This document shows positions 1-64,000 of a DNA stretch of 64,000 bases, one piece after another (position 1 is the first letter of the stretch; every line of letters starts with the position of its first letter). This stretch comes from a bacterium HR40. GTDB lineage: Bacteria; Pseudomonadota; Alphaproteobacteria; Geminicoccales; Geminicoccaceae. The position numbers and the translations under genes were made by a program. The stretch is taken from contig BEIQ01000001.1 in the NCBI GenBank assembly GCA_002898275.1, positions 303,899-367,898 of the forward strand, in the 5' to 3' direction. The notes under the pieces were generated by a model. That model saw only the letters and a list, made by a program, of their open reading frames with translations, had not been told where the DNA came from and searched no databases.

Positions 1-1046
1 TGGATCATCTTGGTTCCGGTGTCCGCCTGCTGGAAATGGTTGGTGAGCGCGACCGAGTAGAATTCGCCCACCGACTCGTCCCCCTGCAGGATGCAGGATG
101 GATATTTCCAGGTGATGGCCGAGCCCGTCTCCACCTGCGTCCACGAGATCTTCGATCGGCGACCGCGGCAGATGCCGCGCTTGGTGACGAAGTTGTAGAT
201 GCCTCCCCGACCTTCGCGGTCGCCTGGATACCAATTCTGCACCGTCGAATATTTGATTTCGGCCTCGTCCAAGGCCACGAGCTCCACCACCGCGGCGTGC
301 AGCTGGTGCTCGTCGCGCATCGGTGCCGTACAGCCCTCGAGGTAGCTCACATAACTGCCCTCGTCGGCAATGATCAGCGTACGCTCGAACTGGCCGGTGC
401 CGGCAGCGTTGATACGAAAGTAGGTGGAAAGCTCCATCGGGCAGCGCACACCCTTTGGTACGTACACGAAGCTGCCATCCGAGAACACTGCCGAGTTGAG
501 AGCGGCAAAGAAATTGTCCCCAGGCGGAACCACTGAACCGAGATATTTCCGCACAAGGTCCGGATGATCTCGCACAGCCTCGGAAATCGAACAAAAGATT
601 ATGCCGAGCTCGTTAAGCTTCTTGCGGAATGTGGTCGCTACCGAAACGCTGTCGAAGACGTAGTCTACCGCCACGCCGGCCAAGATCTCTTGCTCGCGAA
701 TCGGGATGCCGAGCTTCTCGTAGGTCCGGCGAATTTCGGGGTCGATCTCGTCGAGTGACTTCGGCCGTTCCTTTTGCCGCGGGGCAGCGAAATAACTGAT
801 GGCCTGGAAGTCGATCGGCGGGAACTTCGGCTTCTGCCAGTCGGGCATCTCCATGGTCAGCCAGCGGCGGTACGCCGCGAGCCGCCATTCGGTGAGCCAT
901 TCGGGTTCGCCCTTCTTCTGCGAGATCAGGCGGATGATGTCCTCGTTGAGACCCGGCGGGACCAGCTCCTCCTCGACCTCGGTGACGAAGCCGAAGCGGT
1001 AGTCGCGCGCCACATACTCTTGGACGGTGTCGATGGTGCTCGCCAT
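1..1046 (-). CDS. sufB: Fe-S cluster assembly scaffold SufB (3'-truncated by window edge)
   Basis: Codes for the N-terminal ~348 residues of SufB, the scaffold subunit of the SufBCD complex that builds Fe-S clusters in the cytoplasm. The frame is open from the ATG to the window edge. It reads through family landmarks such as [19 protein letters not shown], the [11 protein letters not shown] segment and the [11 protein letters not shown] region, so the remaining ~130 residues lie outside. An AGGG ribosome site sits just before the ATG. It starts only 7 nt after the Rrf2 regulator gene on the same strand, the usual alphaproteobacterial head of a suf operon. The identification is secure; the rest of the operon is not visible. 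Confidence 0.96.
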
Positions 1047-1053
1047 GGATCCC

Positions 1054-1533
1054 TCAGGCTCCGGAGACTCGGTGGCTGCGATCGCGCTCGAGGGCTTCGC
1101 GTTCCTCGCGCGAGAGGAAGGCGGAGGGGATGGCCTCCACCATGTCGGCAAGGGTCACACCCTCGAGCGCCTGCCGGATCGCCAGGTTGATGCGCTGCCA
1201 GTTGGCGCGAGCGGGGCAGAGACGCTCGATCCCACAGTCGCCCTCTCCCTCCTCCACACAGGCGGTGAGCGCAATCGGTCCATCCAATGCCTCGACGATC
1301 TCGGCGATGGTGATGCGCGAAGTCGGTCGAGCGAGACCGTAGCCGCCGCGCACCCCACGGTGCGAGGCGAGCAGCCCCGCCCGACCGAGCTGCTTGAGGA
1401 TCTTGCTCGCCATGGGCGCCGGCACACCTGTCGCTTCCGCGATCTCGCTGGCGCTGTGCGCCGCCTCGGGATCGCGCGCGAGGAAGGTGAGCATGGCCAC
1501 CCCATAGTCGCACATGCGGCTGAGCCGGATCAC
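1054..1533 (-). CDS. Rrf2-family SUF system regulator (IscR/SufR-like)
   Basis: A 159-residue Rrf2 winged-helix regulator that leads the suf operon. The N-terminus ([14 protein letters not shown]) and the helix region [13 protein letters not shown]...GVRGGYGLA are typical of the family. Three cysteines follow as C-X7-C-X5-C ([19 protein letters not shown] context, near residues 93-107), the expected [2Fe-2S] ligand set, and then NWQRIN. A GTG at 1533 is chosen because it puts the conserved RLS at residues 3-5 and has GGAGG five bases upstream; an in-frame extension to 1758 lacks family similarity. It probably represses its own promoter and the suf genes when its cluster is loaded. The IscR-like role is inferred from family and position. 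Confidence 0.9.
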
Positions 1534-1556
1534 GCCGCCTCCGCACCCCGCGAATG

Positions 1557-1587
1557 AGGACCATATCGGTCCTGTATCGTGCTGCAA
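1557..1587 (-). promoter_or_regulatory. Predicted suf operon promoter with overlapping inverted-repeat operator
   Basis: On the minus strand a TTGCAG -35 (1587-1582) and a TATGGT -10 (1565-1560) are separated by 16 nt, about 30 nt before the regulator's GTG. The -10 lies inside a perfect inverted repeat, AGGACC-N5-GGTCCT (1557-1573). A dyad over the -10 directly before an Rrf2 gene is the expected site for autoregulation. The sequence is seen; the function is inferred. Confidence 0.5.
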
Positions 1588-1814
1588 CATGGCGACGGCG
1601 GCGCCCATGTCAACGGGGCCGCTCTGGGGGATTTGTCGCCGCGCGGAGCGCCCCGCTCTGGACGGCGCTCGTCGCCCCGCTAGCCTTGCGCCGTCCGGCG
1701 AGTGGAGCGCGAGTCCGTGCTCAGGCCCTCGACCCCTTTCCGTTTCGATTCCCGACACCTCCGGATCCGTGGAGCCGCGTCGAGCCCGCTCGCGCCGGCA
1801 GTGGAGCGCCGGTG

Positions 1815-3916
1815 ATGGCGCCCGATCCCCGGTTTGCCGTGCTCTTCGAGCCGCTGCGCATCGGTCCGGTCACGGCGCCCAACCGATTCTTCCAGGTCCC
1901 CCATTGCAACGGCATGGGCTGGCGCGATCCGGCGATGCTCGCCGCCATGCGCGCGGTCAAGGCCGAGGGGGGATGGGGAGTGGTGTGCACCGAGGAGGTG
2001 GAGATCCATCCGAGTTCGGATATCACGCCCTATGTCGAGCTCCGCCTCTGGGACGAACGCGATCTTCCGGCGCTCGCCCGGGTCTGCGACGCCATCCACG
2101 CCCACGGGGCGCTCGCCGGCATCGAGCTCTGCCACAATGGCCTCGATGCCCCCAATCACTGGAGTCGCGAGGTGCCCCTCGCCCCCTCTTCGCTGCCGGT
2201 CATCGCGGGCATCCCGCCGCTCCAGGCCGCAGCCATGGATCGCCGCGATCTCGCCGATTTCCGGAGGTGGCATCGAACCGCGGTACGGCGCGCCCTGACA
2301 GCTGGCTTCGATCTCGTCTATGTGTACGCTGGCCACGGTCTGAGCTTGCTCGAGCATTTCCTCTCGCGTCGCTTCAATGCGCGGTGCGATGCCTATGGCG
2401 GCAGCCTCGAAAACCGTGCCCGTCTGCTCGTCGAGGTGCTCGAAGAGACGCGGGCTCTCTGCGCTGGCCGCGCTGCCGTGGCCGTGCGCCTGGCGCTGCG
2501 CGAGGACCTCGGAACGGGGAGCCTCGAGCCCGCCGAGGTGCGCGAACTCGTCTCGTTGCTGGCGGATCGGCCGGATCTCTTCGACTTTTGCCTGGCCGGC
2601 TGGGATGCGGATTCGCAGAGTTCGCGTTTTGCCGCCGAGGGATTCCAGGAGGAGGCCCTGCGGGGTCTCCGGCGACTGACGCCCAAGCCGGTGGTCGGAG
2701 TCGGCCGCTACACGACACCCGATGCCATGCTGCGCATCGTGCAAAGCGGCCTCGTCGATTTCGTCGGCGCCGCCCGGCCGTCCATCGCCGACCCCTTTCT
2801 TCCCGTCAAGATCCGCGAGGGGCGTTTCGAGGACATTCGCGAGTGCATCGGCTGCAACATCTGCGTCTCCGGCGACTTCACCGTCTCGCCCATCCGCTGC
2901 ACGCAGAACTCGAGCATGGGCGAGGAAGGCCGGCGCGGCTGGCATCCCGAACGGATCCGCCCCAAGGCGCGCGAGGCGCGCGTGCTGGTGATCGGTGCCG
3001 GACCGGCGGGCCTCGAAGCCGCCTTATGGTTGGGCCGGCGCGGCTACGAGGTCGCGCTCGCCGAGGCCCGCCGCGAGGCCGGGGGTCGGGTGGCGCGCGA
3101 GGCGCGACTGCCCGGCCTTGCCGCCTGGATGCGCGTGCGCGACTGGCGGCTCGCGCAGATCCGGAAACTGCCCCAGGTGGCACTCTACCTCGACAGCCCT
3201 CTCACGGCCGCGGACGCGCTCGAGTTCGGAGCGGAGGCGGTGATGGTCGCCACCGGGGCGCGCTGGCGGACCGATGGGATCGGCCGCTTCCACACCTCGC
3301 CCCTGCCGCTCGATCCCGCCCTGCTGGTCCTCGGGCCGGATGCGCTCATGGATGGCAACCTGCCCGAGGCCGGACCGGTCGTGATCTACGACGACGATCA
3401 CTACTATCTCGGGGGTGTGCTCGCCGAGCGATTGCGCCTTGCCGGGTTCACCGTGCACCTCGTCACCCCGGAGCCCCTGGTCTCGGCCTGGACGCGGCTC
3501 ACCCTCGAGCAGGCTCGGATCCAGCGCCGGCTCCTCGAGCTCGGGGTCGAGCTCCATACCTCCGAGGCCGTCGTGGCGGGTTTCGCGGACGCCGTCGAGC
3601 TCGCCTGTGTGTTCACCGGGAGGCGGCGGTCGCTCGCCTGCCGCGCCCTCGTTCCCGTCACCGCCCGCGCGCCCGAGGATCGGCTCTACCGCGACTTGCT
3701 CGCCGCCGGAGCCGGACGCCGCGACCATCCCATCGGCACGCTGCGGCTCGTCGGCGATGCTCGTGCCCCCGCCACCATTGCCCATGCCGTCTATGCCGGT
3801 CGGCGAGCGGCCGAGGAACTGCACGCGCCCGAGCCGCGACGGCTCGTGCGGGCGCTCCCGCGCGCCCTGCCCCGCCGGCGAGGTACCGGCGCGAGACCGG
3901 TTGGGATCGGCGGGTG

Positions 3917-3917
<1 letters not shown>
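1815..3917 (+). CDS. Trimethylamine/dimethylamine dehydrogenase-type FMN/[4Fe-4S] flavoprotein
   Basis: A 700-residue protein of the trimethylamine dehydrogenase family: an FMN TIM barrel (residues ~1-340), a ferredoxin-like cysteine cluster, then a Rossmann dinucleotide module (VLVIGAGPAGLEAA, ~395 onward). Cys31 in QVPHCNG fits the cysteine that carries covalent 6-S-cysteinyl FMN. CIGCNIC...C supplies the four [4Fe-4S] ligands, and the catalytic Tyr and His occur in VYVYAGH. The residue matching Tyr60 of the trimethylamine enzyme appears to be Glu61, so the substrate is probably another N-methylated compound such as a secondary amine or N-methyl amino acid. The ATG is chosen because homology begins within a few residues of it. 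It is translationally coupled to the following EamA transporter. Confidence 0.88.
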
Positions 3918-6179
<2,262 letters not shown>

Positions 6180-6220
6180 GCCCGAGGCGACCGTCGGCGC
6201 CGCTCGGGCGGTCGAAACGT

Positions 6221-6250
6221 CGACCCCGGCCGGGGGACCGGCCGGGGTCG
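6221..6250. terminator. Hairpin between convergent aminotransferase gene and katG
   Basis: A perfect 13-bp GC stem (6221-6233 with 6238-6250) closed by a GGGA loop lies midway between the two converging stop codons. There is no clear U-tract on either strand, so it may act as a two-way roadblock or an mRNA end stabiliser, not a textbook intrinsic terminator. Confidence 0.6.
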
Positions 6251-6272
6251 TGGCGCGACGGTCGAGACCGCC

Positions 6273-8600
<2,328 letters not shown>

Positions 8601-9494
8601 TTAGAAGGATTCCAACTTATCGCTGCCATTGCGGCGGCGATCGTCCGCGTTCGCGACCACGAGGACCCGGGGCAGACCGGCGAGATCCGCAAGCTCGTCG
8701 ATCACCGCGAGGCCGGCCTCGGCGAACACAGCGGCGATGGACGACGCGCGCCCAGCCGCCAGCTCGAGAACGGCCACACCCTCTGGCGCAAGGATGCGAG
8801 GGAGGTCGGCGGCGATCGCCCGGTAGGCCTCGAGGCCCGAGGGGCCGGAAGCGAGCGCGAGAGCCGGCTCGAAAGCGAGCTCCGGCGGCGCGGCGGCGAG
8901 TTCGGCGGTGGTGAGATAGGGAGGGTTGGCGATGACGAGGTCGAAGGGACCGGCAAGCGCCTCGGCGAAATGCGTGCAGACGAAACGGGCGCGCTCCTGC
9001 ACCCCATGGGTCACGGCGTTGCGGCGGGCGAGCCGCAGGGCTGGAAGCGAGAGGTCGGTGCCGATCGCGAAGCTGTGCGGCAGCTCCAAGAGCAACGCGA
9101 TCATCAGACATCCCGACCCGGTACCGATATCGACCATCCGCAAACATGGCGCCCGGCGGTCTGCCAGCCGCTCGACGGCGACATCGACGAGCAGTTCGCT
9201 TTCCGGTCGAGGCACCAGCACCTCTGGGCCGACCTCGAACACGAGTCCGCGGAACTCCTTCCGGCCGAGCACATAGGCGAGAGGTTCGCGCCGGAGGCGC
9301 CGGCCAACCAGGGCCTCGAGCCGTTCCTCCTCGACCGGCGAAAGGTGGCGTTCGGGGGAGGCGAGTTGGGCCTCGCGGGATAGGCCGGTCGCCTGCTCGA
9401 TGAGCAGCCGGGCTTCGAGCCGGGGTAGCTCGATGCCGGCTCGCTCGAGGCGGCGGACGGTTGCAGCCAGGGCAGCGCCGAGGCTGCGACTCAC
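8601..9494 (-). CDS. prmC: Peptide chain release factor N5-glutamine methyltransferase PrmC (HemK)
   Basis: A 297-residue SAM-dependent methyltransferase that methylates the glutamine of the GGQ motif in release factors. The SAM-binding motif I is [18 protein letters not shown], and the catalytic NPPY motif is present ([11 protein letters not shown]). The N-terminal helical domain carries [12 protein letters not shown] at its border. It overlaps the 3' end of prfA, the gene of its substrate, by 4 nt (ATGA), so synthesis of the enzyme and its target is coupled. Last gene of the run before katG. Confidence 0.96.
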
Positions 9495-10579
9495 CGGCTC
9501 TCGCCCTCGAAGTGGGCGAGACGGGCGGCGCGATCCTCGGCGATCAAGGCATCGAGGATCTCGTCGAGCGCTTCGCCCGAGAGCACCTCATCGAGCTTGT
9601 AGAGGGTGAGGCCGATGCGGTGATCGGTGACCCGGTTTTGCGGAAAATTGTAGGTGCGGATGCGTTCCGAGCGGTCGCCGGTGCCGATCTGCACGCGGCG
9701 ATCGGCGGCACGCGCCCGCTCCTGCTCGAGGCGTTGCCGTTCGAGCAGCCGCGCGCGCAGGATCTGGAGCGCCCGAGCGCGGTTGCGGTGCTGCGACTTC
9801 TCGTCCTGGATCGAGACCGTGATCCCGGTCGGAAGATGGGTGATGCGGACGGCGCTCTCGGTGCGGTTGACGTGCTGGCCGCCCGCACCCGAGGCGCGGA
9901 ACACGTCGATCCGGAGGTCCTTTTCGTCGAGTTGGAGGTCGACCTCTTCCGCCTCCGGCAGCACCGCGACGGTCGCGGCGGAGGTGTGGATCCGGCCTTG
10001 GGCCTCGGTCACGGGCACGCGCTGCACCCGATGGACCCCTGCCTCGTATTTGAGGCGCGCATAGGCGCCGCGCCCGGCGACCAGGGCCACCGCCTCGCGC
10101 ACACCGCCCCGTTCGGTCTCGCTCAGGCTGAGGATCTCGAACCGCCAGCCGTGCTTTTGGGCCCAGCGCTGGTACATGCGCAGGAGATCGGCGGCGAACA
10201 GGGCCGCTTCCTCGCCTCCCGTCCCGGCGCGGATCTCGAGGATGGCGCTCTTGTCGTCGAAGGCGTCTTTCGGCAGGAGTGCGAGCCGGATCTCGCGCTC
10301 GAGCTCCTCGAGTCGCCGCTCCACCCGCTGCAACTCGTCACGGGCGAGGGCACGCATCTCCGGCTCGCCGGCCTCCTCGCTGGCGAGGGCCTCGAGTTCC
10401 TGGCGTTCCTGCCGCAGGCGCTGCCATTCCTCGATATGGGCGACGATCGGGGCGAGTTCGGCGTGCTCGCGCGCGAGCCCGGCATAGACCGAAGGGGTCG
10501 CCTCGCTCATCAGGGCCTCGAGTTCCTGCTTGCGGGCGAGCAGGGCTTCGAGGCGCCGCTCGAAGCCAGCACGGCTCAT
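9491..10579 (-). CDS. prfA: Peptide chain release factor 1
   Basis: A 362-residue class I release factor that reads UAA and UAG. The stop-codon recognition tripeptide appears as PVT ([14 protein letters not shown]), which separates RF1 from RF2 (SPF). The catalytic GGQ is at residues 233-235 in [12 protein letters not shown] and is the target of PrmC encoded next door. Starts inside the hisS stop (4-nt overlap) and ends inside the prmC start (4-nt overlap), so three translation genes form one transcript. Confidence 0.97.
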
Positions 10580-11828
10580 GCCTCGGCGGCCCCGAGTTCG
10601 CGCAGCATCGCGGCGAGGGCGTCACGGGATACCACCCGTTCCTCGCCGGTGTCGAGATCGCGCAGGCGGACCACTCGGCGCGCCAGTTCGATCTCGCCGA
10701 GGGAGAGGGCGAAACGACAGTTGCGCCGGTCGGCGCGCTTCATCCGCTGGCTCGGGCGGCCGTGGTAGGCGATGTCGACGACGAAGCCCTGCCGTCTGAG
10801 CTCCATGGCGAGGAGCCAGGCCTCGCGTTCCGCTTCGTCACCCACCGGGATGACCGCCGTCGGCCGCACAGCCGCAGGCGCGGCCGGCAACAGCATGGCC
10901 AGCCGCTCCACGCCTCCCGCCCAGCCGATACCGGCGATGTCGGGCCCACCCATTTGCTTGACGAGCCCGTCGTAACGCCCGCCGGCGATCACCGCGCCCT
11001 GGGCGCCGAGCTCCTGGGTCACGAATTCGAAAGTCGTATGAGTGTAGTAGTCGAGACCGCGCACGAGCTTCGGCTCGACGCGGTAGGGAATGTCGAGGAG
11101 ATCGAGGCCCGCGCACACCCTGGCGAAGAAATGACGACTTTCGCGGTCGAGATAATCGGAGAACAGGGGGGCTTCGGCGAGCAGTTCGCGGTCGCCCGGA
11201 TCCTTGCTGTCGAGGATCCGCAGCGGATTGCGCTCGAGCCGCAGACGGCTGTCCGGTGACAGCCGGTCCTCGTGACGGCGCAGATAGGCGACGAGGGCCT
11301 CGCGATAGGCGGCGCGGCTCGCCACATTGCCCAGACTGTTGATCTGGAGCTCGACTCGGTCGGCGACCCCGAGTTCCTCGAGGAGGTGGCGGCCGAGGGC
11401 GATCGTCTCGACGTCGGCCTCCGGCTCCGGGGCGCCTATGATCTCGATACCGATCTGGTGGAACTGGCGCAACCTGCCTTTCTGCGGGCGCTCGTAGCGA
11501 AACATCGGCCCGCAGTAGAAAAACTTGACTGGCAGATCCTGGAACAAACCACCACTGATGACAGCTCGGACGATGCTCGCCGTGTTCTCGGGCCGGAGTG
11601 TGATGCTGTCACCCCCGCGGTCCTCGAACGTATACATCTCTTTTGTGACGACGTCCGAGGTCTCGCCGAGAGTGCGAGAGAACACCTCGGTGAACTCGAA
11701 GATCGGGGTCTCGATCTCCTCGAAGGCATAGCGCACGGCGAGGCGCCGACCGGTCTCGGCGACCAGGCGGTGGCGTCGGAGCGTCTCGCCGAAGAGATCG
11801 TGGGTGCCCCGCACCGGCCGCAGACGGC

Positions 11829-11832
<4 letters not shown>
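10576..11832 (-). CDS. hisS: Histidyl-tRNA synthetase
   Basis: A 418-residue class II synthetase. Motif 1 lies around [17 protein letters not shown], motif 2 around [20 protein letters not shown], and the histidine-specific motifs [14 protein letters not shown] and AGGRYDGL are present, followed by motif 3 ([11 protein letters not shown]) and a C-terminal anticodon-binding domain. It overlaps ispG upstream and prfA downstream by 4 nt each. The insert between motifs 2 and 3 is of ordinary bacterial size. Confidence 0.96.
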
Positions 11833-13100
<1,268 letters not shown>

Positions 13101-13180
13101 CGCGAAGGATTCCCGATAGCGAGAACTGCCGATCCCAGCGGATATGGCCCGCCGCCGCGGCGCCGGCAACGGCGCGGCGG

Positions 13181-14233
13181 TTAGCGTGGCGCCGAGGCTG
13201 CGGTCGATGCCCGCAGATCGAGGGGGAGGTCGCGGATGACCGCGCCTGCCTCGCCCAAAAGGCCGCGATTCTGACCGTCGACGACGAGCTCGATGGCGCC
13301 GGCGTCACCGACCCACAACAGGAGGTCGTTCCGCTGAGCGAGCGGCCAGCGATCGCCGGGAGCGAGGGTACGGGTGCGGATATAGCTGCCATCGCGGCTG
13401 CGTACCTGGACCCAGGCCGGTGCGCGAGCGACAAGCTCGATCTGGTCGGCGGTCGTCCCCGATGCCGAAGAGGCAGCCGGAAGTCCGCTACCGGCCGCGC
13501 GCGCGGGTGGTTTCGGCCCGCTCACTTCAGCCGCCACGGCACTCGTCCCGTCACGGCCTAGCGAGGCTTCGACCCCCTCCCGTCCGGCATGCACGGGAGC
13601 ACCTCCGATGCCGACCGTCACCGGCGGTACCCGTTCGCTCGCCCGCAGCTTCTCCGGCAGCTGCGCCGGGCCGTCGTTGGCGACGGTCCCAGCCGTCGGC
13701 AGAATGGCGCCCGGCTGGGAGGGAACCGAGTCGCTCGTGCGCTCGGAAGGGGTGGTGCGGGTGGTCTCGGACGCCGGGACGGGCGCGGTGGCCGTGGCCA
13801 CCGACTGGTCGAGTTGCGGGCGCAGGCCCTGCCAAAGCAGCGCACCCCCGGCGACGAGGACGAGAGCCGCGGCCACCGGCAACGGCCGCAAGCGGATCCG
13901 ACGCGACGCGGATGCGGCCCCCGCCGCTCCTTGCTGCGGTCGCGGCTCCACCACCTCCTTCACGCGGCGGACCACCTCCGGCCCGTCGAAACCGAGGTAG
14001 TCGGCATAGCTCCGCAAGAAGCCGTAGGCGTAGACGCGCCCGGGGAAGACCTCGTATTCGGCGCGTTCGAGGGCCTCGAGATAGGAGGGTTTGATCCGCA
14101 AGAAGCTGGCGATCCCGGAGAGATCCTCGCCCCGCTGCTCGCGGGCCTCGCGCAGGGCTCGACCGACACCCTGGAGATAGGCTCGGACTTCGGGGCTGAG
14201 CTCGTGGAACTTGCTTGCGAGGCTAGCGCTCAT
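13181..14233 (-). CDS. rodZ: RodZ-like cell-shape protein (HTH-TM-DUF4115)
   Basis: A 350-residue bitopic membrane protein. An N-terminal Xre-type helix-turn-helix (residues ~20-90, [19 protein letters not shown] and [18 protein letters not shown]) faces the cytoplasm and would bind MreB. One membrane helix follows (~112-132, [17 protein letters not shown]), then a Pro/Thr/Ser-rich linker and a C-terminal DUF4115 domain (~270-340). This is the architecture of RodZ, which couples MreB to wall synthesis. It sits 80 nt upstream of ispG, a pairing also common elsewhere in proteobacteria. The low-complexity linker is long but normal for the family. Confidence 0.85.
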
Positions 14234-14254
14234 GGCACTCTTCTACCCCGGGAT

Positions 14255-14267
14255 GTTATACGCGTAT
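14255..14267 (-). promoter_or_regulatory. Possible rodZ promoter element with short palindrome
   Basis: In the 125-nt gap before rodZ, the minus strand reads TATAAC (14260-14255) inside the palindrome ATACGCGTAT (14258-14267), 20-30 nt before the ATG. The spot is AT-rich against a GC-rich background. No convincing -35 was found at 16-18 nt, so this is a weak candidate. Confidence 0.3.
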
Positions 14268-14358
14268 GCGACCGCCTGAGGCATCGGCAAACTAGCAGAG
14301 GGCTCCCAGTGTGCCAAAGGTTTTTCACCGCCAGTTCAGCGAAGCTAATGCCCGAACT

Positions 14359-16692
14359 TTAGGAATGTGTTAATGGCAGCGGCACGGCGTGGTCGCGGGC
14401 ATAGGCCTCGAGCTCGCTGCGGAGGCTGCGTCGCGGACGCTGCAACAGGCTGTCCACGAAGCGGGTGAGGCGGCCGAGGTCGAGGGCGCGCAGGGTCGCT
14501 TTGACGGCGAGCAACTCCGAGGGTGCCACCGAGAGATGGCGGAGGCCGACGGCGACCAGCGCCATCGCCTCGAGCGGTCGGCTCGCCATTTCGCCGCACA
14601 CCGACAGACGTACGCCGCAGGCCGCACAGCGTCGGGCGAGATCGCGGAACAGCGACAGGGCGGCTGGGGCCAGCACATCGTAGCGATCCACGAGCCGCGG
14701 GCTGCCGCGGTCGGCAGCGAAGAGAAACTGGACGAGGTCATTGCTGCCCACGGACAGGAAATCGGCCTCCGCGCACAGCGCTTCGAGTTGCCAGAATAGC
14801 GCCGGCACCTCGAACATGGCGCCCACCTCGAGACCGGTCGGCAGCTCCCAGCCGCGGCGCTTGGCCTCCTCCAGTTCGAGCTCGAGGACCCGGCGTGCGG
14901 CGACGAATTCGCCCACCTCGGCGACCATGGGGAACATGAGGGAGAGGCGGCGACCGCGAGCGGCGTAGAGCAGCGCCCGCAGCTGCTGGCGCAGGACCGA
15001 CGGCCGGTCGAGGGTCGTCCGAAGACCGCGCCAGCCCATCGCCGGGTTGGCCTCGCTCGGCATGCGCCAATAGGCGAGGGGCTTGTCGCTGCCGATGTCG
15101 AGGGTGCGAAAGAGTACCGGAACATCGCCCGCGCGGTCGAGGACCTGGCCGTAGAGCCGCGCCTGCTCGCGCCAGTTCGGCCAGCTGGGTGCGGCGATGA
15201 AGGCGAATTCGGTGCGGAACAGGCCGCAGCCGTCGGCGCCGAGTCGCCGCACCTCGTCGAGTTCGATGGGAAAGGCGGCATTGAGGTGGAGGTGGATGCG
15301 GACCCCATCGCGGGTGACACAGGGCTCGAAGCGCAGCGCGTCGAGGGTGCGCGAGCGGGCGCGGCGCACGCGCTCGGCCTCGGCAAAGGCCTCGAGCATA
15401 TCCTCGTCAGGTCGCGCTACCACGAGGCCCTGACCGGCATCCACCGCCACCGGATCGCCCGGTTCGATGCGGGTCATCGCGCCCTCGACGCGGCCCACCA
15501 TGGGCAAGCCGAAGGAGCGGGCCACGAGGGTGACGTGCGCCGTCGGCGATCCTTCCTCGAGCACGATGGCGCGCAGGCGCGACGGATCGAAGGCGACGAG
15601 CTCCGTGGCGGTGAGGTCGCGGGCCACCAGAACCGTGCCCTCGGGAACCGCGCGCGCCTCCGCCACCGGGTCGCGGCCGGCGAGATGGAGCAGGAGGCGG
15701 TTGGCAATGTCGTCGAGGTCCTGCAGCCGTTCGCGCAGGTAGGGATCGCTCGCATGCTCGAGATGCAGCCGGTTCTCCTCCTGGATCCGGCGCACGGCCG
15801 CCTCGGCGCTCAACCCGGTCAGGATCGCGTCGTGCATCCGCCGCAGCCAGCCGGTGTCGTCGGCGAACATCCGGTAGACTTCGAGGATCTCGCGATGGTC
15901 CGATCGCGCACGCTCGGCTTCGGCGATCGCGGCGTCGAGCGATCGGCGCAGGGCGGCGAGCGCCTGCTCGAGCCTTTGGATCTCCGCTTCGGGATCCTCC
16001 GCGACCAGTCGGCCGATCTCGATGCGCGGGGCGTGCAGCCAAGCCCGGCCGATGCCGATGCCATCGACGAGCCGCACGCCATCGAGTCGCACCGGTCCCA
16101 CCGGTCGCATCTCGATATCGGTGAAGCGGCTCGGATCGAGGATGCCGCCGCTGACCAGGATCTCGGCCAGAACCGTGGCGATGATCTGCAGCGCCTCGAT
16201 CTCTTCCTCGTGATAGCGGCGCGCCGCCCGGTTCTGCACCACGAGCACCCCGAGCACGCGACCGCCACGCACGATCGGCACGCCGAGGAAGGAGCGGAAC
16301 TGCTCCTCGCGGGTTTCGGGGCGATAGAGAAAGTTCGGATGGGAGAAGGCATCGTCGGTGGCGATCACTTCGCCGCGGGCGGCGATGGTCCCCACCAACC
16401 CCTGGCCGACCGCCAACCGGGTGACGTGCACCGACTCCGGCGCGAGCCCCTCGCTCGCGAAGAGCTCGAGCTGGTCACCGGCGCGCAGGATATAAAGCGA
16501 GCACACATCCGCCACGAGATTGGCGGCGATCGCTCGCACGATGCGGTCGAGCCGGGTCTGCGGATCGCCGTGATCGCGCTGGAGGGCGACGAGCTGGCGC
16601 AGGAGCGGCCGCGCTCCTGGCACCGTCGCCGGCCGACGCGTCTCGCCGGTCCGGCTCTCGCTGCTCTCGCCGCGACCGGCGCGCACGCTCAT
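14359..16692 (-). CDS. ptsP: Phosphoenolpyruvate-protein phosphotransferase PtsP (EI-Ntr)
   Basis: A 777-residue first enzyme of the nitrogen phosphotransferase system: it takes phosphate from PEP and hands it to NPr (PtsO). An N-terminal GAF domain (~45-185, with QGLVGTIAARGEV and FRSFLGVPIVRGGRVLGVLVVQN) senses a metabolite, probably glutamine. A linker leads to the enzyme I body with the phospho-accepting His386 in SPTAHVTLVARSFGLPMVG and the PEP-binding barrel (FRTEFAF, VGSNDLVQFLFAADR, CGEMASRP). It overlaps the preceding nitronate monooxygenase gene by 4 nt. Linkage lysC-ptsP-prfA-prmC is conserved in alphaproteobacteria. Confidence 0.95.
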   Translation of the reverse strand: MSVRAGRGESSESRTGETRRPATVPGARPLLRQLVALQRDHGDPQTRLDRIVRAIAANLVADVCSLYILRAGDQLELFASEGLAPESVHVTRLAVGQGLVGTIAARGEVIATDDAFSHPNFLYRPETREEQFRSFLGVPIVRGGRVLGVLVVQNRAARRYHEEEIEALQIIATVLAEILVSGGILDPSRFTDIEMRPVGPVRLDGVRLVDGIGIGRAWLHAPRIEIGRLVAEDPEAEIQRLEQALAALRRSLDAAIAEAERARSDHREILEVYRMFADDTGWLRRMHDAILTGLSAEAAVRRIQEENRLHLEHASDPYLRERLQDLDDIANRLLLHLAGRDPVAEARAVPEGTVLVARDLTATELVAFDPSRLRAIVLEEGSPTAHVTLVARSFGLPMVGRVEGAMTRIEPGDPVAVDAGQGLVVARPDEDMLEAFAEAERVRRARSRTLDALRFEPCVTRDGVRIHLHLNAAFPIELDEVRRLGADGCGLFRTEFAFIAAPSWPNWREQARLYGQVLDRAGDVPVLFRTLDIGSDKPLAYWRMPSEANPAMGWRGLRTTLDRPSVLRQQLRALLYAARGRRLSLMFPMVAEVGEFVAARRVLELELEEAKRRGWELPTGLEVGAMFEVPALFWQLEALCAEADFLSVGSNDLVQFLFAADRGSPRLVDRYDVLAPAALSLFRDLARRCAACGVRLSVCGEMASRPLEAMALVAVGLRHLSVAPSELLAVKATLRALDLGRLTRFVDSLLQRPRRSLRSELEAYARDHAVPLPLTHS

Positions 16693-17738
16693 CCCTCTCT
16701 CTCCGCGGGCGGCGGATGACGGCGGGCGAGGGCACGCTCGCTTTGCTCGACGAGTTCGGCGAGGATCTCGCAGACTGGCCGTTCGGCGCGCACGAAACCC
16801 ACGCTCTGACCGGCCATCAACGAGCCATTCTCGACATCGCCCTCGATCACCGCCCGGCGCAGCGCCCCTGCCCAGAAATGCTCGATCAAAAGCGACGCCT
16901 CGTCGTAGCTCAGCTCGCCGGCGCGGTAACGGGCGATCACCTCTTGCTGGGTGCGGACGAAGCGCTTCGTCGCTTCGTTGGCGAGCGCCCGCACGGGGAT
17001 CACCCGGAACTCCGGATCCAGCTGCACCGAGACCACGGCGTCACGGGCGCTGGCGCGAATATAGGCCCGCTTGGTCTCGGGATGAACGATGGATTCGCTC
17101 GCGCAGACGAAGATCGTGCCCATCTGCACGCCGGCTGCGCCCATGCCGAGAAAAGCGGCAATGCCTTCGCCGTGGCCGATCCCGCCGGCGACGAACACGG
17201 GGACTTCGCTCAGCTCCGGCAGCACCTCCTGCGCGAGGACGGACGTCGACACCGGACCGATGTGGCCTCCCGCCTCGGAGCCCTCGAGGATCAGGCCGTG
17301 CACCCCCATGCGGACGAGGCGCTTGGCCACTGCCAGGCCGGGGGCGAAGGCCATCACCTTGACGTCCGCGTCGCGCAGCCGCGCCACCAGCTCGCGCGAC
17401 GGCAGCCCGCCCGCCAGCACGACATGCGATACCCGCCGATCGATGCACACCCGCACGAGCTCGTCGAGCTCGGGATGCACGAGGATGAGGTTGACGCCGA
17501 ACGGACGATCGGTGAGCGCTCGGGTGCCGTCGATCTCGGCGGCGAGGGCTTCCGGCCCCATCGACCCGCAAGCGAGGACGCCAAAGGCCCCAGCGTTGGA
17601 GAGGGCGGAAACGAGCATCCGTTCCGAGACCCAGGTCATCGCCCCGCCCATGAAAGCAAGTTCCGTGCCGAGAAAGCTGCGGCCACGGGCAGAGGCTTCC
17701 GCGAGACGCGGGTGCGGCGGTAGCCTGACCAAGGGCAC
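16689..17738 (-). CDS. Nitronate monooxygenase / 2-nitropropane dioxygenase family protein
   Basis: A 349-residue FMN-binding TIM barrel of the NMO/FabK superfamily. The N-terminal strand reads GGAMTWVSERMLVSALSNAGAFGVL, the phosphate-binding region is EGSEAGGHIG with FVAGGIGHGEGIAAFLGMGAAGVQMGT in two separate segments, all standard for the family. The GTG start is 8 nt after the lysC stop and the gene overlaps ptsP by 4 nt, so it belongs to that operon. True nitronate oxidation is only one activity in this superfamily; the substrate is not settled by sequence. Confidence 0.85.
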   Translation of the reverse strand: MPLVRLPPHPRLAEASARGRSFLGTELAFMGGAMTWVSERMLVSALSNAGAFGVLACGSMGPEALAAEIDGTRALTDRPFGVNLILVHPELDELVRVCIDRRVSHVVLAGGLPSRELVARLRDADVKVMAFAPGLAVAKRLVRMGVHGLILEGSEAGGHIGPVSTSVLAQEVLPELSEVPVFVAGGIGHGEGIAAFLGMGAAGVQMGTIFVCASESIVHPETKRAYIRASARDAVVSVQLDPEFRVIPVRALANEATKRFVRTQQEVIARYRAGELSYDEASLLIEHFWAGALRRAVIEGDVENGSLMAGQSVGFVRAERPVCEILAELVEQSERALARRHPPPAEREG

Positions 17739-17746
17739 CTCGTGCG

Positions 17747-18970
17747 TTACGTGCGGTCGAGCCCGTAGGCGGCGTGCAGGGCGCGCACCGCGAGCTCGGT
17801 GTACTCCTCGGCGATCAGCACACTGATTTTGATCTCGGAAGTGGAGATCGCCTGGATGTTGATCCCCTTTTCGGCGAGGGTGGCGAACATGCGGTGGGCG
17901 ATGCCCGCGTGGCTCCGCATTCCGACGCCGATCACCGACACTTTGGCCACCCCGTCGTCGGCATCGACCCGCTCGAAGCCGACAGCGTCGCGAAGGCCCT
18001 CGAGAATCGCCTTGGCCCGCGGCAGGTCGGCACGGCTCACGGTGAAGGTGATGTTGGTGTGGACGCCGTCCCGCGACACCGACTGCACGATCATATCGAC
18101 ATTGATGTTGGCTTCGGCGAGCGGCCCGAAGATGGCCGCTGCCACACCCGGCCGGTCCAGGACCCGCACCACGGAGACCTTGGCTTCGTCGCGGGTGTAG
18201 GCGATGCCGCTCACAAGCTGGGTTTCCACGATCTCGTCCTCGTCGACCACCAGGGTTCCGGGAAGGTCCTCGAAGCTCGACAGCACCTGCACGCGCACCT
18301 TATAGCGCATCGCCAGCGCTACCGACCGCGTCTGCAGGACCTTGGCACCGACCGATGCCATTTCCAGCATCTCTTCGTAGGTGACGCGGTCGAGCTTGCG
18401 CGCCTTGGGCACGATCCGCGGATCGGTCGTATAGACGCCATCGACGTCGGTGAAGATGTCGCAACGGTCGGCACCGAGGGCGGCGGCGAGGGCCACAGCG
18501 GAGGTGTCCGACCCGCCGCGTCCGAGGGTGGTGATCCGGCCATCCGGGCCGATGCCCTGGAAGCCGGCCACCACTGGCACGATGCCGGATTCCAGGCAGC
18601 GGCGGAGCGGCGTCGGGTCGATCGAGACGATGCGCGCCTTGCCGTGTGCATCGTCGGTGCGGATCCCGGCCTGCCAGCCGAGAAAGGAGCGGGCGGGGAT
18701 GCCGAGCCGCGCGAGGGCGATGGCGAGCAAACCGATGGTCACCTGCTCGCCGCTCGCCACCACCTGGTCGTACTCGGCCGGATCGTAGTGGGCTGGATCG
18801 AGGCCCATCACCCAGTCGACCAGCTGATTGGTATGACCCGCCATGGCGGAGAGCACGACACACACACGCTCGCCGGCCCGCACGTGGCGCGCCACTCGCG
18901 CCGCGACGTTGCGGATGCGGTCGAGATTGGCGACGGACGTGCCGCCGAATTTCTGGACGACGAGAGTCAC
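17747..18970 (-). CDS. lysC: Aspartate kinase
   Basis: A 407-residue enzyme that phosphorylates aspartate at the start of the lysine, threonine, methionine and diaminopimelate pathways. The nucleotide motif KFGGTSV starts at residue 7, with GRGGSDTSAVALAAALGAD and FTDVDGVYTTDPR in the kinase domain. Two ACT domains (~265-330 and ~345-400, NINVDMIVQSVS and INIQAISTSEIKISVLI) bind feedback effectors. A GTG at 18970 is the start; an open extension upstream to 19534 is out of family. First gene of the lysC-ptsP run. Confidence 0.96.
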   Translation of the reverse strand: MTLVVQKFGGTSVANLDRIRNVAARVARHVRAGERVCVVLSAMAGHTNQLVDWVMGLDPAHYDPAEYDQVVASGEQVTIGLLAIALARLGIPARSFLGWQAGIRTDDAHGKARIVSIDPTPLRRCLESGIVPVVAGFQGIGPDGRITTLGRGGSDTSAVALAAALGADRCDIFTDVDGVYTTDPRIVPKARKLDRVTYEEMLEMASVGAKVLQTRSVALAMRYKVRVQVLSSFEDLPGTLVVDEDEIVETQLVSGIAYTRDEAKVSVVRVLDRPGVAAAIFGPLAEANINVDMIVQSVSRDGVHTNITFTVSRADLPRAKAILEGLRDAVGFERVDADDGVAKVSVIGVGMRSHAGIAHRMFATLAEKGINIQAISTSEIKISVLIAEEYTELAVRALHAAYGLDRT

Positions 18971-19181
18971 TTGCCAGCTCGTTGTCGAGGAATGACGGGA
19001 AGCCGTCGAGGCGGCACGCGCACCCGACAGAAAGCGGCCCGTACATAGGCCGGCGCGCAGACAACGGCAAGCACCGCGAACGGTGCTCGCGACAAGACCC
19101 GTCGACGGTCCCTCGGCGGTCCGCAGCGGCGCACCCGCGCGCGTGCGAGAAGCGCGCAGTGCGGGCCGAGGGGCGAGGGGC

Positions 19182-20189
19182 TCAGACGATATCGCCCCCG
19201 ACCGCGGGGCTGCGAGCGGCGAGCGGGGCAGCCGCAGGAACGCCAGCCGAGGCGCGGTGCCTTCCGGGAAGCGAGAGGAGATAGGTCCCGGCGAAGGTCC
19301 GCACCGCGCAGCCGGTCCCGAGCTTGAAGCGGGCGACGCCAGGGGCCGTGACGGTGTCGATGCCACCGAGATCGAGGCGCTCCACGCCCCGCTCGCGCAG
19401 CCGCAACATCGCCTCGAACAGCAGCAGGTGATGGGCTCGCAACCGGCGGCCGCTCTCGGTCGTGGCGCCGACGAGATAGGTGGCATCTCGCCCGTGACGC
19501 TGCATCCACACGCCGGCGACCGGTTCTCCCGCATAGCGAGCGATCAGCACGAGGCGGTCGCGACGAGGATGGGAAGCAGCGGCGAGAGCCTGGTAGAAGT
19601 CCCGATGCGGCCCGCGATAGCCGACCCGGCGTCGATGCGCCTCGTTGGTGTCGAGCAGCCAGTCCAACAAGGCTCCTGCCCTCGCTTCGACCACCGCGAG
19701 CGGGGCCTCGCGCGCGCGCCGCAACATGTTCCGCCACTTGCCGGACAGCCGCGCCTCGAGTTCCGCCGGGGGCAGGCGGAGATCGAGCACGCCGGTGCTG
19801 GCACCCGTCATCACCCGGCGCCGCCCGAGCCCGGGGATCGGATTCGCGACGTCGGGTGTCCACAGCAATAGCCCGGGCTCCAGCGTGCGGCACACGGCAT
19901 CCATGGCCTGCGCCAGGCGTTGGCCGTCGGGCTCGCCGTCGAGCCACACCGGGCCATAGATGGCGAGCGCCAGCCGAAGCCCGGGCAACCAGCGAAACCG
20001 CCGCACGGCGAGTTGCAAGAGGGCGACGGGCTCGCGACCGTCGCGGATCACCGCCCGGTGCGCCATATGCCCTTGGGCGCTCACGGCGACGCCATAGGCG
20101 AAGGACTGCTGAAGGCTCGCCCGGGGTGCCCTGGCGAGCAGGTCCTCCCACTGGCGCCGCCCAGGGTCCTCGAAGATGCAGCGGAACAT
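19182..20189 (-). CDS. FemAB/GNAT-like acyltransferase
   Basis: A 335-residue protein with the double GNAT layout of the FemAB/peptidoglycan-bridge family (DUF482-like). Visible landmarks are QQSFAYGVAVSAQGHMAHRAV in two parts near the N-terminus, LSGKWRNMLRRARE mid-protein, and the C-terminal GNAT half with YRGPHRDFYQALAAASHP, LLLFEAMLRLRERGVERLDLGG and VARFKLGTG. Members transfer aminoacyl groups in wall synthesis or act in exosortase-linked systems. The last ~35 residues are Ala/Pro-rich. GGGAGAG lies before the ATG. It is separated from lysC by 211 nt with no clear gene. The acceptor substrate is unknown. Confidence 0.7.
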   Translation of the reverse strand: MFRCIFEDPGRRQWEDLLARAPRASLQQSFAYGVAVSAQGHMAHRAVIRDGREPVALLQLAVRRFRWLPGLRLALAIYGPVWLDGEPDGQRLAQAMDAVCRTLEPGLLLWTPDVANPIPGLGRRRVMTGASTGVLDLRLPPAELEARLSGKWRNMLRRAREAPLAVVEARAGALLDWLLDTNEAHRRRVGYRGPHRDFYQALAAASHPRRDRLVLIARYAGEPVAGVWMQRHGRDATYLVGATTESGRRLRAHHLLLFEAMLRLRERGVERLDLGGIDTVTAPGVARFKLGTGCAVRTFAGTYLLSLPGRHRASAGVPAAAPLAARSPAVGGDIV

Positions 20190-20238
20190 CCGCTCTCTCC
20201 CGCTTCCCGCGTGGCCTGTCCGGCGCTACTTTAAACTC

Positions 20239-20460
20239 ATGGTTGATATCGGAAAACGCATCCCGCGCCGGCGTCGCAAGCCATCGGTGGGCGGTCATTA
20301 CCTGCCGCCGCCGCGGCCGACGGGGTGGGCAGTCGCCATCGTCTTGCTGGGGTTCGGCCTACCGGTGGTGGGGGTGCTGGCCGTCCTCGACCTCTTGCTC
20401 TACCTCCTGTTCACACGGGTCTTTGGCCTTTGCTACGGTCTCTCGTGCTTCTTCGGTTGA
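20239..20460 (+). CDS. Small conserved-looking membrane protein (73 aa)
   Basis: A basic N-terminus (KRIPRRRRKP) is followed by a proline run and two adjoining hydrophobic stretches (~29-47 and ~49-66) ending LCYGLSCFFG with two cysteines. That makes a one- or two-helix inner-membrane protein. The ATG follows ACTTTAAACTC directly and has no Shine-Dalgarno sequence, so the mRNA could be leaderless. It lies divergent from the FemAB-like gene and 52 nt before the quinone oxidoreductase gene. I do not recognise the family. Confidence 0.55.
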   Translation: MVDIGKRIPRRRRKPSVGGHYLPPPRPTGWAVAIVLLGFGLPVVGVLAVLDLLLYLLFTRVFGLCYGLSCFFG

Positions 20461-20512
20461 GGACGAGGGGTCCGGCGCGCTAGAGGCGCAACGCCGAGCG
20501 GGGAGGAGGCGC

Positions 20513-21562
20513 ATGGCGGAAACGCTGGCAAGCGAGATGACGTACATCCGCCAGAACGGCTATGGCCCACCCGAAGTGCTGATTGCCGACCGCATGCCGG
20601 TGCCGCGGCCAGGTCGCGGCGAGGTGCTGATCCGAGTGGCGGCGGCCGGCGTCAATCGCCCGGACGTACTGCAACGCCTCGGCGGCTATCCGCCGCCTCC
20701 CGGAGCCAGCGACATTCCCGGGCTCGAGGTGGCGGGGGAGATCGTGGCCGTGGGTCCGGAGGTGCACCGTTTCCGGGTGGGCGACCGGGTGTGCGCGCTG
20801 GTGGCCGGCGGCGGCTATGCCGAGTACTGTGTCGCTCCGGAACCGCAGGTGCTGCCGGTACCGCGCGGTCTGTCGACGATCGAAGCGGCGGCCATTCCCG
20901 AGACCTTCTTCACCGTCTGGACCAATGTCTTCGAACGCGGTCGGCTGGCGGCCGGAGAGTGCTTTCTCGTGCACGGCGGTTCGAGCGGCATCGGCACCAC
21001 GGCCATCCAGCTCGCCAAGGTCTTCGGCGCGCGGGTCCTGACCACCGTCGGCAGTGCCGACAAGGCCGCCTTCTGCGAGCGTCTCGGCGCCGAGCGGGCG
21101 ATCGTCTACCGCCACGAGGACTTCGTCGAGGTGGTGCGAGAGGTGACGGGCGGTCGGGGGGTCGATCTCATCTTGTGCATGGTGGGGGGCGACTATGTGC
21201 CGCGCAACCTCGAGGCCCTCGCGCTCGAGGGACGGCTCGTCCAGATCGCCTGGCTCAAAGGGGCGAAGATCACCGCCGACTTCACCAAACTCATGACCAA
21301 ACGGCTGACCTGGACCGGCAGCACGCTCAGACCGCGCTCGGTCGAGGAAAAGGGTCGGATCGCCCGCGCCCTCGAGGAAAAGGTGTGGCCGCTCCTCGAG
21401 GCCGGACGGGTCAAGCCGATCATCTTCCGCACCTTCCCCCTCGAGCAGGCGGCAGACGCCCATCGGCTCATGGAATCGAGCACCCACATCGGCAAGATCC
21501 TGCTCGTCACCAGCTGGGGTCGACAGTGGGGCGAGGGCTTGCCGGAAAGCGGCCCGGCATGA
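20513..21562 (+). CDS. NAD(P)H:quinone oxidoreductase, PIG3/QOR-type zinc-free MDR
   Basis: A 349-residue medium-chain reductase of the quinone oxidoreductase (TP53I3/PIG3) subfamily. The GroES-like half contains NRPDVLQRLGGYPPPPGASD and IPGLEVAGEIV. The Rossmann half has VHGGSSGIGTTAIQLAKVFGARV, with no zinc-ligand cysteines. It probably reduces quinones or enones with NADPH in the cytoplasm. GGAGGAGG precedes the ATG. Its last codons overlap the next start (ATGA), linking it to the RraA-like and DapA-like genes; the functional link is not obvious. Confidence 0.92.
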   Translation: MAETLASEMTYIRQNGYGPPEVLIADRMPVPRPGRGEVLIRVAAAGVNRPDVLQRLGGYPPPPGASDIPGLEVAGEIVAVGPEVHRFRVGDRVCALVAGGGYAEYCVAPEPQVLPVPRGLSTIEAAAIPETFFTVWTNVFERGRLAAGECFLVHGGSSGIGTTAIQLAKVFGARVLTTVGSADKAAFCERLGAERAIVYRHEDFVEVVREVTGGRGVDLILCMVGGDYVPRNLEALALEGRLVQIAWLKGAKITADFTKLMTKRLTWTGSTLRPRSVEEKGRIARALEEKVWPLLEAGRVKPIIFRTFPLEQAADAHRLMESSTHIGKILLVTSWGRQWGEGLPESGPA

Positions 21563-22278
21563 TCGGCGAACCGCCGCTGCTGCGGGTGCGCCGACGCTTC
21601 GAGCGGCCAGAGCTGGCCGAGATCGAGCGGCTGCGCGGGGTGCAAACGGGCCACCTCGCGGATGCCATGTCCGGACGTGGTGCGCTCGCTCCCACCATTC
21701 GCCCGGTACTCGGCGAGGAGCCGCAGTTCTCCCGCGTCCTCGGCATCGCCATCCCCTGCGCTTGCGCGCCCAACGACAATCTCGCCCTTTGCGCCGCCTT
21801 GGCCCTTGCCGGTCCGGGGGACGTGCTGGTGGTGGCGACCGAGGGCTTCACCGGAAGCGCCATTTGCGGCGACATCCTCGCCGGCATGGCGAGGAACCGC
21901 GGAGTGGTTGGCATCGTCACCGACGGCGCGGTGCGCGATCGGGCCGGGCTCCGGCAGGTCGGGCTTCCGGTCTTCGCCGCTGCCATCACCCCCAACTCCT
22001 GTATGCGCAATGGCCCGGGAACGGTCGGATTGCCGGTGGTGATCGGCGGCGTTGCGGTCGCTGCCGGGGATGTGGTGGTCGCGGACGAGGAGGGAGTGGT
22101 CGTGGTGCCGCGAGCGGAACTCGCGACGGTCCTGCAACGGCTCGCGGCGGTCCAGGCGGCGGAGCGAGCCATGCTCGAGCAGGTGGCAACCGGGCTCGAT
22201 CTCGCGCCGGCCATGGCCGAGTTGCTCGCATCCCCCAGGATCGAGTGGATCGAAGAGGAGGAGGGAGGGCGGAGATGA
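21559..22278 (+). CDS. RraA-like / HMG-CHA aldolase family protein
   Basis: A 239-residue member of the RraA / 4-hydroxy-4-methyl-2-oxoglutarate aldolase family. The signature region reads TDGAVRDRAGLRQVGLPVFA, in which the Arg-Asp pair binds the 2-oxo acid and the divalent metal, and GDVVVADEEGVVVVPRAEL closes the domain. This favours an aldolase or oxaloacetate decarboxylase over an RNase E inhibitor. It overlaps the oxidoreductase before it and the DapA-like gene after it by 4 nt each, so the three are co-translated. The pairing of two aldolase-type enzymes suggests cleavage of a branched or hydroxylated 2-oxo acid. Confidence 0.85.
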   Translation: MIGEPPLLRVRRRFERPELAEIERLRGVQTGHLADAMSGRGALAPTIRPVLGEEPQFSRVLGIAIPCACAPNDNLALCAALALAGPGDVLVVATEGFTGSAICGDILAGMARNRGVVGIVTDGAVRDRAGLRQVGLPVFAAAITPNSCMRNGPGTVGLPVVIGGVAVAAGDVVVADEEGVVVVPRAELATVLQRLAAVQAAERAMLEQVATGLDLAPAMAELLASPRIEWIEEEEGGRR

Positions 22279-23177
22279 GGCGTCCCGATTGGTGGGGCGT
22301 GTTCCCGGCGCTCGTGACCGAATTCCACGAGGACGGTTCGCTCGATCTCGAGGCCACGCAGCGGCATGCCGAGCTCGTGATCGAAGCCGGCTGCCGCGGT
22401 CTGGTCATGCTCGGGACCCTCGGCGAGAACACGTCGCTGCGACCCGAAGAGAAAGAGCGGGTGCTGGAGGCCGCGGTCGAGGTGGCGCACGGGCGCGTAG
22501 CGGTGCTCGCGGGCATTGCCGAAACCACGACCGAGTCCGCGGTCGAAGCGGCGAAGCGGGCGGAGCGGGCGGGCGTGGACGGTCTCATGGTGTTGCCGGC
22601 CATGGTCTACGAGCAGGACGAGCGCGAGGCGATCGCCCATATCTCGACGGTCGCCGGCGCCACCGAGCTGCCGGTCATGGTCTACAACAATCCCCTCGCC
22701 TATCGGGTCGATCTCAAGCCCAAGGCTCTCGCCCAGCTCGCCTCCCTCGCCAACATCGTGGCGGTCAAGGACAGCGCCCACGACAGTCGGCGCATGACCG
22801 ATACCCTGCTCGAGGTCGGGGACCGCTTCCTGCTGTTTTGCGGAGTCGATGACTTCGTGCTCGAGAACGCGGTCTGCGGCGCGGTCGGTTGGGTCGCTGG
22901 GCTCGCCAACGCCTTTCCCCTCGAATCGGTCCGCCTGTTCGACCTCCTGCGCTCGCGACGGCTCGACGAGGCCTCGATTCTCCATCGTTGGTTCATGCCG
23001 CTCTTGCACCTCGACAGCGAGAAGAAGCTCGTGCAGATGATCAAACTCGCGAACCATCTCTGCGGCACCGGCCGGGAATGGGTGCGGCCACCTCGGCTGC
23101 CCCTGATCGGCGAGGAGCGGGAGCGGGTCGAACGGCTCGTCCACCGCGCCCTCGCGACCCGTCCGCCACGTTTTTAG
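22275..23177 (+). CDS. DapA-family (DHDPS/NAL-like) class I aldolase
   Basis: A 300-residue TIM-barrel lyase of the dihydrodipicolinate synthase/N-acetylneuraminate lyase superfamily. It has the Schiff-base lysine in VAVKDSAHDSRRM (near residue 165), the catalytic tyrosine in VMVYNNPLAYRVDL, and a GTLGENTSLRPEEKERVLE segment where DapA has GTTGE. The pyruvate-binding half is intact. It is unlikely to be the true DapA: its partner is an RraA-like aldolase, not lysine-pathway genes, and the arginine loop differs. The substrate is unknown, but it should yield or use pyruvate. A strong GGAGGGAGGGCGGAG ribosome site precedes it. Confidence 0.85.
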   Translation: MRRPDWWGVFPALVTEFHEDGSLDLEATQRHAELVIEAGCRGLVMLGTLGENTSLRPEEKERVLEAAVEVAHGRVAVLAGIAETTTESAVEAAKRAERAGVDGLMVLPAMVYEQDEREAIAHISTVAGATELPVMVYNNPLAYRVDLKPKALAQLASLANIVAVKDSAHDSRRMTDTLLEVGDRFLLFCGVDDFVLENAVCGAVGWVAGLANAFPLESVRLFDLLRSRRLDEASILHRWFMPLLHLDSEKKLVQMIKLANHLCGTGREWVRPPRLPLIGEERERVERLVHRALATRPPRF

Positions 23178-23216
23178 ACGGCCTGCCGCTTCGCCCCGTC
23201 GCGGGCCGGCGGCCCC

Positions 23217-24119
23217 TTGCGGACCCAAAGCGTGCGCGCGAATCTCCTCGAACGGCGAGAGCGGCGACTTCGGCAGCTCGTGCGGGTGTTGCAGGTCACC
23301 GTGGCGCTCCTCGCGATCGCGACGGGCATGCTCGCTTGGCGAGAGGCGACGCGCCCCCCGTCGGTGGTGCCGCGAGTCCACCTGCCAGCCATCGAGGATA
23401 CGGGCGACGTCCGCATCCTCGCCGCCACCCGCGCCAGTCTCGAGCGGACGCAGATGCGGCTCCGCGAGCTCGAGGCGGAACGGGACCAGCTCGTCGTCGA
23501 GCGCGACCAGCTGCGCCGCAAGCTCGCGGAGCTCGAGGACCGGATCGTCGCCCGCGCGGCGGAGCGGCAACCCTCGCCGAGTGCCGTCGCCGAGGCCTCG
23601 CGCACCGAGGAGGCACGCGCGCGCGAACGCGGCCGGAGGCAGCAGCTGTGGCTGCATCTGCTGGCGGTCCAACGACAGCTTGCGCGACTCCAGGCCGAGT
23701 TCGAGGCGGCGGGCCGGAGGCCGATGGCCGAGGCTGCGGTCGCGCCACCGCAATCGGCGAGTGCCGGGGCGCGTGGCGGCTCCCGGACCTCGGTCGGAAG
23801 CGGGGGGCGAATGCCCGTGGCGCCGGGCGAGGGGACGCGGGTCGTCGACGGCGTCGAGGCCTACCGCCAGGGCGACTACGAGCGAGCCTTTGCCATCTGG
23901 TCGGAGCTGGCCGAAGCCGGTGTCGCGCGCGCCCAGTTCCATCTGGGCGCGATGTTGTACGAAGGTAGGCTCGGACCACCCGATCGCGTGCAGGCCTATA
24001 TCTGGTTGGAGCGGGCGGTGCGTGGAGGTGACCCGCGGGCGGCGGCGCTGCGCGACCGGGTGCGGGCCGACATGAGCGAGCGAGAATGGCAACGGGCGCG
24101 GGAGATCCTCGACCAGTGA
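23217..24119 (+). CDS. Membrane-anchored coiled-coil protein with C-terminal Sel1-type repeats
   Basis: About 300 residues. A basic N-terminus and one membrane helix (~23-41, VLQVTVALLAIATGMLAW) anchor it, a coiled coil follows (~70-165, rich in Glu/Arg/Leu heptads), then a Gly/Ser/Pro linker. The C-terminal ~85 residues contain a TPR/Sel1 unit (AYRQGDYERAFAIWSELAEAG and AQFHLGAMLYEGRLG). Such proteins scaffold envelope complexes. The start is uncertain: TTG at 23217 or GTG at 23232, neither with a clear ribosome site. Its stop overlaps the start of the broken Mut7-C gene (GTGA). Confidence 0.7.
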   Translation: MRTQSVRANLLERRERRLRQLVRVLQVTVALLAIATGMLAWREATRPPSVVPRVHLPAIEDTGDVRILAATRASLERTQMRLRELEAERDQLVVERDQLRRKLAELEDRIVARAAERQPSPSAVAEASRTEEARARERGRRQQLWLHLLAVQRQLARLQAEFEAAGRRPMAEAAVAPPQSASAGARGGSRTSVGSGGRMPVAPGEGTRVVDGVEAYRQGDYERAFAIWSELAEAGVARAQFHLGAMLYEGRLGPPDRVQAYIWLERAVRGGDPRAAALRDRVRADMSEREWQRAREILDQ

Positions 24120-24609
24120 GCGAACTCGCTTTCCTCTGCGATGCGATGCTCGCCCATCTTGCCCGTTGGCTGCGGGCTGCGGGCTACTCGCCCGTGCCCG
24201 CCGCGAGGGCCGTCTGCTGCTGACGTGCGACCGGCGGCTCGACGGCCGCGCCGTGGCCATCCTGCACTTGCCGATGGCGCCGCTCGAGGTGCAGGCTCGC
24301 GAGCTGGCGCGCCAGGCACGGGTCGACTGGTGTCGAGCCCCCTTCACGCGTTGCTTGGTCGACAACGCGCCCCTGCGACCCGCCGACGCCGGGGACATGC
24401 GGCGCGTTCCCGAGCCGGCGGCACGGCTGCCAGGTCCGTTCCGCAGCTGTCCAGCCTGCGGCCGGGTCTTCTGGCCGGGCAGCCATGTGCGTCGCATGCG
24501 CGCAAGGCTCGAGGCCCTGGCGGCGGCCTCGCAGGCTTCCCCGACATCCGTCCGCTCGACGAAGGAGCAGGTCGCGACAACGCAAGGTGCCGGCCCCGGG
24601 GCGGCCTAG
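24116..24609 (+). pseudogene. Mut7-C RNase domain gene, frameshifted with an internal deletion
   Basis: The first ~23 codons, from a GTG overlapping the previous stop, read as a Mut7-C N-terminus ([19 protein letters not shown]) and then hit a TGA at once. The rest of the domain continues in another frame from about 24170: [20 protein letters not shown], then a zinc-ribbon-like tail ending [22 protein letters not shown]. Intact members have roughly 11-17 more residues between GY and the EGR-LLT motif, so a short out-of-frame deletion has fused the parts. The first ribbon half is also degenerate (RCLVDN where C-X2-C is usual). A dead PIN-like toxin/RNase relative is the likeliest reading; an assembly error is possible. 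Confidence 0.72.
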
Positions 24610-24647
24610 ACAGCGTGACAGCGACGCGCATCGCGCGGAGAAGGCTC

Positions 24648-26027
24648 ATGCCCCTTTCGGTGCTCGACCTGTTTCGCATCGGCATCGGTCCGTCGAGCTC
24701 GCATACGGTCGGTCCGATGCGGGCCGCCCGCCGCTTTCTGCTCGACCTCGAGGCGCGTGGTCTGCTCGCGGCGACCGCGCGGATCCGGGTCGAGCTGTTC
24801 GGCTCGCTGGCCCTTACCGGCAAGGGCCACGGCACGGACAAGGCCGTCGTTCTCGGGCTTTCCGGCGAGGAGCCTCACCTCGTCGACCCCGATCGCGCCG
24901 AAAAACTGTTCCTCGAGGCTCGGCGCGAGGGACGGATCCGTCTACCCGACGGCCGGCTGCTGCCGTTTCGCGAAGGCGACGAGCTCCTCTTCCGGCAGGG
25001 CGAGCGCCTCCCCCACCACCCCAACGGCATGCGCATGTCGGCCTACGCCGCCTCCGGCGAGGAGCTGTTTTGCGAGCGATACTACTCGGTGGGTGGCGGC
25101 TTCGTGCTGGCGGAGCGCGAACTCGGACAAGGCGACCATGCGGGCTCCAACCTCGTCGTTCCCTATCCGTTTCGCACCGCCGCCGAGCTCCTCTCCATCT
25201 GCCGCACCCACCAGCTCACCATCGCCGACGTCGTACGGGCCAACGAAGCGGTTTTCCGCGACCCGTTCGAGACCCGTGCCCGGCTGCTCGAGATCTGGTC
25301 GGTGATGGAATCCTGTATCGAGCGGGGTTGCCGCACCGAGGGCGTGCTACCGGGCGGCCTGGGCATCCGACGGCGGGCGCCCGCCCTCTTCCATCAGCTC
25401 ACGAGCCGCCCCGAGTCCAATCTGCGCGACCACTTGACGGTGCTCGACTGGGTCAACCTCTACGCCCTGGCCGTCAACGAAGAGAATGCCGCAGGTGGAC
25501 GCGTGGTCACGGCGCCGACCAATGGCGCCGCGGGTGTGATACCGGCGGTGCTCGCCTATTATGTGCGCTTCGTCCCGGGCGCCGACGAGCAGGGGATCGT
25601 CGATTTCCTGCTCACCGCCGGGGCGATCGGCATGCTCTACAAGGAGAACGCCTCGATTTCGGCGGCCGAGGTCGGCTGCCAGGGCGAGGTCGGCGTCGCT
25701 TGTTCGATGGCGGCCGGCGCCCTGTGCGCGGTGCTCGGCGGTTCCCCGGCGCAGATCGAGAACGCCGCCGAGATCGGCATGGAACACAATCTCGGTCTCA
25801 CCTGCGACCCCGTCCGCGGCCTCGTGCAGGTGCCGTGCATCGAACGCAATACCATGGGAGCGGTCAAGGCCATCAATGCCGCACGCCTCGCCCTGCGCGG
25901 CGATGGCACCCATTTCGTATCCCTCGACAAAGTGATCGCGACCATGCGGGAGACCGGTCGCGACATGTCGGAGCGTTACAAGGAAACCTCGCTCGGCGGT
26001 CTCGCGGTCAATGTGGTGGAGTGCTGA
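24648..26027 (+). CDS. sdaA: L-serine ammonia-lyase (L-serine dehydratase), single chain
   Basis: A 459-residue iron-sulfur enzyme that deaminates L-serine to pyruvate. The N-terminal beta domain starts [24 protein letters not shown]; the alpha domain has [14 protein letters not shown]. Cluster cysteines lie in [15 protein letters not shown] and [18 protein letters not shown]. The fused beta-alpha form is the usual proteobacterial type. It is followed after 3 nt by glyA, so glycine plus a one-carbon unit can be turned into serine and on to pyruvate by one operon. Confidence 0.96.
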
Positions 26028-26030
26028 GAG

Positions 26031-27359
26031 ATGGCAGAACGGCTGGCGGAAGCGGCAACGACGGCAAGCGACCGGGTGGCGGAGGGCTTTTTTTCCGCCT
26101 CACTGGCCGAACGGGATCCGGAACTGTTCGCGGCGATCCGAGGCGAGCTGCGCCGCCAGCAGGAGCAGATCGAACTCATCGCGAGCGAGAATATCGTCAG
26201 CCGAGCGGTGCTCGAGGCCCAGGGCTCGGTGCTCACCAACAAATATGCCGAAGGCTATCCAGGCCGCCGCTACTATGGCGGCTGCGAGTGGGTCGACGTA
26301 GCCGAGAGCCTCGCCATCGAACGCTGCAAGCGACTCTTCGATTGCCGCTTTGCCAATGTCCAGCCGCATTCCGGTGCGCAAGCCAACGGCGCCGTGATGC
26401 TGGCGTTGACCGCGCCCGGTGACGTCATCCTCGGTATGGACCTCGCCGCCGGTGGCCATCTCACCCACGGCGCGCGACCGGCGCTCTCCGGCAAGTGGTT
26501 CCGGGCGGTGCACTACGGGGTGCGGCGCGAGGACGGACTGATCGACTACGATCAGGTGGAACGGCTCGCCCTCGAGCATCGGCCGAAACTGATCATCGCC
26601 GGCGCCTCGGCCTATTCGCGAATCATCGATTTCGCCCGCTTCCGGCAGATTGCCGATGCCGTCGGTGCCTATCTCATGGTCGACATGGCGCACATCGCCG
26701 GACTCGTGGCCGCGGGTCTGCATCCTTCGCCTCTGCCGCATGCCCACGTCGTCACGTCGACCACGCACAAAACGCTCCGAGGCCCGCGCGGGGGGATCAT
26801 CCTCACCAACGACGAGGAGATCGCCAAGAAGATCAACGCCGCTGTCTTTCCGGGGCTGCAGGGCGGGCCGCTCATGCACGTGATCGCTGCCAAGGCCGTG
26901 GCCTTCGGCGAGGCGCTCCAGCCCTCCTTCCGCGACTACTGTCGCCGGGTGGTCGAGAATGCCAAGACCCTAGCCGCAGTCATGGTCGAGCGCGGGCTCG
27001 CCATCGTCTCCGGTGGCACCGACAACCACCTCATGCTCGTCGACCTGCGTCCCAAGGGACTCAAGGGCAACATCGCCGAACGCTCGCTCGAGCGGGCGGG
27101 GATCACCTGCAACAAGAACGGCGTGCCCTTCGATCCGGAAAAGCCCACCGTGACCTCGGGCATTCGGCTCGGCACTCCGGCCGGGACCAGCCGCGGCTTC
27201 GGCACGGCGGAATTCCGCGACATCGGGCACATGATCGGCGACGTGCTCGACGGTCTGGTGCGCTACGGCGAGGACAATGGCGTCGTGGAGCGCACGGTGC
27301 GGGCACGCGTGCGCGAGCTTTGTGCACGCTTCCCGATCTACCCGGAGTTCGGGGCCTGA
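26031..27359 (+). CDS. glyA: Serine hydroxymethyltransferase
   Basis: A 442-residue PLP enzyme that interconverts serine and glycine with tetrahydrofolate. The signature [15 protein letters not shown], the [19 protein letters not shown] stretch and [18 protein letters not shown] are typical. The PLP lysine lies in [16 protein letters not shown]. The first ~20 residues are a variable extension. Placed 3 nt after sdaA and convergent with atpC. Its downstream hairpin probably ends this transcript. Confidence 0.97.
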
Positions 27360-27400
27360 GATCCGGCGTCGGTTCGGTCGCCGCTGACGCCGGGAAAACC

Positions 27401-27426
27401 GCGGCGGAGGGCGAGCCCTCCGCCGC
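27401..27426. terminator. Bidirectional terminator between glyA and atpC
   Basis: An 11-bp perfect stem (27401-27411 with 27416-27426) with a CGAG tetraloop. On the minus strand it is followed by GGTTTTCCC, giving a short U-run for the atp operon. A second, weaker stem (27431-27446) follows on the plus strand. It sits between two convergent stop codons. Confidence 0.7.
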
Positions 27427-27468
27427 TTCCGCGGGGCGTGCCCCGCCACCGCCGCAACGCGCCGCTTC

Positions 27469-27888
27469 CTAGGTCGGATTCTCCACCGCTTCGAGGCGAG
27501 CGCGGGCGATCTCGATCGCCCGCTCGAGCCGTCGACGCTCGTCCTCGCTCGGCTCCTTGGCGTCGGCGAGATCCTCTTCGGCGTTCTTGAGCCGCTGGCG
27601 CGCCTCGGCCGGATCGATCCGATCCACCGCCTCGGCATGCTCGGCAAGGACGGTGAGGCCGCGTTCGTTGACTTCCGCGAAGCCGCCAGCGACGAACAGC
27701 CGGGTCTTGACGTCGCTGCCTTCGTAGACTCGCACCACCCCCGGCCGCAGCAGCGACACCACCGGGGCATGGAGGGGTAACACGCCGAAATCGCCCTCGA
27801 TCCCGGGTACCACCACCATTTCGGCTTCGGTCGCGAGGATCACGCGCTCCGGCGAGACCAGCTCGAAGGCGAGCCTGTCCTCGGCCAT
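27469..27888 (-). CDS. atpC: ATP synthase F1 epsilon subunit
   Basis: A 139-residue epsilon subunit, part of the central stalk and an internal inhibitor of ATP hydrolysis. The N-terminal beta barrel (LVSPERVILATEAEMVVVPG, then GDFGVLPLHAPVVSLLRPG) and the C-terminal helical hairpin (AEARQRLKNAEEDLAD) are both present. Last gene of atpHAGDC, 18 nt after atpD. Confidence 0.95.
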   Translation of the reverse strand: MAEDRLAFELVSPERVILATEAEMVVVPGIEGDFGVLPLHAPVVSLLRPGVVRVYEGSDVKTRLFVAGGFAEVNERGLTVLAEHAEAVDRIDPAEARQRLKNAEEDLADAKEPSEDERRRLERAIEIARARLEAVENPT

Positions 27889-27906
27889 GGCTCTCCTCCC
27901 GCCAAC

Positions 27907-30265
<2,359 letters not shown>

Positions 30266-30274
30266 CGCGGCGCC

Positions 30275-31810
30275 TCAGGCGAAGGTCTTGGCGAAGCGGT
30301 CGAGGAACTCGCGCAGCTTCTTTTCCGTCGCCTCGGAGAGATCGCCCGAGGTGCGGATCGCCTCGAGGATGTCGCGGCCCTTCTCGCGCAGCTCGTCGAG
30401 CAGCTCGCGCTCGAAGCGCGTCACCTCGGACACCGGCACGGGATCGAGATAGCCGTTGACGCCGGCGAAGATCACGCAGACCTGCTCCTCCATCGGCATC
30501 GGCTGATATTGCGGCTGCTTCAAAAGCTCCGTGAGCCGCGCACCGCGATTGAGCAGCCGCTGGGTCGCCGCATCGAGATCGGAGGCGAACTGGGCGAAGG
30601 CTGCCATCTCGCGATATTGCGCGAGCTCCAGCTTGATCCGCCCGGCGACCTTCTTCATCGCCTTGGTCTGCGCCGCCGAGCCGACGCGGGAGACGGAGAT
30701 GCCAACGTTGAGCGCCGGCCGGATGCCCTGGTAGAAGAGATCGGTTTCGAGGAAGATCTGGCCGTCGGTGATCGAGATCACATTGGTCGGAATGTAGGCG
30801 GAGACGTCGTTGGCCTGGGTTTCGACCACCGGCAGGGCGGTGAGGGAGCCGCCGCCATAGTTCGGGTTGAGCTTGGCTGCCCGCTCCAGCAGCCGCGAGT
30901 GCAGGTAGAAGACGTCGCCGGGATAGGCCTCGCGGCCCGGCGGCCGGCGCAGCAGCAACGACACTTGGCGATAGGCGGTCGCCTGTTTGGAAAGGTCATC
31001 GTAGACGATGAGCGCGTGCATGCCGTTGTCGCGGAACCACTCGCCCATCGCACAGCCGGCATAGGGTGCGAGGAACTGCAGCGGTGCCGGCTCGCTGGCG
31101 GTCGCCGACACGACGATGGTATAGTCCATCGCCCCGTGGTCCTGCAGCACCTTCACCAACCTCGCCACCGACGAGCGCTTCTGGCCGACGGCGACATAGA
31201 TGCAGTAGAGCTTCTTGCTCTCGTCGTCGCCGGCGAGTTCATTGATGCGCCTCTGGTTGATGAAGGTGTCGACGGCGATCGCCGTCTTGCCGGTCTGACG
31301 GTCGCCGATGATGAGCTCGCGCTGGCCGCGGCCGATCGGGATGAGCGCGTCGATCGCTTTGAGCCCGGTCGCCATCGGCTCGTGCACCGAGCGCCGCGGG
31401 ATGATGCCCGGAGCCTTGACGTCGACGAGACGCGTCTCGCTGTACTCGATGGGACCCTTGCCATCGATGGGATTGCCCAGCGCGTCCACCACCCGGCCGA
31501 GCAGCCCCTTGCCCACCGGCACGCTGACGATTCGCCCGGTGCGCTTGACGAGCGAGCCCTCGCGAATGTTGCGGTCGTCGCCGAAGATGACGATGCCGAC
31601 ATTGTCGGTCTCGAGGTTCAGCGCCATGCCGCGCGTGCCGTCCTCGAACTCGACCATCTCGCCGGCCTCGACCTCGTCGAGTCCGTAGGCGCGCGCGATG
31701 CCGTCGCCCACCGACAGCACTCGCCCGACCTCGGCCATCTCCGCCTCGGTGCCGAAGCGGGCGATCTGTTCCTTGAGGATCGCGGAAATCTCGGCGGCGC
31801 GGATGTCCAT
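30275..31810 (-). CDS. atpA: ATP synthase F1 alpha subunit
   Basis: A 511-residue non-catalytic nucleotide-binding subunit. It starts [16 protein letters not shown] and has the P-loop [18 protein letters not shown] and the alpha signature [17 protein letters not shown]. Two ATGs in a row overlap the atpH stop (GGATGATGGAC). The second (31810) gives the common MDIR start; the first (31813) would add one Met. Either way translation is coupled to atpH. Confidence 0.97.
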
Positions 31811-32370
31811 CATCCAACCCCTTTCATGGACAATTCGAGCTGCTTGAGCCGACTGCGCAGGGAAGCGTCGATCATGCGCGACCCGAGGCGCACCACGAGC
31901 CCGCCCAGAAGCGAGGGATCCACCCGTGTCTCCAGCTTGACCGCCTTGCCGGCGCGCGCTTCCAGCGCAGCCCGCAACCTGGCCATCTCGGCTTCCTCGA
32001 GCGGCAGCGCCGAGACCACCTCGGCTGTGACCTCGCCGCGATGGGCAGCCAGCATCTCGGCGAAGCGCGCGGCGATCAGGCGCAGCGCGAACAACCGTCG
32101 CTGGCTCGCCAGCAGGCCGAGGAAGTGGCGCACGAGCGGCGACAGCCCGAGCCGATCGGCGAGAGCCGTCATCGCTGCCACCAATTCGCCGCGCGGCACC
32201 ACCGGACTGCGGATGACCCGCGCGAGTGCCGGCTCCACCGCGACCGCCTCGAGCAACCGCCGCAGATCGTCCGCGGTGCGGTCGAGCGCATGGCGTTCGC
32301 GGGCGAGCTCGAACAGGGCCTTCGCGTAGCGCGTCGACAGGCCCGTCGCCGTGCCCTTGCTACCAGCCAA
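31810..32370 (-). CDS. atpH: ATP synthase F1 delta subunit
   Basis: A 186-residue peripheral-stalk subunit (OSCP homologue): [15 protein letters not shown] at the N-terminus, [21 protein letters not shown] in the middle, and the C-terminal [25 protein letters not shown] in two adjacent parts. TTG at 32370 is chosen as the start: it gives the usual length and has GAGAGAGGA about eight bases before it. An open extension to 32436 is Arg/Ser-rich. The F0 genes (atpIBEF) are absent, as in alphaproteobacteria, where they lie elsewhere. Confidence 0.9.
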
Positions 32371-32632
32371 GACGGTGATCCTCTCTCGTGGAGGCGACGA
32401 CGCCAACCGTGAAGGCGACGACGCACGCCAAAACACGCGAGGGCGCGCCTTCAGCCTCGCCCCCGCGAAGCGGCGGCCTCATACCACGCGCGTCCGGTGC
32501 CGGCAACAGCCAGCTGTCGCCCGCGGGCGCACAGATTGCCGCACGCCGGCCGGCCCACGGCCGGCGCTCCTGCCCCTTGATCGGTCCGACGTCCCGGGTT
32601 AGCCGGGATCGCGGGAGCGAGGAGGAGGGCCT

Positions 32633-33403
32633 TTGTCGCTGCGGGCGGATCTCTCGGGTCGCGTGGCGCTCGTCACCGGAGCCTCGGGGGGGCTCGGCTC
32701 CCATTTCGCCCGCCTGCTCGCGGCCAACGGCGCGGCGGTAGCGCTCGCCGCCCGCCGGCACGACCGTCTCGCCGCCCTCGCCGCCGAGATCGTGGCGACG
32801 GGTGGGCGAGCGCTGGCGGTCCCGATGGATGTCACCGATGGAGCGAGCGTGCGGGCCGGCTTCGATGCCGCCGAGGCGGCTTTGGGCACCGTCGATCTCC
32901 TCGTCGCCAATTCCGGCATTGCCGGCCGCGGTGGTTGGCTGCTCGACGTCGAGGAGACGGACTTCAGCCGCGTGATCGAGGTCAATCTGACGGGTGTCTT
33001 CCGCACCGCTCGCGAGGCCGCCCGTCGGCTGGTCGCCGCGCGGCGACCGGGGAGTATCGTCGTGGTGGCCTCGATCATCGCCTTCGCGACGGCCCCAGGG
33101 GTCGCGGCCTACGGGGCGTCCAAGGCCGCGGTGGTCCATCTCGTGCGCAGCATGGCGCTCGAATGGGCACGCTATGGGATAAGGGTCAATGCCCTCGCAC
33201 CCGGTTATATCCCGACCGAGCTCAACCGCGACTTCCTCGCGAGCGAGGCGGGCGAGCGCGTCCGCGCCCGCATCCCCATGCGCCGCTTCGGCGATCCTGC
33301 CGATCTCGACGGTGCGCTGCTTTTGCTCGCCTCGGATGCCTCCCGCTACATGACCGGCAGCGTCCTCGCCGTCGACGGTGGCCATCTGGTCGCCCCGCTG
33401 TGA
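32633..33403 (+). CDS. SDR-family dehydrogenase/reductase (LvaD-like position)
   Basis: A 256-residue classical short-chain dehydrogenase. The cofactor motif TGASGGLG is at residues 15-22, VANSGIAG replaces NNAG, and the catalytic Ser-Tyr-Lys set lies in ASIIAFATAPGVAAYGASKAAV (split SII...YGASK). The C-terminal SRYMTGSVLAVDGGHLV is typical. The TTG start follows GGAGGAGG by a few bases. It begins an operon with NIPSNAP, acyl-CoA dehydrogenase, an APH-type kinase and a small DUF6285-like protein. By analogy to LvaD it may reduce a 4-oxoacyl-CoA to a 4-hydroxyacyl-CoA; this is inference from context. Confidence 0.9.
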   Translation: MSLRADLSGRVALVTGASGGLGSHFARLLAANGAAVALAARRHDRLAALAAEIVATGGRALAVPMDVTDGASVRAGFDAAEAALGTVDLLVANSGIAGRGGWLLDVEETDFSRVIEVNLTGVFRTAREAARRLVAARRPGSIVVVASIIAFATAPGVAAYGASKAAVVHLVRSMALEWARYGIRVNALAPGYIPTELNRDFLASEAGERVRARIPMRRFGDPADLDGALLLLASDASRYMTGSVLAVDGGHLVAPL

Positions 33404-33423
33404 CAGCTCCAGGGAAGACAGGG

Positions 33424-33744
33424 ATGATCGTCGACCACCGCACCTACACCCTCCATCCCGGCAAGATGAAGGAGTTCCTCGAGCTCTACGAGCGCGAGGG
33501 CTATCCCGTACAGACGAGATATCTGGGCGAGCCGATCGGTTGGTACGTGTCCATGGACATCGGCCCCCTCAACCAAGTCGTCCACATGTGGGCCTACGAG
33601 GATCTCGCCGATCGTGCCCGCCGGCGGGCGGCCCTCCAGGCCGACCCCGCTTGGGCCAGCTATCTCGCCAAGGCGACGCCGCTCATCCAGCACATGGAGA
33701 ACAAGATCCTCCATCCGGCTCCTTTCTTCCGCGCCAAGGGCTAG
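33424..33744 (+). CDS. NIPSNAP-family protein
   Basis: A 106-residue single-domain NIPSNAP protein (dimeric alpha-beta barrel fold). It starts MIVDHRTYTLHPGKMKEFLELY and has the LNQVVHMWAYEDLADRARRR helix, both diagnostic. Members often sit with catabolic enzymes and may bind small ligands, but no reaction is established. It lies 20 nt after the SDR gene and 4 nt before the acyl-CoA dehydrogenase. Confidence 0.88.
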   Translation: MIVDHRTYTLHPGKMKEFLELYEREGYPVQTRYLGEPIGWYVSMDIGPLNQVVHMWAYEDLADRARRRAALQADPAWASYLAKATPLIQHMENKILHPAPFFRAKG

Positions 33745-33748
33745 AGCC

Positions 33749-34948
33749 GTGGACTTCCGGCTGTCGCCCGAGCTCGAGGAGCTGCGCCGGCGGGTCGTCG
33801 ACTTCGTCGACACCCGACTGTTGCCGCTCGAGTCCGACCCTGCGAGCTTCGGCGAGGGCGAGCATATCCGCGAAGACCTGCTCGTTGCGCTGCGGGCGGA
33901 GGCGAAGCGAGCGGGGCTGTGGGCGCCGCAGGTGTCGAGGGCGAGGGGAGGTCTCGGTCGATCCCTGGCCGACTGTGCCGTCCTCTACGAGGAGATGGCG
34001 CGCTCGCGCTTCGGCCCCCTGGCCTTCAACTGCGCCGCTCCCGACGATGGCAACATGCTCTGCCTCGAGCTCTGCGCGAGCGAAGCGCAGAAGGATCGCT
34101 GGCTGGATCCCATCGTGCGGGGCGAGGTGCGCTCGGCCATCGTCATGACCGAACCGCATCCCGGGGCCGGTTCCGATCCCGCCGGCATGATGCGCACGAT
34201 CGCCGAACGCCGCAACGGCCATTACCGTGTCTTCGGGCGCAAGTGGTTCATCACCGGGGCGCAGGGGGCCAAGCACTTCATCCTCCTCGCCCGCACCTCC
34301 GAGGATCCGCGCCGCGGCCTCACCGCCATGCTCTACCATGCCGACCAACCGGGCTGGCGGATCCTGCGGCGGATCCCGATCATGGGGCCCGAGGAGCACG
34401 GCGGTCACTGCGAGCTCGAGTTCGACGGACTGGAAGTGCCGTTCGAGAACGTGCTTCTGGGCGAGGGGCTCGGTATGAAGGTGGTCCAGATCCGCCTCGG
34501 CCGGGCGCGGCTCACCCATTGCATGCGCTGGCTCGGCATGGCCCGCCGGGCGCTCGAAATCTGCGAGCCCTATGTCCGCGAACGCGAAGCCTTCGGCCAG
34601 AAGCTGATCGCCCGCGAGAGCGTGCGCGGCATGCTCGCGCGGGCGGCGATGGCGATCGAGGTCGGTCGACTGCTCGTCGCCCGCGCGGCCTCCAAGCTCG
34701 ATCTCGGCGATCAGGCGCGCAAGGAGGTGTCGATGGCCAAGATCCACGTCGCCGACACCCTGCATCTTGCCGTCGACACGGCGATCCAGCTCACGGGGGC
34801 GTTGGGCTACAGCCGCGACACGCCGCTCGAATGGATGTACCGCTACGCGCGTCAGGCGCGCCTCGTCGATGGCGCCTCGGAGGTGCACGCGATGGTGGTC
34901 GCACGCGAACTCCTCGAGCGCGGCCGCGAGTTCTTCGCTTGGCCGTGA
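33749..34948 (+). CDS. Acyl-CoA dehydrogenase family protein (ACAD10/11- or LvaC-like context)
   Basis: A 399-residue flavoprotein with the acyl-CoA dehydrogenase fold: a helical N-terminus from DFRLSPELEELRRRVVDF, the middle beta domain with AIVMTEPHPGAGSDPAGM and GRKWFITGAQGAKHFILLA, and the C-terminal helices with QLTGALGYSRDTPLEWMYRYAR and LVDGASEVHAMV. GTG at 33749 starts the protein, 4 nt after the NIPSNAP stop. Its end overlaps the kinase gene by 4 nt. Next to an APH kinase it resembles ACAD10/11 and LvaC, which act on phosphorylated 4-hydroxyacyl-CoA by eliminating phosphate. That specific role is inferred. Confidence 0.9.
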   Translation: MDFRLSPELEELRRRVVDFVDTRLLPLESDPASFGEGEHIREDLLVALRAEAKRAGLWAPQVSRARGGLGRSLADCAVLYEEMARSRFGPLAFNCAAPDDGNMLCLELCASEAQKDRWLDPIVRGEVRSAIVMTEPHPGAGSDPAGMMRTIAERRNGHYRVFGRKWFITGAQGAKHFILLARTSEDPRRGLTAMLYHADQPGWRILRRIPIMGPEEHGGHCELEFDGLEVPFENVLLGEGLGMKVVQIRLGRARLTHCMRWLGMARRALEICEPYVREREAFGQKLIARESVRGMLARAAMAIEVGRLLVARAASKLDLGDQARKEVSMAKIHVADTLHLAVDTAIQLTGALGYSRDTPLEWMYRYARQARLVDGASEVHAMVVARELLERGREFFAWP

Positions 34949-35982
34949 ACGCGACGTCCACGTCCGAGCTTTCGCCCGCCGCGCTCGAGGCGTTCCTCGC
35001 CCGGGCTTGCGGGGCGACCACCGCCCGGGTGGTGCGCGAGGAGCGGCTCACCGGCGGCGCCATTCAGGACAATCGCCTCCTCGTCGTGGAACTGGTCGGG
35101 GGGCCCTACGCCGGTCGCCAGGAGTTCGTGCTGCGCACCGATGCCGCGAGCGGCGTGGCGGCGTCGTGGGACCGGGCGCATGAATTCCGCATCCTCAGAG
35201 TGGTCCACGCCGCCGGTGTGCGGGTGCCGGAGCCCGTGGCCTTTTGCGACGATCCCGCGGTTCGCGGCCGTCCCTTCCTGCTCATGCGGCGGGTCATCGG
35301 CGAAACCCGCGGTGCTCGCCTCGTCCGCGATCCGCAGGTGCGGGAACGGGGCGAGGACCTCGTGCGGGCGGTCGCGGGCGAGATGGCGAAGCTGCATGCG
35401 ATCCGCCCGCCGCAGCGGGAGCTCGCCTTTTTGCCGCTGCCCGAGCCCGATCCGGCGCGGGCGCGGATCGCCCTCTATCGTCGCTGGCTCGATGCCATGG
35501 AAGCCGCCGAACCGGTGGTCGAACATGCGCTCCGGCGGCTGGAGCTCGCGCCGCCGGCGAGACAAGAGGTGGTACTGGTCCACGGCGACCTGAGGGTCGG
35601 CAACCTCATGGTGGCGCAGGGGCAGCTCGTCGCGATCCTCGACTGGGAATTCGCTGGCTGGTCGGATCCGCTCGAGGACCTGGGCTGGTTCTGTGCCCGC
35701 TATTGGCGCTTCGGGGTGGACGAGCGCGAGGCCGGCGGCCTGGCGTCGAGACGAGTCCTGGTCGCTGCCTATGAGGAGGCGAGCGGTCGGCGGGTGGATG
35801 CGCGGGCCCTCGCCTTCTGGGAAGTGATGGCGAACCTGCGCTGGGCGGTGATCGCCCTCATGCAGGCGCGGCGGCACAGCAGCGGTGCCGAGCGATCGCT
35901 CGAACTCGCGCTCACCGCTGCCGTGCTGCCCCGGCTCGAGCGCGACATCCTTTCCGGCCTGGAAGCTTGGGAGGACATGTGA
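34945..35982 (+). CDS. APH-fold kinase (ACAD10/11-N or LvaA-like phosphotransferase)
   Basis: A 345-residue aminoglycoside-phosphotransferase-fold kinase. The Brenner motif HGDLRVGN (His213, Asp215) and the metal-binding LDWEFAGWSDPLEDLGW (Asp233) are intact, as is the N-lobe with EFVLRTDAASGV. It is translated from a GTG overlapping the dehydrogenase stop and ends overlapping the next start (GTGA). The close relatives fused or linked to acyl-CoA dehydrogenases phosphorylate 4-hydroxyacyl-CoA. Drug resistance is unlikely in this setting. Confidence 0.88.
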   Translation: MNATSTSELSPAALEAFLARACGATTARVVREERLTGGAIQDNRLLVVELVGGPYAGRQEFVLRTDAASGVAASWDRAHEFRILRVVHAAGVRVPEPVAFCDDPAVRGRPFLLMRRVIGETRGARLVRDPQVRERGEDLVRAVAGEMAKLHAIRPPQRELAFLPLPEPDPARARIALYRRWLDAMEAAEPVVEHALRRLELAPPARQEVVLVHGDLRVGNLMVAQGQLVAILDWEFAGWSDPLEDLGWFCARYWRFGVDEREAGGLASRRVLVAAYEEASGRRVDARALAFWEVMANLRWAVIALMQARRHSSGAERSLELALTAAVLPRLERDILSGLEAWEDM

Positions 35983-36329
35983 TCGGGGTCGACTGGATCG
36001 TCGATCTGCTCGCGACGGCGCGCGAGGAGCTCCGGGAACGGATCCAGCCACAGTTGGCGCCGGAGGACCGCTATGTCGCCGCCATGATCGGACGGGCCAT
36101 GCAGATCGCGGGTCGCGAGCTCGCCCTCGGAGCGGCCATGCGCGAGCGCGAGCGTCAGGCGCTCGCCGGCCTGTTCGACGACCCCGCAGGCGAGCTCGAG
36201 GCGTTGCGGCGGCAGCTCGTGCGCGCCATTCGCGAGGGCGCCTTCGACGCGCGCCGAGGCGAGCTCGAAGCTGCCCTCGCGATGCGGGTTGCGGCGCGCC
36301 TCGCCATCACCGATCCCGACTACCGCTGA
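35979..36329 (+). CDS. Small DUF6285-like protein (LvaB-like partner of the kinase)
   Basis: A 116-residue, highly helical, charged protein with no membrane segment, containing YVAAMIGRAMQIAGREL and EGAFDARRGELEAALAMRVAAR. It looks like the small DUF6285 proteins found right after APH-type kinases in acyl-CoA operons. In the levulinate system the small LvaB is needed for kinase activity of LvaA, so the same complex is plausible here. The GTG start overlaps the kinase stop. It ends 9 nt from the convergent transporter gene. Confidence 0.72.
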   Translation: MIGVDWIVDLLATAREELRERIQPQLAPEDRYVAAMIGRAMQIAGRELALGAAMRERERQALAGLFDDPAGELEALRRQLVRAIREGAFDARRGELEAALAMRVAARLAITDPDYR

Positions 36330-36338
36330 GAGGTGCGG

Positions 36339-36896
36339 TCAGCCTCGCAAAGGGGTGCCGGCCGCAGCCGGGTGGACGAGCCCGTGGCGGACCCAAGCGA
36401 CGAGGGGCAGGGCGGCGAGATTGGCCTCGAGCTTGCCCACCACCTGCCCCAAAGTGTGCTGCAGGCCGTCGACGCCGAAAGCGAGCCACAAGAAGACGAG
36501 GCTGTCGACCGTGGCTCCGAGCAGTCCCGAGGCGAGAACCGCGAGATAGAGCCGCTTGCGGGCGAGCGGCGTATAGATGGCGGCGTCGAAGCTCTCGCTC
36601 AACAGAAAGGCAGCGCCCGAGGCGAGGGCGAGAGCGGTCGGGGCGACGAGGGTCGACAGCACGGCCCCGGCGAGGATCGCCCCCACCACGGCGCGCAGTC
36701 CGAACACGAGCTGGACGATGTCCCGCAACACCAGGGCGAGTCCGATCATCACGACCCCGCTCGGGGCGAGCAGGCCAGGTGCTACGGGCAGGAGACAGGG
36801 TCCTGCAGGGACGCACACGCTCCCGACATGGCCCACCATCCAGTTGGCGGCCGGGATGGTGGCGAGAAAGGCGAGGATAGCGAAGTAACGGGACAT
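36339..36896 (-). CDS. VUT-family (DUF165/YhhQ-like) queuosine precursor transporter
   Basis: A 185-residue inner-membrane protein with about six hydrophobic segments. It shows the family pattern TIPAANWMVGHVG near the start, VMIGLALVLRDIVQLVFGLRA, then SFDAAIYTPLARKRLYLAVLASGLLGATVDSLVFLWLAFG in pieces. The RD in the second helix and the D-SxxF motif are typical of YhhQ, the preQ0/preQ1 importer. A longer frame on the same strand exists but this one gives family text throughout. Upstream of it on the same strand is tRNA-Pro. Confidence 0.8.
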   Translation of the reverse strand: MSRYFAILAFLATIPAANWMVGHVGSVCVPAGPCLLPVAPGLLAPSGVVMIGLALVLRDIVQLVFGLRAVVGAILAGAVLSTLVAPTALALASGAAFLLSESFDAAIYTPLARKRLYLAVLASGLLGATVDSLVFLWLAFGVDGLQHTLGQVVGKLEANLAALPLVAWVRHGLVHPAAAGTPLRG

Positions 36897-36951
36897 TCAG
36901 CACATTCGCGGGGAAAGGCGGATCCGACGGATCGCGATCGCCGGGACGCGA

Positions 36952-37028
36952 TGGTCGGAGTGGGGCGATTCGAACGCCCGACCCCCGCCTCCCGAAGGCG
37001 GTGCTCTACCAGGCTGAGCTACACTCCG
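36952..37028 (-). tRNA. tRNA-Pro (CGG anticodon)
   Basis: A full cloverleaf on the minus strand: 7-bp acceptor CGGAGTG/CACTCCG, an anticodon arm CCGCC-TTCGGGA-GGCGG with CGG in the loop, and a GGGCG-TTCGAAT-CGCCC T-arm. The 3' CCA is encoded (36954-36952). Confidence 0.95.
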
Positions 37029-37176
37029 GCCGGGCGTGGTATAGGGCCACCGCCGGCAGGCGGCAAGAGCCGAGCGGCGGCGAGCGAACGCGGGCGGCAC
37101 CGGCTCCCAGGGGCGTTAACGCTTTCTCCATTCCCCCTCGCCAGAGTGCCGGCGACGGATGGGAGATGGGACCACG

Positions 37177-37575
37177 ATGCCTGCGACCCAAGTGCTCGTC
37201 GTCGACGATGTGCGCAGCGAGCGGCTGCTGCTGCGGCATGCCCTCGTCGATGTCGAGCCGGCAGTGGAGATCGTCGAGGCCGATGGCCATGAGGGGGCGC
37301 TTGCCGCCTATCGCCGGCGACCGGCGGATGTGGTGTTCCTCGACGTCGTCCTGCGTGCCGCGACCGGGCTGCGCACCCTCGAGGAATTGCTCGCCTTCGA
37401 TCCGCGCGCCTTTGTGGTCATGGTCTCGCATCACAGCACCCGAGAGCACGTGTTGCAGGCGCTGCGCCTCGGCGCCCGCGACTTCGTGGTCAAGCCGTTC
37501 TCGCTGCAGAAGCTCGCCGATATTCTCGCCCGAGCGGCCCACGAACGGCGCGCCCTCACGCCGCTGTCTCCCTGA
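37177..37575 (+). CDS. Stand-alone CheY-like receiver protein
   Basis: A 132-residue single receiver domain with no output domain. It has the acidic pair in VVDDVRSE, the phospho-accepting aspartate in VVFLDVVLR, a serine at the Thr position (VVMVSHHS) and the conserved lysine in FVVKPFSLQ. So it can be phosphorylated and should signal by binding a partner. ATG 37177 is preferred for its GGGA spacing and family length; ATG 37159 would add six residues. Its last 20 nt overlap the end of the convergent EAL-like gene. Confidence 0.88.
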   Translation: MPATQVLVVDDVRSERLLLRHALVDVEPAVEIVEADGHEGALAAYRRRPADVVFLDVVLRAATGLRTLEELLAFDPRAFVVMVSHHSTREHVLQALRLGARDFVVKPFSLQKLADILARAAHERRALTPLSP

Positions 37576-38794
37576 TCTCGGCAGCGTGCTGACGGACGAG
37601 CCGGTCGACGAGCCAGCCCTGCACATGGCGGATGCCGAGCCGCAAGGCGGCCGCTAGCGCCTCCCGGCGGTCACAGCGGGTGAGCACCACGGTGGCCGCT
37701 GGCAGCGTCGCCAGCCGACGCCCGAGTTCGGGGTCCAAAAAGCGGTCCGGGTCCGCGTCGCCGAAGGCGAGCTTGACGATGCTCACCTCGAAGACGCGGG
37801 GCGAGACGAGGTCGAGGACCGCCGGAGCGAGACCGTCGGCAGCGACGCGGAATCCCGCCTCTTTCAGTTGCCGCTGGAGAGGGGCGCCGGCGCAAAGGTC
37901 GACGAGGAGCTCGCTCCAGTCGAGCTCGATGGTGACATCGAGGTGGAAGCGGCGGACCCGATCGCGGAACCAGCCGAACTCCGGTGTGGCGAGCGCCGCG
38001 GCGGAGAGATTGATGCCAAGCGGCGTTTGGCCGAGGGAACGGTCGAGGAGCAGCTGGGTGAGCAGCAGCCGATCGAGATGGCGGCGAAGCTCGTGGTAGA
38101 GCGGGGTGCCTTCGGCCAAGCCGAGGCGGGGAAAGTGCGCCCGCGCGATCTCGGCGAGATCGGTGTAGAGTTCGACGTAGAGAGGTTTCGGCTGGGGCCC
38201 CAGCTGCCACACCGGCTGGCGGCGAAGGAAGGGTGCGAGTTCGAGGCCGTCGAGGAGAGGCAGCAGCGCTGCCAGCTTCGCGGCATCGAGCGCACCGGCG
38301 AGGCCGAGGGAACCGGAGCTGGCGTCGGCGGGTCGGCCCGATGCCTCCTCGGGGAATGGTCCCGTGGCCAGAGTTGGCGCCGCCTCCTCCATGCCGTCCC
38401 CCACCTCGTCGAGCCGTTCGCGCAGCTCGACATAGCCCTCGGGAAGGGAGAAGAGCTCGCAAGGCTGGGGTAGCCGGCCGACGATCGTTCCACCCCCCTG
38501 CTCGACCTCGAAGAGCGCCGCAAGCCACCTGCCGATATCCGCCGGGCGCTCTTCGAGCAGGAGGAGGAGGCGCTTGCCCCCCAGGGTATAGAGACGGCCA
38601 CGGTAGCGCTCGGCGATCTCGGCGAGGCCGTTGCGCACGAAATGGAACCACGCCGGCGAGCGGCGACTGGCAGGAAATCGCGCGAGGCGCACGAGCACGG
38701 CGAGGGCCGGCTGCTTTTGCCGACAAAGCCGCTGCAGATCGGCGATGGCATCCTCGCGCTGCATCGTCCTGCCCGTGAAACCCGTCGCCAGCAT
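37556..38794 (-). CDS. Degenerate EAL-domain protein
   Basis: A 412-residue protein whose C-terminal ~240 residues follow the EAL fold: GINLSAAALATPEF matches the N-L-S strand, IELDWSELL takes the place of the EITE strand, GFRVAADGLAPAVLDL the place of DDFG, IVKLAF that of the K-x-D strand, and GIRHVQGWLVDRLV the QG-Y strand. The EAL signature and the metal-binding DD pair are missing, so it probably does not hydrolyse cyclic-di-GMP. An N-terminal ~130-residue region (CRQKQPALAVLVRLARFP) is unrecognised. The start could instead be the ATG at 38764. Confidence 0.72.
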   Translation of the reverse strand: MLATGFTGRTMQREDAIADLQRLCRQKQPALAVLVRLARFPASRRSPAWFHFVRNGLAEIAERYRGRLYTLGGKRLLLLLEERPADIGRWLAALFEVEQGGGTIVGRLPQPCELFSLPEGYVELRERLDEVGDGMEEAAPTLATGPFPEEASGRPADASSGSLGLAGALDAAKLAALLPLLDGLELAPFLRRQPVWQLGPQPKPLYVELYTDLAEIARAHFPRLGLAEGTPLYHELRRHLDRLLLTQLLLDRSLGQTPLGINLSAAALATPEFGWFRDRVRRFHLDVTIELDWSELLVDLCAGAPLQRQLKEAGFRVAADGLAPAVLDLVSPRVFEVSIVKLAFGDADPDRFLDPELGRRLATLPAATVVLTRCDRREALAAALRLGIRHVQGWLVDRLVRQHAAEIRETAA

Positions 38795-39171
38795 GGCGGG
38801 GGAGGGTTAAGGAAGGGTTTAAGGGTCGGGCTGGTCCGCGACCTGCCGGCAGGGCTGCGCTCCGCAAGCCAGCGGTGCTCGTCTCTCGAGCACGATCTCG
38901 CCAACCGGCTCGGATCGCCGCCGCGATCGGCCGGAGGAGGGCGCGAGCTTTGGTGCGATCGACCTGCGACGGTAGGGAGGAGCGACGTGGCCGTCAGCCA
39001 GGCCGGGGCGGCGGCGGTCGAGCCCTGCGCTGCAAGCCGGGATACGACCGCCCGCGCCATTGACCCAGGCGCTCGGCACCGCTAGCTTCCGCCTCCCGAT
39101 CGGGCGCCGCCTGAAGCCTTCGGCGCCGCCGGGGAGCACCGTCGAACCGACTACGTCAACGGAGTCCGCCA
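38795..39171. other. Intergenic region upstream of ilvB, no convincing gene
   Basis: 377 nt between the divergent EAL-like gene and ilvB. It contains an AT-rich TTAA-N8-TTAA motif (38807-38822) close to the EAL-like start, a hairpin near ilvB (39103-39127), and a GTG frame with a good ribosome site (38987-39085, 32 codons) that is not rich in Ile, Leu or Val. Open frames on the minus strand across it look like noise. Confidence 0.5.
39103..39127 (+). promoter_or_regulatory. Leader hairpin before ilvB
   Basis: GGCGCCG (39103-39109) pairs with CGGCGCC (39121-39127) across an 11-nt loop, 45 nt before the ilvB ATG. It could be part of an attenuator or an mRNA-stabilising stem. There is no U-tract and no branched-chain-rich leader peptide, so regulation by attenuation is not shown. 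Confidence 0.35.
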
Positions 39172-40968
39172 ATGACCGCGCCGCGAGAGACCCTGTCGCA
39201 GCCAGCCGATGTCGTCACGGCGACCGGCGCGCAGGTGGTACTCCGGGCGCTCGTGGATCAGGGTGTCGACGTCATTTTTGGCTATCCCGGCGGGGCGGTG
39301 CTGCCGATCTACGACGAACTGTTCAAGCAGGATCGCATCTTCCACGTCCTCGTGCGCCACGAGCAGGCGGCGGTCCATGCCGCCGAGGGTTACGCCCGCT
39401 CGACCGGTAAGGTGGGGGTCGTGCTGGTGACCTCGGGGCCGGGTGCCACCAACACGGTGACCGGGCTCACCGACGCGCTCATGGACAGCGTGCCGATCGT
39501 CTGCCTCACCGGCCAAGTGCCCACCCACATGATCGGCAACGATGCCTTCCAGGAAGCCGACACGGTGGGCATCACCCGTCCCTGCACCAAGCACAATTAT
39601 CTCGTTTCCCGGCCCGAGGACCTCGCGCGCGTCATCCACGAAGCCTTTTCGGTGGCGCGTTCGGGCCGGCCGGGGCCGGTGGTGGTGGATCTGCCGAAGA
39701 ACATCCTCATGGGCTCCGCCCCCTATGTCGGGCCGGAGGCCGCGCGCAGGCGCTCGGTGGCGGTCCGACGGCGGCCGGACCGCGAGCGGATCCGTCAAGC
39801 GGTGGAGCTGCTGGCGCGGGCGGAGCGGCCGATCTTCTATGTCGGCGGTGGAGTGATCAACTCCGGCGATCGCGCCTGCGAGCTGCTGCGCGAGCTGGTG
39901 CGCCGCAGCGGCGCTCCGATCACCCTCACCCTCATGGGCCTCGGTGCCTATCCGGCCGACGATCCGCAGTATCTCGGCATGGTCGGCATGCACGGTACTT
40001 ACGAGGCCAATATGGCGATGCACGACTGCGATCTGATGATCGCCATCGGTGCGCGCTTCGACGACCGGGTGACAGGGCGGCTCGATCGCTTCTCGCCCCA
40101 CAGCCGCAAAGTCCACATCGACATCGATCCCTCGTCGATCAACAAGAACGTGCCGGTCGACGTGGCGATCGTCGGCGACGCCGGCGAGGCGCTGGCGGCG
40201 ATGCTCGAGGCCTGGAGCGCCTTGGGGGAGGAGCCACGACGGAGCCGGATGGACGCCTGGTGGGAGCAGATCCGCCGTTGGCGGGCCGTCGATAGCCTGC
40301 GTTTCCGGCCGAGCCGGGACGTGATCAAGCCGCAGCACGCGATCCGCCGTCTGTGGGAGCTCACCCGGGGGATGGATCCGATCGTCACCACCGACGTCGG
40401 CCAGCACCAGATGTGGGCCGCCCAGTATTTCCATCTGTTCGCGCCGCGCCGCTGGCTCACCTCGGGCGGCCTCGGCACCATGGGCTACGGTTTCCCGGCC
40501 GCCATCGGCGCCCAAATCGCCCATCCCGACCGCCTGGTCATCAACATTTCCGGCGACGCCTCCTGGGTGATGAACATGCAGGAGATGTCGACCGCGATGC
40601 AGTACCGCCTACCGGTCAAGATCTTCCTCGTGAACAACGAGTACATGGGCATGGTGCGCCAGTGGCAGGACTTCTTCCACGGCAGCCGGCGCGCCGAGAG
40701 CTACATGGCGGCTTTGCCCGACTTCGTGAAGCTGGCGGAGGCCTTCGGTGCCAAAGGCCTGCGGGCGACGCATCCGGACGAGCTCGACGATGTCATCCGC
40801 GAGATGCTGGCGACGCCTGGGCTCGTGCTCGCCGACATCGTGGTCGACAAGGTCGAGAACGTCTACCCGATGATCCCGGGCGGTGCCGCCCACAACGAGA
40901 TCAAGCTGTGCCCGGAGGACGACGGGCCCCACGAGCCGGTATCCGAGGAGGGTATGGTCCTCGTCTGA
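39172..40968 (+). CDS. ilvB: Acetolactate synthase large (catalytic) subunit
   Basis: A 598-residue ThDP enzyme making acetolactate and acetohydroxybutyrate for valine, leucine and isoleucine. Key landmarks: IFGYPGGAVLPIYDELF, the catalytic glutamate in VRHEQAAVHAAEGYAR, the FAD-binding central domain (IGARFDDRVTGRL) and the ThDP-magnesium motif SGDASWVMNMQEM followed by NNEYMGMVRQWQ. Full length. GGAG lies about seven bases before the ATG. Followed by its regulatory subunit gene and ilvC. Confidence 0.97.
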   Translation: MTAPRETLSQPADVVTATGAQVVLRALVDQGVDVIFGYPGGAVLPIYDELFKQDRIFHVLVRHEQAAVHAAEGYARSTGKVGVVLVTSGPGATNTVTGLTDALMDSVPIVCLTGQVPTHMIGNDAFQEADTVGITRPCTKHNYLVSRPEDLARVIHEAFSVARSGRPGPVVVDLPKNILMGSAPYVGPEAARRRSVAVRRRPDRERIRQAVELLARAERPIFYVGGGVINSGDRACELLRELVRRSGAPITLTLMGLGAYPADDPQYLGMVGMHGTYEANMAMHDCDLMIAIGARFDDRVTGRLDRFSPHSRKVHIDIDPSSINKNVPVDVAIVGDAGEALAAMLEAWSALGEEPRRSRMDAWWEQIRRWRAVDSLRFRPSRDVIKPQHAIRRLWELTRGMDPIVTTDVGQHQMWAAQYFHLFAPRRWLTSGGLGTMGYGFPAAIGAQIAHPDRLVINISGDASWVMNMQEMSTAMQYRLPVKIFLVNNEYMGMVRQWQDFFHGSRRAESYMAALPDFVKLAEAFGAKGLRATHPDELDDVIREMLATPGLVLADIVVDKVENVYPMIPGGAAHNEIKLCPEDDGPHEPVSEEGMVLV

Positions 40969-41037
40969 GATCGACGGGCGGTTCCGTTTCGCGACCGTCC
41001 TCCGCGGGTCCGTATCCCCTTGTGCCGGAACCGAGCG

Positions 41038-42616
<1,579 letters not shown>

Positions 42617-42678
42617 CGCGTCGTCCAGCCGGTCGCGCGGCGGCGATCACCCGCCCCGGCGGCCGGGATCGGAGATCC

Positions 42679-44319
42679 ATGGATCGCGCCCTCTTCCTCC
42701 AAGCGCGGGCCTGGCCATTCGCCGAGGCGCGCAATCTCCTGAGGCGGTTCGAGCAGGGGCCGCCCGAGAAAGGCTATGTCCTGTTCGAAACCGGCTACGG
42801 ACCCTCCGGCTTGCCGCACATCGGCACCTTCGCCGAGGTGTTCCGCACCACTTTGGTGCGTCAGGCGTTCCACCGACTGTCCGATCTCCCGACCCGGCTG
42901 TTCGCCTTTTCCGACGACATGGACGGGTTGCGCCGCATCCCGGACAACATCCCGAATCCGGAGATGCTGCGCGCGCATCTCGGCAAGCCGCTGACCGCCG
43001 TCCCCGACCCGTTCGGCACCCACGACAGCTATGGCGCCCACATGAATGCCCGGCTGCGGGCGTTCCTCGACGCCTTCGGTTTCGACTACGAGTTCAAGAG
43101 CGCCACCGAATGCTACCGATCGGGCCTCTTCGACCGGGTGCTGCTCGAGGTCCTGGCCAAGCACGAGGAGATCCGCGCGCTCGTCATCCCCCATCTCGGC
43201 CCCGAACGCCGCGCCACCTACAGCCCGTTCTTGCCCATCTCACCGAAGACCGGGAGGGTGCTGCAGGTGCCCATCCTCGAACGCCATCCCGAGCGTGGCA
43301 CGGTGGTGTTCCGCGACGAGGACGGTACGCTCACCGAGGTGCCGGTCACTGGCGGCCATTGCAAGTTGCAGTGGCGTGCCGACTGGGCGCTCAGGTGGAC
43401 GGCGCTCGGGGTCGACTACGAGATGGCCGGCAAAGATCTGATCGACTCGGTCAAGCTTTCGGGGCAGATCTGCCGCGTTCTCGGCGGCAGGCCGCCCGAG
43501 GGCTTCATCTACGAGCTCTTTCTCGACGAGAAGGGAGAGAAGATCTCGAAGTCGAAAGGCAACGGTCTGACGATCGAGGAGTGGTTGCGCTACGGCACGA
43601 AGGAAGGGCTCATGCTCTTCCTTTATCAGCACCCGCGCAAGGCCAAGCGACTCTACTTCGACGTCATTCCGCGTAACGAGGACGAGTATCAACAGCACCT
43701 CGAGGCGTTCCCGCTGCAAAACGAGGGCCAGCAGCTCGACAACCCGGTCTGGCACATCCACAACGGCGTGCCCCCGCTGGAACGGCTGCCCATCAGCTAC
43801 ACCATGCTGCTCAACCTGGCGAGCGTCGCCAGTGCCGAGGATCCGGAAGTCCTCTGGCAGTTCATCCGTCGCTACGCGCCGGAGGCATCGCCGCAGCGTT
43901 ACCCCCGGCTCGCCATCCTGGTGGAACGCGCCATCGCTTACTATCGGGACTTCGTGGCCCCTGCCAAACGCTACCGATTGCCGAACGGGCGCGAGCGGGC
44001 GGCCCTCGTCGAGCTGCGCGAGTGGCTTTCGGGCCTTTCCCCGGACGCTTCGGCCGAGACGATCCAGAACGGGCTCTACGAGATTGGCCGACGGCACGGT
44101 TTTACCGAGCTGCGCGAGTGGTTCGCTGCCCTCTACGAAGTTCTCCTCGGCCAGCCCGCGGGTCCGCGTTTCGGCTCGTTCATCGCCTATTACGGTATTC
44201 CCGAGACGCTGGCGCTGATCGATGCCGCCCTTGCCGGCAAGCTCGCTGCTGGCACATCGGCCGTGCCGACCCGAGACGGACCGGACTTCCGTGAACGAGG
44301 CCCGGCAGATCGCCCTTGA
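42679..44319 (+). CDS. lysS: Lysyl-tRNA synthetase, class I (LysK type)
   Basis: A 546-residue class I enzyme, unrelated in fold to the class II LysRS of most bacteria but standard in alphaproteobacteria and archaea. The HIGH-type motif is PHIGTFAEV, preceded by FETGYGPSG, and KISKSKGNG is the KMSKS motif. The zinc-binding-type and stem-contact domains follow ([18 protein letters not shown]). ATG at 42679 has GGAG just before it. Its 3' end overlaps the rsmB start by 29 nt. Confidence 0.96.
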
Positions 44320-45571
44320 CGTGCTCGAGGCCGTGTTCGCGCCGAGGCCGCGTCCGGCCGACGAGGTCTTTCATCGCCACCGGCTGCTTTCCCGCCTCGC
44401 GCCACGCGATCGCGCCTTTGCCCGACTGCTGTGGGCGACGACGCTGCGCCGCCTAGGCGAGATCGACCGCACCCTCGATCGTTTCCTGCAGCGGCGGCCG
44501 AAACGCACGGCGCGCAACATCCTGCGCCTGGCCGCAGCCCAGCTCGTCTTTCTCGGCACGCCGGCCCATGCCGCGGTGGCCGAGAGCGTGGCTCTCGCCC
44601 GCCAGCGCATTCCGGCCCAGGCGGGCTTCGTCAACGCGGTTTGTCGTCGTCTCGCCGTCGCACTGCCGTCACCCCTCGTGGGCGAAGAGGCGGCGCGGGC
44701 GAACACCCCTGCCTGGCTCTTCGCACGATGGAGCCGGACCTACGGGGAGGCGAAGGCGCTCTCTATCGCCGCCATGCATCTGCGCGAGCCGCCGCTCGAC
44801 TTGCAGCTGCGCGAGCGGAGCGAAGAGTGGGCCGAGCGTCTCGGCGGCGAATGGCTGCCTGACGGCACCCTGCGTCGGCCGCCGGGAGGAGCGGTCGAGG
44901 AACTCCCAGGCTATGCCGAGGGCGCGTTTTGGGTCCAGGACGTCGCGGCAGCCCTGCCGGCACGGCTTCTGGGCGACGTCCGCGGGCGGCCGGTGGTGGA
45001 TCTCTGCGCGGCACCAGGCGGCAAGACGGCGCAACTGTGCACGCGGGGAGCCCAGGTGACGGCGGTCGAGTCCCACCCAGCCCGCGCTGCCCTGTTGCGG
45101 GCGAACCTCCGCCGGTTGGGTTTGACGGCGGAGGTGGTGGAAGCCGATGTGCGGCAATTCCGGCCGACGACCCCCGCGACCTCGGTGTTGCTGGATGCCC
45201 CCTGTTCGGCGACCGGCACCATTCGCCGCCATCCCGACATTCCTTGGGCTCGCCGACCCGAGGACATCCCGCGGCTCGTCACCCTGCAGCGTCAGTTCCT
45301 GGCGGCGGCGGTCGAGATGCTGGCGCCCGGCGGAATCCTCGTCTACGCCGTGTGCTCGCTCGAGGCGGAGGAAGGGCCCGAGATCGTGGCCGACGCCCTT
45401 CGTGCCCATCCCGAACTCGAACGGCTGCCGGTGCGGCCGCAGGAACTGGCGGGCCTTCCCGTCGACCTCACCCCGGCCGGGGAGGTGCGCACCCTGCCTT
45501 GCCATCTCGCCGAGCGCGGGGGTATGGATGGCTTTTTCGTGGCGCGGTTGCGCCACCGTCAACGGAGCTGA
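44291..45571 (+). CDS. rsmB: 16S rRNA m5C967-type methyltransferase RsmB
   Basis: A 426-residue enzyme with an N-terminal NusB-like helical domain ([16 protein letters not shown], ~1-135) and a C-terminal SAM methyltransferase domain. [14 protein letters not shown] binds SAM. The PC motif cysteine is in [18 protein letters not shown] and the nucleophile is in [15 protein letters not shown] at 44291 is the start, 29 nt inside lysS; the frame is open further up but without family text. Lies 8 nt before purH, a linkage widespread in alphaproteobacteria. Confidence 0.93.
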
Positions 45572-45579
45572 GACCAGCC

Positions 45580-47130
45580 ATGGACATTGTGCCGATCCGC
45601 CGGGCGCTGCTGGCCGTTGCCGACAAGACCGGAATCGTCGAGTTCGCGCGCACCCTTCGCGCCTGCGATGTCGAACTGCTGTCGACGGGTGGCACCGCCC
45701 GGGTGCTGCGGGAGGCGGGGCTGCCCGTGGTCGAGGTGGGCGAGCGCACGGGGGTGGGAGAGATCCTGGGCGGCCGCGTCAAGACCCTGCATCCCGTGGT
45801 GCACGCGGCCATCCTGGCGCGTCGCGGGGTGGCCGACGACATGGCCACCCTCGAGCGCCTCGGCATCCAGCCGATCGATCTCGTGGTGGTCAGCCTCTAT
45901 CCGTTCGAGGACATGGTAGCCTCGGGCGCCGACGCGGCGAGTTGCATCGAACACATCGATATCGGCGGTCCCGCGATGATCCGGGCGGCGGCCAAGAACT
46001 TCGAAGCGGTGACGGTGGTGACCGAGCCCGCCGACTATCGGCGGGTCGCGGAAGCCCTGCGCGAGCGAGGCGGAACGGACCTCGCGTTGCGGCGGGAGCT
46101 CGCCCGCCGGGCCTTCGCCCGCACCGCGGCCTATGACGCCGCCATCACCGAGTGGTTGCGCGGAGCCCCCGGGGAGCCGCCGGAGGACCGCTTGCTCGTC
46201 GCGGGAGTGTGCCTGCGCCGGCTCCGCTACGGCGAAAACCCCCACCAGCAGGCCGCGGTCTACCGGGCAGGCGCGATCCGGCCCGGCGCGGTCACCGCGA
46301 CTCTCCTCCAGGGCAAGGAACCGAGCTTCAACAACCTCCTCGATGCCGATGCCGCCTTCGAGGCGGTGGCCGAATTCGACGATCCGGCAGTCGTGATCGT
46401 CAAGCACAACACCCCTTGCGGTGTCGCCGAAGCGCAGGATCCGCTCGATGCCTGGAAGCTCGCGCTCGCCTGCGATCCGGTGAGCGCATTCGGTGGCATC
46501 GTCGCCGTCAATCGTCCCCTCGATGCCGTCCTGGCGGAGGAGCTCACCCGTCTTTTCCTGGAAGTGGTGATCGCTCCCGAGGTCCTTCCCGAGGCGCGCG
46601 ACGTGCTCGCCCGCAGACCCCAGCTCCGGGTCCTGACAACCGGCGGCATGCCGGAGCGCAGCCAGCCCTCCCTCGTTCTGCGCTCGGTGGCAGGCGGTAT
46701 CCTCGCCCAGAGCCGGGATGCGGCCACGCTCGCGGCCGAGGATCTGCGCACCGTCACCCGCAGGACGCCGAACGAGCAGGAGCTCGCGGACTTGCTCTTC
46801 GCGTGGAAGGTGGTCAAGCACGTCCGCTCCAATGCCATCGTGCTCGCGCGCGGACGGGCGACCGTCGGGATCGGCGCGGGCCAGACGAGCCGGGTCGATG
46901 CCGTGCGCATGGCCGTGCGCAAGGCGGAAGCCGAGCGCGGCTGCCGGCCCTGTGTCGTCGCCTCGGACGGCTTCTTTCCTTTCCCCGACGGTCTGGTCGC
47001 GGCGATCGAGGCAGGGGCCACTGCGGCCATCCAGCCAGGCGGTTCGGTGCGCGACGCCGAGGTGATCGCCGCCGCTGACCGACACGGCATCGCCATGGTG
47101 TTCACCGGAGTGCGGCATTTCCGCCACTGA
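45580..47130 (+). CDS. purH: Bifunctional AICAR transformylase/IMP cyclohydrolase
   Basis: A 516-residue enzyme for the last two steps of IMP synthesis. The N-terminal cyclohydrolase domain has [15 protein letters not shown] and [18 protein letters not shown]. The C-terminal transformylase has [28 protein letters not shown] (catalytic Lys-His) and [12 protein letters not shown]. It ends GVRHFRH, the usual terminus. Downstream of rsmB. Confidence 0.97.
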
Positions 47131-47479
47131 GCCGGCCAGGCTTCGCTCCAGGCGAGGCCGTTAACCGGAAATCAACCCTTCGCGTGGATCCTCGCCGAGG
47201 CGCGAGCGGCACGGCCCGCCGCCCCCATGTGTTCCCCGTCACACCGCCGTCGCCGGTACGGAGGCACATTCGGGCGTTCGGACGATGCGGTTCCGCCCAG
47301 GCGGAGAAAGGCGATGTGGGAGCGTCTCGTGGCATGGTTGCTGGTCGTCGGCTTCGGCGTGAGCCTGCTCCTCGACAAACCCGTGCCGCTCGCCATCGCC
47401 CCTTGAGCACCCGCGGGCGTCTTGCCGCCCGGTGGCCGCCCACATAGATGGCCGGCTGGCCGCAGGGCGGAGGAGTCCG
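47131..47479. other. Intergenic region downstream of purH
   Basis: 349 nt. Holds a TTAA-N7-TCAAC motif (47161-47176) resembling a CtrA box with one mismatch, and the 30-codon frame listed separately. No terminator hairpin with a U-run was found after purH. Confidence 0.5.
47314..47406 (+). CDS. Possible 30-residue single-helix membrane peptide
   Basis: An ATG preceded by GGAGAAAGG opens a short frame, MWERLVAWLLVVGFGVSL in its first 18 residues, followed by LLDKPVPLAIAP and a TGA. A charged cap, a hydrophobic helix of ~16 residues and a good ribosome site make expression plausible. It matches no family that I recognise and could be chance. Confidence 0.35.
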   Translation: MWERLVAWLLVVGFGVSLLLDKPVPLAIAP

Positions 47480-48646
47480 ATGACGGCGTGCATCGTGGGC
47501 TGGCACCATTTGCCGTTCGGCAAGCACGAGGGGCGGTCGGTCGAGGAGCTCGTGGTCGAGGCGGCACGCGGAGCTTTGGCCGACGCCGGAATTGCGGCCG
47601 AAGAGGTCGACCGCATCTATCTCGGACACTTCAACGGCGGCTTCGTCGAGCAAGACTTCACGAGCTCCCTCGTGTTGCAGGCCGATCCGGCGTTGCGCTT
47701 CAAGCCGGCAACGCGGGTGGAGAACGCCTGCGCCACCGGCTCCGCCGCCGTCTATGCCGGGCTCGATGCCATCGCCGCCAAACGGGCTCGCCTCGTCCTG
47801 GTGGTCGGGGTCGAGAAGATGAGCGAGCTTTCTGGTCCGGAGATCGCTCGCACCCTCCTGAGGGCCGCCTATCTCGCCGAAGAGAGGGGGATCGAGGGCG
47901 GATTTGCCGGCGTTTTCGCGCTCATCGCGCGGCAGTATTTCCAGCGCTACGGCGACCAGTCGGATGCGCTCGCTGCGATCGCGGCGAAGAACCATAGAAA
48001 TGGCTGCGCTAATCCGTGGGCGCAGATGCGGAAGGATTTAGGTTTCGAATTTTGCCGGCGAGAGTCGGAAAAGAATCCGGTTGTGGTGCCACCACTCAAG
48101 CGCACGGATTGTTCGCTCGTTTCCGACGGAGCGGCGGCGCTCGTACTCGCCGACCTCGACACCGCTCTCGCCATGCGCAAGGCGGTAGTCTTCCGCGCTG
48201 CCGTGCAGGTCAACGACTTCCTGCCCATGAGCCGGCGCGACGTGACCTTGTTCGAGGGCTGCGAACAGGCCTGGAAGCGGGCTCTCGCCGAGGCACGGCT
48301 GTCGTTGGACGACGTCGACCTCGTGGAAACCCACGACTGCTTCACCATCGCCGAGCTCATCGAATACGAGGCCATGGGGCTGGCGCCACGCGGTCAGGGC
48401 GCGCGCGCCATTCTCGAGGGCTGGACGGAAAAGGACGGCCGGCTACCGGTCAATCCCTCGGGCGGACTGAAGGCCAAGGGTCATCCGATCGGCGCCACCG
48501 GCGTGTCGATGCATGTGCTCACGGCCATGCAGGTGCGCGGCGAAGCCGGTGCCATGCAGGTGCGCGATGCCGAGATCGGCGGCATCTACAACATGGGCGG
48601 TGCTTGCGTCGCCTCCTATGTGAGCCTGCTCGAAGCGCTCCGCTGA
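47480..48646 (+). CDS. SCP2-type thiolase / acetyl-CoA acetyltransferase-like protein
   Basis: A 388-residue thiolase-fold protein of the sterol-carrier-protein-x type. The nucleophile cysteine is in VENACATGSAAVYAG, a histidine is in VETHDCFTIAELIEYE, and the C-terminal motifs KGHPIGATGVSMH and NMGGACVAS follow, so the active site looks complete. GGAGGAG precedes the ATG. Such proteins cleave or form 3-oxoacyl-CoA, often with a DUF35 partner that is not seen here. A patch at about 47990-48090 is noticeably less GC-rich than its surroundings but the frame stays intact. Confidence 0.88.
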   Translation: MTACIVGWHHLPFGKHEGRSVEELVVEAARGALADAGIAAEEVDRIYLGHFNGGFVEQDFTSSLVLQADPALRFKPATRVENACATGSAAVYAGLDAIAAKRARLVLVVGVEKMSELSGPEIARTLLRAAYLAEERGIEGGFAGVFALIARQYFQRYGDQSDALAAIAAKNHRNGCANPWAQMRKDLGFEFCRRESEKNPVVVPPLKRTDCSLVSDGAAALVLADLDTALAMRKAVVFRAAVQVNDFLPMSRRDVTLFEGCEQAWKRALAEARLSLDDVDLVETHDCFTIAELIEYEAMGLAPRGQGARAILEGWTEKDGRLPVNPSGGLKAKGHPIGATGVSMHVLTAMQVRGEAGAMQVRDAEIGGIYNMGGACVASYVSLLEALR

Positions 48647-48677
48647 GACGGGAGCGCGGTCCGCTGCCGGAGGCGGC

Positions 48678-49907
48678 ATGGCTGCGGTCGAGCTCGTCAT
48701 CGGTCCCTGGAACAGTTCCTCGCGATCCCTCGCGGCCTGGCTCGCGCTGCAGGCCGCCGCCATGGACTTCCGCACGCTCCGTCTCGATACCGGCGACCCC
48801 GAAGTGGCACGGCGGATCTCCGATTGGTCGCCTTCGGGCGAACTGCCCGTGCTGCGGCACGACGGTGTACCGGTGGCCTGGGAGCTGTGGCCCATCTTCG
48901 AGCTCGCGGCCGAACGCGACCGGCGACTGTGGCCGCAGGAGCCGACCCTGCGCGCCCGGGCCCGTTCGCTCGTCGCCGAGGTGCTGGGCTTTGCCGAGTT
49001 CGAGACCTTCCTGCCCATGGATTTCACGGGTCGATTCGGGCCGCCGGCGGTGTTGTTGCGGGCTGCGGCACGCCAGGCGGAGCGCCTGCGCACCATCTGG
49101 CGCGAGGCGATGGCGGAGCAGCGCAGCGGCCCCTTCCTCTTCGGCTCTTTCGGGCTCGTCGATGCGGCCATGGTGCCGCTCGCCGCGCGCTTCCGCACCT
49201 ACGCCCTGCCGCTCGAGCCGCCGGAGCGGGATTATGTCGAGGCACTGCTTTCCCTCGATGCCGTGCTCTGGTGGCAGGAGCAGGCGCAGGCCGAGCGCGG
49301 CCATCTCGCCGAGGGCACCGGGAAGGCCGAAGTCTCGCCGTCGATGGCGGCCACCGAGATGGTTGCGCGAACCGGGCTAGGGACCGCGGAGGGAACCGCT
49401 CGGCCGAATGAAATGTTTCCCCGCAACGATCCCGGCGGGCCCCTCCCGCCGGTCGTGGCGGAGGCCCCTCGGCAGGTGGCCGCGGTCCTGCCCGCCGAGC
49501 AGCGATCGCCGGTCCCCGTACCACCGGCACGAACGCCTGCCGCCACAGCCGAGAAGCCGGCAGCGAGTGGCGAAGCGGTCGCCCCGCCGGTCGAACCGGG
49601 ACCGGCAGCTGCAGGGCCGTCTGGGATCGCCGGCGAGGAAGGGGGGACGCCGCCGCCGCGACGGCCACTCTTCGGTGGCGGCGGGCTATTCCGTCGCGCC
49701 ACCGCTCCTGCACGCACGCCTCAGGCACCACCGTCAGCGCCCGGGGCAACGCCGGTCGCCCCCTCTCTCGCTCCAAGCGACACCTCGCGCGAGGCCACCA
49801 GCAGCCGTGAGGGGTCACCACCGCCGTCGCCAACTCCGGGTCCACGCTCGCCCGAACGCCTGTCGCCGGTGAAGCCCATCGGGGTCGCCTTCCGGCGGCG
49901 GAGCTGA
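48678..49907 (+). CDS. Glutathione S-transferase-like protein with long disordered C-terminal tail
   Basis: A 409-residue protein. Residues ~1-85 form a thioredoxin-fold GST domain (IGPWNSSSRSLAAWLALQAA, then SGELPVLRHDGVPVAWE), and ~90-210 the helical GST domain (FGSFGLVDAAMVPLAARFRTY). The serines after WN could serve as the catalytic residue. The last ~195 residues are almost pure Pro/Ala/Gly/Ser/Glu/Arg and end PIGVAFRRRS. GSTs normally stop near 220, so the tail is unusual. No clear frameshift marks the junction. It lies 31 nt after the thiolase gene. Confidence 0.8.
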   Translation: MAAVELVIGPWNSSSRSLAAWLALQAAAMDFRTLRLDTGDPEVARRISDWSPSGELPVLRHDGVPVAWELWPIFELAAERDRRLWPQEPTLRARARSLVAEVLGFAEFETFLPMDFTGRFGPPAVLLRAAARQAERLRTIWREAMAEQRSGPFLFGSFGLVDAAMVPLAARFRTYALPLEPPERDYVEALLSLDAVLWWQEQAQAERGHLAEGTGKAEVSPSMAATEMVARTGLGTAEGTARPNEMFPRNDPGGPLPPVVAEAPRQVAAVLPAEQRSPVPVPPARTPAATAEKPAASGEAVAPPVEPGPAAAGPSGIAGEEGGTPPPRRPLFGGGGLFRRATAPARTPQAPPSAPGATPVAPSLAPSDTSREATSSREGSPPPSPTPGPRSPERLSPVKPIGVAFRRRS

Positions 49908-49970
49908 CAAGCGGGGTCGCCTGCGAGGGGCGGCTCTTGACCGCCGGCCGCGAAGGTCGAAGATCGGGGC

Positions 49971-50046
49971 GGGCGCCTAGCTCAATCGGTAGAGCAGCGG
50001 ACTTTTAATCCGCGGGTTCAGGGTTCGAGTCCCTGGGCGCCCACCA
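49971..50046 (+). tRNA. tRNA-Lys (TTT anticodon)
   Basis: A full cloverleaf with acceptor GGGCGCC/GGCGCCC, loop CTTTTAA presenting TTT, a T-arm CAGGG-TTCGAGT-CCCTG, discriminator A and an encoded CCA end. Confidence 0.96.
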
Positions 50047-50512
50047 GTCGCATTCCCGACCGGCTCCAGGGTTCTCGGCCGGCGCGGTTGCGTCTCTTTG
50101 TCGCCCAAAACAGCCATCGGAGCCAAGCGCAGCCGAAACGCCCGCGGCGGGAACGCGCGGCAGAGCCTCGGGGGAAGGTGGCGCTGCGGCGTGGCGCTGG
50201 TTTCGGGCGAGGGGCGCGAAACGCGCGGCGCGGTTTTCTCGCCTGGGAGATCGGGAGCTCTCGTTCGCGCGGCGAGCGAGCCCGCCATGTGCTGTTCGCC
50301 CCGCGACATCGGGGGTTCCGTTCGCGCCCGCTGCAGGCGACGAGAAAGCGAAGGAAAGCCGGACCTGCGCAGAGGCGAGGAAGGAGGACGACAGCGACGC
50401 GCGGCCGAGCCGAACGGACCGCGGCCGCCCTCGTCGCTCGCGGGATCGGCGTCGGGCCCGCAACGGACACCGGCAGCCTGCCGCGGATGCAGCCGACGCG
50501 CGGATGCTGCGG
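50047..50512. other. Spacer between tRNA-Lys and tRNA-Thr, no gene seen
   Basis: 466 nt of very GC-rich sequence. Open frames exist on both strands, but they are Arg/Ala/Gly-rich and run into tRNA antisense, giving the well-known false peptide ends GLEPSTPRLQGG and GTRTLNPRIKSP. No integrase remnant, direct repeat of the tRNA ends or strong hairpin was found. Confidence 0.5.
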
Positions 50513-50585
50513 TGCCGGCGGAGGGACTCGAACCCTCAACCCCCCGCTTACAAGGCGGATGCTCTGCCAATTGAGCTACGCCGGC
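50513..50585 (-). tRNA. tRNA-Thr (TGT anticodon)
   Basis: A minus-strand cloverleaf: acceptor GCCGGCG/CGCCGGC, loop CTTGTAA with TGT, T-arm GAGGG-TTCGAGT-CCCTC and discriminator A. The genome continues CCG after the discriminator, so CCA is not encoded, unlike the other two tRNAs here. Confidence 0.94.
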
Positions 50586-50683
50586 GCACGCGCGAAGCTA
50601 GCCCTCGCCCTCCACAGCGGCAAGGCGGAAGGCCGGTCCTGGCTGGTCTGGAAACCCTGTTCCGCGTCGTGCCGAGCGGTCCC

Positions 50684-51439
50684 TCAGGCAGCGACGAGGC
50701 CGGTTCCAGCCTGCCAGAGGAGACGCAGCGCCAGCAGGGCGAGAACCAACCGGAACATGCGGGCGAAGCGGTAGTCGTCCGTGCGGGCGAGGATGCGCCG
50801 GCCGAGCAGCGTGCCGAGGAAACCCGCAGCGATCATGAGGGCCAGCAGCGGCAGCCAAGCGAGGAAGGAAAAGCCGGCGAGGCTGAAGGCCAAGGCCTTG
50901 AGGGTATGCTCGACGGTCATACAGGCGGCATGGGTGGCGACCACCCGCTTTCGACCCAGTCGCAGGGGATCGAAGAAAGCGGCCACGAAGGGGCCCGAAG
51001 CCCCGACGAACATCGTGAGAAAGCCGGTGGCGACGCCGACGAGCGGCAAAAGGGTCGGATCGGTCGCCCAAAACCGCGGTCGGCCTCCAAAACACGACCA
51101 GAGCACGAACAGCCCGAGCACAAGCCTGAGCCCGTCTTCCGGGAGGCGCAGCACGACGAGCGAGCCGAGTGTCACGCCGAAAAGGGTACCGGCAGCGAAA
51201 CGCAGCACCAGGGGTGTCGCGACGTGTCGCCACAGGAGGACGGCGCGGCCGCAATTGGAGCCGATCTGCACGAGGGCGTGGAGTGGGACGACGAAGGGCG
51301 GCGGCAGGAGACTCGCGAGGATAGCGAGCATGAGCACGCCACCGCCGAGACCGAGCGCCGCCGTGAGCAGGGAGGTGAGGAAACTGGTGCCGACGAGCAG
51401 CGCGGCGGTGCTCGCCGTGACCTCGGCCGGCCAGGACAT
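50684..51439 (-). CDS. TauE/SafE (TSUP) family membrane exporter
   Basis: A 251-residue inner-membrane protein with about eight helices and the two TSUP glycine motifs: LTAALGLGGGVLMLAIL in the first half and GFLTMFVGASGPFVAAFF in the second. The family exports sulfite, sulfoacetate or similar organosulfonates. Transcribed away from tRNA-Thr's neighbours with no obvious partner, so the substrate is open. Confidence 0.85.
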   Translation of the reverse strand: MSWPAEVTASTAALLVGTSFLTSLLTAALGLGGGVLMLAILASLLPPPFVVPLHALVQIGSNCGRAVLLWRHVATPLVLRFAAGTLFGVTLGSLVVLRLPEDGLRLVLGLFVLWSCFGGRPRFWATDPTLLPLVGVATGFLTMFVGASGPFVAAFFDPLRLGRKRVVATHAACMTVEHTLKALAFSLAGFSFLAWLPLLALMIAAGFLGTLLGRRILARTDDYRFARMFRLVLALLALRLLWQAGTGLVAA

Positions 51440-51566
51440 CGGGTCAGCGCGGCAAGCAGGAGACGGTCAGACCCCAGGCCCGCGGTCGCTGCCGTGCCGC
51501 ACGCTCATCGCGCCGCGCGAACGACAGACGAGGCTCGGCAGCCGCGGTCGATGGCCCGCTCCCGGA

Positions 51567-51588
51567 GAACCGACCGAGCTGTCGGTTC
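51567..51588 (-). terminator. Hairpin downstream of the 60-residue membrane protein gene
   Basis: A perfect 8-bp stem GAACCGAC/GTCGGTTC with a 6-nt loop, 51 nt after the stop of the small gene. There is no U-run, so the terminator role is tentative. Confidence 0.4.
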
Positions 51589-51638
51589 GCTTTCGCGATG
51601 GCCGTCCCGTTCGGGTGCATCGGGCCTAGGATCGGGCC

Positions 51639-51821
51639 TCAGGCGTTGCTCTCGCCGCCCGGACGGGTGTTGCGGTGAATGAGGACGAAGATCGTCACCA
51701 CCCCGAAGAGGAAAAGGAGATAGCCGAACAGTTCGAAGGCCGTATCCTGGGCGCGAGATGCGAACAGCAGCCCGAGGAACGCGAGCACACCCATGAGCGC
51801 GCCGAAGATCCACTGACCCAT
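51639..51821 (-). CDS. Small two-helix membrane protein (60 aa)
   Basis: Two hydrophobic helices (~4-22, WIFGALMGVLAFLGLLFAS; ~30-49, ELFGYLLFLFGVVTIFVLI) separated by RAQDTA and followed by a short polar tail. The composition and the GALMGVL / LFGYLLFLFG pattern look like a conserved small protein, but I cannot name the family or function. It lies 34 nt after meaB on the same strand. Confidence 0.65.
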   Translation of the reverse strand: MGQWIFGALMGVLAFLGLLFASRAQDTAFELFGYLLFLFGVVTIFVLIHRNTRPGGESNA

Positions 51822-51855
51822 CCTCGTCTCCAGCTTACCCGATCCGCAGCTGCTT

Positions 51856-52902
51856 CTAGCCAGAGCCCGACTCGTTTTCAGCCCCCCGGCGAGCGAGATG
51901 CCGTAGAAAATCGCGGACGAGGGTCTCGGCTGCCACGGGTGGCACCACGTCCCCCGCCGCGACCGCCGCTTCCACCTGCGGCAGCCGCCGCGCGATGGCG
52001 GGGTCCTCGCGCAACAAGCGTTCGAGCCGCATCTCGAGGGCTTGGCGGAACCAGGCGATTCGCTGCTCCCTGCGCCGTCGCTCGAAGGCGCTCGAAGACA
52101 CGCCGAGCTCGCGGTGGCGGAGGATCGTTTGCCAGAGGTCGTCCAGGCCCTCGCCGGTGCGACCGCTCACGCACAAAACCGGCGGTCGCCAGCCCGACTC
52201 GCCAGCTGTGAGGAGGGCGAGCGCGTCGCGCAGCTGGCGGGCGGCCTGTTCGGCCCGCGATCGTCCTTCGCCGTCGGCCTTGGTCACGGCAATGGCATCG
52301 GCGAGCTCGAGGACCCCCTTCTTGAGGCCCTGGAGTTCGTCGCCGGCCCCCGGCAGAGCGAGGACGAGAAAGAAATCGACCATGCCAGCGACCATCGCCT
52401 CCGACTGTCCGACACCGACGGTCTCGACGAACACGAGGTCGAAGCCTGCGGCCTCGCAGAGGAGGATGGTCTCGCGGGTGGAGCGCGCGACACCGCCGAG
52501 CGCACCCCCGGAAGGCGAGGGTCGAACGAAGGCCTCGGGCCGTCCGGCGAGGTTCGCCATACGGGTCTTGTCGCCGAGGATGGAGCCGCCGGTGCGCAGG
52601 CTGGTCGGGTCGACGGCGAGGATCGCCAGGCGGTGACCCTGTTCCAAAAGGCGCAGTCCCAGAGTGTCGAGCAGGGTGCTCTTGCCGACCCCGGGTGGAC
52701 CGGTAATGCCGATGCGATGCGCGCCCCCTGCATACGGCAGAAGCGCGGCGATCAGCGCATCGGCGAGGGTCCGGTCGTCGGCCCGGCGACTCTCGAGCAA
52801 AGTGATGGCGCGCGACAGGATCGCCCGGTCTCCGGCGCGCACGCCGCGGAGATAGTCCTCGAGGGACAGTCGGCGCGAGGGCGGCGGGAGGGTGTTCGTC
52901 AT
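51856..52902 (-). CDS. meaB: MeaB/ArgK-type G3E GTPase, methylmalonyl-CoA mutase chaperone
   Basis: A 348-residue GTPase that loads and protects B12-dependent acyl-CoA mutases. GPPGVGKSTLLD is the P-loop, VDPTSLRTGGSILGDKTRM and VETVGVGQSE are the signature switch regions, and TKAD is the guanine motif. The C-terminal dimerisation arm is present. ATG at 52902 matches the family start (LSLEDYLRGVRAGDRAILSRA). No mutase gene is in the window. It is divergent from the indolepyruvate oxidoreductase gene. Confidence 0.93.
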   Translation of the reverse strand: MTNTLPPPSRRLSLEDYLRGVRAGDRAILSRAITLLESRRADDRTLADALIAALLPYAGGAHRIGITGPPGVGKSTLLDTLGLRLLEQGHRLAILAVDPTSLRTGGSILGDKTRMANLAGRPEAFVRPSPSGGALGGVARSTRETILLCEAAGFDLVFVETVGVGQSEAMVAGMVDFFLVLALPGAGDELQGLKKGVLELADAIAVTKADGEGRSRAEQAARQLRDALALLTAGESGWRPPVLCVSGRTGEGLDDLWQTILRHRELGVSSSAFERRRREQRIAWFRQALEMRLERLLREDPAIARRLPQVEAAVAAGDVVPPVAAETLVRDFLRHLARRGAENESGSG

Positions 52903-53076
52903 GCGGTGCGGCGAGGGTAGGGTGAGCTTCGATCCGCCCGCCAGATGGCACGGCGCGCGGGGCGCGCCAAGTCGCGCAAGGGTGCTGACGCGCTCCGCCC
53001 GCCTACCTAGAATGCCGCAGGCCGGTTTCCCCCGGGGTGCCGATCCTGGGCCGGCCCGGAAAAGGGGAGGTGACCC

Positions 53077-56000
53077 GTGTCCCAGCTCGCCGAGGTGAGC
53101 CTCGAGGACAAGTACCGGCTGCGGCGCGGCCGGATCTTCCTGACCGGCATCCAAGCTCTCGTGCGCCTGCCGCTCGAGCAACATCGTCGCGACCTCGAGG
53201 CCGGATACCGGACTGCTGGCTATGTGACCGGCTACCGCGGCTCACCGCTCGGTGGCTACGATCTCCAGCTCGAGCGAGCACGGGCCCTGCTCGCCGAACA
53301 TCACATCGTCCACCAGCCGGCCGTCAACGAGGATCTCGCCGCCACCGCCTGTCAGGGCACGCAGCAGGCCGGACTGTTTGGCGAGAGTCGCTACGACGGG
53401 GTCTTTGCCATCTGGTACGGCAAGGGGCCGGGAGTGGATCGCTCCGGCGACGCCATCCGCCACGGCAACCTGTTCGGCACGAGCCGGCTGGGCGGGGTCC
53501 TGCTGCTGCTCGGCGACGATCACCTGTGCGAGAGCAGCACCACCGCCCACCAGTCGGAATATGCCATGGTCGATGCCCGGGTGCCGGTGCTCAATCCGGC
53601 CGGGGTCGACGAGATCCTCGATTATGGGCTCTTCGGCATCGCCATGTCGCGCTACAGCGGCGCGTGGGTGGCGCTCAAGTGCGTTCACGACACGGTCGAG
53701 AGTACCGCGACCATCGAGGTCGCCCCCGACCGACCGCTCGTCCGGCTGCCCGACGACCACGAGCTGCCGCCCGGCGGCCTCAACATTCGCTGGCCGGACA
53801 ACGGGCTCGGTCAGCCGATGGCGCTCGCCCAGGAGGAGCGCCTCGAGGTCCACAAGCTCGAGGCTGCCCGAGCCTTTGCCCGGGCCAACGGCATCGACCG
53901 CATCGTTCTCGACTCCGCCCGGCCCCAGCTGTGCCTCGTGACCACGGGCAAGTCCTACATGGACGTGCTCGCAGCCCTCGATCTGCTCGATCTGTCGTTC
54001 GCTCGTGCCGCCGCACTGGGGCTGCGCATCTACAAGGTCGGCATGACCTGGCCGCTCGAACCGCAGGGCCTGGAGCGGGCTATGCGCGGCGTCGAGCGAG
54101 TCCTGGTCGTCGAGGAGAAGCGGCCGCTCGTCGAGGATCAGATGCGGGTCGCGCTCTACGACCTCGGTCAACGGCCGCGGATCGAGGGCAAGCGCGACCG
54201 TCACGGCGCACCCCTGTTTCCCGCCCATGGAGCGCTCAGCATCGATCGCATCGCCGTGGAGCTCGGTCGCCGTCTGCTCGAGGGCGTGCAGGATGCGGCA
54301 CTCGCCCGGCGCGTCGCCGCCATCGAGGAGCGGGTGAAAGACGCGGCCCGGCGCAGTCCGCCCATGGTACGGCTCCCCTATTTCTGCGCCGGCTGCCCGC
54401 ACAACAGCTCGACCCGGGTCCCCGCCGGTTCGCGGGCGCTCGCGGGCATCGGCTGCCATTTCATGGTCCAGTGGATGGACCGCGAGACCGTGACCTTCAC
54501 CCAAATGGGCGGCGAGGGTGCCTCCTGGCTCGGCCAGGCCCCCTTCGTCCATCGCTCCCACGTCTTCCAAAACGTCGGCGATGGCACTTTCTACCACTCG
54601 GGTTCGCTGGCCGTGCGCGCCGCCATCGCGGCCCGTGCCAACATCACGTTCAAGATCCTCTTCAACGATGCCGTTGCCATGACCGGCGGCCAGAAGATGG
54701 AGACCGCCAACCTGAGCGTGCCGCAGATCGCCCAGCTGCTGCGCGCCGAGGGGGTCGAGGAGATCGCGATCGTCACCGACGAGCCGGAAAAATACCCGAT
54801 CGGGGCTGGCTTCCCCAAAGGCGTACGCATCTATCACCGCGACGAGCTCGAGGCCGTGCAGCGTCGCTTGCGCGAGGTACCGGGGGTGACCGCCCTCATC
54901 TACGACCAGACCTGCGCCGCCGAGAAGCGACGGCGCCGGAAGCGTGGCGCGTTTCCCGATCCGGCGGAGCGGGTGGTGATCCACGAGGGGGTGTGCGAGG
55001 GCTGCGGCGACTGCGGGCTGCAGTCGAACTGCGTCGCCATCCTTCCCGCGGAAACCGCCTTCGGCCGCAAGCGGCGCATCGATCAATCCGCCTGCAACAA
55101 GGATTTCTCCTGCGTCAAGGGCTTCTGCCCCAGTTTCGTTTCGGTGGTGGGGGCTAGGCCCCGCCGCCGGCGGGCAGCCGAGGACGTGCCGTTCCCGCCG
55201 CCGCCCGATCCCGTGCTTCCCGGGCTCGAGCGGCCCTATGGGATCGTCATCGCCGGCATCGGCGGCACCGGAGTGATCACGGTCGCTGCCATCCTCGGCA
55301 TGGCCGCGCACCTCGAGGGCAAGGCCTTCGCCGGCCTCGATATGGTCGGCCTCGCCCAAAAGGGTGGAGCCGTGGTCTCCTTCGCCAAGATCGCACCCGC
55401 CGGGACCGATATCGGAGCGCCGCGGGTGGCGCCGGGCGGGGCCGATGTCGTGCTCGGCTGCGATCTCGTGGTCGCCGCCTCGCGCCAAGTGCTCGCCACT
55501 GTGGGCCGCGGGCGCACGCGCCTGGTCGTCGACACGGAGGAGACCGTCACCGGCGATTTCACCCGCAATCCCGATTTTCGCTTGCCCAGTGCGGCCTTGC
55601 GCGAGTCCATCCGCGAGGCGGCGGGCGGCTCGGCGGTGGAGTTCGTCGACGCCACCCGTTTGGCCCGGACCCTCCTCGGCGACAGCCTGGCAGCCAATCT
55701 CTTCCTCGTCGGTTACGCCTTTCAGAAGGGCCTGCTACCGCTGTCCGCGGCGGCGATCCTGCGGGCGATCGAGCTCAATGGCGTGGCCATCGATTTCAAC
55801 CGGGCGGCGTTCGCCTGGGGACGCCGCGCGGCCCACGATCCGGCGGCCACCCAGGCGCTCGCCGCTCGCCTCGCACCACGAGAGCCCGCACCACCCAGCA
55901 CCCTCGAGGAGCTCGTCGACCTTTGGGCGCGGCACCTCGAAGATTGGCAAGATGCGGCTTGGGCCCAGCGTTACCGCACGATCGTCGAGGACATCCGGCG

Positions 56001-56559
56001 GCGCGAACAGGCGCTCCATCCGGGACGAGAGGATCTTGCCCGGGCTGTCGCCATCTCTCTCGGGCGCCTCATGTCCTACAAGGACGAGTATGAGGTGGCA
56101 CGACTCTTCAGCGATCCGGCGTTCGAGGAGCGGCTGCGGGCGGAGTTCGATTCCTGGGAGCGGCTGGAGTTCCACCTCGCACCCCCGCTCCTCGCCGCGC
56201 GCGATCCCGAGACCGGCCGGCTCGTGAAGCGCCGCTACGGGCCCTGGGTGCGCCACGCTTTCCGCCTGCTCGCACGGCTCAAACGGTTGCGCGGCACTCC
56301 CTTCGACCCCTTCGGTTACAGCGCCGAGCGGCGGCGGGAACGCGCCCTCATTCGCGAGTACGAACGGCTCTTGGACGAGATCGTCCGCCAGCTGTCGGCC
56401 GCGACTTACGACGTGGCGGTCGAGCTCGCCGCCCTGCCGCAACGCATCCGCGGCTTCGGGCCGGTGAAGGAAGCGGCGATCGCGCGCTTCGAAGAGGAAA
56501 AAGAACGCCTTTTGGCCCGCCTGCGCGGCGCCGATACCCTGCTGCAGGCCGCGGAATGA
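53077..56559 (+). CDS. Indolepyruvate ferredoxin oxidoreductase, fused alpha-gamma/beta single chain
   Basis: A 1160-residue enzyme that oxidatively decarboxylates aryl- or branched 2-oxo acids to acyl-CoA and passes electrons to a ferredoxin. The N-terminal pyrimidine-type domain has GYRGSPLGGYD and GTQQAGLFG. The ThDP domain has YFCAGCPHNSSTRVP and NVGDGTFYHSGS. Cluster cysteines follow in VCEGCGDCGLQSNC and CNKDFSCVKGFCPSF. The C-terminal gamma domain (VIAGIGGTGVITVAAILGMA) is fused, as usual in aerobic proteobacteria. GTG start, with GGGGAGG seven bases upstream. Probably linked to aromatic or branched-chain amino-acid breakdown. Confidence 0.95.
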   Translation: MSQLAEVSLEDKYRLRRGRIFLTGIQALVRLPLEQHRRDLEAGYRTAGYVTGYRGSPLGGYDLQLERARALLAEHHIVHQPAVNEDLAATACQGTQQAGLFGESRYDGVFAIWYGKGPGVDRSGDAIRHGNLFGTSRLGGVLLLLGDDHLCESSTTAHQSEYAMVDARVPVLNPAGVDEILDYGLFGIAMSRYSGAWVALKCVHDTVESTATIEVAPDRPLVRLPDDHELPPGGLNIRWPDNGLGQPMALAQEERLEVHKLEAARAFARANGIDRIVLDSARPQLCLVTTGKSYMDVLAALDLLDLSFARAAALGLRIYKVGMTWPLEPQGLERAMRGVERVLVVEEKRPLVEDQMRVALYDLGQRPRIEGKRDRHGAPLFPAHGALSIDRIAVELGRRLLEGVQDAALARRVAAIEERVKDAARRSPPMVRLPYFCAGCPHNSSTRVPAGSRALAGIGCHFMVQWMDRETVTFTQMGGEGASWLGQAPFVHRSHVFQNVGDGTFYHSGSLAVRAAIAARANITFKILFNDAVAMTGGQKMETANLSVPQIAQLLRAEGVEEIAIVTDEPEKYPIGAGFPKGVRIYHRDELEAVQRRLREVPGVTALIYDQTCAAEKRRRRKRGAFPDPAERVVIHEGVCEGCGDCGLQSNCVAILPAETAFGRKRRIDQSACNKDFSCVKGFCPSFVSVVGARPRRRRAAEDVPFPPPPDPVLPGLERPYGIVIAGIGGTGVITVAAILGMAAHLEGKAFAGLDMVGLAQKGGAVVSFAKIAPAGTDIGAPRVAPGGADVVLGCDLVVAASRQVLATVGRGRTRLVVDTEETVTGDFTRNPDFRLPSAALRESIREAAGGSAVEFVDATRLARTLLGDSLAANLFLVGYAFQKGLLPLSAAAILRAIELNGVAIDFNRAAFAWGRRAAHDPAATQALAARLAPREPAPPSTLEELVDLWARHLEDWQDAAWAQRYRTIVEDIRRREQALHPGREDLARAVAISLGRLMSYKDEYEVARLFSDPAFEERLRAEFDSWERLEFHLAPPLLAARDPETGRLVKRRYGPWVRHAFRLLARLKRLRGTPFDPFGYSAERRRERALIREYERLLDEIVRQLSAATYDVAVELAALPQRIRGFGPVKEAAIARFEEEKERLLARLRGADTLLQAAE

Positions 56560-57153
56560 GGCGGCGGTCGATCGGGCGAGAACGGAGCCCGTCAGCCGAC
56601 GCGGCCTCCGATGGGCTGGCTCGGATTCCGCTACCCCGGGGAACACGGTCCGGCAACGCGAGCGGTCCTCGCCGGGCGGCGAGGCAAAGCCGGTAAGCCG
56701 ATACCGGTCGCGGCCCACGAGTTGGGTCCGGCAAGCCGGGCAACATTCGCTCGCGCCTCGACACCGTGGGGATGGCCGCAGTTGCGAGCTCTCCTGCAGC
56801 CGGCCGCGCGCGAGCCGTCGACATCCCCTCGCTCCGGGCAGCACCCGCAGCCGGCGATGCCGAAGGACAGGAGCGGTGTAGCGGGAAGGAAAAAGAAGCC
56901 AGGAGATTCTTTCCACCCGGGTCGATGGACGAGCCGAAGCACCGCCCGCATGTGGCACGCCCCGTGTGTGGCCCCGGCGCGCCCGCACAGTGCCCTCGCC
57001 GAACCGCCTGTCGTGCCGGCGGCGAGAGCGGCGGACGGCACCCGTCCCTGGCCATCGGCGAGCCGGCGCCCAGCGCAAGGGGCAGGGGTCGCGACCGGTT
57101 CGCCGGTGGTGTCGGAGATGGAGGTGGGGCCTCTCCGCTCGCCACGGCGCGCG
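56560..57153. other. Gene-free region with clustered small hairpins
   Basis: About 590 nt between convergent genes. Open frames run through it on both strands but have shifting, Arg/Pro/Ala-rich composition and no recognisable domain. A stretch at 56667-56740 forms successive stems: 7 bp (56667-56684), 6 bp (56690-56707), about 6 bp (56712-56728) and 4 bp (56728-56739). No known riboswitch was recognised. Confidence 0.45.
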
Positions 57154-57194
57154 GATCTGCCTGTCACCGCCACACCGGCCGTGACAGGCAGGTC
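57154..57194 (-). terminator. Terminator-like hairpin after the TRAP large permease gene
   Basis: A 14-bp stem with one G-U pair (57154-57167 with 57181-57194), capped by a further 3-bp stem beyond a C-C mismatch. It begins 18 nt after the dctM-like stop and also faces the plus-strand gene's end, so it may stop both. It has no U-run. Confidence 0.6.
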
Positions 57195-57212
57195 ATTCGC
57201 GGCTCGCGGGCT

Positions 57213-58595
57213 TCAGTCGAGGAAGCCTGTGACCCGCGGCAGCCACAGCACGATCTCGGGGAAGAAAATGCAGAGGAACAGCCCGATCAGCTGCAGGATC
57301 ACGAAGGGCACGATGCTCTGGTAGATGTCGAGGAGCGTCACCTGCGGCGGAACGATTCCTTTCATGTAGAAAAGCGTGAAGCCGAACGGTGGGGTCAAGA
57401 AAGATGTCTGCAAATTGACGGCGATCAGGATCGTGATCCAAGGGAGGAAAGCGGAAGCCTGACCGACATGGGCGGAGAAGTCGATCTTCGCCAGGATGGG
57501 GTAGAAAATCGGCAGGACGATCAGGGAGATCTCGATGAAATCGAAGAAGAACCCGAGGATGAACACCAGGATCATGAGAAAGACCACGACTTCCCATCCG
57601 GTGTCGATCCCGATGGCAGCCAGGATGTCGGCGACCATGTAGTCGCCGCCCAGTGCGCGGAAGACGTAGGAGAACAGGGTCGCCCCCATGATGATGAAGA
57701 AAACGAGGGCGTTGGTAAGGCCGGCGTTCTCGATCACCTCGGCGAGCATGTTCGAGTTCAATCGACCGTTCAGCCAGGCGAGCAAGAGGGCTCCGGCGCA
57801 TCCCACCCCGGAGGCCTCGGTGGGCGTCGCCCAACCGAGGAAGATCGAGCCGAGTACGGCGAAGATCAGGAATGCCGGTGGGATCAGGCTTCTGCCGACG
57901 AGCCGCAAGAGATCGAGGCCGCGCAGGTGATGTTCGCGGGCGAGCGGTGGCGCCAGATGGGGCCAGAGGAAACTCACCGTGACGATGTAGAGCATGTAGA
58001 GCCCGGAGAGCAGGAAGCCTGGCAGGAAAGCGCCGGCGAACAGGGTGCCGACCGGCACTTGTACCAGGTCGCCGAGAATCACCAGCATGATCGAGGGAGG
58101 AATGAGGATGCCGAGGGTGCCCGAGGCTGCGATGGTGCCACAGGCGAGCCGCTTGTCGTAGCCGCGCTCCAGCATGGTGGGCAGCGCCATGAGGGTGAGC
58201 ATGATCACCGAGGCGCCGACGATGCCGGTGGTCGCGGCCATGATGGTGCCGAGGGCGGCGACCGAGAGGGCGAGGCCGCCCGGGATTCGCCGCAGCAGCA
58301 CCTGGAGGGCGTGGAGGAGGTCGTCGGCGAGGCGTGCCTTCTCGAGGACGAGGCCCATGAAGATGAACATCGGAATGGCCAGCAGCACCTGATTGACCAC
58401 CACGCCGCCGTAGATCCGCGGCATGATGCTGGCGAACTGGACGAGTCGGAATTCGTCGAGGAACCAGCCGATGAAACCGAAGAACACGCCCGTGGCGCCC
58501 AAGGAGAAGGCGACAGGATAGCCGCAGAAGAGGGCGGCGACGAGGGACAGGAACATGACTGCCGAGAGGTGATCGGCGAGCCACTCGAAGATCAC
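57213..58595 (-). CDS. TRAP transporter large permease (DctM-like)
   Basis: A 460-residue inner-membrane protein with about twelve helices that carries out sodium-driven solute transport. Family motifs include LFCGYPVAFSLGATGVFFG, LAIPMFIFMGLVLEKARLADDL, GTIMAATTGIVGASVIMLT and LGILIPPSIMLVILGDL. TPTEASGVG occurs mid-protein. The frame overlaps the small permease by 4 nt (ATGA). A second open minus-strand frame over the same region is a shadow. It works with the small permease and the two binding proteins upstream. Confidence 0.96.
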   Translation of the reverse strand: MIFEWLADHLSAVMFLSLVAALFCGYPVAFSLGATGVFFGFIGWFLDEFRLVQFASIMPRIYGGVVVNQVLLAIPMFIFMGLVLEKARLADDLLHALQVLLRRIPGGLALSVAALGTIMAATTGIVGASVIMLTLMALPTMLERGYDKRLACGTIAASGTLGILIPPSIMLVILGDLVQVPVGTLFAGAFLPGFLLSGLYMLYIVTVSFLWPHLAPPLAREHHLRGLDLLRLVGRSLIPPAFLIFAVLGSIFLGWATPTEASGVGCAGALLLAWLNGRLNSNMLAEVIENAGLTNALVFFIIMGATLFSYVFRALGGDYMVADILAAIGIDTGWEVVVFLMILVFILGFFFDFIEISLIVLPIFYPILAKIDFSAHVGQASAFLPWITILIAVNLQTSFLTPPFGFTLFYMKGIVPPQVTLLDIYQSIVPFVILQLIGLFLCIFFPEIVLWLPRVTGFLD

Positions 58596-59155
58596 AGCTG
58601 GACCTCCCTAGGATTTCGCATTCTTTCTCGGAGCTCTGCTGGTCCGAACAGGGCTACCGCCTTGCGGCAGAGCAGAGAGATCGAGGCAAGGAGCAAGGTG
58701 AAGATGCCGAACGCCAGGATCGACTTGATCACGAAGCGGGCGGGAAGCCCGGTCGGCGCATCGGAACTCTCGAGCTGCAGCCAGGAGGTCCAGGCGAACT
58801 GGACCGCATAGGGCAGCACCAGCAGACTGTAGGGGATGGCGAAGAAAAGCGTGCCCAGGAAGTCGATCCAGTCCTTTTTGCGACGATCGAGATGGCCGGT
58901 GAACACGTCGATGCGGACGTGCGCGTCGCGCACCACCCCATAGCCGATCCAGCCAAGGAACAAAGTGGCGGCGAGATGCCACTCGAGCTCCTGCAATCGC
59001 GTCGAGCCGAAATAGGGGAGCTGGAAGCCGAGCTTGCGGGTGAGCACGTCGAAGCAAATGACGACGGTTGTCGCGAGGAACAGCCATCCGGTCAGACGGG
59101 CGACCCGGCGCAGAAAGGCATCGATCCGATCGCTGATGGCAACGAGGATGTCCAT
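58592..59155 (-). CDS. TRAP transporter small permease (DctQ-like)
   Basis: A 187-residue inner-membrane protein with four helices. The pattern LTGWLFLATTVVICFDVLTRKLG, then LQELEWHLAATLFLGWIGYGVVRDAHVRIDVF in overlapping pieces, is diagnostic of DctQ, including the E-W-H/L segment and the A-H-V-R-I-D motif. GGAGG precedes the ATG. Coupled to the large permease and preceded by the binding-protein gene with a hairpin between them. Confidence 0.94.
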   Translation of the reverse strand: MDILVAISDRIDAFLRRVARLTGWLFLATTVVICFDVLTRKLGFQLPYFGSTRLQELEWHLAATLFLGWIGYGVVRDAHVRIDVFTGHLDRRKKDWIDFLGTLFFAIPYSLLVLPYAVQFAWTSWLQLESSDAPTGLPARFVIKSILAFGIFTLLLASISLLCRKAVALFGPAELRERMRNPREVQL

Positions 59156-59213
59156 CGCCTCCTTCTCCCTCGACGGGGCAAGGATCCAGGCCGACAGAGT
59201 CGATGGGAGGCGA

Positions 59214-59237
59214 GGGGAACGGCAAGAGCCATTCCCC
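59214..59237 (-). terminator. Intercistronic hairpin between TRAP binding protein and small permease genes
   Basis: GGGGAA pairs with TTCCCC, and an inner GGC-AAGA-GCC stem lies beyond one mismatch, starting 14 nt after the binding-protein stop. Such stems protect the upstream mRNA or partly stop transcription, so binding protein can exceed permease. Confidence 0.45.
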
Positions 59238-59251
59238 CCTTCCGGATACGG

Positions 59252-60304
59252 TCAGTCCCTGAGATAGCCGAGCTCGCGCCACAGCGCGTATTCGTTGCGG
59301 AACTTCTCGAGCGACGCCCACGCCTTGGCGAACATCGGGCTCTTCGCCTTTTCCTCTTCCACCACCTGGGCCCAAGCGGTGCGCATGGCGTCGAGGATTT
59401 CCTTCGGCCACTGGTGGATCTGCACGCCCTTTTCCTTGAGCTCGCGCAGGGCCGGGCCCTGTAGCGCCTCGCCGTAGGCGAACTCCCACATCATCGTGGC
59501 ATCGCAGGCGGTCTCGATGATGGCGCGCTGGCTATCGTCCATCTCTTTCCACAGATCCATGCGGATCAAGAGGTCGTTGAGAGTCGACTGCTGGTGCCAG
59601 CCGGGGAAATAATAGTGCTTGGCGATCTGGTAGAAGCCGTACGAAATATCCATGGACGGCATGGAGAACTCGGTGGCATCGATAGTACCGAGTTGTAGAG
59701 CCTGGAAGATCTCGCCGCCGCCGATGAGCTGGGTGGACACGCCGAGCTTTTCCATCACCCGCGCGCCCAACCCGTAGAAGCGCATCTTGAGACCCTTGAG
59801 CTGGTCTAGGCTCTTGATCTCCTCGCGGAACCAGCCGGAGCCCTCGGGCGGGATCAGGCCACAGGGAATGGCCTTGACGTTGTAGGAGCCGTAGAGCTCG
59901 TCCCAGATTTCGCGGCCGCCGCCGAACTTCACCCAGGCGATGTATTCCCCGGCCGCCGGTCCGAACGGCACCGCGCCGAGCAGGTTGAACGCCGGGTCCT
60001 TGCCGTTCCAATAGCCGGGCGAGGTCCAGGCGGCGTCGAGCGCCCCGCTCGCCACCGCGTCGAAGGACTGGAGGTTCGGCACGAAGGTGTTGGGTTCGTG
60101 GAAGCGCACCTCGATGGTGCCGTTCGAGATCCGGTTGATGGTCTCGACGAGGTGCAGCTGCGTGGGGCCGAGCAGGCCGACGTTCGAGCCATACCCGCCC
60201 TGCAGATCGATCTTGATCTTCTTGGCCTCCGCCTCGGCTGCAGCCAAGTGCAGGGCCATGCCGCAGACGGCGGCAAGGGCCAGTCGGAGATGGAACATGG
60301 GCAT
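59252..60304 (-). CDS. TRAP transporter solute-binding protein, TakP/DctP7-like (copy 1)
   Basis: A 350-residue periplasmic protein: signal peptide (~1-24, LRLALAAVCGMALHLAAAEAEA), then GGYGSNVGLLGPTQLHLVE and the ligand core LKGLKMRFYGLGARVMEKLG and GTIDATEFSMPS. The YYFPGWHQQ motif is typical of 2-oxo-acid/lactate-binding TRAP proteins. Of three clustered in-frame ATGs, the one at 60304 has GGGAGGG at the best spacing; 60310 would add two residues. It is closely similar to the next gene upstream. The exact ligand is unknown. Confidence 0.93.
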   Translation of the reverse strand: MPMFHLRLALAAVCGMALHLAAAEAEAKKIKIDLQGGYGSNVGLLGPTQLHLVETINRISNGTIEVRFHEPNTFVPNLQSFDAVASGALDAAWTSPGYWNGKDPAFNLLGAVPFGPAAGEYIAWVKFGGGREIWDELYGSYNVKAIPCGLIPPEGSGWFREEIKSLDQLKGLKMRFYGLGARVMEKLGVSTQLIGGGEIFQALQLGTIDATEFSMPSMDISYGFYQIAKHYYFPGWHQQSTLNDLLIRMDLWKEMDDSQRAIIETACDATMMWEFAYGEALQGPALRELKEKGVQIHQWPKEILDAMRTAWAQVVEEEKAKSPMFAKAWASLEKFRNEYALWRELGYLRD

Positions 60305-60353
60305 CGACATCCCTCCCTGACGTTGCTTCGCGATCGCCGAGACGATCCTGAAT

Positions 60354-60372
60354 CTTCCCGCCGGGCGGGAAG
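60354..60372 (-). terminator. Intercistronic hairpin between the two TRAP binding-protein genes
   Basis: CTTCCCG and CGGGAAG form a perfect 7-bp stem with a CCGGG loop in the ~160-nt gap after copy 2. No U-run follows. It may stabilise the first cistron or attenuate readthrough. Confidence 0.45.
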
Positions 60373-60463
60373 CGCGCCGACGCTAGCAGACGTGCGCGGC
60401 GACGCAAGTCAGCGCGTGCTCCTCCCGACGCTCCCCCCGACTCCGGCGGGCGATCGGCTCCAG

Positions 60464-61519
60464 CTATTCCCGCATATGGCCTCGCGCCGCCCAGTCGCGG
60501 TAGCTCCGGCGGAAATCCTCGAGCGACTGCCAGGCGCGGGCGAAGGTCGCATTCTCGGTCTTGAGCTCCTCCACCACCTGGGTCCAGGCGGCACGCATGG
60601 CGTCCAGCACTTCCGGCGGCCAGGTACGGATCTCGACGCCCTTGGCGGCGAGCTCGGCGAGGGCCGGGCCCTGTCGGGCCTCGCCATAGCCGATCTGCCA
60701 GAGAATGGTGGCGTCGCAGGCGGCGCGCACAATAGCCCGCTGCGTGTCGTCGAGGGTGTTCCACTTGTCCCGGCTGATCATGAGATCGAGGAACGATGCC
60801 TGTTGGTGCCAGCCGGGAAAATAATAATATTTCGCCACCTGATAGAAGCCGTAGGAAAGGTCGATGCTCGGCATGGAGAACTCTGTGGCGTCGATCGTGC
60901 CGAGCTGGAGCGCTTGATAGATCTCGCCGCCGGCGATCAGCTGGGTGGAGACGCCGAGCTTTTCCATCACGCGAGCGCCGAGCCCGTAAAAGCGCATCTT
61001 CAGACCGCGCAGGTCTTCGACTCTGTCGATCGGTCGGCGAAACCAGCCGGAGCCCTCGGGCGGCAGCAAACCGCAGGGGATGCCGACGATGTTGAAGCGG
61101 CCATAGAGCTCTTCCCAGAAAGCGCGACCGCCCCCTTCTTGCACCCAGGCGAGGAACTCGGTCGTGCCGGGACCGAACGGTACCGCGCCGAGGAGCGCAA
61201 AGGTGACGTCCTTGCCGGTCCAGAAACCCGGTCCGGTATAGGCGGCATCGAGGGCGCCGCTCGCCACCGCGTCGAAGGACTGGAGCACGGGCACGAGCGC
61301 ATTGGGTTCGTGAAACCGCACCTCGATCGAGCCGCCGGAGAGGGTGTTGGCGAGCTCGACGAATTTGAGCTCGCCAGGACCCAGAACGTCGATGTTGGAG
61401 CCGTAACCGCCCTGCAGTTCGATGCGCACCTTGCCGGCAAGGACCGTTGTCGGCAGTCCAGCGAGCAGGCCGCAGATGGCCGCGACGATGGCGGCCCTCC
61501 TCGGTGCATTGCGAGACAT
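60464..61519 (-). CDS. TRAP transporter solute-binding protein, TakP/DctP7-like (copy 2)
   Basis: A 351-residue periplasmic protein with a signal peptide (AAIVAAICGLLAGLPTTVLA, cleaved near 28). It repeats the architecture of copy 1: GGYGSNIDVLGPGELKF, RGLKMRFYGLGARVMEKLG, GTIDATEFSMPSIDLSYGF and YYYFPGWHQQ. More than half of the residues appear identical between the copies. ATG at 61519 has GGAGGGAG seven bases before it; the longer frame to 61642 has no signal-like start. First gene of the TRAP operon. Confidence 0.93.
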   Translation of the reverse strand: MSRNAPRRAAIVAAICGLLAGLPTTVLAGKVRIELQGGYGSNIDVLGPGELKFVELANTLSGGSIEVRFHEPNALVPVLQSFDAVASGALDAAYTGPGFWTGKDVTFALLGAVPFGPGTTEFLAWVQEGGGRAFWEELYGRFNIVGIPCGLLPPEGSGWFRRPIDRVEDLRGLKMRFYGLGARVMEKLGVSTQLIAGGEIYQALQLGTIDATEFSMPSIDLSYGFYQVAKYYYFPGWHQQASFLDLMISRDKWNTLDDTQRAIVRAACDATILWQIGYGEARQGPALAELAAKGVEIRTWPPEVLDAMRAAWTQVVEELKTENATFARAWQSLEDFRRSYRDWAARGHMRE

Positions 61520-61716
61520 GTTTCTCCCTCCGCTCGTGTGGCAGTCGCTGCCTCTTCCGCCCGATGCGGGCACGGCACGGCTTAGCACCGCGGGCGGCTC
61601 CGGCAAACGCCGGGGGCTCGTCGCTGCGTTCGCCCATGCCAACAGGCGGACGAGCGCGGGCTGTCGAAAACGCAGGGGCGCGCCAGATTCGCCTCGGCGG
61701 CCGATCGAACGCCATC

Positions 61717-61983
61717 ATGACCGGTCCGAAGTCGCACTCCAAGCTCGTCCGCTTTCTCCTGCGCCATGCCCTCCTCGGTATCGCCTTCGGCTGGACTTTG
61801 CTCGCGCTCTTGCTTTATGCCGATCTCTTCGGACTGGCCGGTCTCGTGCGAACGAGCGATCACGGTTGGCTCGCGGTCGCGCTCCTCGCCTTTGGCTTCG
61901 CCGTCACCTTCGGCAGCGCCGCCATGGGAACGGCGGTGTTCCTCCTGGAGCGGGAAGAGGAGGGAGAGGACCGAGATCCCTAA
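61717..61983 (+). CDS. Small two-helix membrane protein (88 aa)
   Basis: A basic start (TGPKSHSKLVRFLLRHALLG) leads into a helix (~18-38, GIAFGWTLLALLLYADLFG) and a second helix (~50-75, WLAVALLAFGFAVTFGSAAMG), ending in an acidic tail EREEEGEDRDP. The pattern is reminiscent of small conserved alphaproteobacterial membrane proteins. Function unknown. Its stop overlaps the end of the convergent ChrR-like gene by 3 nt. Confidence 0.7.
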   Translation: MTGPKSHSKLVRFLLRHALLGIAFGWTLLALLLYADLFGLAGLVRTSDHGWLAVALLAFGFAVTFGSAAMGTAVFLLEREEEGEDRDP

Positions 61984-62564
61984 CCGGTTGGCCGCTCGCG
62001 GACCTCGAGGCAGAGGCACGGGCGCGGGCCCTCCGCCACCGGTTCGTGCTCGACCCGAGCGTCGCAGACCACCACATCGCCTTTTTTGTAGAAGCCGAAT
62101 TCGTCGCGCAGGCAGCCTTCGAGAACGAGCACGAACTCGCGCGCCGCGTGCCGGTGGCGCCCCGGCCCGCATCCTGGGTCCAGGCGCAGGAGGCGGGCTT
62201 CGAGTCCGTCGTCGGAAGCGGAGGGAAGGGCAGCCTCGGCGACCCCGTGCCCGACCGGCCGCCAGAACAGGCCGTCGAGCGGCAGCGGCAAGGCAGCGGG
62301 ACGCGGCGGCGGGTCGCAAGCCATGGCCAGCGAGTCGTCGGGTTCGTCGAGGCGGGCGAACAGGGCAGCGCGGCGATCCGGGTCGAGTGGTGCCGGCTCG
62401 AGGCGCTCGAACCAGAGCCCGGCTACATGTTCCAGCAGACGCAGCTGCCGACGGCTCGCCGCGCGCAGCCGCAGATGGCAGCGGACGAGGAGCGCCAGCG
62501 GTCGGGCAAGTCTTCCCGCCGCATGGGCGATCAGGAGGTCGTCGAGGTCGACGCCGCTGGTCAT
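61980..62564 (-). CDS. ChrR-like cupin anti-sigma factor with degenerate zinc site
   Basis: A 194-residue protein with a short N-terminal anti-sigma region (LLIAHAAGRLARPLALLV) and a C-terminal cupin (~95-190). The cupin metal ligands look intact: GRHRHAAREF supplies His-X-His and Glu, and ARVEHEP the third His. In ChrR the N-terminal zinc is held by His6, His31, Cys35 and Cys38. Here the H-X3-C-X2-C motif reads HLRLRAAS, keeping only one histidine. Overlaps the sigma gene by 4 nt. It probably still binds the sigma factor, but zinc-dependent control is doubtful. Confidence 0.82.
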   Translation of the reverse strand: MTSGVDLDDLLIAHAAGRLARPLALLVRCHLRLRAASRRQLRLLEHVAGLWFERLEPAPLDPDRRAALFARLDEPDDSLAMACDPPPRPAALPLPLDGLFWRPVGHGVAEAALPSASDDGLEARLLRLDPGCGPGRHRHAAREFVLVLEGCLRDEFGFYKKGDVVVCDARVEHEPVAEGPRPCLCLEVRERPTG

Positions 62565-63133
62565 GGCGGAAGATGGAAATAGGAACGCAGCCGGGCGAGG
62601 GCGAGTCTGAGGCGCGACTTCACCGTGCCGAGGGGCAAGCCGAGTTCGTCCGCGATCTCGCCTTGCGCCTTGCCTTCGAGGAAGAAGCGGCGCAGCACTT
62701 CCGCCTGCTCGGAGGGAAGATGGGCGATCGCCTCCTCGAGCCGCTCGCGCATCAACCGCGCGTCGCTCGCCTCGATGTCGGCGAGGAAGGTCTCTTCCGG
62801 TTCTTCCTCCTCGCCCGCCTCGAGGGCCATGCTCTCCGGCTCCTGACGGCGCAAGAGATCGATGCGGCGGTTGCGGGCAATGGTGAAGATCCAGGTGCTG
62901 GCGGTGGCCTTGCGGGGGTCGAACGTGGGGGCTCGCCGCCAAACCGTCAGCATCACCTCCTGGGCGAGATCCTCGGCGCGGTCCGCGGGCAGTCCGGTGC
63001 GCAGCAGATACGACTTGATGCGGGGGGCAAACCAATCGTAGAGACGCGCGAAAGCTTCGCGGTCGCGGTCGCGGGCAACCGCGAGCAGGAGGGCATCGAC
63101 GTCGGGACGCGGGTCTTTTTCCTCGCTCGTCAT
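62561..63133 (-). CDS. ECF sigma factor, RpoE/ECF11-like
   Basis: A 190-residue ECF sigma factor. Region 2 runs FARLYDWFAPRIKSYLLR to AEDLAQEVMLTVWRR with TASTWIFTIARNRRIDLLRR; region 4 has LPSEQAEVLRRFFLEGKAQ then EIADELGLPLGTVKSRLRLAL. Linked to a ChrR-type anti-sigma gene by a 4-nt overlap, it fits the group that responds to singlet oxygen or organic peroxides in alphaproteobacteria. ATG at 63133 lacks a clear ribosome site. Its own recognition promoter was not found in the 174-nt upstream gap. Confidence 0.9.
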   Translation of the reverse strand: MTSEEKDPRPDVDALLLAVARDRDREAFARLYDWFAPRIKSYLLRTGLPADRAEDLAQEVMLTVWRRAPTFDPRKATASTWIFTIARNRRIDLLRRQEPESMALEAGEEEEPEETFLADIEASDARLMRERLEEAIAHLPSEQAEVLRRFFLEGKAQGEIADELGLPLGTVKSRLRLALARLRSYFHLPP

Positions 63134-63307
63134 GGCGGGGAGTGAACCGCGGCCCGATGGTCGGTGCAAGGGTCGCGGTGCCGCGGTGCCGCGGACCGCG
63201 GACGGCAGCGCGGGAAGAACCGACAGGCCGAGGCCGCGCGGGCTCGAAGCGGTGGATCGCGGTCTCGCCTTCGCCATCGTCGGGCCGCTCGAGGGCGAAG
63301 GTGGCGG

Positions 63308-63883
63308 CTAGGGCAGGACTGCTGCAAGGGGGCCGTAGCGAGGCGCGGCGATCCAGCGGTAATAGAGCTGCTCGGGTTGGCGGAAGAGGAGGCCGACGAG
63401 CGGCTCGAAGCGATGGAAGAGTTCGGCCACGATCACGCTCTCGCCGACCTCGAGGCGCAGCGCCCCGAGCTCGGCGGCACCGCCCGGCGGGCCGACGCGG
63501 CTGGAAACCGTCGCTGCCGGCGGCCACACTCGCTGCCAGAGGACGACCGGCCGGATTCCCGTCTCGTTGCGCACCCCGCTCACGATCACCGCGCCGTCGG
63601 CAGCCGGTCCGAACGGAGCGGCGATCGCGGCGGTCGCGCGGAGCGCCTCTTCGAGATCGGCCTCGTGCAGTTCTCGGGCGCGGGCGGTGAGCTCGGCCGC
63701 AGCGGCAGCGGCGCGCCCGAGGCGATACTCGGCGAACAGCCGCCAGCCGAGGTCCAGCACCCCGAGCAGGAGCAGCACGAGCACCGGCGCCACGAGCGCG
63801 AACTCGACCGCTGCCACCCCGCGATCCGAGGCGAGCGAGCGAATGGGGGAGGGCAGGCGGATACGGATGGGCGACCAGGTCAT
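63308..63883 (-). CDS. TadE/TadG-like pilus assembly protein
   Basis: A 191-residue pseudopilin-like protein. The N-terminal DRGVAAVEFALVAPVLVLLLLGVLD (split as GVAAVEFALVAP and VLVLLLLGVLDLG) is the TadE signature with its conserved glutamate and one membrane helix (~25-45). The rest is an extracellular beta-rich region with GESVIVAELFHRFEPL. The ATG overlaps the stop of a similar gene upstream (ATGA). It belongs to a Flp/Tad pilus cluster that continues beyond the window. Confidence 0.85.
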   Translation of the reverse strand: MTWSPIRIRLPSPIRSLASDRGVAAVEFALVAPVLVLLLLGVLDLGWRLFAEYRLGRAAAAAAELTARARELHEADLEEALRATAAIAAPFGPAADGAVIVSGVRNETGIRPVVLWQRVWPPAATVSSRVGPPGGAAELGALRLEVGESVIVAELFHRFEPLVGLLFRQPEQLYYRWIAAPRYGPLAAVLP

Positions 63884-64000
63884 TCGGTGGGGAAGGGTTC
63901 GTTGCGCACGGCGGTGGCAGCGGCGATGGTGATGGCGCCCTCGGGCGGGAAGAACGCGCCCACGAGAGGGGTGACGAAGCGCCACCGGTAGCGGGCCCGA
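63880..64000 (-). CDS. TadE-like protein, C-terminal fragment at window edge
   Basis: The last ~39 residues of a minus-strand gene whose start is outside the window. The end RYRWRFVTPLVGAFF, then the EGAITIAAATAVRNEPFPTE portion, is typical of TadE proteins (a pilus-like exposed domain ending in an RNEP motif). It overlaps the next gene by 4 nt, giving tandem TadE-type genes. Confidence 0.75.
   Translation of the reverse strand, partial: RARYRWRFVTPLVGAFFPPEGAITIAAATAVRNEPFPTE

Follow-up and report, generated by a model that had tools for sequence, protein, structure and literature searches.

A candidate lva-type operon of 4-hydroxyacyl-CoA metabolism in bacterium HR40 and its optional NIPSNAP gene

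The kinase-primed route for removing a 4-hydroxyl group is established for a single bacterial operon, lva of Pseudomonas putida, and for two mammalian enzymes, ACAD10 and ACAD11, according to published work (PMC12440821, PMC11342911, PMC6692424), from which the reactions of LvaA–E and ACAD10/11 referred to below are drawn. In the same work, the mammalian enzymes are described as acting on 4-hydroxyvaleryl-CoA and longer 4-hydroxyacyl-CoAs (PMC11342911, PMC12440821), their second step is blocked by non-conservative substitutions of the phosphate-pocket and base residues (PMC12440821), and likewise by substitution of the catalytic Asp in ACAD10 (PMC11342911), and ACAD10 is mitochondrial (PMC12440821). 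An lvaE mutant of P. putida KT2440 retains growth on levulinate (PMC6692424), and hence the LvaE-type ligase was not taken as defining for an lva module. For comparison we used the lva-type operon of the P. aeruginosa plasmid p12939-PER, an annotated relative standing in for the KT2440 operon, where LvaB alone carries the lva name in the annotation and the other proteins were assigned by position.

The window, that is, the 64,000-nt stretch of contig BEIQ01000001.1 analyzed here, from a bacterium assigned to Geminicoccaceae, contains five co-directional genes on the + strand (32633–36329), which very probably constitute an lva-type 4-hydroxyacyl-CoA module. They encode an LvaD-like SDR oxidoreductase (32633..33403; Pfam adh_short_C2, E-value 5.6e-62), a NIPSNAP protein (33424..33744; PF07978, 2.6e-32), a relative of ACAD10/11 and LvaC with the acyl-CoA dehydrogenase fold (33749..34948; Acyl-CoA_dh_1, 3.8e-37), an LvaA-like APH-fold kinase (34945..35982; APH, 4.5e-38), and an LvaB-like DUF6285 protein (35979..36329; DUF6285, 7.4e-21). 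A preliminary description had named the same five families, with a DUF6285-like protein of 116 residues and gaps of 4–20 nt or 4-nt overlaps; Pfam agrees for all five, the small protein is indeed 116 aa long, starting from GTG at 35979, and the spacing in gene order is 20 nt, 4 nt, and two 4-nt overlaps. The SDR gene starts with TTG, preceded by GAGGAGGAGGG. The unit is closed on both sides, by a divergent gene upstream, assigned by eye to an ATP-synthase delta-like subunit, and by a convergent gene downstream (36339–36896, – strand) with a Vut_1 match. As the gene order is conserved in other genomes (see below), the five genes are not a chance row of open reading frames. The dehydrogenase–kinase DNA is present in a single copy in the host genome, which has one DUF6285 match and one NIPSNAP match.

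Four of the five proteins have counterparts in the plasmid operon, with identity of 44% for the kinase (LvaA), 47% for the small protein (LvaB), 43% for the dehydrogenase (LvaC), which has the same four active-site residues, and 53% for the SDR (LvaD). The gene order differs, being A–B–C–D–E in the lva operon and D–NIPSNAP–C–A–B in the window. Moreover, NIPSNAP, not seen in the plasmid operon, is added in the window, the window operon has no ligase gene, and neither of its two flanking genes was recognized as an lva-like regulator or symporter. The predicted chemistry is already known, and the operon would be a variant form of the system.

Arg249, His257, Arg260, and Asp374 of the window dehydrogenase align with R626, H634, R637, and D753 of ACAD11, constituting its phosphate pocket and catalytic base. 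These residues are kept in 79 of the best 80 of at least 496 relatives (the remaining one has Gln for His), and the set is found in none of the seven alignable paralogs from the same genome (of nine in total, L063 and L065 could not be aligned usefully). The top PDB matches are three ACAD11 sequences together with 4hr3, with MCAD far lower; MCAD has Glu at the position of Asp374, whereas the window enzyme has Asp plus the Arg/His/Arg pocket. In the tree, the window, LvaC, and ACAD11 types are separated from other aligned dehydrogenases of the host with support 100/100, the latter carrying a long-branch warning in both the fast tree of 116 rows, which joins long branches, and the careful tree of 41 of these rows. 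In the careful tree, the window dehydrogenase belongs to neither the LvaC nor the ACAD11 type, but to a third clade next to them, and six LvaC-type rows form a clade of their own (100/99). Judged by this placement, the window enzyme shares its active-site residues with LvaC but lies in a sister clade and is not an LvaC ortholog. This refines the earlier assignment of the enzyme to the LvaC and ACAD10/11 kind; the grouping with ordinary beta-oxidation enzymes that would have refuted that assignment was not observed. By analogy, it may remove the 4-phosphate, yielding 2-enoyl-CoA.

With ACAD10 and ACAD11 the locus has in common the predicted kinase and dehydrogenase functions, but here they reside on separate genes, accompanied by DUF6285, SDR, and NIPSNAP; the dehydrogenase falls in a clade other than the ACAD11 type, and the kinase resembles theirs weakly (8v3v, 2.1e-9). 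Kinase residues Asp215, Asn220, and Asp233 are invariant in all ten aligned sequences, with motifs HGDxxxxN and DWEF; the residue preceding the invariant Glu80 is His in the window and Gln in the plasmid LvaA, and the Arg modelled beside the alphaC Glu in the ACAD11 kinase has, by our own mapping, no clear counterpart in the window kinase. This protein is predicted to be a 4-hydroxyacyl-CoA kinase, with the DUF6285 protein as its probable LvaB-like partner: the plasmid protein, whose annotation reads 4-hydroxypentanoyl-CoA kinase subunit LvaB, is itself DUF6285, and the identity between the two extends over 106 aa, which bears out the earlier view of the small protein. Its AF2 model (pLDDT 94) has four helices; with no Foldseek match at E ≤ 0.001 and the best VIA-align hit at Z 7.5 over 50 residues, of little weight for a helical bundle, the fold gave no lead to LvaB function in these two comparisons, and our literature search found no publication on DUF6285.

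Ser147, Tyr160, and Lys164 of the SDR are invariant among eight lva-type SDRs. The protein passes the NCBIfam cut-off for the glucose 1-dehydrogenase subfamily, a label that the plasmid LvaD-position SDR bears as well, and, similarly to LvaD, may reduce 4-oxoacyl-CoA to 4-hydroxyacyl-CoA. No LvaE-type ligase is encoded within the five-gene operon, as described previously. Elsewhere in the host genome, two ligases are 59% and 56% identical to the plasmid LvaE-position ligase (as a benchmark, the values for five ligases encoded within lva-type rows are 56–60%). As such LvaE-grade ligases occur in the genome, we rejected the explanation of the absence as a gap in the pathway, assuming that they serve the operon; by this comparison, the absence need not be a gap.

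The survey of gene neighborhoods covered the best 80 of at least 496 relatives, found by motifs of the window dehydrogenase clade, and hence LvaC- and ACAD11-type operons are under-represented; components were detected by phmmer with few queries, and absences are therefore soft. In this set, the kinase is found near the dehydrogenase in 65 loci, SDR in 59, DUF6285 in 48, and an LvaE-like ligase in 46; in 15 of the 80 there is no kinase within 4.5 kb, six of these being away from contig edges. The commonest layout, ligase–SDR–dehydrogenase–kinase–DUF6285, accounts for 20 of these best 80. Such lvaE-D-C-A-B rows, e.g., in Tistlia consotensis (L125, dehydrogenase identity to the window 69%) and on a plasmid of Azospirillum sp. 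B510 (L111, 63%), share with the window the SDR–dehydrogenase–kinase–DUF6285 order, while the window row has no ligase and includes NIPSNAP.

From the observed families, residues, gene order, and conservation we infer that the window proteins perform the reactions of LvaA–E and ACAD10/11. A ligase encoded outside the operon would convert a 4-oxo or 4-hydroxy acid to the CoA thioester, SDR would reduce 4-oxoacyl-CoA to 4-hydroxyacyl-CoA, and the APH kinase with its DUF6285 partner would phosphorylate the 4-hydroxyl. In the FAD-dependent dehydrogenase-fold enzyme, Asp374 would take the C2 proton, with Arg249, His257, and Arg260 holding the phosphate, and phosphate would be expelled without net oxidation, yielding 2-enoyl-CoA for beta-oxidation. 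The lva-type chemistry on a 4-oxo or 4-hydroxy acid, proposed in the preliminary description, is thus supported for four genes out of five by the identities and kept residues given above, NIPSNAP being outside that support.

The natural substrate of the same module may well be other than levulinate, with 4-hydroxy fatty acids or gamma-lactones entering as 4-hydroxyacyl-CoA and SDR being needed sometimes; we give this slightly less than an even chance. It agrees with the range of ACAD10/11 substrates, with no levulinate-type regulator or symporter being recognized adjoining the operon, and with six same-family genomes of genus g6 that have a NIPSNAP–dehydrogenase–kinase–DUF6285 row, no SDR being found in the stretch examined. 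Still, the first gene of the operon encodes an SDR close to the LvaD-position one, and the presence of an SDR near 59 of the best 80 of at least 496 relatives also speaks against this reading.

The PF07978 match of the NIPSNAP protein covers positions 2–100 of 102, and Foldseek ranks 1–15 for its AF2 model (pLDDT 91) are all NIPSNAP chains, LsrG being among further fold neighbors. Solved bacterial NIPSNAPs (2ap6, 5kak, 5k9f, 1vqs, 1vqy, 5ixu) have the same fold, with 40–53% identity in model alignments, and their entry titles name no function; to our knowledge, no chemistry has been assigned to the family despite the solved structures. The lva-linked NIPSNAPs (n = 15) have Ser43, Asp45 (14 of 15), and Met91, versus mostly Thr, Glu, and Gln in 53 others. 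The gene is located directly 5' of the dehydrogenase in 14 genomes, the slot being occupied in at least five family-level groups. Among 13 same-family genomes having this dehydrogenase, NIPSNAP is present in seven, and the window alone has all five genes within 1.5-kb flanks. The earlier suggestion that NIPSNAP is an extra component, whose conservation was to be surveyed, stands in part: it is extra relative to the plasmid operon and recurs at the same slot, although most operons of this kind lack it (it was seen in 6 of the best 80 of at least 496 relatives). By these comparisons, NIPSNAP appears to be an optional member of lva-type operons, more than an oddity of the window operon.

NIPSNAP could also be a passenger, co-transcribed in some lineages with no step in the pathway, which we consider rather unlikely. 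It was not seen in 74 of these best 80 relatives (three of which, L133, L136, and L167, have less than 450 nt before the dehydrogenase and were scored as NIPSNAP-less in the state count), nor in the plasmid operon; its presence requires seven changes on the fast dehydrogenase tree, and lva-linked NIPSNAPs are not one clade, requiring six changes on the NIPSNAP tree, from which short stretches had been dropped. On the other hand, the slot is the same in all 14 genomes; throughout 1.27 Mb of the 80 loci (best 80 of at least 496) NIPSNAP matches occur in the six loci alone, ending 11–46 nt before the dehydrogenase; genus g2 keeps NIPSNAP with the kinase and DUF6285, while the dehydrogenase is located elsewhere; and the NIPSNAP clade of the window (11 rows, support 98/92) is wholly lva-linked. 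Outside lva loci, three ligase–NIPSNAP pairs and nothing else were recognized with seven query types; the 20 regions examined had been chosen for promising matches and yield no frequency.

As a member of the pathway, NIPSNAP would most likely be a cofactor-free acid–base enzyme, an isomerase or epimerase, acting on one acyl-CoA intermediate and of use under some conditions only. Its fold neighbor LsrG acts downstream of a kinase, isomerizing a phosphorylated dione of five carbons. A speculative and rather improbable possibility is that NIPSNAP itself catalyzes a step of 4-hydroxyacyl-CoA metabolism, as a cofactor-free isomerase or epimerase of 4-oxo-, 4-hydroxy-, or 4-phosphoacyl-CoA, feeding the kinase and dehydrogenase. 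Among the matches listed in our literature search, no publication links NIPSNAP to the 4-hydroxyacyl-CoA or levulinate pathway.

An ordinary beta-oxidation operon of SDR and acyl-CoA dehydrogenase adjoining an unrelated kinase, compatible with the generic names that Pfam and NCBIfam by themselves yield, is hardly credible given Asp instead of Glu as the base, the Arg/His/Arg pocket, ACAD11 as the closest solved relatives, the tree, and the kinase near 65 of the best 80 of at least 496 relatives.

The lva-type reading of the operon adds a third clade to the putative phosphate-eliminating dehydrogenase type, mostly with an adjoining kinase, and provides a source of variant enzymes for conversion of levulinate and gamma-lactones. 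Moreover, it places NIPSNAP inside a pathway with defined intermediates, and hence makes its role accessible to a straightforward add-in or knock-out assay. If NIPSNAP were an isomerase or epimerase, this would be the first defined reaction for the family, coming from a bacterial operon, and NIPSNAP1/2, which are mitochondrial, could be partners of ACAD10.

The five co-directional genes at 32633–36329 were recovered with the same content and spacing as in the preliminary description. By Pfam names, they encode in order an SDR, a NIPSNAP protein, an acyl-CoA dehydrogenase, an APH kinase and a 116-aa DUF6285 protein, with intergenic spacing of 20, 4, –4 and –4 nt. An ATP-synthase-like cluster, read by eye, lies divergently upstream, and a transporter-like gene is located downstream on the opposite strand. 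The dehydrogenase–kinase stretch is single-copy in the 2.9-Mb host genome. Three minus-strand genes at 57216–60310, 21 kb from the operon, look by eye like a TRAP transporter set, a possible organic-acid route.

As a reference we used the lva row of P. aeruginosa plasmid p12939-PER (prpR-like regulator, kinase, LvaB, dehydrogenase, SDR, ligase, DUF485, symporter), where only LvaB is named by the annotators, the other lva names being assigned by position. Identities to its LvaA, LvaB, LvaC and LvaD are 44, 47, 43 and 53%, respectively, and plasmid LvaB itself matches DUF6285 (4.8e-24), in agreement with the earlier assignment of the small protein as LvaB-like. The kinase retains HGDxxxxN and DWEF. 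The DUF6285 model (pLDDT 94) consists of four helices and has no significant relative among solved structures; this family occurs sporadically, in 24 of 60 near relatives and in 26 of 299 genomes from the phylum. Drawing on Rand et al., PMC6692424 states that LvaB associates with LvaA and that growth on levulinate requires lvaA, lvaB and lvaC but not lvaE; it also credits Rand et al. 2017 with lvaABCD homologs in Alpha-, Beta- and Gammaproteobacteria.

Lva-type operons of Stutzerimonas, Thermus and Azospirillum have a histidine phosphatase behind DUF6285 (loci L113, 7977–9094; L116, 7962–8962; L111, 7974–8662). PMC6692424 describes P. citronellolis as having a histidine phosphatase and lacking lvaB; a small DUF6285 gene may have escaped notice in this species. 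On an Azotobacter salinestris plasmid (L112), the same kinase protein accession occurs twice, at 8904–9980 and 17624–18700; behind the second copy, DUF6285 is replaced by a shorter gene for a hypothetical protein.

A search of 177,635 solved sequences with the dehydrogenase gave ACAD11 (8v3u, 2.2e-67; 8v3v; 2wbi) and 4hr3 at the top, with MCAD behind them at 1.4e-43. In PMC12440821, ACAD11 R626, H634 and R637 are modelled as holders of the 4-phosphate and D753 is the base, and the second step suffered most from non-conservative changes at the three former residues. Arg249, His257, Arg260 and Asp374 of the window protein align onto these four positions (RLGRARLTHCMR and VDGASEVH). All four are kept in 79 of the best 80 of 496 relatives, the exception having Gln for His, and in seven more dehydrogenases of three types (L035, twice; L054; L234; L240; L241; L242), and in none of the seven aligned other dehydrogenases of the host genome (PF00441 has ten matches in all, and two of the nine paralogs could not be aligned).

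In a tree of 41 rows, these seven host paralogs and one Thermus paralog fall on one side (100/100), opposite to the window dehydrogenase, which argues against its grouping with ordinary beta-oxidation enzymes; a fast 116-row tree has the same main split. The other side comprises three clades, the LvaC type (100/99), the ACAD11 type (100/100, one row identified separately) and the window type (100/100). Thus the proposed likeness to LvaC holds for the pocket residues but not for orthology, the window dehydrogenase being a sister of LvaC with the same pocket. Another host acyl-CoA dehydrogenase (L258, G000:C1:1052590-1053732) is broken by one in-frame TGA.

Gene neighbourhoods were surveyed in the best 80 of 496 relatives that an eight-dehydrogenase alignment retrieved from named genomes, with neighbours counted within 4.5 kb on the same strand. 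These 80 loci contain the kinase in 65 cases, SDR in 59, DUF6285 in 48, an LvaE-like ligase in 46 and NIPSNAP in six; kinase, DUF6285 and SDR are combined in 34. The commonest layout is ligase–SDR–dehydrogenase–kinase–DUF6285 (20 of 80), and of 15 loci with no kinase, nine are near a contig edge and six away from it. The window operon has no CoA ligase, as described earlier; of 18 AMP-binding matches in the host genome, two reach 59 and 56% identity to the plasmid ligase, on a par with eight ligases from lva-type rows and ligase–NIPSNAP pairs (56–60%).

The NIPSNAP matches in the six loci end 11–46 nt before the dehydrogenase match, the broken copy of L120 giving a second fragment, and no other NIPSNAP is seen in these 80 loci (1,266,036 bases). 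The dehydrogenase (E ≤ 1e-100) is present in 13 of 31 genomes of the window's family, immediately preceded by NIPSNAP in seven, one copy broken; within 1.5-kb flanks, the window alone shows all five genes. Outside the family, 70 of 289 genomes match NIPSNAP (E ≤ 1e-15), and 27 loci around the new matches have the dehydrogenase within 1.5 kb in five cases, SDR and ligase in one, and only the ligase in three. Wider reads of 20 chosen regions revealed six genomes whose NIPSNAP immediately precedes the dehydrogenase (L297, L298, L299, L301, L302, L307), L297 carrying complete ligase–SDR–NIPSNAP–dehydrogenase–kinase–DUF6285, and the named-genome scan adds L168. With L140 and L184 counted together with L298 and L299, their dehydrogenases being identical, the total is 14 genomes, including the seven of the family, in at least five family-level groups (f1, f127, f165, f180, f186). 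So NIPSNAP does recur before the dehydrogenase, but in only six of the best 80 of 496 relatives, and, against the association, eight of the 20 regions hold NIPSNAP without any gene of those looked for; L310 and L311 add only SDR, three others only the ligase, and L300 has ligase, SDR and NIPSNAP without the dehydrogenase. Two genomes of genus g2 (G001, G015) have NIPSNAP–kinase–DUF6285 together, and their dehydrogenase, which lies elsewhere, is LvaC-type and carries all four active-site residues; in a third (G022), whose NIPSNAP adjoins the kinase on a short contig, nothing was found that scores like those two dehydrogenases. NIPSNAP may belong to the acyl-CoA ligase step. Ligase–NIPSNAP pairs, the ligase 57–59% identical to that in the plasmid LvaE position, occur in L303, L304 and L305 (G449, G543, G377), with other lva genes absent from the stretch read. 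In a metagenome-assembled genome (L120, same place as L044/L207; 9672–9985), NIPSNAP is split over two frames, either a broken gene or an assembly error.

Five NIPSNAPs preceding the dehydrogenase (L298, L301, L302, L307, L168) have two domains in one stop-free frame, which, where both were read, fall in different tree parts. In the 73-row tree, the window protein belongs to a clade of 11 rows (98/92), every one of them lva-linked, nested in a 17-row group (81/89) of which 16 are lva-linked; seven of 23 lva-linked rows are outside this group, and five of these represent the first domain of a two-domain protein. The lva-linked label requires six changes on this tree, which is coarse owing to its few columns. 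Fifteen rows from the lva group have Ser43, Asp45 (14 of 15) and Met91, versus Thr, Glu and Gln in most of 53 others; almost every row has Arg6, Tyr8, Trp56, Arg64 and Trp77. Among the 50 matches listed, the model retrieves solved NIPSNAPs first, followed by similar small barrels, including LsrG (2gff, 1.4e-5, TM 0.61), the cofactor-independent oxygenase SnoaB, hydroxynitrile lyase and the polyketide cyclase OAC; these fold neighbours hint that NIPSNAP might perform cofactor-free acid–base chemistry. Handedness of the substrate may matter: an epimerase would be useful, as the product yield of the ACAD10 kinase is roughly fourfold higher with the R isomer (PMC11342911).

The core module very probably performs reduction, phosphorylation and phosphate elimination on the CoA thioester of levulinate or another 4-oxo or 4-hydroxy acid. 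The acid would be ligated to CoA by an enzyme encoded elsewhere and then reduced by the SDR, the kinase together with DUF6285 would phosphorylate it, and the FAD enzyme would eliminate phosphate to yield 2-enoyl-CoA. For ACAD10/11, two papers describe a requirement for redox-active FAD despite no net oxidation (PMC12440821) and a proposed path via 2,4-dienoyl-CoA (PMC11342911). NIPSNAP is absent from the parts available of these two and of PMC6692424, though Rand et al. 2017 may mention it, and among the papers listed we found none linking NIPSNAP to this pathway. The chemistry and four of the five components belong to a known type; as far as could be seen, the NIPSNAP link is new, and the third dehydrogenase clade may be new as well.
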